This document shows, piece by piece, positions 1 to 25,038 of a stretch of DNA of 25,038 nt; position 1 is the stretch's first letter; each line of letters starts with the position of its first letter. Below the pieces are notes generated by a model. The model saw only the letters and a list, made by a program, of their open reading frames with translations. It made no database searches and had not been told where the DNA came from. This stretch comes from a virus, in the IMG/VR virus record IMGVR_UViG_3300030333_000871, positions 1-25,038 of that record; one strand, given 5' to 3'. Position numbers and translations under genes: made by a program.

Positions 1-43
1 CAAGTTATGCCACACGAACATCAGATACCACAACCAAAGTGGA

Positions 44-967
44 CTAATCCTTCTTCTCAGGAATCTTCATCTTCTTCTTCCCAAACTTCAGAGGAAGCAT
101 CCCCTTCTTCTCTCGATATTGATTCGTCCGAATCTCAGATTGAGTCGGGCGATAAGGAGTCTTCCCCATCATCGTCTGAATCTTCCCAAGAACTTTCTTC
201 ACAACAGGCTTTATTACCTTCAGGAGCAGGTCTGCTAGGGGTTTGGCAAGTAGGGCGGATGTAGTCGCAACAGCTGCAATTCCTGCAGTAGTTGTTACAA
301 CTCCGACACTAGGTAAGTACTGATCTACAAATGGAACTGGTTCCCAGATCGTTTCACAGATTTTTCCATCAGGTGTTAATTTATATTCTTTTACTCTTTC
401 TTCTCCACTAGTAGATAAATCTCCTATTCGTCTTGCATTCTTTGGAGGACATTCTACATCTTCTGCTGTTGTAGGAGGTGTTACAGGAGGTTCTGGAGTA
501 TCTATATCAGGTGCTGGAGGTTCATCACCAGTATCTAAACCATCAGCTTCTTCTTGTGGTGTATATATTGTTTGCCAAGATAATTCTCTGGCATCATAAT
601 TTGGTGCGTAATAATATGGAGCACCAGCATCACATAATACTGTATTGCCCTTTGGATCATCATCCACGAGCATTTTATTTTTATTTTTTGGGTTCTTTGC
701 GTTCTCCTTATGAACCTTTACACAACCAGGCATATTAACAATAGGAATTCCTATTCTTTCAGTAATAGGAACTGTTATTGGTAGAGCCTGTGGTACATCA
801 TTTAACCATATGCGACTATCAGCAATACGTCTAGTGCTTATAGGTTGTATACTATTATTTCCTATTCGTTGAGTTCCAATAAACTTAATTCCAGTACCAT
901 TAACCTGAACATACGGGATGGTGGAATTATCTACAGTTATATTTGGAACATTAACGATTGGATCCAT
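44..967 (-). CDS. Pro-rich protein with hydrophobic C-terminal third; possibly structural
   Basis: This 307-residue protein is not one I can assign to a T4 gene. The first ~80 residues are rich in beta-branched residues, Asn and Gly (VNVPNITVDN-like stretches), as in a beta-structured virion protein. The middle (about 145-175) is an acidic Pro/Thr/Asp linker. A hydrophobic segment lies near 220-250 (VGVVTTTAGIAAVATTSALL), followed by a very basic tail ending in KKKMKIPEKKD. Its start overlaps the end of the upstream small membrane gene by 17 nt, so it belongs to a four-gene cassette. The pattern resembles the large hypothetical structural proteins of cyanomyoviruses, but that role is inferred. 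An acidic linker followed by a basic tail suggests binding to membrane, DNA or a protein surface. Confidence 0.8.
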   Translation of the reverse strand: MDPIVNVPNITVDNSTIPYVQVNGTGIKFIGTQRIGNNSIQPISTRRIADSRIWLNDVPQALPITVPITERIGIPIVNMPGCVKVHKENAKNPKNKNKMLVDDDPKGNTVLCDAGAPYYYAPNYDARELSWQTIYTPQEEADGLDTGDEPPAPDIDTPEPPVTPPTTAEDVECPPKNARRIGDLSTSGEERVKEYKLTPDGKICETIWEPVPFVDQYLPSVGVVTTTAGIAAVATTSALLAKPLADLLLKVIKPVVKKVLGKIQTMMGKTPYRPTQSEIRTNQYREKKGMLPLKFGKKKMKIPEKKD

Positions 968-1223
968 CTTGAGGTATCACTTGCTTATAATTCTTATTAG
1001 GAACTTTTAATCCTTTCACAGGACCACTTGACTTTGGCCAGTTCTCAACTAACTGCAAATAAATTTCTTCTCTAACAACTTGTCTTATCTTTTCTATTTG
1101 AGCATCCTCTCTTCTCTGAGGACCACCAGTCTGTTGGTCGATGACATGATTGCCACCAACTACAGCACCAGTGCCTACTACAACAACTGCAGTACCAGTA
1201 GAAGCGATCTTCTGTAAATCCAT
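951..1223 (-). CDS. Small protein with N-terminal hydrophobic segment
   Basis: This 90-residue protein has a hydrophobic Gly/Val segment at about residues 6-24 (ASTGTAVVVVGTGAVVGG), which could be a signal anchor or one membrane span. A charged, probably helical region follows (about 38-60, rich in Arg, Glu and Gln), then a basic tail. Its ATG lies directly next to the stop of the upstream gene (1224), and its end overlaps the downstream 307-residue gene by 17 nt, so translation is probably coupled. I do not recognise the family. The layout, with three consecutive genes each carrying a short hydrophobic N-terminal segment, suggests a membrane-associated or virion-associated set. Confidence 0.7.
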   Translation of the reverse strand: MDLQKIASTGTAVVVVGTGAVVGGNHVIDQQTGGPQRREDAQIEKIRQVVREEIYLQLVENWPKSSGPVKGLKVPNKNYKQVIPQDGSNR

Positions 1224-1493
1224 TTAGAATCCGCCAGGAACAGGAAGACCCATACTAGAAGAAGGTGCAGAAGCTTGAGGTGTTGAAGGTGCGAGATCAT
1301 TAGTTCCTAAAGGAAGGTCTCCACCACCCAATCCTGGAAGACCTCCAGAACCTCCAAGCACGCTTTCCATAACTTGAGATTTAACTCCATCAATGATGGA
1401 TGTGCGATTGAGGTATATGTATAACCCACCACCAACAACGGTAGCAGATACAACAGTAGACGCAATAGCAAGTACATTTACAATTTTTTGCAT
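1224..1493 (-). CDS. Small Gly/Pro-rich protein with N-terminal membrane anchor
   Basis: I take the start at the ATG at 1493 (MQKIVNV), giving 89 residues and a 4-nt gap after the upstream stop at 1498. A longer reading from 1541 would run 44 nt into the upstream gene and adds an unlikely N-terminus. Residues 4-27 form a hydrophobic segment (VLAIASTVVSATVVGGGLYIYL), typical of a single span or uncleaved signal. Residues about 45-89 are low complexity, rich in Gly, Pro, Ser and Leu (GGSGGLPGLGGGDLPLG). The same N-terminal layout is seen in the next gene. Function unknown. Confidence 0.65.
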   Translation of the reverse strand: MQKIVNVLAIASTVVSATVVGGGLYIYLNRTSIIDGVKSQVMESVLGGSGGLPGLGGGDLPLGTNDLAPSTPQASAPSSSMGLPVPGGF

Positions 1494-1497
1494 TATT

Positions 1498-1974
1498 CTA
1501 TAATTCGTAGGTTTTCTTATCATCGTCACTTGAGACACCAACTATTTTTAGAGGTGCTTGCTCAATGCGAATAGTTTGAGTAGGACCAGCTTTCGCTATG
1601 ATCGCTTCAATATCTTTTGCAGTAGCAGGAGGTGCTCCGTTACCACTACCATTACCATTCATCTTCATAGTTCCATCACCTTTCTTAGAAGCTGTCTGAA
1701 TTCCGAAGCTAGCTAAAACTCCAGTAAAAACTGAAGCTATGAAAGTTGGATCTATTTTCTGCTGTGGTATACCTGGTATAGAAACGTAGTTCAAAGTCAA
1801 GATAGCCCCCGACCAGCCGAGAACGGTAATGCGAACAGCTGTACTAATGATTGCTGCTTGTTCTTCAGCATCTGGTAGAATAGCATCTTTTACTTTACCG
1901 AAGACACCTTTCTTTTTAGGTTCTTCAACGACTTCTTCTTCTACTACCTCTTCTTTTATTTCTTCCTTAGCCAT
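1498..1974 (-). CDS. Membrane protein with acidic N-terminus
   Basis: This 158-residue protein has three visible parts. First is an acidic repeat at residues 4-18 made of Glu/Val runs (EEVVEEEVVEE), followed by a Lys stretch. Then come two likely membrane segments, near 41-62 (IISTAVRITVLGWSGAILTL) and 76-96 (FIASVFTGVLASFGIQTA). The C-terminal soluble part includes a Gly/Asn linker (MNGNGSGNGAPP). Two short helices with a small loop could suggest a holin-like topology, but the acidic N-terminus and long C-terminus fit poorly, so I do not call it a holin. It heads the cassette downstream of regA after a 27-nt gap that contains an AT-rich TATAAT-like sequence (1994-1999). Confidence 0.7.
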   Translation of the reverse strand: MAKEEIKEEVVEEEVVEEPKKKGVFGKVKDAILPDAEEQAAIISTAVRITVLGWSGAILTLNYVSIPGIPQQKIDPTFIASVFTGVLASFGIQTASKKGDGTMKMNGNGSGNGAPPATAKDIEAIIAKAGPTQTIRIEQAPLKIVGVSSDDDKKTYEL

Positions 1975-2001
1975 ATAACTTATGCAGATTCATATTATAT
2001 A

Positions 2002-2427
2002 TCATTCTGAAGGTTGTCTTTTTTTGCCAATGTTATATTTGGACTCTAAAAACCACTGATCTTTTTCTCTATATGCAATAACCTTTATTTGACTAAGTGG
2101 TGCTGCATCTTTAATTACTTCTTCTTTAACTATCTCAACTAATCCCCAGTCAGATAGTAGTTTAATAATTCTGTTACGTCTCTGAACATCATTCTCTGAT
2201 AGGTTTGCTTTCTTTCCATCCAGAGCAAATAGTTCTTTAAAATGTACTATGTAATACTGTCCCTTCTTATGAAGTATATGACAAGACTGATATAACTTCT
2301 TTTCTTTACGAGATGCTACACCAATACGAGTAAGTGTCTCACGAACTTTAAGGAAGTCATCAGGTTCTTTTAAACTGACCTCCACCATATCATCCTTAGT
2401 CCACTGAACTTCCTTTAGTTCATTCAT
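2002..2427 (-). CDS. regA: RegA translational repressor
   Basis: RegA binds the initiation regions of early phage mRNAs and blocks their translation; in T4 it controls its own mRNA and those of 44, 45, 62 and others. The match to T4 RegA is direct: EPDDFLKVRETLTRIG, LYQSCHILHKKG and YYIVHFKELF follow each other as in the T4 protein, and the C-terminal block ends in KYNIGK. The gene follows 62 with an ATGA overlap, the same order as in T4. It has 141 residues against 122 in T4. The T4 N-terminus aligns with Met14 (MVEVSLK), which has its own AAGGA upstream, so initiation at 2388 is an alternative. The ATGA coupling favours 2427. Confidence 0.93.
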   Translation of the reverse strand: MNELKEVQWTKDDMVEVSLKEPDDFLKVRETLTRIGVASRKEKKLYQSCHILHKKGQYYIVHFKELFALDGKKANLSENDVQRRNRIIKLLSDWGLVEIVKEEVIKDAAPLSQIKVIAYREKDQWFLESKYNIGKKRQPSE

Positions 2428-2822
2428 TTTTTACCCCCCTTATTCAGTTTTGTTCTAATGTAATCTAGTTGTTGTGGAGATAAAATCCTCAAAGCCTGCT
2501 TTGCTTTTTCATTACTATAACCATAGTATTGCTTAACAAGATCAAGATCATCTATCTTTTGTTTCTTACCCCAAGGAGAAAATCTCTTTCGGGGTCTCAC
2601 GATATTTATAAGAAAATCATATTGTAACTTCTTATCTAGACCTGAATAAAGGTTCATTTCATTAGCAAATGCTAGTGTATCCATATGATGTGACAAGCAT
2701 TTGTTAATGATATATGCTGGATAATTCTTTTCCCATGCAGGATCTTCATCCATTAAGTAATCTTTATTAAGATTAATGGAATTCAGATAATCTTTAAGAG
2801 GATAACGATCATCGTATGGCAT
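2424..2822 (-). CDS. gp62: Clamp loader small subunit gp62
   Basis: Gp62 joins four gp44 subunits to form the clamp loader that opens and places the gp45 ring on DNA. The protein has 132 residues, shorter than T4 gp62 (187), as is common in cyanophages. Recognisable features are the N-terminal YPLKDYLNSINLNKDYLMDE region, the YIINKCLSHHMDTLAFANEMN helix pair and the central RPRKRFSPWGKK block. The latter is a basic segment that fits contact with DNA or the clamp. It lies between dam (14-nt overlap) and regA (ATGA overlap). The position before regA, downstream of 44 and 45, agrees with the T4 order apart from inserted genes. Confidence 0.9.
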   Translation of the reverse strand: MPYDDRYPLKDYLNSINLNKDYLMDEDPAWEKNYPAYIINKCLSHHMDTLAFANEMNLYSGLDKKLQYDFLINIVRPRKRFSPWGKKQKIDDLDLVKQYYGYSNEKAKQALRILSPQQLDYIRTKLNKGGKK

Positions 2823-3633
2823 AATTTAATAAAAGCAACTCTTTACGTTCTTGCTGATTCTTCATATAATCACCTACTGATCTCATAGTATATGTGTGAT
2901 CGTATTCTTGTGCATCCCAATCCATAAACCTTTCTAAGATTTCATTTGCCGAATTGTAAGAAACCATCATAGGACCACACCACTTGTCACAGTTCTCAAA
3001 GAACTTTTCATGGTCGAAGTACTTGTGCATCCCTCCTTTCTTTCCATACAAGTTCGATCCGATTGCGTAAGGAGGATCAAGATATGTAAAAGTATCCATA
3101 CTATCAGTGTAAAGTTCTTGGTATTCTTTGTTGGTAATTTTCCAATCTTGAATGACATCACTATACTCCACTAATTTTTCGATACCTCTCATTGAGAAAT
3201 TAGAATCACTTGCCTGTGCTGAGAAAGAACTCGATTGAGTAAGACCACTAAAACTACATTTGTTCACAACATAGAAAGCTACTGCTCTATCTTGATCATT
3301 ACCTGCATCTATTCTTCCCTTCATTTCTATAAAAAGACATCTTGCAGAATCTTGATTAGGATGAGCAATTTTTAAATTGCTCAATTCTTTTTGAAGTTCT
3401 TTACCATTGTCTCTTAACTGTTTCCAGAAATTAACCAATGGTTCATACAAGTCATTAACCCATATATCCAAATCAGGGTACATCTGTGTAACATACAATG
3501 CTACAGATCCACCACCAATAAAAGGTTCCCTGTATGATTTAAACTTAGAGAAGTTAGGAAAGAATTGTGCCATTTTTTTAACGGCACGTGACTTACCACC
3601 AGGATATCTAAGAGGGGTCTTTAAAGAACTCAT
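2809..3633 (-). CDS. dam: DNA adenine methyltransferase, Dam (D12 class)
   Basis: This 274-residue protein transfers a methyl group from S-adenosylmethionine to N6 of adenine in DNA. Diagnostic motifs are the N-terminal LRYPGGKSR (8-16), the SAM-binding EPFIGGGS (36-43) and the catalytic LDPPY (185-189). VNKCSFSG (123-130) also fits the D12 family. GATC is the usual target of this family but cannot be read from the sequence. The start at 3633 overlaps the upstream gene by 4 nt (ATGA), and the end overlaps 62 by 14 nt, so the enzyme is made with the replication proteins. Likely roles are protection from host or rival nucleases, or strand marking. Confidence 0.9.
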   Translation of the reverse strand: MSSLKTPLRYPGGKSRAVKKMAQFFPNFSKFKSYREPFIGGGSVALYVTQMYPDLDIWVNDLYEPLVNFWKQLRDNGKELQKELSNLKIAHPNQDSARCLFIEMKGRIDAGNDQDRAVAFYVVNKCSFSGLTQSSSFSAQASDSNFSMRGIEKLVEYSDVIQDWKITNKEYQELYTDSMDTFTYLDPPYAIGSNLYGKKGGMHKYFDHEKFFENCDKWCGPMMVSYNSANEILERFMDWDAQEYDHTYTMRSVGDYMKNQQERKELLLLNYAIR

Positions 3634-3824
3634 CTGTCTTTTAACTCTCTATACTTGATACGAATTTGATCTTTTAACCATGCAGATCTACTCGTTGCAC
3701 AATCATCTTTTACTAACTGGTCAAGACATTCTATAAGCGGTCCTTCATTTTGACCAAAAGAAAGATTGATGATATTGCCACCTTTACGATCTTTTAATTC
3801 GGCGACACTTTTTCTAGCTGGCAT
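3630..3824 (-). CDS. Small charged protein, ribbon-helix-helix-like C-terminus
   Basis: This 64-residue protein is conserved-looking and charged. The C-terminal half (about 26-62: an LIECLDQLV helix, then ATSRSAWLKDQIR, then KYRELKDR) has the spacing of a ribbon-helix-helix DNA-binding or antitoxin-like fold, in which SRSAWLKDQI would be the second helix. The N-terminal MPARKSVAELKDRKGGNIINLSFG could supply the strand. I see no toxin partner nearby. It overlaps pyrE by 11 nt and dam by 4 nt. The RHH assignment is a guess from pattern only. Confidence 0.65.
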   Translation of the reverse strand: MPARKSVAELKDRKGGNIINLSFGQNEGPLIECLDQLVKDDCATSRSAWLKDQIRIKYRELKDR

Positions 3825-4380
3825 TAGTAATTTCCTCCAAGTTGTAAATGCTGTAAAGTTCTAGTCCTTCTGATTCCATTGCTTCATCTATCTCTACATC
3901 TTCCTGACGATTGACAATAGAAACAACACGTTCTACACAATAACCTGCATCACGCAATTTATGTGCTGCCTTAATAGCAGATGCACCTGTTGTAACTACA
4001 TCCTCTAACACTGTAACACGAGAACCTTTTTCTGGCAAGGGGCCTTCTATCCATGCTCCCGTACCATGACCTTTAGGTTCTTTACGAACAATTAATCCAT
4101 TGATAGTTTGCTCATCCAATGCTGCTGCCATAGCAACACCACTGACAAGGGGATCAGCACCAAGAGTAAGTCCTCCTACTGCTACACTTGCTTCTTCAAT
4201 GAAGTCAAGCATCATAAAACTAACATAACATAATCCTCTACAATGTAAAGTAAGTGGTTTACAATTAACATAGTGAGGACTAATCTTACCTGAAGAAAGT
4301 TTGTATTCACCTTTACGGTAACAATCTTCCTTTAACATCCGTAATACTTCTTCACGCATGTCAGCAATATCATAAATCAT
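3814..4380 (-). CDS. pyrE: Orotate phosphoribosyltransferase
   Basis: PyrE joins orotate to PRPP, giving OMP in pyrimidine synthesis. The start at 4380 (MIYDIADMREE) gives 188 residues and only an 11-nt overlap with the upstream gene; a longer reading to 4491 would lie inside that gene. Visible features are FKLSSGK-type substrate residues (KLSSGKISPHYVNCK, about 27-41), the RKEPKGHGTG flexible catalytic loop (99-108) and the PRPP loop VLEDVVTTGAS (124-134). All are typical of OPRTases near the usual length. No other pyrimidine gene is in the window, so the phage seems to boost one step of the host pathway for nucleotide supply. The gene sits inside the replication operon. Confidence 0.9.
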   Translation of the reverse strand: MIYDIADMREEVLRMLKEDCYRKGEYKLSSGKISPHYVNCKPLTLHCRGLCYVSFMMLDFIEEASVAVGGLTLGADPLVSGVAMAAALDEQTINGLIVRKEPKGHGTGAWIEGPLPEKGSRVTVLEDVVTTGASAIKAAHKLRDAGYCVERVVSIVNRQEDVEIDEAMESEGLELYSIYNLEEITNAS

Positions 4381-4558
4381 TGTCTTCACCTGCTTCAAAT
4401 TCTTCAATCTGATCAACATAAACCTCGTTGCCAGCAATATTATATTTGTGGCCACGTTCATCTTCACCAAGATATTCAAGGGCATTCTCACCAGAGAATG
4501 TATGTTCTCTTAAGACTGCCTGAAGTCTATGGTGTAATAGTTCTACTTTAGTAATCAT
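4370..4558 (-). CDS. Small acidic protein of unknown function
   Basis: The product has 62 residues and a strongly acidic C-terminus (EEFEAGEDNDL). The middle (LEYLGEDERGHKYNIAGNEVYVDQIEEF) looks like a small beta-rich domain. The start ATG overlaps the stop of the preceding gene by 4 nt, and the end overlaps pyrE by 11 nt, which supports it being translated. I do not recognise it. Possible roles include a small acidic regulator or DNA mimic, but nothing specific supports that. Confidence 0.65.
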   Translation of the reverse strand: MITKVELLHHRLQAVLREHTFSGENALEYLGEDERGHKYNIAGNEVYVDQIEEFEAGEDNDL

Positions 4559-4797
4559 ATCATCTCCTTGTATGGCATTTCTTCCCAGATAATATAATCA
4601 TCTGGTTTAGGTGCTAACAGATAACAATCCTTATCACTTGTTAGGTATGCTTTAACAAGTGCTTGTACCTCTGCAGTAAGTGCATCATTACTATCTGATA
4701 GTCTATGATTACTATGACCGAGATATACAAGTCCTCCTGTCAATATTGCAGTAGCAAAGTAACCTATGGTTACAGCATAATTTAGTTTAGATTTCAT
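4555..4797 (-). CDS. Small single-span membrane protein
   Basis: This 80-residue protein has one clear hydrophobic segment at about residues 8-25 (VTIGYFATAILTGGLVYLG) preceded by Lys residues, which suggests an N-in single-span protein. The rest is a polar domain with a short predicted helix (SDSNDALTAEVQALVKAYL) and an acidic, aromatic tail (YIIWEEMPYKEMI). It is linked by ATGA overlaps to both neighbours. I do not recognise the family. The next gene upstream is also a one-span protein, so the two may act together at the membrane. Confidence 0.65.
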   Translation of the reverse strand: MKSKLNYAVTIGYFATAILTGGLVYLGHSNHRLSDSNDALTAEVQALVKAYLTSDKDCYLLAPKPDDYIIWEEMPYKEMI

Positions 4798-5012
4798 CTT
4801 ATTATCATAGGATCATCCCACATAGATTGGGGTGGTCTTACATCTAATATTATAGGTGAATCTAACACTTTTTCAAGTGCTTCTGACATCCTATTAAATC
4901 CATTACCAACATGCATTTGACCAGCAAATACAGATACAGTAGCAGCACCCCAGAAGATATAATACCATCTGGATTTAACTTGTGCTCTTAATTTTCGTTT
5001 GTCTTTAGTCAT
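4794..5012 (-). CDS. Small single-span membrane protein
   Basis: The product has 72 residues with a basic N-terminus (TKDKRKLRAQVKSR) followed by one hydrophobic segment at about 17-32 (YYIFWGAATVSVFAGQ). The positive-inside rule places the N-terminus in the cytoplasm. The C-terminal 40 residues are soluble and end in a Pro-rich DVRPPQSMWDDP stretch. It overlaps gene 44 and the next small membrane gene by 4 nt on each side. Unknown function. Its place directly after the clamp loader ATPase suggests only shared early expression. Confidence 0.65.
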   Translation of the reverse strand: MTKDKRKLRAQVKSRWYYIFWGAATVSVFAGQMHVGNGFNRMSEALEKVLDSPIILDVRPPQSMWDDPMIIR

Positions 5013-5950
5013 TTAAAATTACACTCCAACATTATCTGGGTGAGACAAGCCAATAGGTTTATCTCTTGATCTACAACGAACGCAGACTTATATTGATACT
5101 CTGCGATAATCAATACCGCAGCAGCAACACTAGGTCCATCCATCATAGGACTAAGATTATCATATAACTTTCGCATAATAATCGTAGCATCACTATCTAG
5201 GTTTTGTGTAACCCACTTCTTAACCTCAGCAAACTTCTTATCTTTAAGACATAATACTAAACTATCAATGTTAGCATCACCTAGCGTTGCGAGGATTCCA
5301 GTATCGATAGAACCTGTTGAACTATATCTTTGGAGTTCATTGAGTGTTCTTCTGAAGTCTGGGAAGTATTTTTGGATGATTTCGACAACCACTTTGTCAT
5401 TGAACCGTACTTCCTCTCTGGTAAGGATGTCTCTACACCTTTCAAAGAACTGTGCTGCAAGAGCTTGTTTAGATTTTCCACGAACATTAAAATCAATTAC
5501 TGTTGTTCTACTATGTAATGGTTCTATGATTTTATTCTTAAAGTTACACGTGAATATGAAACGGCAGTTTTTCTGGAACTCCTCAATCGAGGCCCGTAAG
5601 AGGAGTTGTACGTCGGGTGTCGTATTGTCTGCTTCATCAATAATAAGAACCTTATGACGAGATTCAGATGTAAGAGAAACAGTAGCAGCAAAGGTCTTTG
5701 CCTGATTGCGTACAGTGTCCAAGAATCGACCCTCATCAGACCCATTAATGACATAAAAATCTGCTCCTAATTCATTACACAATGCTTTCGCTATTGTAGT
5801 CTTGCCAACACCAGCAGTTCCAGACAAAAGGAGATTCGGTATCTCACCTTGATCTATAAAACTCTGGAAGGTGGTCTTCACTTCAGTAGGAAGTATACAT
5901 TCCTCAACTTTCTGAGGTCGATACTTCTCTACCCATAAAAAATCATTCAT
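5009..5950 (-). CDS. gp44: Clamp loader large subunit gp44 (AAA+ ATPase)
   Basis: Gp44 is the ATP-driven motor of the clamp loader. The 313-residue protein starts MNDFLWVEKYRPQKVEECIL, as in RFC/gp44 proteins. Visible motifs are Walker A GTAGVGKTT (44-52), Walker B VLIIDEAD (101-108), sensor 1 FTCN (133-136) and HSRT (146-149), carrying the Arg finger that replaces the SRC motif. The C-terminal third is the helical collar. The length is close to T4 gp44 (319). It overlaps purC and the next small gene by 4 nt each. With 45 and 62 in the same operon, the full clamp system is present. Confidence 0.95.
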   Translation of the reverse strand: MNDFLWVEKYRPQKVEECILPTEVKTTFQSFIDQGEIPNLLLSGTAGVGKTTIAKALCNELGADFYVINGSDEGRFLDTVRNQAKTFAATVSLTSESRHKVLIIDEADNTTPDVQLLLRASIEEFQKNCRFIFTCNFKNKIIEPLHSRTTVIDFNVRGKSKQALAAQFFERCRDILTREEVRFNDKVVVEIIQKYFPDFRRTLNELQRYSSTGSIDTGILATLGDANIDSLVLCLKDKKFAEVKKWVTQNLDSDATIIMRKLYDNLSPMMDGPSVAAAVLIIAEYQYKSAFVVDQEINLLACLTQIMLECNFK

Positions 5951-6642
5951 GCAAATTGCCTCAATTGTACGAGGATGTGCTTATATGCTTCCACTATATC
6001 ACCTTCGTCTTTTCTGAACAAGTCCTTATCAAATCTTTCTTTGGTATCCTTTTTCCAGAGTCGCATGTTGTCAGGTGATAATTCATCAGCCAGGAATAAA
6101 TCGCCGTGAGCATCGTAACCAAACTCCAATTTAAAATCTACAAGGTCAATACCCATAAGGGTGAATAAAGATTGCAACTGGTAATTAATATCCAGTGCTT
6201 GTTCTTTCATAGGTAAAGGATCAATACCCATTAGTCTTACTCTATCATAGGTAAGTAGTGGATCATCCTTAGCATCATCCTTTAAAAAATATTCAACTAT
6301 AGGTGGTTGAATAAATGTTCCTTCAGTGATGTTAGTATTCTTTACTATACTACCAGCAGCAATATTTCTAACAATAACCTCAACAGGTATGATTGTTAGT
6401 TTCTTACAGAGCATAGTATCAAGAGAAGGGCAATTAATATAATGTGATCTAATTCCCCTCTTCTCCAACATCTCAAAAAGTAATGATGATATTAAACAGC
6501 ATGTAGCACCCTTATCTTTAGGGTATTCTACATGCTTACCATTCCATGCAGTAACTCTATCATGGAATTTAATGAGGACTTTTTGTGCGTCCCCTTCTAC
6601 ATCATAAACACTTTTAACTTTTCCTTCTAGGATTGGATTCAT
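5947..6642 (-). CDS. purC: SAICAR synthetase (phosphoribosylaminoimidazole-succinocarboxamide synthase)
   Basis: PurC condenses CAIR with aspartate using ATP to make SAICAR in purine synthesis. The 231-residue length matches bacterial PurC (~237). The N-terminal GKVKSVYDV loop, signature 1 PVEVIVRNIAAGS (86-98), signature 2 LVDFKLEFG (167-175) and DELSPD (186-191) are all intact, so the enzyme is probably active. It is placed between 45 and 44, with 4-nt overlaps on both sides, so the phage makes it together with its clamp and clamp loader. Several cyanophages carry purine genes; this is the only one seen here. Confidence 0.95.
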   Translation of the reverse strand: MNPILEGKVKSVYDVEGDAQKVLIKFHDRVTAWNGKHVEYPKDKGATCCLISSLLFEMLEKRGIRSHYINCPSLDTMLCKKLTIIPVEVIVRNIAAGSIVKNTNITEGTFIQPPIVEYFLKDDAKDDPLLTYDRVRLMGIDPLPMKEQALDINYQLQSLFTLMGIDLVDFKLEFGYDAHGDLFLADELSPDNMRLWKKDTKERFDKDLFRKDEGDIVEAYKHILVQLRQFA

Positions 6643-7298
6643 GTGTTTGGTTCTAATGCAATAAAGTACTTAATACCGTCTCCTTGAAATAGAGCAACAT
6701 TAGTTTTACTAACAGAGACTTGATAAGAACCTGGTAATAGTTTTAAGTTCTCAACTTTAAAACAATAACAGAATTCATCTGTAGTGCTACCAACAGATAC
6801 AGAGAAACTATTAGAACTATCATTCTTCTTATCAGTTACACGAAGTTGAATGTCAGTTCCATCTCCATACAAACAAAGATCTGGAAGTTGATAAACACTT
6901 GCAGCACGTTGTAATTGTGCTAATACATTAGAATCTAATTTAAAATCAACATCAATACTAGGAAGGGTAATTTCCTTTTCTGGAGGTTGAGTAATTACAT
7001 CTGGATCTGCATAAAAGAATCTAGTCTTAGAACGACCAGAAGTATCACTAACTGTTAGATAGTTATCCTTTGAAGTATCAATCTTTGGTTGATCAAATAA
7101 TGATAATCCTCCAAGGAACACTCCCAAATCGTAGATAGAAATCTGAGAATCAAACTGTTCCTCAACATCTGCAATAGCAAGTATGTTCTTATTGATACTT
7201 AATGTTGCAATTTGATTGCCAGGTTTAATGACAATAGATTTGTTAATAGAACAAAAGTTCTTAAGGACTTCAATTGTTGGTTTGGTAATTACAGTCAT
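6639..7298 (-). CDS. gp45: Sliding clamp gp45
   Basis: The 219-residue protein matches the size and style of T4 gp45 (228), a trimeric ring that tethers the DNA polymerase. In T4 it also activates late transcription with gp55 and gp33. Recognisable parts are the opening region (TKPTIEVLKNFCSINKSIVI), ISIYDLGVFLGGLSLFD around 55, and the C-terminal IKYFIALEPN. It is flanked by ATGA overlaps with the DUF3310-like gene and purC. Since gp55 is also in the window, the T4-style link between replication and late transcription is probably kept. Confidence 0.93.
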   Translation of the reverse strand: MTVITKPTIEVLKNFCSINKSIVIKPGNQIATLSINKNILAIADVEEQFDSQISIYDLGVFLGGLSLFDQPKIDTSKDNYLTVSDTSGRSKTRFFYADPDVITQPPEKEITLPSIDVDFKLDSNVLAQLQRAASVYQLPDLCLYGDGTDIQLRVTDKKNDSSNSFSVSVGSTTDEFCYCFKVENLKLLPGSYQVSVSKTNVALFQGDGIKYFIALEPNT

Positions 7299-7612
7299 TT
7301 GTCATAATCAACGGCGAATGCAGTAGAATTTCCTGCGTTTATACGGTCTGCCTTCTCACGTTTATCGTTGAAGTGCAGTAATAGTATACCATAATGAATA
7401 ATCTTTATGATATCCTTTCTTGCTGTACCCTTTCGGTCATAACGTGAAGCATACTTAAGGACATTACTCCTACAAAATGCTTCAGCATCACCCACAGAGT
7501 CAATGAGGTCAAGAGTCTGTACGTTTCCTACAGAATAATGACCTCGGTATGTGTTTGCAATGTAATCAGAGATCTCCTTTAGATACTCCTCCTCATTGTA
7601 TTTCCTATTCAT
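7295..7612 (-). CDS. DUF3310-like small protein (SaV-like family)
   Basis: This 105-residue protein shows the pattern of the DUF3310 phage family: an N-terminal YxVGNVQTLDLIDSVG segment (Val-Ile-Asp type), then EAFCRSNVLKYASRYDRKGTARKDIIKIIHYGILLL. The conserved features are an Asn-x-x-Lys-Tyr-x-x-Arg motif and a basic residue cluster before a final helix. The family is common in phage genomes and has been described as a possible nucleotide kinase or MazG-like helper, but its function is not established. It lies between the CobS-like ATPase (12-nt gap) and 45 (4-nt overlap). Confidence 0.75.
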   Translation of the reverse strand: MNRKYNEEEYLKEISDYIANTYRGHYSVGNVQTLDLIDSVGDAEAFCRSNVLKYASRYDRKGTARKDIIKIIHYGILLLHFNDKREKADRINAGNSTAFAVDYDK

Positions 7613-7624
7613 AATGAAGGGGTG

Positions 7625-8701
7625 TTATTCCCCATCATTATACTCGGATTCCTCTCCTGCGTCAACCTTAGTATAGAGATCTAGGAATGACTGCTTAGTA
7701 TCATCATCAAAACGATTGACACAATTTGTAATAGCAGTCAAGCGATCACCAAAGATCTTAAACGCTTGAACGATGTGAACCAAACGACGAGTGGTAATGA
7801 CTTCATCAACCCCACCGTCAAAGAATGTCTTACGAATAACACCTGCCCACTTGATAAGATTATCAGTAAACTCTGGATCACATCCTTGATTGATAAGAAT
7901 CTTACTTTCAATAGTAGCAGAAGGATACTCTTGCTCAAAAGTAATTGGGAATCTTTCTAAGAATGCTTCATTAAGAACGTTAGTACCAATAAATCTTCCA
8001 TCATCAGATCCTTTACCTTTAGTATTAGCAGTAGCAATAATATTGAAACCAGCAGCAGGTCTAACATACTTACCAATCTTTTTCAAGAATACACCCTTAC
8101 CTTCTAGGATGGATTGCAAGCAGAGGATTTTGTTGGATGCGAGATCGATTTCGTCCAGTAAGAGCACTGCTCCACGTTCAAGTGCTTCAACAACAGGTCC
8201 GTTGTGCCAAACAGTACTCCCATCAACAAGACGGAAACCGCCAATAAGATCATCTTCATCTGTTTCGATAGTAATATTTACACGAATAAGTTCTCTATTG
8301 AGATCTGCTGCTGCTTGTTCTACAGATAAGGTCTTACCATTTCCTGATAGTCCAGTGATAAATGCTGGATAAAATAATTTAGATTTAATAATCTTTTTGA
8401 TAGAAGTAAAGTTACCAAAAGGAACATAAGTTGGATCTTTATCAGGAATGTAATTTACTTCTATTGCAGGTGTAGCAGCAGGTGCTTCATAAGCATTGAT
8501 TAAATCTTGTGCTGTCAAGTACCACTTACCACGAGCAACTTTAGTCAAACGACCAATCTTATTCATTCTTTTAGTAACACTCTGAACCTGAACTCCAAGG
8601 TGTTCTGCAGCAGATTTAACATTAACTGCTGTGATCTCCCTTCCAAACTGTGAAAGGTAATCGATTAGATTTTCATCTGTGAATTTTCGTTCAAAAGCCA
8701 T
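7625..8701 (-). CDS. cobS: CobS-like MoxR-type AAA+ ATPase
   Basis: The start at 8701 (MAFERKFTDEN) gives 358 residues; a reading extended to 8848 would run through the promoter and a 54-codon gene. Residues 1-70 look like a winged-helix domain (VNVKSAAEHLGVQVQSVTKRM). The AAA+ core follows: Walker A GLSGNGKT (117-124), Walker B VLLLDEID (179-186), sensor 1 ATAN (223-226) and an Arg-finger-like FLERFP (247-252). Cyanophage homologues are usually labelled CobS, the ATPase subunit of aerobic cobaltochelatase. No CobN is visible. The nearby VWA protein suggests a MoxR/VWA pair that remodels another protein. A strong host-type promoter lies 28-56 nt upstream of the ATG. Confidence 0.9.
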   Translation of the reverse strand: MAFERKFTDENLIDYLSQFGREITAVNVKSAAEHLGVQVQSVTKRMNKIGRLTKVARGKWYLTAQDLINAYEAPAATPAIEVNYIPDKDPTYVPFGNFTSIKKIIKSKLFYPAFITGLSGNGKTLSVEQAAADLNRELIRVNITIETDEDDLIGGFRLVDGSTVWHNGPVVEALERGAVLLLDEIDLASNKILCLQSILEGKGVFLKKIGKYVRPAAGFNIIATANTKGKGSDDGRFIGTNVLNEAFLERFPITFEQEYPSATIESKILINQGCDPEFTDNLIKWAGVIRKTFFDGGVDEVITTRRLVHIVQAFKIFGDRLTAITNCVNRFDDDTKQSFLDLYTKVDAGEESEYNDGE

Positions 8702-8728
8702 TGGTTGTTTGTTTTTCTTTATACATGT

Positions 8729-8757
8729 ATTATAACAGCCATGGCTTATGAAATCAA
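8729..8757 (-). promoter_or_regulatory. Host sigma70-type promoter with extended -10, upstream of cobS-like gene
   Basis: Read on the minus strand: -35 TTGATT (8757-8752), a 17-nt spacer, -10 TATAAT (8734-8729), and TGT directly before the -10, giving the TGn extended -10. Predicted start is near 8722, about 21 nt ahead of the ATG at 8701. The box lies in the 73-nt gap between the 54-codon gene and the cobS-like gene. It looks like an early promoter read by unmodified host polymerase and would serve cobS through regA. Confidence 0.65.
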
Positions 8758-8774
8758 CATGGTATGGACACTTA

Positions 8775-8939
8775 TTAATCTGTCCACTCTCTCTTAAGTT
8801 GACGGACATCAGAGACACCAAAAAGAGCTTTACACTTCTGTTCAGCATCTTCTCTTAAATTAGAATGACAAAGGAATTCTACTTTAGTCAATCTATTTGA
8901 ATTTAATAAGATCTGTGCAGACCATTTAATTTCTTTCAT
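8775..8939 (-). CDS. 54-residue basic protein, coupled to pcyA
   Basis: A 54-codon gene starting MKEIKWSAQILLNSNR and ending REWTD, with stop TAA at 8777-8775. Its ATG overlaps the pcyA stop as ATGA (8939-8936), the same arrangement as most genes here. The product has no low-complexity bias and has a balanced mix of charged and hydrophobic residues (VEFLCHSNLREDAEQKCKAL), which looks like a real small alpha/beta protein. I do not know its function. It is short enough to be missed by standard length cut-offs. Confidence 0.7.
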   Translation of the reverse strand: MKEIKWSAQILLNSNRLTKVEFLCHSNLREDAEQKCKALFGVSDVRQLKREWTD

Positions 8940-9637
8940 AGAGTTAACATTGGTGGTGGGTTATCAAATAGAACATTATCAATATAATTATCTGCCCATT
9001 CTTTATCAAACCATTTACTAAGAACTGCTTCAGTTTTCCTATTCATTTTTTGTTTCTTACAATAGTAAACTTGATCTTGATAACGTTTGTACGTATCTTC
9101 AATAGATCCCTTCTCAGCATTCTTAACTGCTTCACAATATACTTCAAGATACTTCTGAAGTATTTCATAATAATTAACCTTTTCCCAGTCCTCATTCAAT
9201 CTCATAAACTTACAATAGGGTGAAAATATATCTGCCCAATCTGGTAACTTACGATAATCAAAATCATTATATGATTCACAAATTGGTTTTATCTTTTGAT
9301 AAACATCCTTTACTCCATGAACAGGAGATAGATCAACAATAGCAGCAGTTACTCTATGTTCATTAGCAACAATATCACAACCAAATATAGGTAGATTATA
9401 TTTCGGATCTGGAAATAATACACAATGCATCACTTCTAAATTCTTTGTTTCTCCATACTCTAAATGTATCTTACGAAGACCATCACATGTCCACATTTCA
9501 TTTACTAAATGAATATCATTGTGAAATATTTCTGGATATTCAGGGTGTTTATATTTTAAATTAGGAAGGGTCGCCACAGTACTGCGGATGACCCTTGAAA
9601 TAGAAGTTACAATAGTTTCATCATCTTGAATAATCAT
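8936..9637 (-). CDS. pcyA: Phycocyanobilin:ferredoxin oxidoreductase (bilin reductase)
   Basis: PcyA reduces biliverdin to phycocyanobilin with electrons from ferredoxin, supplying chromophores for phycobiliproteins or phytochromes. The 233-residue protein aligns along its length with Synechocystis PcyA: RKIHLE, MHCVLFPDP, LPIFGCDIVA, AAIVDLSP, IFSPYC, then the C-terminal YYCKKQKMN and LFD. The catalytic residues known from PcyA (Glu76, His88, Asp105) correspond to Glu60, His71 and Asp88 here, all kept. Phage PebS and PcyX are four-electron enzymes making phycoerythrobilin; the full Glu/His/Asp set and closeness to PcyA favour a PcyA activity, though product specificity needs an assay. ATGA overlaps join it to the VWA gene and the 54-codon gene. 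Confidence 0.93.
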   Translation of the reverse strand: MIIQDDETIVTSISRVIRSTVATLPNLKYKHPEYPEIFHNDIHLVNEMWTCDGLRKIHLEYGETKNLEVMHCVLFPDPKYNLPIFGCDIVANEHRVTAAIVDLSPVHGVKDVYQKIKPICESYNDFDYRKLPDWADIFSPYCKFMRLNEDWEKVNYYEILQKYLEVYCEAVKNAEKGSIEDTYKRYQDQVYYCKKQKMNRKTEAVLSKWFDKEWADNYIDNVLFDNPPPMLTL

Positions 9638-11805
9638 GCTATTTGCTCAATGAATTTATTAAGGATAGTTTTGTTGGACATCTTAGAACCCATATGCTTT
9701 TTAAATGCACGTTGTAATTCTGCTTTAGTAGCAACTTCAGACTTTTGTTTAACTTCAAGATCTGAAGTTCCTTCACCTATTCCCTGATCTGGCATAAAGA
9801 ATGCTTCAGTGAATCCCATCTTGTCTTTGACCGATGCGAATCTTTCCTTTTTCCATTGCTTATCAAGAACACTATACTCTTCATCAACAAAGTAACGAAA
9901 GACTCTATTCGCTTCTGACTTACTGCATAAACGAATTCCAACCCAGTTATAACTAGTTATCTTACGAAAGAACTCAACTATTTCTTTTGTAGTGTTATAA
10001 GGACTTGGATTAATTTTCTTTGTAAATCCAGTCTTAGGATCTCTTAAGAAGAATACCTTTCCATGAGAATGACATAATTGTCTTGGAAGAAATGTATCAT
10101 CGTGATAACTATATTCAGCATTACGCTCTAAAAGATATTGCATAGGATTAGCTTCTCCATCAGTTAAGCAAACTACATTTACTTTCTGAACTTTTTCAAC
10201 CCTCTTCATATCATCAACAATATCACGAGCACAATATATTGCTTCTGCTAGTGGTGTACCTCCAAGATTATATTCTTGATGAATTCTCATGCTCCAACTA
10301 TTCATAGCAAATGCTTGAAGATAAACAAGTCTTAGAGACTCTTCTAAAGATCTTGGATTCTGTCTAGAAGAAAAGAATTCAAGTAAACGAACATCACTTC
10401 CAATATGAAGTTGATTTACTTTAGGATCAACTGCCTTATGACTATAAGAATCACTATAACGATAATGTCCATTCTGGAATGCAAGAACTCTAAATGGAAT
10501 ATTAGATTTCTTACAGAACCATATAAGATTGTAAGTTTGCTTAAGAGTATCAAGTAATACCTGATTCATAGATCCTGACCAATCAAGGAACATTACAAGT
10601 CCATGATTCTTACCATCACTAACAGTAGTAATCTTCTTAAAGATATCTTCAGTTAACTTATACTGATGAAGTTTGTTAGTATCAAGAACACCTGTCTTAG
10701 ATACTGCTGCTCTCTTATATTGATCTGCTGCTTTCTTCATCTCAAACTGCTTAACCAAATAATTAACAGTTTTTTGAGTATCTTTTTTAAACTTTAGATA
10801 ATGATTAAATCCATACTCACGTGATTTTTCAAACTCTTCTAACTCTTCTGGACTAGAAGTTGGATATCCAAAGTAGTGATACTTAAGATCTTCTTGTACT
10901 TTTTCTGCTGATACAACAATTTCCTTAACATTTACTTTAGGAAGTGTTAAGTATACCCATTCTTTAGCACTATCATCTATAAGACTTTCAAGTGCATCTT
11001 TAAATGCTCCTTCTGTTATACTTTCAGTTTCATCATATTCAGTACCAGCAGCAGGTGAAGGTTTTTGAATCTCTTCTCCTTCTCCACCAATACTCATTTG
11101 TCTAGGTGGTGCTGAGTCACCTTCAGTCTCTTCTTCAGTCTCTTGCTGTTCTTCTTGAGATACTGGATCTATTTCTACTTCTTCTTCTTTATCTGCTGTT
11201 GTATCTGCTTCTGCATCTATATTAGGTAAATCAATATCATCAATTTTTTCATCTTCTAAACCTTCTGCATATTCATATAGATCATTTGCTAGATCAAGAA
11301 CATCCTTAAAAGTTTTAGTAAGGGCAGCACGATCTACAAACTCCTGTTCTTTCTCATTGAATTCTATATTTGCTTTTCCTTTATAATAAAGATTGATACG
11401 ATCAATCAAAGGAATTTTAGTAAGATCTTCTTTACCAACACCAAAGAAATCTTGATCCCATAATTCTTTATATCCATCAAAGAATGTTTTTCTAAGACCA
11501 GGATATGTTACCTTCATCATACGTTCAATACGAGCATCCTCTAAGACATTAACAAATGCTTTTGGTGCGTCTTGTAGACCCTCCTGTGGGGTGTAGAGAG
11601 CATGTCCTACTTCATGTCCTACTAGAAGATCATATACTGTTTCTGATGCAGTCTTCCAGATAGGTAAGCAAAGCAATCTCTTTTCTACATCAAAGTATGC
11701 TGTAGTTACTCTACGATGTTCAACTGTTAGGTTCTCAGTTGCGAGTAGTCTAGCGAGAGTTCCCTTTACTTCTTGATTTACCATGTTTCTCCGTTTGATA
11801 CTCAT
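9634..11805 (-). CDS. Large VWA-domain protein with HExxH metallopeptidase-like motif (CobT-like)
   Basis: This 723-residue protein begins with a metallopeptidase-like region: VGHEVGHAL (HExxH at 64-68) followed by NVLEDARIE (about 87-94), whose Glu could be the third zinc ligand. A long acidic linker (about 185-260, rich in Glu, Asp, Thr) separates it from a C-terminal von Willebrand A domain with MIDAS residues in FLDWSGSM (D408, S410, S412), GGTPL (Thr517) and LTDGE (Asp549). This layout matches CobT and related partners of MoxR ATPases. The cobS-like ATPase lies just downstream after pcyA. Cobalt chelation is possible but unproven. A start at MVNQ (11784) is an alternative; the ATGA overlap at 11805 favours the first. 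Confidence 0.88.
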   Translation of the reverse strand: MSIKRRNMVNQEVKGTLARLLATENLTVEHRRVTTAYFDVEKRLLCLPIWKTASETVYDLLVGHEVGHALYTPQEGLQDAPKAFVNVLEDARIERMMKVTYPGLRKTFFDGYKELWDQDFFGVGKEDLTKIPLIDRINLYYKGKANIEFNEKEQEFVDRAALTKTFKDVLDLANDLYEYAEGLEDEKIDDIDLPNIDAEADTTADKEEEVEIDPVSQEEQQETEEETEGDSAPPRQMSIGGEGEEIQKPSPAAGTEYDETESITEGAFKDALESLIDDSAKEWVYLTLPKVNVKEIVVSAEKVQEDLKYHYFGYPTSSPEELEEFEKSREYGFNHYLKFKKDTQKTVNYLVKQFEMKKAADQYKRAAVSKTGVLDTNKLHQYKLTEDIFKKITTVSDGKNHGLVMFLDWSGSMNQVLLDTLKQTYNLIWFCKKSNIPFRVLAFQNGHYRYSDSYSHKAVDPKVNQLHIGSDVRLLEFFSSRQNPRSLEESLRLVYLQAFAMNSWSMRIHQEYNLGGTPLAEAIYCARDIVDDMKRVEKVQKVNVVCLTDGEANPMQYLLERNAEYSYHDDTFLPRQLCHSHGKVFFLRDPKTGFTKKINPSPYNTTKEIVEFFRKITSYNWVGIRLCSKSEANRVFRYFVDEEYSVLDKQWKKERFASVKDKMGFTEAFFMPDQGIGEGTSDLEVKQKSEVATKAELQRAFKKHMGSKMSNKTILNKFIEQIA

Positions 11806-12023
11806 AGTATAACAGGTCTGGGATTATGATGCATGGAAATGGGGACAGTTTTTGAACTGTCACCCCAGTGTCGGATCACGCCCGCAACAATAAAACAATT
11901 AGTAGTAAGATAAGTGAGAAAGATAATAGATCGTACAACGAGTACAATATCATCATACTTCTTGGTCTTGGCATCAGAAAAAGAACCTAATGAATACTTC
12001 CATATCTTCCAAATTTCATTCAT
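11802..12023 (-). CDS. Small single-span membrane protein
   Basis: The 73-residue product starts MNEIWKIWKYSLGSFSDAKTKKYDD, an amphipathic basic N-terminus. A hydrophobic span follows at about 30-49 (RSIIFLTYLTTNCFIVAGVI). The tail is short and Pro/His-containing. It overlaps gene 46 by 8 nt and the VWA gene by 4 nt (ATGA). I do not recognise it by name. A membrane role is inferred from the span alone. Confidence 0.65.
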   Translation of the reverse strand: MNEIWKIWKYSLGSFSDAKTKKYDDIVLVVRSIIFLTYLTTNCFIVAGVIRHWGDSSKTVPISMHHNPRPVIL

Positions 12024-13734
12024 CTTCAGTTAGTTTAGAGAAATCGTTAATTTTTTCAAATCGTAATGTCTTAGGAAACTTCTCTATTAGTATATCACCT
12101 TTATGTGATATGACAAATATATTTGTTGTTTTCCCTAAGTTACCAAGTATAGCAAGTAGTGCTGCTGTACTATCAGCATCTAATGAACTATCAAATACTT
12201 CATCCAGTATAAGAAGATTAGTGGCAGCAGAGTTTTTCATGCGTGCAACTTCTCTCCATGTAAAAAGAAGAGATAAATCAATCTTCTGTTTCTCTCCTTC
12301 AGAGAAAGAAGAATAACTAAACTCATCTCTAAATCTACTTTTAAGGACTTCATTAAACTCCTCGTCGAGAGTGAAGTTAATAAAGAAATCCATACTATGA
12401 AGATATTTATTGATGAGGTTATTAAAAATAGGAACATATTTTCTAATGATTTGTTTCTTAATACCAGAATCTTTTAGTAGATTTGATACTACTTGAAACT
12501 CATCTAATGTTTTACTAACCTGACCACAATCAGTTTTAGTTGTTTCTAAGTCATCTTTATATGCTGTAAGAGTGTGTAATTCTTTTTCAAGTTTTGGAGT
12601 ACTAGTTAAATCATTTAATTCTTTTTCGATCTGTAAATTATCAGATTCCAATCTAAGTATATCCCTATCAAATGCAGATATATCACTTCTCAATTCATGA
12701 GCCTTCATTGATAACTCATCGGCTTTCTCTATGACAGAAACCAGTTCTTCAATAGCTTGTTTTTCTGTGTTATAAGCTTTGGTTAATCCAACACCACTAT
12801 CTGTTAATGAAGATATCTTATTCTCTTTAAAATCTTTATCAATAGACTGGTGACAAGTAGGACAGTCATTGTGTTTCTTAAAGAATTTAATTTCTTTTGT
12901 AACTCTCTTAAGTTCTGAATTTATATCAGATGCTTTACTTCTTAACTCTTGTAGATAAGATCCTTTATCTTCTGTTCCAGATAATTGTTTTTCTAACTCC
13001 TTTAATTCAACTTCTGTATCTAATTTATTACTTTGAGTTGTACTTATTTTAGCCTTATTATGTAATACTTTATCTTCTTTCTCTTGCTTTCTAGTAGTGT
13101 TTATTTCTCTTAAGGATTTTATAAGTTTTTGTTGCGAATTTACCCTCTCTTCTGCCATAGTAAGAAGATAAATACACTCCTTACTTTTTACTTGTGCATC
13201 ACGAACTCTATCCTTAAGGATGGAATTCATGTTTGAGAAGATCTTGATATCGAGTAAATCTTCCACAACTTCTCGCCTGTTAGGTGCGGTAAGTTGCATG
13301 AAGGGGACAAATGTGGATGAACCAAGTATGACGACTTGGGTAAAACTTTTATAGTTGAGTTTGAGGATTGATTGTTCCAGATGTTTTTGCGTGTCCTTGA
13401 CTGCAGCATCTTGGTCAACCATCTTATTGTTTTTGTAAACCTCAAAAAGATTTGGTTTGATCCCTCTGAATACACGATACTCATCCCTCCCTATACTAAA
13501 ATTAACTTCGACTTTTGTACCCTTTTCATTTATACTATTGACTAGTTGACTCTTACTAATCTTACGAAAGGGTCTATTAAATAAAGCAAACGTTAATGCA
13601 TCAAGCATTGTAGATTTGCCAGCACCATTTGATCCAACTATTAAAGTTGCTTTAGAATCATTCAGTGAAATTTCAGTCCATCGATCACCAGTGGAAAGAA
13701 AATTCTTCCACCGAATAGTTTCAAAAAGGATCAT
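12016..13734 (-). CDS. gp46: Recombination endonuclease subunit gp46 (Rad50/SbcC type)
   Basis: Gp46 is the ATPase half of the gp46/gp47 complex that processes DNA ends for phage recombination-dependent replication and host DNA breakdown. The 572-residue protein has the Rad50 layout: Walker A GSNGAGKS (34-41), coiled-coil arms, a zinc hook CPTC (291-294) near the centre, signature motif FSEGEKQK (477-484), Walker B LLILDE (507-512) and the His switch ISHK (542-545). Length is close to T4 gp46 (560). Its partner 47 lies just upstream across one small gene. Overlap with the DUF3110-like gene is ATGA. Confidence 0.95.
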   Translation of the reverse strand: MILFETIRWKNFLSTGDRWTEISLNDSKATLIVGSNGAGKSTMLDALTFALFNRPFRKISKSQLVNSINEKGTKVEVNFSIGRDEYRVFRGIKPNLFEVYKNNKMVDQDAAVKDTQKHLEQSILKLNYKSFTQVVILGSSTFVPFMQLTAPNRREVVEDLLDIKIFSNMNSILKDRVRDAQVKSKECIYLLTMAEERVNSQQKLIKSLREINTTRKQEKEDKVLHNKAKISTTQSNKLDTEVELKELEKQLSGTEDKGSYLQELRSKASDINSELKRVTKEIKFFKKHNDCPTCHQSIDKDFKENKISSLTDSGVGLTKAYNTEKQAIEELVSVIEKADELSMKAHELRSDISAFDRDILRLESDNLQIEKELNDLTSTPKLEKELHTLTAYKDDLETTKTDCGQVSKTLDEFQVVSNLLKDSGIKKQIIRKYVPIFNNLINKYLHSMDFFINFTLDEEFNEVLKSRFRDEFSYSSFSEGEKQKIDLSLLFTWREVARMKNSAATNLLILDEVFDSSLDADSTAALLAILGNLGKTTNIFVISHKGDILIEKFPKTLRFEKINDFSKLTEDE

Positions 13735-13991
13735 TCTTTAATAGTAGGAGGTGGAATTACAAAAACGTCTGGTGTTATTACGGTGTAACTATACCCATAG
13801 TTACCACATTGAAGTGCGACTAAATCTTGATCTATCTCTTGTAAATGAAGCTCTGGTTTATAATCATCTGCTTCTAATAATGACCTGTACCTTTCAGCAT
13901 CATCTCTTTCTTCAAAGCATTGAACTATCTTTTTCTTTTCCTTATCAGGTATGGAGTATACTCCACCCTTATTGGTAGTTAAGATAAACAT
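13731..13991 (-). CDS. DUF3110-like small protein
   Basis: This 86-residue protein resembles the DUF3110 family of cyanobacteria and plants: an N-terminal strand (MFILTTNKGGVYSI), then a segment like VQCFEERDDAERYRSLLEADD, then LHLQEIDQDLV. The pattern of an acidic helix (EERDDAERYRSLLEADD) between beta strands is a good but not certain match. The family has no established function. It sits between the two subunit genes of the 46/47 nuclease, overlapping 46 by 4 nt and 47 by 13 nt, so expression must be tightly linked to both. Confidence 0.7.
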   Translation of the reverse strand: MFILTTNKGGVYSIPDKEKKKIVQCFEERDDAERYRSLLEADDYKPELHLQEIDQDLVALQCGNYGYSYTVITPDVFVIPPPTIKE

Positions 13992-15016
13992 GATGCCTCC
14001 ATATAAAGAGATCTCATAACATTTTTAACGTTTGATTTATCAACTTTAAGATCTATTTCATCTATATAGTTGTCCAACATTGTTAAAGTGTCTTCGGTTT
14101 CCATTAATGGATCCCCAGAATCCAGTTCTACACTGAGATCTTCAACAATTTTAAGATCCCCAAGGGACATACGTTGAAGTTTCTGGACTGCATAATCAAA
14201 TTTAGCATAGTCTCCTTTGTCTTCTACGATGAGTTTGACGAAGGTTCCTTTAATTTCGTCTTCAGGCGGTAATACAACTCCACCATTATAATACAACTTA
14301 TGAAAAGTGTCAAAGGGATTTCTATAGAAAGTAGTTCGTAGAGTCTCTGTGTCAAAGACATGAAAACCTCTTTTAGATTTGTAATCATTCCAGTATAGTT
14401 GATAAGGGTTACCGAGATAATATATGTTTCCTTTATTAGATTTAGAATGGTAATGACCAGTAAACACCTTTTTAAATTTCTTAAAGATGTGAGGTTCCAT
14501 TCCTCTATCCATTATATGACCAGGATGAGCCTCAAAACCGTTAAGCTCAAGATGGCCCATACAGACAGGAGCATCACTCTCTGTAATGCTTCGTAATGTT
14601 CTGTCATAGTTGTCATCACATATCCAAGGGAGAAGAAGAATATCAGTACCACCAAAGTTACAGGTAGTAGGTTTATCGATGACAGTGATGTTGGAATACT
14701 CTCCCAATAATTCTGTGGGAGCATTTACTCTAAGTGTATTTTTATAATAGATATCATGATTTCCTATAAGCATTGTCATAGAGACATTTAGATCCTTCAA
14801 AGGATCAAACCACATATCCTTTGCCTCATCAAGAGACATAAAATTAATACTTCTACGTTTATCAAACGTATCTCCTAGATTAATAATTGTATCAATCTTA
14901 GATGCTTTAATAAAGGGTATTACTATCTCACCATAAAATTTCTTATAGTGATCTATGAAATGCTGATTGTCGTTACGAACACCAAAATGCTGGTCAGTAA
15001 TTAAAAGGATCTTCAT
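13979..15016 (-). CDS. gp47: Recombination endonuclease subunit gp47 (Mre11/SbcD type)
   Basis: Gp47 is the Mn-dependent nuclease partner of gp46. The 345-residue protein shows the metallophosphoesterase motifs in order: DQH (8-10), GD (48-49), GNHD (85-88), GH (154-155) and GHYH (187-190), which supply the metal ligands. Length is very close to T4 gp47 (339). Its ATG overlaps gene 55 by 4 nt. Together with 46, uvsW and uvsY the window holds most of the T4 recombination-replication set. Confidence 0.95.
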   Translation of the reverse strand: MKILLITDQHFGVRNDNQHFIDHYKKFYGEIVIPFIKASKIDTIINLGDTFDKRRSINFMSLDEAKDMWFDPLKDLNVSMTMLIGNHDIYYKNTLRVNAPTELLGEYSNITVIDKPTTCNFGGTDILLLPWICDDNYDRTLRSITESDAPVCMGHLELNGFEAHPGHIMDRGMEPHIFKKFKKVFTGHYHSKSNKGNIYYLGNPYQLYWNDYKSKRGFHVFDTETLRTTFYRNPFDTFHKLYYNGGVVLPPEDEIKGTFVKLIVEDKGDYAKFDYAVQKLQRMSLGDLKIVEDLSVELDSGDPLMETEDTLTMLDNYIDEIDLKVDKSNVKNVMRSLYMEASCLS

Positions 15017-15483
15017 CTCTTAGTGTTCATTTCTACACGTGATTTGATTTGATTATAATCTGCACTGCTATCGCCGTCAACACTAAACACATGATCATAT
15101 CCTGACTTCTCTAGAATTTTATCTTTGATATCCATCTGACGTTTCTCTTTAGCAATACGACGTAGGAACGCATAATAGACTATCTGTGTAAAGTATGCAA
15201 AAGGATTTTTACTCTTTGCTGGATCAAAATTATCAATATACTGTATACAATTTTCTATGCCATCACAAACCATATCATCCTTATACATGTAGTTGATGAA
15301 GTTTGGTCTGTACGACAAGTGAGTGGCAATCTTTAAAAAGCATCCACCTATGTAATTGCTAACACGAGGTTTAGCTAAACCCTTAACTTTAGCAATCTCT
15401 ACTTTCTCTTTATATTTGATAATAGCAGCAAGAAACTCCTGATTATCAACGTAATGTTGTTTCTTTTTTGTGTTCCTAGCCAT
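15013..15483 (-). CDS. gp55: Late promoter sigma factor gp55
   Basis: Gp55 replaces host sigma and directs RNA polymerase to late TATAAATA promoters; such boxes are seen upstream of 22 and of the synthetase-like gene here. The start at 15483 (MARNTKKKQHY) gives 156 residues. A longer reading to 15516 would begin downstream of the promoter but in its leader and adds a poor N-terminus. The best-conserved part is the core-binding sigma region 2-like stretch FDPAKSKNPFAYFTQIVYYAFLRRIAKEKRQ (residues about 89-119; compare SNPFAYFTQI in T4). It starts an operon that continues through 47 and 46. Confidence 0.92.
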   Translation of the reverse strand: MARNTKKKQHYVDNQEFLAAIIKYKEKVEIAKVKGLAKPRVSNYIGGCFLKIATHLSYRPNFINYMYKDDMVCDGIENCIQYIDNFDPAKSKNPFAYFTQIVYYAFLRRIAKEKRQMDIKDKILEKSGYDHVFSVDGDSSADYNQIKSRVEMNTKR

Positions 15484-15504
15484 ATAGTTTTTGCACTTGA
15501 GGTA

Positions 15505-15533
15505 ATTATACCACAAAAAAATCAGACCTGCAA
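15505..15533 (-). promoter_or_regulatory. Host sigma70-type promoter with extended -10, upstream of gene 55
   Basis: Minus-strand reading: -35 TTGCAG (15533-15528), 17-nt spacer, -10 TATAAT (15510-15505), with TGG directly before the -10 (extended TGn). Predicted start is near 15498, about 15 nt before the gene 55 ATG. This is the largest clear intergenic gap in the early half (107 nt), and the element matches in layout the promoter before the cobS-like gene. It fits early or middle production of the late sigma factor. Confidence 0.7.
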
Positions 15534-15557
15534 CTTGACAAGATAACCAATATGCTG

Positions 15558-15572
15558 TACACTAACCGTGTA
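15558..15572 (-). other. Short hairpin in the gap before gene 55
   Basis: TACAC and GTGTA form a perfect 5-bp stem with a 5-nt loop. It lies between the end of the Sm-like gene and the gene 55 promoter. There is no following U run, so it is not a clear terminator; it may slow or process the transcript. Confidence 0.25.
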
Positions 15573-15590
15573 AGGGTTCAAGGGAACACT

Positions 15591-16028
15591 TTAGTTATTT
15601 TTAAATAGATCTTCTAATTTGGATCGATACTCTTCAACTTTTCCGATGTAGCCTAGAGATTTATGCTTTGAAGGATCTAATCTCATCTTTGCTTTTTTCT
15701 CTGCTGTCCCCTGTTCCCCATTGATATAAGTTTCATACATAAAAATTACGTCTTTACTCATGGAAGAAACAGTTATAATATCTTTTTCTCTTATAATATA
15801 AAAATCTTCGTCGGATAGTTGTTGCCATTTTGCAAACCCTATACCCCTTGCCATTTGATTTTCGTTCATTGGTTTTTGAACAATATGTACGGCGACAGGA
15901 TCTTGTATGAAAACTAAGGATTCATCTCCATCAACTGTTAATACAGCTCTACCCAAGACTTCTTCGCCATTCAATAGCTTAAAGACACCGTAAAATTCTT
16001 CTTCGTGTTTTGCGTAGTTAATTGCCAT
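15591..16028 (-). CDS. Sm-like (Lsm-fold) conserved phage protein
   Basis: This 145-residue protein starts with a pattern like an Sm motif 1: FYGVFKLLNGEEVLGRAVLTVDGD, then FIQDPVAVHIVQ. The order of a Gly-Glu-Glu turn between strands followed by Asp-Pro is common in phage Sm-like proteins. A second strand set is seen near IIREKDIITVSSM (Sm motif 2-like), and the C-terminus is a charged helix (YRSKLEDLFKNN). Sm-like proteins bind RNA or act as rings, but an RNA role here is only inferred. It lies 4 nt downstream of uvsW. Confidence 0.7.
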   Translation of the reverse strand: MAINYAKHEEEFYGVFKLLNGEEVLGRAVLTVDGDESLVFIQDPVAVHIVQKPMNENQMARGIGFAKWQQLSDEDFYIIREKDIITVSSMSKDVIFMYETYINGEQGTAEKKAKMRLDPSKHKSLGYIGKVEEYRSKLEDLFKNN

Positions 16029-16032
16029 ACGA

Positions 16033-17487
16033 TTAAAGTTTGACTTCTATGATCTCATAATTAAATTTTTCTTCGCTGTAAATTTTGACTCTTTCCATCA
16101 AGTGATTCAACGTATAGTTGTTTCCTTTGTCTGTAGAGATGTCATCAGCGATATCATATAGAGTAGCCTTTGACTTGTTATCCCCCTTTCTTAGAACTCT
16201 TCCAATAGATTGTAAATTGCGAATCCTAGATTTAGAAGGAGATGCAAAAATTACATTGTGGAGATTTCGGATATTAATACCAGTGGAGAAGGTTCCATAA
16301 GATGCTACTATTATAGCATTGTTGGATTTCTCAGTTAGAAAACGAATTTCTTCACGATCATTAGTATCCACACCACCATGAACAAGATAGACAGGACTGT
16401 CTGTATTACTATTTATCAATTCATACAGAGGGATTCCGTGTTTCTCGACGTAGTTAAATAGTACTAGGGTGTTACCTTTAAGGTCTACTGCAAGATTCTT
16501 GATGAAATTATTTCTTAGATCATTATCTACGAGATACTCAATTTCATCTTGATATCCTTCAAACCTTTGTTCTTTATGTTTAAGTAAAATAATTTTTACT
16601 CTTAATTTAGCAACATGACCTTGTTTCATTAACTCATTAGTCTTAGTGACTTTAGAGCATCTACCAAACACACCCTCTAAAACTAACTGATTAACATTAG
16701 CACCGTCTAATGTTCCAGTAAAACCTATACGGTATTTACATCCATGCAACTTAGACATAAGCGTGGTCAGAGATTTAGCTTTGAAAAGGTGAGCCTCGTC
16801 ACCTATCACAACATCGAACCTAGAAAAAAACTTACTAGGTTCCTTGTAGATAGATTGCCAAGTGGAAATTACCACATCATGTTTAGTATATTTCTCTTCC
16901 CCCGCATATATTTTGTGGCAGTATTTGGATGCCATCCATCCGTATTCTTCAAAGTCTTTATACATTTGCTCTACCAAAGAAGTAGTAGGCACTACAATTA
17001 AGACTTTTCTTTTGACATTTACATGAAAACGTACCAATGAATAAATCATTAAGGATTTCCCACTGGCAGTTGGGGACAATAGGAGCCGTCTGTTGTATCG
17101 TAGGGATTCGTATACTGCTCGGTATTGGTAGTCCCTCATCTTTACAGGAAGAGATAAAGACTTTACGAAGTGACCCACCCCTTGAGGAGTTACCAATTGA
17201 TTCTCCTCCAATGGATTTCCAAAATTCTCCGAGTCTTCTAATTGATAGTTATAACCCTTCTGAGTCGCCCAGTCAGTTAGATAACTTACCAGACCGCAAT
17301 ATATCTCACCAGTGGCAGGAGAATAGAGACGAATCTTTCCGTCCCAACCCTTATACCTTCTAGTCTTTTGCATATACTTAGCAGACTCAACTTCAAAAGT
17401 AAAGAAGTCTGCTAATTCATAATTTATATGAGGATCTGCTTCAACTTTTAAATAAACTTCATTCTTCTTACGAATAAGGAGGTCCAT
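16033..17487 (-). CDS. uvsW: DNA/RNA helicase UvsW
   Basis: UvsW unwinds branched DNA and R-loops, and in T4 shifts replication from origin to recombination mode. The 484-residue protein has SF2 motifs in order: MRDYQ Q-like motif (117-121), Walker A SPTASGKS (138-145), DEAH (230-233), GFTGTL (255-260), and motif VI QSIGRVLR (426-433). The N-terminal ~100 residues form the small UvsW domain with KYRGW-type residues (RRYKGWDGKIRLY). It is near T4 size (502). Its ATG overlaps the 2OG oxygenase gene by 20 nt. Confidence 0.95.
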   Translation of the reverse strand: MDLLIRKKNEVYLKVEADPHINYELADFFTFEVESAKYMQKTRRYKGWDGKIRLYSPATGEIYCGLVSYLTDWATQKGYNYQLEDSENFGNPLEENQLVTPQGVGHFVKSLSLPVKMRDYQYRAVYESLRYNRRLLLSPTASGKSLMIYSLVRFHVNVKRKVLIVVPTTSLVEQMYKDFEEYGWMASKYCHKIYAGEEKYTKHDVVISTWQSIYKEPSKFFSRFDVVIGDEAHLFKAKSLTTLMSKLHGCKYRIGFTGTLDGANVNQLVLEGVFGRCSKVTKTNELMKQGHVAKLRVKIILLKHKEQRFEGYQDEIEYLVDNDLRNNFIKNLAVDLKGNTLVLFNYVEKHGIPLYELINSNTDSPVYLVHGGVDTNDREEIRFLTEKSNNAIIVASYGTFSTGINIRNLHNVIFASPSKSRIRNLQSIGRVLRKGDNKSKATLYDIADDISTDKGNNYTLNHLMERVKIYSEEKFNYEIIEVKL

Positions 17488-18013
17488 AAAACCATGCTAC
17501 AATTGATTTTCTTACACCAGAGGTGACGGGACGTACTCTATGCCATTGATCTGCTTGGAAAAAAATAGCAGACCCTTTTGGTAGTTTAAAACTCTCAAAT
17601 CTAGGATCTGTCCCTGGTTTATATAGCTCCAAATCAAAGTCCCCTCCCTCATAATCTTCATTGAGGAAAAGGGACATACTTATTTTTCTTACTTGATTTA
17701 ATCTAGCATTGTGTTGATCTACATGCCAATTATAAAAACCACCTTCAGGGTAGATACCAAATTGAACAGGTTCAATTCCTTGTATATTTAATCCCCAGTT
17801 ACCATTATTACAATAGTCACATGCTTCTAATAATATATTATCAACTCTCTCATCATTGATCCATGTAACTTCTGACTTTCTTAAAATTCTTCCTTTCGCT
17901 TCAGGAACTACACCTTTCTCCCATCCCATTTCATTACTATTAATTGCACGATTGATCTTTTGTAATGCTCGTGCATCAAATTCAATAATCTTATAGGGAG
18001 ATCCATACCTCAT
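17468..18013 (-). CDS. 2-oxoglutarate/Fe(II)-dependent oxygenase
   Basis: The enzyme would couple 2-oxoglutarate decarboxylation to oxidation of a substrate. The iron ligands are HVD (H97, D99) and H158 in QWHRV; the 2OG-binding Arg168 lies ten residues after. The start is the ATG at 18013, sharing one base with the uvsY stop (TGATG); a GTG just before it (18016) is the alternative. 181 residues is typical of the PiuC/prolyl-4-hydroxylase-like group. Cyanophages often carry several such genes with unknown targets. Its place between uvsY and uvsW hints at DNA or protein modification linked to recombination, but this is inference. Confidence 0.9.
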   Translation of the reverse strand: MRYGSPYKIIEFDARALQKINRAINSNEMGWEKGVVPEAKGRILRKSEVTWINDERVDNILLEACDYCNNGNWGLNIQGIEPVQFGIYPEGGFYNWHVDQHNARLNQVRKISMSLFLNEDYEGGDFDLELYKPGTDPRFESFKLPKGSAIFFQADQWHRVRPVTSGVRKSIVAWFYGPPYS

Positions 18014-18441
18014 CACATACCATTTTTAAATTTTTCCCAGTCTATTGCATTCTTAATTTGGAAGTTGCGATTGTTTATCATTCGCAAAACACTATCAAGA
18101 AAATATAAGACCTGATCTATGTAGTCTATTTTGTACTGAAGTTTTCTGACTTCCTCATCAGCACTAATAAACATTTCTAATTCTTTTTTATCTGTTAATT
18201 TTAAATCAAATGGTATCTCTTTATATACTGCAGATGGTGCTTTACCTTTATAATATATCCACTTCTCTTTAATCAATCCTTTCATTTCACTCTCACGTTC
18301 TTTCTTCATAAGAGAGAATGTATTATAATATTCCATATACCTCATATGTAACTGAGGTATTTTAATAGACTCTTCACAGTAGAGGTCAGTATCAATTACA
18401 CTATCCTCTTTCCATTGGTCTTGAAGTTGTTCAAGATTCAT
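18013..18441 (-). CDS. uvsY: Recombination mediator UvsY
   Basis: UvsY loads UvsX recombinase onto gp32-covered single-stranded DNA. The 142-residue protein matches T4 UvsY (137) in length and layout: MNLEQLQDQWKEDSVID at the N-terminus (T4 MRLEDLQEELKKDVFID), the basic ALKARLDYY-like stretch (IKEKWIYYKGK), and a helical C-terminus with FISADEEVRKL and MINNRNFQIKNAIDW. Its ATG overlaps the upstream stop by one nt (TAATG). UvsX is not in the window. Confidence 0.93.
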   Translation of the reverse strand: MNLEQLQDQWKEDSVIDTDLYCEESIKIPQLHMRYMEYYNTFSLMKKERESEMKGLIKEKWIYYKGKAPSAVYKEIPFDLKLTDKKELEMFISADEEVRKLQYKIDYIDQVLYFLDSVLRMINNRNFQIKNAIDWEKFKNGM

Positions 18442-18692
18442 TATATACCTTGGTCTTTGGTTTTATCAAAAAATTCTTTTAATGAAGATTGTAACTGTCC
18501 TTTATTCTCAGTATCTTCTTCTTTAATCCCCTTCATTCTTTTGTAGTCCTGGTGCATCGCTCCCAGTAACCATGCCTGTGCTAGTTGTTTTGGTCCCTCT
18601 GTCAACAACTGGATTTGTAATTTGGATAGACCAGCCTTCATCTCCAAATACTCCTTCCTCCACGATGTTGTGTCTTGTGTTTGTTCGGTCAT
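18441..18692 (-). CDS. Small alpha-helical conserved protein
   Basis: The 83-residue product has a central helical region (SWRKEYLEMKAGLSKLQIQLL, then PKQLAQAWLLGAMHQDYKRMKG) that looks like a real protein. The start is supported by GGAGG at 18703-18699, 6 nt ahead of the ATG, which lies inside the upstream gene in another frame. The two reading frames overlap for 170 nt. The end shares one base with uvsY. Function unknown; its position next to uvsY suggests co-expression with recombination genes. Confidence 0.75.
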   Translation of the reverse strand: MTEQTQDTTSWRKEYLEMKAGLSKLQIQLLTEGPKQLAQAWLLGAMHQDYKRMKGIKEEDTENKGQLQSSLKEFFDKTKDQGI

Positions 18693-18909
18693 CCTGTTCC
18701 TCCCAATCCTGTACTATGGATTTAGCCTGCCTATCGACAGACTTCATGGTATTGTAGATTTTAGCATCAATCCAAACTTTTGTCAACCATGCTATAGCAC
18801 CTAGTAATAAATGGTTCCAAGGAAAGGGTTTTTTCTTAGCCCACCTCTCTGCTTTAGCATACCAAGGGTCTACTCCAGATCCAAAAGTGGTTTCAAATTC
18901 AAACTTCAT
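18523..18909 (-). CDS. Membrane-associated protein, C-terminus overprinted by next gene
   Basis: The 128-residue reading frame begins MKFEFETTFGSGVDPWYAKAERWAKKK, then a hydrophobic segment near 30-47 (PWNHLLLGAIAWLTKVWI), then a polar C-terminus. The first ~72 residues look genuine. The last ~56 (from about DDRTN) lie in a different frame over the 83-residue gene and look less like a constrained protein (Thr/Gly/Asn-rich, GTKTTSTG). Either both are translated, or the natural protein is shorter and a frameshift has extended it. ATGA overlap with the upstream 84-residue gene supports its start. Confidence 0.6.
   Translation of the reverse strand: MKFEFETTFGSGVDPWYAKAERWAKKKPFPWNHLLLGAIAWLTKVWIDAKIYNTMKSVDRQAKSIVQDWEEQDDRTNTRHNIVEEGVFGDEGWSIQITNPVVDRGTKTTSTGMVTGSDAPGLQKNEGD
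18699..18703 (-). promoter_or_regulatory. Shine-Dalgarno site of the 83-residue gene
   Basis: GGAGG on the minus strand ends 6 nt before the ATG at 18692. It is one of the strongest ribosome binding sites in the window and fixes the start of a gene nested in the 3' part of the upstream reading frame. Confidence 0.75.
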
Positions 18910-19160
18910 TTCTCTGCTGCATATAAAGCAAAGGTAGAAGTAGTTATAACAGTCATCATGTTAGCAATATGTTGTTTCGTTTCTGAATCACAAGTCTTAC
19001 CAGGCATGAGACATCCATGTATAGTTGCTGCTACTATTAATAATTGAACAACAACTACTACTTGAATTAAATTAATAATCCTACCTTTAAGGCAAGGTGT
19101 TCCGTCTCTGTTTAGAGGAGTATCGCTCCTATTACGAAACCTTTTGCGAATGCCAAACAT
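18906..19160 (-). CDS. Small membrane protein, possibly with paired cysteines
   Basis: The 84-residue product has a basic N-terminus (FGIRKRFRNR) and a hydrophobic segment at about 29-49 (IINLIQVVVVVQLLIVAATIHG). A Cys-containing polar loop follows (GCLMPGKTCDSE) and a second weaker hydrophobic stretch (about 67-81, MMTVITTSTFALYAA). The two cysteines could pair if exported. It overlaps the 57-codon gene upstream by 49 nt and the next gene by 4 nt (ATGA). No obvious SD; start chosen as the only early ATG. Function unknown. Confidence 0.6.
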   Translation of the reverse strand: MFGIRKRFRNRSDTPLNRDGTPCLKGRIINLIQVVVVVQLLIVAATIHGCLMPGKTCDSETKQHIANMMTVITTSTFALYAAEK

Positions 19161-19285
19161 AACATTTGATAATCTGTCAGATTGAATTTATCTTGAATCT
19201 TCTTTGCCCATTTCTTATCCCATTCTTTTACATGGTGTAAAGCATGAACAACTGGATTCATTTTATCGTGGTCGTTACAAGACAT
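19112..19285 (-). CDS. 57-residue protein with C-terminal hydrophobic end
   Basis: A 57-codon gene starting MSCNDHDKMNPVVHALHH and ending AKGFVIGAILL (stop TAA at 19114-19112). AAGGAGA lies at a good distance ahead of the ATG (GGAG at 19296-19293, 7 nt spacing), within the end of the tail-tube-like gene. The polar part has a Trp/Lys helix (KEWDKKWAKKIQDKF), and the end is hydrophobic, as in a tail-anchored protein. Its 3' end overlaps the next gene by 49 nt. I do not recognise a function. It is below usual length cut-offs. Confidence 0.75.
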   Translation of the reverse strand: MSCNDHDKMNPVVHALHHVKEWDKKWAKKIQDKFNLTDYQMLCLAFAKGFVIGAILL

Positions 19286-19288
19286 CTC

Positions 19289-19837
19289 TTATCTCCTTGT
19301 TTGTGAACTAACGTTTCTTACTTCAAACAACATATATTTAAATGTTGCAGTAGCAGTAAGGTACTGGTTATCTGATTGTGTAACATCAAATGGTAAAGCA
19401 CCTAATGCAACAGGAAATACAGATTTAAAAAGAACGTCAAAATTTGCTAGATTATTATTATTTAATACTTGAAGTGTTGCATCAGAATATCTTGGATCAT
19501 CAGATGCATGAAATTGATATTTCCTTTCCCAATCAGTTCTTTCACCATAATTTTGTGGGGTTCCTAATGCTCTCATCCAGTTATGGACTTCCATATAATT
19601 TCGTAGATCTTCATCTACTATAAATTCAACTTCTAGATCACCATAAACCATATTACCTTCTATAGGAATTGGTACCATACCAGCAGTAGGTATTGGAACT
19701 TCACCTAATGACATATTTGGTATAGTTGCTTTTTGACATAGGAAAGAAGTCTTTTGTGCTCTCTGTAATAGGAAGACAAATCCTATAGGAGATAAAAAGT
19801 TCTTATTCGTCAGTTGATCTTGATACCAGTTAGCCAT
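19289..19837 (-). CDS. Tail-tube-like virion structural protein
   Basis: The 182-residue protein has the pattern of T4-like tail tube and tube-related proteins of marine phages: NxLTNKNFLSPIGFVFLLQRAQK at the start, the ATIPNMSLGEVPIP segment, then VYGDLEVEFIVDEDLRNYMEVHNWMRALG. The last block (LTATATFKYMLFEVRN) is a closing beta strand. T4 gp19 and the gp3 tube terminator share this fold. Its place downstream of 23 matches gene 3 in cyanophages, so tube terminator is a fair alternative. I leave the symbol blank. A weak late-type box (GCTAAATA, 19867-19860) lies 22 nt ahead of the ATG. Confidence 0.8.
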   Translation of the reverse strand: MANWYQDQLTNKNFLSPIGFVFLLQRAQKTSFLCQKATIPNMSLGEVPIPTAGMVPIPIEGNMVYGDLEVEFIVDEDLRNYMEVHNWMRALGTPQNYGERTDWERKYQFHASDDPRYSDATLQVLNNNNLANFDVLFKSVFPVALGALPFDVTQSDNQYLTATATFKYMLFEVRNVSSQTRR

Positions 19838-19859
19838 GAAATCTGATACTTAACAATAG

Positions 19860-19867
19860 TATTTAGC
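19860..19867 (-). promoter_or_regulatory. Weak late-type promoter box
   Basis: Minus strand GCTAAATA differs from the T4 late consensus TATAAATA at the first two bases. It stands 22 nt ahead of the ATG of the tail-tube-like gene, nearly the same spacing as the perfect box before the synthetase-like gene (20 nt). It follows the tRNA by 15 nt. Confidence 0.35.
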
Positions 19868-19882
19868 TTTGATATATAGTAA

Positions 19883-19965
19883 CTCTAGGGGATGGAGTCG
19901 AACCACCAAGACTAAAAGTCAACACGGAAACAGCGTGTCGCGTTTACCAATTTCGCCACCCTAGA
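19883..19965 (-). tRNA. tRNA with leucine-type body but GUU (Asn) anticodon
   Basis: An 83-nt tRNA folds cleanly. Acceptor UCUAGGG/CCCUAGA pairs over 7 bp; D-arm is GCG/CGC with loop AAAUUGGUAAA; anticodon stem is ACACG/CGUGU; T-arm is GGUGG/CCAUC with loop UUCGACU. The variable arm is 14 nt with a GACU/AGUC stem, as in class II tRNAs. D-arm sequence and the two bases after the variable stem match tRNA-Leu. The 7-nt loop CUGUUUC puts GUU at 34-36, the Asn anticodon. Odd features are U at 37, a U1-A72 pair, and G73 instead of the A73 needed by LeuRS. CCA is not encoded. It begins 8 nt after the synthetase-like gene. Confidence 0.8.
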
Positions 19966-19973
19966 TTGAGGCA

Positions 19974-20774
19974 CTATGAAAGTGCCGAGATTATACGAGT
20001 CATACCAATGCCTCCACCTGATCTTGGGAAGAAATCAAAGGAGAGGAAGTCTTCAAGTTCTTTCTCTACTCTACTTCTACCAAACAGATCTATAATCAGT
20101 TGAGCATATTGTCCATCTGATATAGTGTAAAAGGTATCACGCATTTGATCTTTGTCGGTACTGCGTTCTGCAGAACCTATCGTCTCCATCCCATTGAGAA
20201 TAACATCAATCTTTTTACTTGTGCCATCATCATTACGTGCCATGTTCCAGAATGGTGATGTCCACTCAGGGAAGTCAGTAATCATTCCACGACTAATCTT
20301 CTCTTCATGGTCATGATCAAGTTCTTTAGTGTTAAACTTAGTAGCCCAATCATCATAAGTCTTGATCTTATTCTGTTCGTCTAGTGGTAATCCTAACCAT
20401 CGACATAACTCAATCTCCATATCTTTAAGAGCATCTACACCACCCTTCATTTCAAATTCAAACATGGGGAAGATTGTTTCATGTCTTCCTGGTACAGGAT
20501 TTGGTTCTGCCCTATAGGATGTTGAGACACAGAAAAACCCTTCTGCTGAAGGGTTGGAAAGTAATTCATATTCTAACCACATCTGACCTGTCTGAGGTAG
20601 TGGCCAAATATTACCACCGTAATTATATGTTGCTACTGTTTCTGGATCTTCACAAGCAGCAAGTATACTTAAACGGTTTTGTGTATGGACTTCTAGAAAA
20701 CCTTTAGACAAAAAAAATGACCTTAATAGGTCAACTGCATTGGAGTATTTCTTTGGGTCAATAATACTTGTCAT
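19974..20774 (-). CDS. Stand-alone class IIb aminoacyl-tRNA synthetase core (AsnRS/AspRS-like)
   Basis: The 266-residue protein has all three class II motifs: motif 1 FFLSKGFLEVHT (20-31), motif 2 with TSYRAE (R88, E90) and GRHETIF (R97, H98), and motif 3 GGGIGMTR (R260). PLPQTGQMWLE (58-68) and METIGSAER (196-204) point to the Asp/Asn/Lys subclass, closest in style to AsnRS. ATP and amino acid activation are therefore likely. It starts directly at motif 1: the ~100-residue OB-fold that reads the anticodon is absent. It may charge a tRNA without anticodon reading, act like archaeal AsnA-type asparagine synthetase, or modify a protein like EpmA. A late box lies 20 nt upstream, and the odd tRNA follows after 8 nt. 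Confidence 0.88.
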   Translation of the reverse strand: MTSIIDPKKYSNAVDLLRSFFLSKGFLEVHTQNRLSILAACEDPETVATYNYGGNIWPLPQTGQMWLEYELLSNPSAEGFFCVSTSYRAEPNPVPGRHETIFPMFEFEMKGGVDALKDMEIELCRWLGLPLDEQNKIKTYDDWATKFNTKELDHDHEEKISRGMITDFPEWTSPFWNMARNDDGTSKKIDVILNGMETIGSAERSTDKDQMRDTFYTISDGQYAQLIIDLFGRSRVEKELEDFLSFDFFPRSGGGIGMTRIISALS

Positions 20775-20794
20775 TATTATTAGTCAAACTGAGA

Positions 20795-20802
20795 TATTTA
20801 TA
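20795..20802 (-). promoter_or_regulatory. Late promoter (TATAAATA), synthetase-like gene and tRNA
   Basis: Perfect match to the T4 late promoter on the minus strand, with predicted start near 20788, about 14 nt before the ATG at 20774. It lies just after the terminator of gene 23, so the synthetase-like gene and tRNA would have their own late transcript, driven by gp55 encoded in this window. Confidence 0.8.
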
Positions 20803-20806
20803 CAAA

Positions 20807-20830
20807 AAAAGAGACCCGAAGGTCTCTTTT
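20807..20830 (-). terminator. Strong hairpin terminator after gene 23
   Basis: Minus strand: AAAAGAGACC, loop TTCG, GGTCTCTTTT, followed by three more T. The 10-bp stem, stable UUCG loop and U run make a textbook intrinsic terminator 22 nt past the capsid gene stop. The mirror sequence would also work on the plus strand. Confidence 0.92.
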
Positions 20831-20852
20831 AAAGTTATGTGTTAATCTCAAA

Positions 20853-22241
20853 TTACATGAGGTTAGCAACTTGTACTCTTCTGTAGTACTTGTTAGCATT
20901 GGCTGTAAGAGCACCATTACCTTGTGTAAGACCACCTGAGAATGGGTTTGAAACCATACCGTAACGAGTCTTAAACCCGATTTTTGGTTGGAAGGTGTTA
21001 GGGTTGATTGCTCTGACTTGCTGCAATGGAACGTATGGGCAATAGAACAGACCAGCATCATAAGGAGAAGTTCCTTTGTAGCCTGCAACATAGAAGTGCT
21101 TGTCAGCAACGTTAGATGAATATGGATCAACGTAAACCTTAATGCGACCATTAAGTGTACCAACCATTGTAGAAGAAGTATCATCTACACCAGTTAGACT
21201 GTTGTTACCATTAAGAGCAGGAGCATAGTCAAGAACGCCAGCCATTCCGAGAGCTGAAGCAACGTCTGCAGAACAGATTAGGATGTTGCCCTTCCCGCGA
21301 CGAGTTTCTTGTCCGATAGCGTTTGAATCTCTTTCTATCTGGAATAGAAGTCCCTTGAATTTCTCAACAGACCATCTACCATTAGAGTCAACGTCTAGGT
21401 CGAAGATACCGTCAGTAGCAGTATTAGCGATAGCACCTTTAACAGCGTTCGTATAGATTGTTCTAACGACTTCCCTGTTGATTTCAGCAAGGATCTCGGT
21501 AGAAAGGATGTTAGCAAGCTCTTGCTCTGCATCCAATCCATGAATCGCCTTAAGGTCTTGAGCCATCTCTATGCTGTACTCTGCCTTTAAAGCACGTGAT
21601 CGAGCAGTAACTGTTACTTTCTCGATTGAGAAACCCATCTCACGGAACTCATTGTTCGCAGATGAATCATCTAATGCTTCAGCAGTAGCTGTAGTCATAC
21701 CAGTAGCATCACCAGTTACTTCGTATGATCCAGCAGGGGAGTCGTTAAGAAGTCCTGGGTTAGCACCTTCAGCATCGTTAACACCAGAAGATGAAGCAGT
21801 AGGATCGTAGTTTGATAATCCTGTGCCTTTTCCACCAGAGAAACCAGCGTTTGGCTCGTTGAATAGTGCTTCTCTGAAGTCACCGTTGTTAGGTCTACGC
21901 TCTGAACCGTAGAATGATCTCATTGCAAAGATAAGTCCTGTAGGACCAGTCATTGGCTGAACGCCAGCGATATCATATGCAATTAGTTGAGGCATTGAAC
22001 GTCTAATTAGACTGATCAATACTGGATCAAAACCTGCAACAGGACCAGTGGCAGCGTGATCGCCTGTGTATCCAGTTGTTTGTAGAGTCTCAGAAAGAAC
22101 GTTTGATTCTTCTTTGATTGCTAATTCTTGGTTTTCTAAGAGTTGTGCGACTACGCCTTTCTTATAAGTATCACTGATTTCAGGTACTGATTCGTGATTT
22201 AGAACGGGAGCCCACTTTTCTTGAAGTTGTTGTAATGTCAT
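20853..22241 (-). CDS. gp23: Major capsid protein gp23
   Basis: Gp23 builds the hexamers of the head shell. The 462-residue protein has the typical gp23 features: QEKWAPVLNHE at the N-terminus, DPVLISLIRRSMPQLIAYDIAGVQPMTGPTG (72-102; split here for clarity as RRSMPQLIAYDI and GVQPMTGPTG), GFSIEKVTVTARSRALKAEYS, LANILSTEI, and FYCPYVPLQQ with GYKGTSPYDAG near the end. The N-terminal ~50 residues are the likely leader cut by gp21; E44 (IKE) or E51 (LSE) fit the L/I-x-E rule. No clear SD and no perfect late box lie directly before the ATG; TCCAAATA at 22277-22270 is a weak candidate. A strong terminator follows. Confidence 0.97.
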   Translation of the reverse strand: MTLQQLQEKWAPVLNHESVPEISDTYKKGVVAQLLENQELAIKEESNVLSETLQTTGYTGDHAATGPVAGFDPVLISLIRRSMPQLIAYDIAGVQPMTGPTGLIFAMRSFYGSERRPNNGDFREALFNEPNAGFSGGKGTGLSNYDPTASSSGVNDAEGANPGLLNDSPAGSYEVTGDATGMTTATAEALDDSSANNEFREMGFSIEKVTVTARSRALKAEYSIEMAQDLKAIHGLDAEQELANILSTEILAEINREVVRTIYTNAVKGAIANTATDGIFDLDVDSNGRWSVEKFKGLLFQIERDSNAIGQETRRGKGNILICSADVASALGMAGVLDYAPALNGNNSLTGVDDTSSTMVGTLNGRIKVYVDPYSSNVADKHFYVAGYKGTSPYDAGLFYCPYVPLQQVRAINPNTFQPKIGFKTRYGMVSNPFSGGLTQGNGALTANANKYYRRVQVANLM

Positions 22242-22268
22242 TTGACTTAAAAAAAGTAGTTGTTTTAA

Positions 22269-23306
22269 TTATTTGGACCAACGTGCTAGGGCATCTACAT
22301 ACTTCGACATAGATCCTGACGCTGTGCTTTCTACCAATGGTTCAGAACTTTCTTCGGTGGGTTCTGTTGCTGACTCAGCAACTTCGGCCTTCCTAGTGAA
22401 ATATGATTCCTTGATAGTTTCGACTTTCTTACGATAGTCTGCTTCATTTTCAAACTCAACTCCCTCTGCAAGTTTAGCAAGCTTATCCTTTTGGGTTTCA
22501 GCAAGTCCTGCAGCTGCTTCGTTCACGATTTCCATTTTACTAAAATCACCAATACGCTTATTCAAAGCTACATTAGTGTCGATTTGCTCATTGAGTTTTT
22601 TCTCCATCTCATCAAGTTCCCCTGCCATTCCATCTAGCAGGTTGAATTTTTCTTCGGGAACACTAAAGTTGTGTTCTACGAAGAGTTCTTTTAGGCCGTT
22701 AAAGAATGACTCTGCCATCTCAGTCTTGATACCGTGCTCAACCTGAAGAGCATTCTCTTCCATCCAGGTTTTTGCAGCATAAGATAGATAGTCATCGACT
22801 TTTTCTGCCAATTCTGTTTTGATCTTCTCAACCTCTTCGGTGAGAGATTCTTCCATCGCTTCTTGCACGACTTTGACTTCGCTATTTACACGTGAAGTAA
22901 CAGCCGCCTCGAAAATTGTCACTGCTTTTGTTCGGAACTCTTCTGAGAGTTCTTCACCAGCGACAAGAGCGTCAACGTCTTCACTAAAGTCGTACTCGGT
23001 CTTAGGGGTTTCTTCTGCGATTGTTTCGCCATCGGCTTCTACCTCCTCTTGTTTAGCGGATGCATCGGAAGGTTTAGTCTTTAAGGACTTATCCTTTTCT
23101 ACACTTACATCACTAGAAGCACTTGCTCCAGCGTTTTTCGTTCCTGCAGCGTTCTCCCAGTTGTCAGAAGCCACATGAATTACTTTCTTACCGCCACTCT
23201 TAGAAGTGTCGATAGGTTCACCAGGTTTTGCGTTCTTAGTAACAGGATTAGAACCTTCGGTCACTTCTTCCATGTTATCTAGCTCTTTGTCGAGGGTCTC
23301 AGCCAT
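22269..23306 (-). CDS. gp22: Prohead core scaffold protein gp22
   Basis: Gp22 forms the scaffold core of the prohead and is degraded by gp21 before DNA packaging. The 345-residue protein is very acidic, with long helices and coiled coil (about 145-310, Glu/Lys/Ala-rich heptads such as EEVEKIKTELAEKVDDYL). It has a low-complexity N-terminal third and ends SKYVDALARWSK, as seen in cyanophage gp22. It lies between 21 and 23 as in T4. A GGAG at a distance of about 10 nt precedes the ATG, and a perfect late box lies 37 nt upstream. Confidence 0.92.
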   Translation of the reverse strand: MAETLDKELDNMEEVTEGSNPVTKNAKPGEPIDTSKSGGKKVIHVASDNWENAAGTKNAGASASSDVSVEKDKSLKTKPSDASAKQEEVEADGETIAEETPKTEYDFSEDVDALVAGEELSEEFRTKAVTIFEAAVTSRVNSEVKVVQEAMEESLTEEVEKIKTELAEKVDDYLSYAAKTWMEENALQVEHGIKTEMAESFFNGLKELFVEHNFSVPEEKFNLLDGMAGELDEMEKKLNEQIDTNVALNKRIGDFSKMEIVNEAAAGLAETQKDKLAKLAEGVEFENEADYRKKVETIKESYFTRKAEVAESATEPTEESSEPLVESTASGSMSKYVDALARWSK

Positions 23307-23343
23307 TTGAATTAACTCCGTTAACTTTTACGTTGTCTATGTT

Positions 23344-23351
23344 TATTTATA
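23344..23351 (-). promoter_or_regulatory. Late promoter (TATAAATA) before gene 22
   Basis: Perfect T4 late box on the minus strand in the 47-nt gap between 21 and 22; predicted start near 23337, 31 nt before the gene 22 ATG. It would serve 22 and 23. Confidence 0.8.
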
Positions 23352-23353
23352 AA

Positions 23354-24001
23354 TTACAAACTTCTTAAAAACTTGCTGAACGCGGAAATTTTACGTTCTT
23401 GGAGGTTTCTAAGCGTTGCTTGATCTATTTCTTGTTTAATTTGGGCAACAGCAGACTCTTTTATGACTCCGTTATCCCAAACCCACTCCTTTCCTTCCAT
23501 GATTCCATCCACAAAAGCGTCTGGAGCCGAAGGATCTGCTACTATATCAGCAGCAGTGGCAAGCATAAAGTCATCTTCTACGATATTACAATCATCTTCT
23601 TTACGAAGTGATCCCATACCTCTGGAAGAAACTCCGAGACTTACACCTTCATCAAGAAGAGATTTCGCAATCTTTCCATTTGGAGTATCAAGTATCTTTG
23701 CTCTACCAATAAAATTATTACCATCCTCTTTAAGACTTTCGATCTTATGAGATACTCTATCAAGATTGATAGATGGACCTTCTGGATGACCTAACTCACC
23801 CAATGCACGGCCTTTAGTAATATAGTTCTCATCATATTTAGCAACTTCCCTTTGAAGAGTTTTGAATGGGTACATACGTCCATTCTTATTCTTCAATTCT
23901 GCTTGGAGAAAAATACCTTCAATGAAATAGTTCTTTCCACCACCTTTGCGGTCTTCTAAAATGAATTCAGCTTTAGTGATTTGTTCAGCTATTAGTCTCA
24001 T
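23354..24001 (-). CDS. gp21: Prohead core protease gp21
   Basis: Gp21 is the serine protease that trims capsid protein and destroys the scaffold. The 215-residue protein (T4 gp21 212) has IFLQAELKNKNGRMYP, GELGHPEGPSINLDRVSH with the likely catalytic His72, and LGVSSRGMGSL with the catalytic Ser (125 or 126), followed by the DIVADPSAPDAFV block. It belongs to the herpesvirus-like prohead protease fold. The start overlaps the gp67-like gene by 17 nt. Confidence 0.95.
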   Translation of the reverse strand: MRLIAEQITKAEFILEDRKGGGKNYFIEGIFLQAELKNKNGRMYPFKTLQREVAKYDENYITKGRALGELGHPEGPSINLDRVSHKIESLKEDGNNFIGRAKILDTPNGKIAKSLLDEGVSLGVSSRGMGSLRKEDDCNIVEDDFMLATAADIVADPSAPDAFVDGIMEGKEWVWDNGVIKESAVAQIKQEIDQATLRNLQERKISAFSKFLRSL

Positions 24002-24341
24002 CGTTTGGTTCCTCTTCTACAGTGGGTTCATCCGTGGGTTCAACCTCAGCAGAAGCTTCGGGTTGTTCAACTTCACCTTCAGGTGCATCTTCAGGTTTGC
24101 GACCTTGATAGTCAACATTCTGAATATCTCCTGCAGGATCTTGGTTATCAGTAATCTCATCTGCTACCGCTTGTGCAGTATCATCTGGATTAAATCCATG
24201 CGTTTTTGCAAATTCAACTTTATGTTGCTGAATGGCATCGTATGCTGATGCACTCAAAGCATCATTCATTGCATCAACTGCTTTGGCTTTTTCATCACCA
24301 AAGATATGATTCACTATAGTTTGTGCGATTTCGCTAGGCAT
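23985..24341 (-). CDS. gp67: Prohead core protein, gp67-like
   Basis: The start is the ATG at 24341 (MPSEIAQTIVNHIFG), with GTGGGA 8 nt upstream; a GTG at 24353 would add four residues. The 118-residue product has an N-terminal helical part (VDAMNDALSASAYDAIQQHKVEFAKTHGF split as VDAMNDALSASAYD and KVEFAKTHGF) and a long, very acidic tail of Glu, Pro, Asp and Thr. T4 gp67 has the same plan and sits between 20 and 21. It is a minor scaffold component cut by gp21. Similarity is by pattern and position. Confidence 0.8.
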   Translation of the reverse strand: MPSEIAQTIVNHIFGDEKAKAVDAMNDALSASAYDAIQQHKVEFAKTHGFNPDDTAQAVADEITDNQDPAGDIQNVDYQGRKPEDAPEGEVEQPEASAEVEPTDEPTVEEEPNDETNS

Positions 24342-24362
24342 AATAATTCCCACTTTAATATT

Positions 24363-24370
24363 TATTTATC
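24363..24370 (-). promoter_or_regulatory. Late-type promoter box before the gp67-like gene
   Basis: Minus strand GATAAATA, one base off the late consensus, located 21 nt ahead of the ATG at 24341, matching the spacing of the perfect box before the synthetase-like gene (20 nt). It overlaps the end of gene 20. Confidence 0.5.
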
Positions 24371-25038
24371 AGATTTCTCCCCTACGCTGATCAGCAGCGT
24401 TAATTACCGCTTTTGGGTCGGGGGTACCTCCCCCTTCTGCGGGTGGTAATTCACCTGCAGCAGCAGGATCTTCTTCACCTATACCCATCTCCATTGCTTG
24501 CACTGCTTGTGGATCCATAATGGTTCCATCTTCAATTTCTTTTTCAATCTGTTTGTCAATCTCTTTGATCTCAACATCAGTTTGCTTAAGAACTTGACGA
24601 CGTATATACTCAGCAGAGAAATACTTACCAACGTAAGGATCCATTTGAGCAACCTCATTCATCCTTTCGTTACGGATTTCAATATCCTTAAGTTCGGAGA
24701 AGTAGTTATCAGCAATATAATCGAATTGGATATGCTCTTTCATCTCTTCCCAATCCTCAAGAGTAATAATACCCTTTAGAACAAGTTGAGTTTTAAGAAG
24801 ATCCATAAACAATTCAGAGAATCTCTTACGCAAACGTGCAACAAATTTCTGGAACTTAACCTCATCTCTTGTAATTTCAGCAGCACGACCAATATTAAAT
24901 GTAGTCTCTGTTTCTAATCTTGAGTTAGGAACGTTTAATGCTTTATATAATTTCTTCTGGAAGTACTTGACATCCTCAAGTTCTCCAAGATTTTGTCCAC
25001 CTGGGAGCGTAGAGATTTCAGTTCCTCTACCGCCTTCC
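24369..25038 (-). CDS. gp20: Portal vertex protein gp20, C-terminal part (cut by window edge)
   Basis: The reading frame stays open past the window end, so only the last 222 residues are seen; the first in-window codon begins at 25037. The Met at 24833 is internal, not a start. Conserved parts are STLPGGQNLGELEDVKYFQKK (shown here as LPGGQNLGELEDVKYFQ), LYKALNVPNSRLE, FNIGRAAEITRDEVKFQKFV and RLRKRFSELFMDLLKTQL. This is the g20 region used in surveys of marine cyanophage diversity. The extreme C-terminus is low complexity with Pro, Ala, Gly. Gp20 forms the 12-mer through which DNA enters. Confidence 0.95.
   Translation of the reverse strand, partial: EGGRGTEISTLPGGQNLGELEDVKYFQKKLYKALNVPNSRLETETTFNIGRAAEITRDEVKFQKFVARLRKRFSELFMDLLKTQLVLKGIITLEDWEEMKEHIQFDYIADNYFSELKDIEIRNERMNEVAQMDPYVGKYFSAEYIRRQVLKQTDVEIKEIDKQIEKEIEDGTIMDPQAVQAMEMGIGEEDPAAAGELPPAEGGGTPDPKAVINAADQRRGEI

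Follow-up and report, generated by a model that had tools for sequence, protein, structure and literature searches.

What could a tRNA synthetase catalytic core that lacks the means to read an anticodon be doing in a phage, directly beside a tRNA gene of odd form? The locus that raises this question lies in a virus record of 25,038 bp (the window, by which we mean the whole stretch of DNA that was analyzed), a fragment of a T4-like marine phage whose gp23 is 94% identical to gp23 of Prochlorococcus phage P-SSM3. A preliminary description of this DNA had offered two uses for the pair: a private decoding route for Asn codons in late proteins, or a source of aminoacyl-tRNA for a non-ribosomal purpose. 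Here, we argue that the enzyme and its tRNA are probably a metabolic module and not a translation tool, and that the link of the enzyme family to pyrimidine synthesis is well supported.

The catalytic core and its locus

The features on which the argument draws are the following, all on the minus strand and in window coordinates.

20803..20830, minus strand: intrinsic terminator hairpin, AAAAGAGACC-UUCG-GGUCUCUUUU followed by a U run, at the gp23/enzyme boundary (fold of 20795-20852)
20795..20802, minus strand: TATAAATA, T4-type late promoter-like motif 5' of the enzyme ATG (exact match)
19974..20774, minus strand: AsnRS-like class II catalytic core, 266 aa, without anticodon-binding domain (PF00152, phrog_29758, model, fold match)
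19883..19965, minus strand: class II tRNA-Asn-like gene, 83 nt, U1-A72, G73, CCA not encoded (ARAGORN, Rfam RF00005)
19929..19931, minus strand: anticodon GUU, the same in 129/129 distinct relatives listed (tRNA comparison)
19928..19928, minus strand: U37, a pyrimidine 3' of the anticodon; pyrimidine in 115/129 relatives listed and in 0/44 control tRNAs (tRNA comparison)
3814..4491, minus strand: pyrE, orotate phosphoribosyltransferase, conserved domain from about 4359 (TIGR00336, 131.9 bits)

Reading along the minus strand, gp23 is followed by the terminator hairpin, TATAAATA, the 266-aa ORF, a gap of 8 nt after the stop codon (19966-19973) and the tRNA. The strong terminator that had been said to separate the pair from gene 23 is real, with a predicted fold of -14.7 kcal/mol (z -3.4) for 20795-20852. 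The late promoter described as perfect stands in part: the match to TATAAATA is exact and its placement just 5' of the enzyme start codon is apt, but the motif occurs 3 times in the window against 2.55 expected, so that the motif alone is not rarer than chance.

The whole of the 266-aa ORF is catalytic domain, and an OB-fold or other anticodon-binding domain is absent. It matches PF00152, the class II D/K/N core, over residues 11-265 (E 5e-15) and phrog_29758 (8e-173), a PHROG of unknown function, and an AlphaFold (AF2) model with a pLDDT of 92.5 finds its best structural matches in the catalytic domains of AsnRS and AspRS (1x54, 8h53; E about 1e-17 to 1e-16). Class II motifs 1-3 and the catalytic arginines are present, with R88/E90 of motif 2 and R260 of motif 3 invariant, which together with the PF00152 match and the model bears out the earlier claim of a class IIb core that has intact motifs and no OB-fold. 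E68 (in TGQMxLE) and R204, the equivalents of Asn-pocket residues in AsnRS, are also invariant, and the active site looks Asn-specific on these grounds. All five residues are among the 55 invariant positions common to phage and cell enzymes in a 52-sequence alignment, as are the family-specific C41, P44 and N177; a CEDP loop and a PFWNM motif also mark the family.

Thus, the core shares with class IIb AsnRS its catalytic fold, the motif 2 and motif 3 residues and the pocket equivalents, but differs from it in lacking the OB-fold, in its own CEDP loop and PFWNM motif, and in scoring 21.1 bits against the AsnRS profile TIGR00457, where the curated cut-off is 342.6. The scores for AS-AR/asparagine synthetase A (NF005055, 16.7 bits against 389) and EpmA (NF006828, 20.6 bits against 264) are similarly far beneath their cut-offs, and membership in all three families can be ruled out on these scores; in addition, the Lys-type Glu of EpmA is replaced by Arg204 at the side-chain-binding position of the phage core. 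Synthetase cores without an anticodon domain are known outside translation or in metabolism, such as EpmA/PoxA, a LysRS core acting on EF-P, and HisZ, a HisRS core in histidine synthesis. To our knowledge, neither of these is accompanied by a private tRNA. Membership in a defence system was also considered and dismissed, as PADLOC returned no match for the enzyme.

A tRNA that keeps its charging identity

Three scans of IMG/VR for relatives of the enzyme yielded at least 216 loci, and at least 129 distinct tRNAs adjoin the enzyme at no fewer than 194 loci in marine phages, which rules out a chance pairing. The distance from the enzyme stop codon is 0-25 nt in 98 of the 129 tRNAs listed, four more overlap that codon, and a tRNA adjoins the enzyme in nearly all listed loci that have enough flanking room. 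The same pair is found in P-SSM7, P-SSM2 and P-SSM5, where it is annotated as 'tRNA ligase' and tRNA-Asn. Hence, the co-occurrence that the preliminary description had proposed to look for holds in the phage genomes searched, and the contrary picture, homologues mostly without a neighbouring tRNA, is not seen in phages. About 14 listed phage lineages have no tRNA next to the enzyme although their flanks are long enough to show one. Mapped on an enzyme tree of 176 rows, tRNA presence takes 12 changes, against 59 expected after shuffling, and since the tRNA-less phages are scattered over the tree, the tRNA has been lost or gained on several occasions.

Several minor observations concern these loci. 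In P-SSM2 (NC_006883.2), the RefSeq tRNA-Asn PSSM2_199 is annotated about 2 kb from the true site (locus 6825-6910 versus 4813-4900), which lies inside PSSM2_205, directly 3' of the tRNA ligase gene; its coordinates look shifted relative to GU071092. Upstream of the 'tRNA ligase' of P-SSM7 and in close relatives, tRNA-Ile, tRNA-Arg and tRNA-Leu genes directly precede the enzyme (3721-3944 of the P-SSM7 locus L001), the Leu(UAA) gene being predicted at 73 nt, which is short for a tRNA-Leu. Three contigs of metagenome-assembled genomes titled Chloroflexi, Methylophilaceae and Thaumarchaeota (L139, L147, L148) carry a phage-type enzyme amid viral-looking genes, the first two with the odd tRNA, and are probably misbinned phage contigs. 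Two huge phages (L004, LR756501, 735 kb; L005, LR756508, 484 kb) encode divergent enzymes with 46-48% identity to the window protein; the odd tRNA is absent from both, where ordinary tRNA-Leu genes alone are among the best model matches.

ARAGORN and Rfam RF00005 (47.5 bits) both call the window tRNA at 19883-19965 on the minus strand. It combines the anticodon GUU with a long variable arm, a perfect acceptor stem with U1-A72, G73, U33 and an unusual U37. Over its relatives, cloverleaf pairing is kept in 99.6% of cells and both sides of the helix have changed in 20 of 24 pairs; the strong covariation indicates a functional tRNA structure. The GUU tRNA on a leucine-type body reported 8 nt from the enzyme is therefore present, and its body does resemble tRNA-Leu, the model used to collect its relatives (R1) also retrieving cellular tRNA-Leu genes. 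The likeness ends with the body, however, since a tRNA-Leu would have a Leu anticodon and A73. Nor is the long arm, which was presented as part of the oddity, essential among relatives: these range from 74 to 108 nt and from class I to a variable region of 39 nt, so that body and variable arm alike tolerate change, and the arm can be ruled out as an identity element. The unusual U37 has to be added to the oddities of this tRNA.

What the enzyme-linked tRNAs hold constant is their asparagine-charging identity, whereas the form required for decoding is broken. In addition to the invariant GUU, the tRNAs listed have G73 in 125/126 and U1-A72 in 124/126; the search model was built from GUU tRNAs, but a relative with one altered anticodon base would still have been picked up. 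In bacteria, GUU and G73 specify Asn identity, and the amidation of Asp-tRNA-Asn by GatCAB is directed by U1-A72 (PMC9976931). By comparison, a pyrimidine occupies position 37 in 115 of the 129 tRNAs (p=4e-29 versus controls) and 24 have a base other than U at position 33 (p=7e-4), while U33 and purine 37 are found in all 44 other tRNAs from the same contigs. Without an OB-fold, the core cannot be what keeps GUU constant, and the constraint must come from elsewhere. The ribosome fits badly with C33 and U37 in these tRNAs, which suggests that a host synthetase (AsnRS or a non-discriminating AspRS) reads GUU.

These positions bear directly on the suggestion that the tRNA receives Asn from the core beside it and reads AAC/AAU in (late) phage proteins. 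The tight and conserved pairing, the Asn-type active site with invariant E68 and R204, the constant GUU and the late-type promoter motif would all suit such a private translation pair. However, tRNAs that break the U33 and purine-37 rules, as 0/44 controls do, make a private decoding tRNA unlikely, and the core itself could not read GUU. Moreover, phage G040 encodes both a canonical tRNA-Asn (CUGUUAA), in its tRNA cluster, and the odd tRNA (CCGUUUA), beside the enzyme, a search for Asn enrichment in late genes gave nothing clear, and cellular relatives of the core are tied to pyrimidine genes, with a full AsnRS alongside in 10 of 26 genomes (see below). We consider private decoding of Asn codons fairly improbable for these reasons. 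Phage tRNAs are known to evade tRNA-cutting defences by loop mutations, and changes that concentrate at positions 33 and 37 and spare the anticodon would agree with a tRNA whose loop has been modified so that a host anticodon nuclease no longer cuts it, the enzyme merely recharging it. Yet U37 would still impair decoding, the enzyme is without a PADLOC match, and the association with pyr genes and the exclusion of PyrB would be left unexplained; nuclease resistance is very unlikely to be the answer.

Pyrimidine genes around the enzyme family

A scan of GTDB genomes gave 129 contigs with relatives of the enzyme, of which the best 80 were kept; these share 45-54% identity with L004, the member from a huge phage. 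Among the best 80 of 129 cellular loci, PyrE/PyrF lies within 5.5 kb in 26 and PyrD in 20, and the pyr-linked loci come from Gamma- and Alphaproteobacteria, Chlamydiae, Bacteroidota, Myxococcota, Dependentiae and Patescibacteria. The genomes that carry the enzyme largely lack the first half of the pathway: across 26 enzyme-bearing genomes, matches over the cut-off were found for PyrB in 2, PyrC_multi in 1, CarB in 2 and PyrD in 21, as against 14/14, 11/14, 14/14 and 14/14 in the control genomes. The PyrC counts come from PyrC_multi, one of two PyrC models (the second is TIGR00856), and several Bacteroidota genomes contain PyrC-like proteins under the cut-off. The exceptions are G020, where PyrB and PyrC accompany the enzyme, G027 with PyrB, and G017 and G022 with CarB; the five genomes in which PyrD is absent are small or draft. 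Lesser PyrB matches (104-148 bits) in four genomes were rejected, as they are ornithine carbamoyltransferases. The mutual exclusion is also seen within one clade, the order of Aureispira, where the enzyme occurs in 7 of 150 genomes, with PyrB found in none of these seven compared with 124 of the remaining 143 (Fisher p=2e-6); Chlamydiota, with the enzyme in 3/192, offered too few cases for a test clade.

Since 10 of the 26 genomes also encode a full AsnRS, the core is not a mere substitute AsnRS in cells, and the simplest reading of the cellular members is a non-orthologous replacement by the enzyme of the pathway's first half. Replacement of CarAB/PyrB/PyrC is seen among the cellular members, with the PyrB exceptions G020 and G027; neighbourhood or co-occurrence with pyrD/pyrE/pyrF is found in cells and phages alike. 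We regard a pyrimidine role of the cellular family as highly likely. The core would then deliver to PyrD the same intermediate as CarAB-PyrB-PyrC, with an unrelated fold and, if this is right, by a different chemistry that uses Asn instead of carbamoyl phosphate and Asp.

The same evidence bears on whether the enzyme might make Asn from Asp and ammonia, as do AsnA and the AsnRS-derived archaeal AS-AR. Like the core, these have an AsnRS/AspRS-like catalytic domain without an anticodon domain that was recruited to metabolism, and there is weak profile similarity to 3p8t. However, the sequences are very distant, as the NF005055 score attests, the neighbours are different, a dedicated tRNA accompanies the phage core, and its side-chain pocket is Asn-type, not Asp-type. 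Asparagine synthesis would also leave the pyrD/E/F linkage and the loss of PyrB unexplained, and AsnB already co-occurs in 12 of the 26 genomes, so we give this explanation hardly any weight.

In phages, pyrimidine genes accompany the enzyme as well. The window pyrE scores 131.9 bits with TIGR00336 (cut-off 106.8), and among Prochlorococcus phage records PyrE of this type occurs only in the six that bear the enzyme (three of P-SSM2, one of P-SSM5, two of P-SSM7), which represent two independent lineages and not six. Records named Synechococcus or 'Cyanophage' in which gp23 is present number at least 449, and neither gene was found in any of them. The large IMG/VR phages with the enzyme include two with PyrE (G037 and G030, the latter without the adjacent tRNA) and one with a PyrD-like gene (G029); no pyr genes were found in three others (G039-G041), and one further phage sequence ends at the enzyme. 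Other phage copies of the enzyme have PyrE-like or ThyX genes in their vicinity. It is likely, if less so than for the cellular family, that the enzyme has the same pyrimidine role in phages.

Two groups of small proteins recur near the enzyme. One is a short and divergent PyrD-like protein of 233-274 aa (L139 5324-6025, L115 8356-9180, G029 about 11984-12694), which falls under or barely over dihydroorotate dehydrogenase cut-offs and is present in phage-like and bacterial loci. The other consists of compact PyrE-like phosphoribosyltransferases of 125-159 aa (L260 5510-5887, L219 3749-4141, L103 7428-7907), a family of phages and bacteria that NCBIfam and PHROGs hardly recognize.

A candidate route from asparagine to dihydroorotate

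Given the two uses first proposed, a non-ribosomal one fits better than private decoding, and its setting, to judge from the cellular relatives, would be pyrimidine synthesis. As the best overall explanation, which we hold tentatively and at somewhat less than an even chance, the core would feed pyrimidine synthesis upstream of PyrD, and the phage tRNA would be a dedicated, non-decoding carrier of asparagine. A stand-alone AsnRS core would thus supply PyrD in many bacteria, in place of CarAB, PyrB and PyrC, and marine phages would pair it with pyrE to obtain pyrimidines for DNA replication.

The pairing, the tRNA anomalies, the linkage to pyr genes and the mutual exclusion with PyrB are observed, whereas the substrate, the product and the direction in which the tRNA is used are what we infer, as follows. 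The core would activate the alpha-carboxyl of asparagine as Asn-AMP, the normal half-reaction of AsnRS; bicarbonate or CO2 would turn Asn-AMP into the N-carboxyanhydride; and the side-chain amide nitrogen would attack the C2 carbonyl of this anhydride, closing the six-membered ring of dihydroorotate and freeing the alpha-carboxylate. The sum, Asn + CO2 - H2O = dihydroorotate, balances, and aminoacyl adenylates are known to give N-carboxyanhydrides rapidly with CO2 (PMC6462974). This conversion of Asn into dihydroorotate, argued from stoichiometry and mechanism, is a possibility that we put forward with clear reservation. On the side of the tRNA, GUU, G73 and U1-A72 would allow loading with Asn by the host AsnRS, or by a non-discriminating AspRS and GatCAB, the abnormal positions 33 and 37 would exclude the tRNA from translation, and the anticodon-blind core would take Asn off the acceptor end, either directly or by reversal of the AsnRS reaction. 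Whether a non-decoding asparagine carrier is the right description of the tRNA is in our judgement close to an even call, leaning slightly against. The combination of all these elements, a tRNA-dependent pyrimidine synthesis in which a host-loaded, non-decoding tRNA serves an anticodon-blind core that makes dihydroorotate from Asn and CO2 in one step and bypasses carbamoyl phosphate synthetase, aspartate transcarbamoylase and dihydroorotase, is rather unlikely to be correct in every part.

The role of the tRNA is also where the cellular and phage members part. No dedicated tRNA was seen in the cellular genomes with the enzyme; the best R1 matches there are ordinary tRNA-Leu, tRNA-Ser or tRNA-Tyr genes apart from those on two phage-like contigs. 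The tRNA is consequently not needed family-wide, unless housekeeping tRNA-Asn serves. Such cellular enzymes could indicate that the pyrimidine enzyme is independent of tRNA throughout and that the phage tRNA is simply one more tRNA-Asn, charged by the host, which makes up in translation for the Asn that the enzyme consumes, and phages with PyrE and no tRNA, as well as the range of tRNA bodies from class I to long class II, agree with this. A mere supplement would sit poorly, however, with the decoding anomalies at 33 and 37 and with a tRNA that is almost always directly beside one gene, that of the enzyme, while other phage tRNAs are clustered elsewhere; we judge this reading unlikely. Returning to the carrier role, tRNA acts as an amino-acid carrier for metabolism in tetrapyrrole synthesis from Glu-tRNA and in tRNA-dependent Asn synthesis by GatCAB. 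Those systems use housekeeping tRNA, whereas the phage tRNA is separate and breaks decoding rules.

De novo pyrimidine synthesis has long been described as a single universal six-step route. If the proposal is right, there would be a second entrance to it, built from a tRNA synthetase core, shared by many groups of bacteria and archaea and exploited by phages that abound in the ocean, which would explain how UMP is made in genomes that have pyrD/E/F but lack carAB/pyrB/pyrC. Pyrimidines would moreover join the few pathways that may use tRNA as a carrier, and the phage tRNAs would be a family in which charging identity is kept and decoding lost. The well-supported part is by itself enough to assign a likely function to the 'tRNA ligase'/phrog_29758 family, as a synthetase core recruited to metabolism. 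In the open literature, we found no report of pyrimidine-linked AsnRS paralogues, of tRNA-dependent pyrimidine synthesis or of a cyanophage or Prochlorococcus AsnRS; subscription journals and preprints lay outside this search, and prior publication there is possible.

Finally, other genes in the wider neighbourhood deserve mention. Judged by eye, the window also encodes, on the minus strand, a PurC-like (SAICAR synthetase) protein of nucleotide metabolism at 5947-6642 and a Dam-like adenine methylase, a DNA modification gene, at 2809-3633. In nine phage loci (L208 561-1835, L198 and L213-L215 among them), nucleotidyltransferase-like genes (MKTVVFTFGRFNPPTTGH...) lie within about 6 kb of the enzyme, and the corresponding protein of P-SSM2 is the 'cytidyltransferase' PSSM2_194.

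Follow-up and report, generated by a model that had tools for sequence, protein, structure and literature searches.

Why would a virus carry a single tRNA gene that joins the body of a tRNA-Leu to the anticodon and ends of a tRNA-Asn, placed directly behind a gene for a small synthetase-like enzyme, and what could such a tRNA be used for? The question is raised by the window studied here (the whole stretch of viral DNA that was analysed, 25,038 nucleotides), in which ARAGORN calls only one tRNA, a tRNA-Asn with anticodon gtt at positions 19,883-19,965 on the minus strand. A preliminary description of this DNA had read the gene as an internal identity conflict and had offered three options for the molecule, namely misreading by the host LeuRS or SerRS, specificity for the neighbouring enzyme, or service as a decoy for an anticodon nuclease. 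The results below point to the second of these and, more tentatively, to a role of the pair in pyrimidine synthesis.

Results

Identity of the tRNA

Read as a minus-strand cloverleaf, the gene (19,883-19,965) specifies an acceptor stem UCUAGGG/CCCUAGA followed by G73 with no encoded CCA, an anticodon loop of C32 U33 G34 U35 U36 U37 C38, and a variable arm GACU-UUU-AGUC, with every stem paired; it matches Rfam family RF00005 at 47.5 bits (gathering threshold 29), the variable arm appearing as an insertion relative to the model. The five features from which the preliminary description had started, that is, Leu-like D-arm and variable arm, GUU, U37, G73 and U1-A72, are thus all present. Only part of the conflict built on them holds, however. 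The Leu-like body and U37 are indeed odd, but GUU, U1-A72 and G73 are mutually consistent, being the same in E. coli asnT, a canonical bacterial tRNA-Asn that differs from the window tRNA by its type I body and A37 (the asnT sequence was taken by coordinates; in E. coli genomes, a canonical phage tRNA-Asn used as blastn query gave no match). That is, G73 and U1-A72, which had been counted as part of the conflict, are standard for tRNA-Asn. With tRNA-Leu the window tRNA shares the D-arm and the long variable arm, but it has GUU in place of a Leu anticodon and G73 in place of the A73 that LeuRS requires. Judged by these identity elements, the molecule would be a tRNA-Asn rather than a mixed tRNA, abnormal in its type II Leu-like body and U37 only, and the real clash sets a Leu-like body against Asn-like ends, with U37 on top.

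Conservation among close relatives

These features are shared by the close relatives of the locus. Among the close set of 85 loci plus the window, ARAGORN found a tRNA of at least 80 nt behind the enzyme gene in 75; three more complete copies (L065, L068, L074) and three cut at the contig end (L066, L079, L082) were found by eye, the contig ends before the tRNA position in another three (L035, L055, L069), and two huge-phage records (L004, L005) have no tRNA behind the enzyme. All 75 ARAGORN-detected tRNAs, which correspond to 50 distinct sequences and include some duplicate phages, have a complete acceptor stem, U1-A72 and G73, with GUUU in the loop (scored by a rule that searches the loop for GTTT), and position 33 is U in 66 of them and C in nine. 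ARAGORN gave odd anticodon calls at five loci (L044, L057, L063, L064, L072) because of the large variable arm; all five are GUU by the loop rule. Conservation of GUU, U37 and G73, for which the preliminary description had proposed a check, is therefore complete in this set, and a relative with a Leu anticodon and A73 was not found among the 75.

The stems have been maintained as well. In an alignment of 37 relatives, 99.0% of the cells in 25 pairs are standard pairs, compared to 41-50% in slid controls, and 20 of the 25 pairs show changes on both sides, compared to 3-8 pairs in the controls; the sequences were hand-chosen from the 50 distinct tRNAs plus two found by eye, and the rows for L068 and L074 were cut by eye and are two bases off at one end. 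The earlier view that the intact stems make decay unlikely is borne out by these compensatory changes. Two candidates were rejected on these data: a tRNA pseudogene, given the compensatory stem changes and the lack of broken, uncompensated stems, and a recent mutant of a tRNA-Leu, given GUU, U37 and G73 in 75 of 75 relatives.

Position 37 sets these tRNAs apart from others in the same genomic neighbourhoods. Across all fetched loci, U37 occurs in 80 of 85 distinct cassette tRNAs and a pyrimidine at this position in none of 126 other distinct tRNAs, a control in which one of the tRNAs counted as "other", that of L072, is really a cassette tRNA miscalled as Lys. U37 suggests little use of the tRNA in decoding.

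A two-gene cassette in marine phages

The enzyme gene (19,974-20,774, minus strand, 266 amino acids) lies upstream of the tRNA on the same strand, with 8 nt separating the two. In the cyanophages P-SSM7, P-SSM2 and P-SSM5 the enzyme is annotated as "tRNA ligase", and a tRNA-Asn lies behind it in each; P-SSM7 also has genes for three extra tRNAs (Ile, Arg, Leu) in the interval from gp23 to the enzyme (L001:2720-2943), none of which is found there in the window. Starting from the enzyme, the tRNA follows in all 81 cyanophage-type sources with enough downstream sequence (75 by ARAGORN, plus the three complete and three cut copies found by eye). Starting from the tRNA, a tRNA-only pattern run against IMG/VR retrieved 80 contigs, and the enzyme is 11-100 nt upstream in 67; two others start inside the last codons of the enzyme and the remaining 11 start within 60 nt of the tRNA, so that the enzyme is present in all 69 contigs whose upstream sequence reaches 60 nt or more. 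The two contig sets overlap heavily. Membership of the tRNA in a general phage tRNA set was rejected, since no contig with 60 nt or more of upstream sequence was found to have the tRNA but lack the enzyme. Hence, a two-gene cassette of tRNA and enzyme in marine phages is well supported, and specificity for the neighbouring enzyme fares best among the three options of the preliminary description, the linkage being seen from both sides; misreading by the host LeuRS or SerRS and an anticodon-nuclease decoy received no support. The tRNA is very probably the partner of the enzyme encoded just upstream. Our search of the open-access literature (PMC) found no paper on the tRNA-enzyme cassette or on a synthetase-like replacement of PyrB.

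Between the two genes, a hairpin GGCACU-UUCAU-AGUGCC (19,970-19,986, minus strand) overlaps the stop codon of the enzyme and ends 4 nt before the tRNA. Relatives retain it under differing sequences, and its covariation is modest: in 31 rows, selected out of 45, 85.6% of the cells are paired and 17 show a change in both partners, with a +1 slide nearly as good. Perhaps this hairpin shields the 3' end of the mRNA once RNase P frees the tRNA.

More distant phage enzymes (about 50% identity; 80 loci fetched with a huge-phage query) show which parts of the cassette vary. A tRNA lies within 400 nt in 32 of the 80 loci and at about 1 kb in one more (L091), and the other 47 have no such tRNA within the fetched flanks. 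Read by eye, all 33 distant cassette tRNAs have G73, 32 have GUU and 30 have U1-A72; the residue at position 37 is most often U (24), less often A (six) or G (three). The variable arm ranges from long to none, being short in L101, L109, L134, L152 and L157, and at L108 an ordinary tRNA-Asn with A37 stands beside the enzyme, with A37 in five further loci of this set; therefore, neither the arm nor U37 is essential. Because the arm varies in this way and L108 has an ordinary tRNA-Asn, what appears constant across the cassettes is tRNA-Asn identity beside the enzyme, not the arm. One cassette tRNA, at L120 (2830-2937), has a GUC (Asp) anticodon with U37 although its neighbour is a member of the same enzyme family, and no GUC-linked change was found in the pocket of its enzyme, where residues L67 and E106 are invariant in 62 aligned rows, L120 included. 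In the enzyme tree, tRNA-bearing phage enzymes occur in several places, where well-supported branches require seven changes of label. Four contigs from bacterial bins (L167, L168, L176, L216) carry the tRNA cassette and group with the phage enzymes, and these may be phage contigs inside bacterial bins.

The enzyme is a synthetase-like core with a probable Asn-type pocket

The 266-aa product has a class II aminoacyl-tRNA-synthetase-like catalytic core (PF00152, E 5e-15), shows no other Pfam domain, and falls in phrog_29758, of unknown function. An AlphaFold2 model built with 62 sequences (mean pLDDT 92.9) matches asparaginyl-tRNA synthetase (AsnRS) best (8h53, Z 26.2, rmsd 2.1 over 240 residues), followed by AspRS (1b8a, Z 25.1), archaeal asparagine synthetase A (3reu, Z 23.5) and GenX (3a5y, Z 23.0), and AsnRS is the closest relative by fold as well as by sequence profile. 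Residues 4-266 of the model align only to residues 242-528 of 8h53, and the OB-fold anticodon-binding domain is absent. The enzyme scores far below the cut-offs of the NCBIfam models asnS (21.1 bits, cut-off 342.6) and PRK06462, asparagine synthetase A (16.7 bits, cut-off 389).

L67 takes the site of the lysine with which AspRS binds the carboxylate of its substrate, and E106 that of the AspRS aspartate, as in AsnRS; both are invariant in the 62 sequences and would make the pocket Asn-type. Class II motifs 2 and 3 are present, with their arginines R88 and R260 likewise invariant. The motif 1 proline, generally described as invariant in class II synthetases, is replaced by an invariant Q32. No added tRNA-binding part was seen in the tRNA-linked enzymes, which have the same domains as those without a tRNA, and by the rule chosen a single position differs between the two groups (M119 vs. 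L). The median charge is -19 with the tRNA vs. -10 to -15 without it, and more acidic enzymes do not look like proteins adapted to bind tRNA.

Links to pyrimidine synthesis

Cellular relatives of the enzyme (51-70% identity) are found in CPR, Bacteroidota, Alphaproteobacteria, Chlamydia and Pasteurella atlantica, mostly with no adjoining tRNA. No type II tRNA-Asn was found in any of the 11 enzyme-bearing cell genomes searched, where the best matches of the search are tRNA-Leu, and therefore the special tRNA is not needed everywhere. The commonest neighbour families over 67 enzyme lineages, by Pfam, are pyrF/pyrE-F (16) and pyrD (13), and pyr clusters occur at L194, L237, L225 and L175, with gene names read from translations and tblastn. 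Pyr genes are found near the enzyme by tblastn at 27 of 80 loci at E<=1e-4 and 24 of 80 at E<=1e-8; these are raw counts for five queries, which were taken from L194, from L185 and from the window, with the source loci counted and with no random 10-kb baseline. In a patescibacterial cluster (L233:2008-5837) a PRTase, an amidohydrolase and an argininosuccinate-lyase-like gene, so named by reading, precede the enzyme. Other recurrent neighbours are dnaX and dus homologues, also named from translations, and a tRNA-Gln(UUG) about 1-5 kb downstream of the enzyme in nine CPR genomes (L178, L179, L181, L195, L205, L219, L221, L233, L242); all of these may be plain synteny.

Among 20 enzyme-bearing genomes, picked from the 80 loci with regard to contig size, clusters and variety and hence not random, PyrB is over its cut-off in one, PyrC-multi in one, PyrC-dimer in none and CarB in four, vs. 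14, 11, one and 14, respectively, of 14 controls; the dihydroorotate dehydrogenase family is over its cut-off in 15 of the 20 and canonical AsnRS in nine. Because enzyme-bearing lineages often lose genes, we chose for a further test a bacterial order in which PyrB is the rule. In 149 genomes of this order, a sample drawn automatically with several MAGs of unstated completeness, PyrB is found in none of the seven genomes with the enzyme vs. 126 of the 142 without it (nominal Fisher p 9e-7), and PyrC-multi is over its cut-off in 0/7 vs. 109/142 (nominal Fisher p 7e-5), six of the seven having weaker PyrC-like matches; the p values overstate the evidence because the seven enzyme-bearing genomes are kin. 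That is, the enzyme and PyrB are mutually exclusive among relatives in the tested order, with p nominal and the genomes related, and a role of the enzyme family in pyrimidine synthesis is supported by these genome statistics.

The phages carry pyrimidine genes too. Pyr genes stand beside the enzyme in 12 phage loci, the tRNA being present in all of them. The window itself has a pyrE-like (orotate-phosphoribosyltransferase) gene at 3,814-4,491 on the minus strand, below the Pfam cut-off, with relatives annotated as orotate phosphoribosyltransferase. Among the named cyanophages of GenBank, the enzyme and a pyrE of the window type occur in the same three phages (six records each; a close gp23 is present in 462 cyanophage records, counting duplicates), but six marine single-virus fragments (4-66 kb pieces) have this pyrE and no enzyme match, which counts against an exact co-occurrence. 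The window also includes a SAICAR synthetase (purC) gene at 5,947-6,642 and a D12-type adenine methyltransferase gene at 2,809-3,633.

Discussion

We favor, with a probability of roughly 0.4 for the full mechanism, the hypothesis that the cassette provides an Asn-tRNA dedicated to an asparagine-using enzyme that feeds pyrimidine synthesis. The tRNA would be charged with asparagine, most likely by the host enzyme reading GUU and G73, as we infer because GUU stays constant even though the phage enzyme lacks an anticodon-binding domain. U37, the occasional C33 or A33 and the long arm would exclude the tRNA from normal decoding, and the enzyme, with its putative Asn-type pocket and class II ATP-site motifs 2 and 3, would get asparagine from, or on, the tRNA. 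Its product would be a pyrimidine precursor, proposed here to be dihydroorotate or carbamoyl-aspartate, which would be passed to PyrD and PyrE; the phage would thus bypass the feedback-controlled first steps of the host, and therein would lie the value of the cassette to the phage. In chemical terms, dihydroorotate is asparagine plus one carbonyl carbon, ring-closed, and could be derived from asparagine and bicarbonate with ATP, a route that would therefore account for the loss of both PyrB and PyrC. TsaC forms threonyl-carbamoyl adenylate by similar chemistry. In its most specific form, which we consider unlikely to be correct as it stands, the hypothesis is one of tRNA-dependent pyrimidine synthesis: Asn-tRNA would donate its asparagine to the class II enzyme, which with bicarbonate and ATP would yield dihydroorotate and so stand in for carbamoyl-phosphate synthetase, aspartate carbamoyltransferase and dihydroorotase, the phages using a purpose-made tRNA kept off the ribosome by U37 and the Leu-like body and the cells an ordinary tRNA-Asn. 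The acidic tRNA-linked enzymes and the cells without a special tRNA are contrary points for the tRNA acting as an asparagine carrier or donor.

Alternatively, the enzyme might be a minimal asparaginyl-tRNA synthetase with an orthogonal tRNA, which it would charge with asparagine for translation by reading the long arm and not the anticodon, in a manner similar to PylRS/tRNA-Pyl, such that phage translation could continue when the host tRNA-Asn is damaged or scarce. The tight cassette, the proximity to AsnRS in fold and sequence profile, the fixed GUU and G73, and the retention of class II motifs with an Asn-type pocket are all as expected for such a pair, and we regard it as possible, if doubtful. 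However, U37 and the occasional C33 or A33 are poor for decoding, no RNA-binding part has been added to the enzyme, which shows no clear difference from its tRNA-less relatives, some partners are short-armed (L101, L109, L134, L152, L157), and the pyr clusters and the exclusion of PyrB are left unexplained.

It is rather improbable, although consistent with part of the data, that the enzyme acts without a tRNA as a pyrimidine ligase using up asparagine, and that the tRNA-Asn is a separate helper serving Asn codons while asparagine is drained, adjoining the enzyme since both would be needed together. Cellular relatives without a special tRNA, the same residues in both groups and the ordinary tRNA-Asn beside the enzyme in L108 are in keeping with a ligase of this kind; on the other hand, an extra tRNA yields no more Asn-tRNA when asparagine is short, and U37 speaks against good decoding. 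Chances are very low, in our assessment, for a HisZ-like regulatory paralogue, that is, an idle core sensing asparagine or uncharged tRNA-Asn and controlling the phosphoribosyltransferase (PyrE): phosphoribosyltransferase genes do adjoin the enzyme in cells and phages, but the motif 2 and 3 arginines are invariant, unlike in an idle enzyme, and the loss of PyrB demands a replacement catalyst. An anticodon-nuclease decoy or a nuclease-resistant spare tRNA, the latter being a known sort of phage tRNA, has a slimmer chance still: an altered loop (U37) could block or attract a nuclease, but the fixed link to the enzyme is not explained, and the recurrent neighbour families, a minority of which was scanned, included no nuclease that was noticed. 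A decaying or recently mutated tRNA-Leu, finally, can be dismissed despite the Leu-like body and the tRNA-Leu best matches in cell genomes, given compensatory changes throughout the stems and GUUU and G73 fixed in 75 of 75 relatives.

Should the tRNA indeed work for the enzyme, these phages would possess a tRNA for metabolism and not for translation, and this in records that label the enzyme only as "tRNA ligase". If the enzyme replaces PyrB, the standard route to UMP has a second form in many uncultured bacteria, the lineages concerned being CPR, relatives of the Saprospiraceae and kin of the Rickettsiales. Even on a modest reading, a class II enzyme of small size and its matching tRNA represent a lead for orthogonal pairs.

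Several known systems share elements with the asparagine-tRNA-dependent enzyme favored here. ErdS uses Asp-tRNA. It is listed in Table 1 of PMC9437257 as an AspRS paralogue making Erg-Asp. It resembles the proposed system as a synthetase relative that puts a charged tRNA to metabolism, although its product is a different one, while in the phages the tRNA itself is specialised. Asparagine synthetase A and the archaeal AS-AR, a synthetase core without a tRNA-binding domain serving metabolism (PMC9437257), are of a similar type; the enzyme here differs in that it adjoins a tRNA in phages and pyrimidine clusters in cells. AsnRS shares the catalytic core and the apparent Asn-type pocket with the phage enzyme but has an N-terminal OB anticodon-binding domain, which the phage enzyme lacks. 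Finally, in PylRS/tRNA-Pyl and other dedicated pairs, a small class II enzyme stands beside its own odd tRNA; the layout is the same, and the phage pair differs by its Asn anticodon, by the absence of any reassigned codon seen, and by its pyrimidine context.
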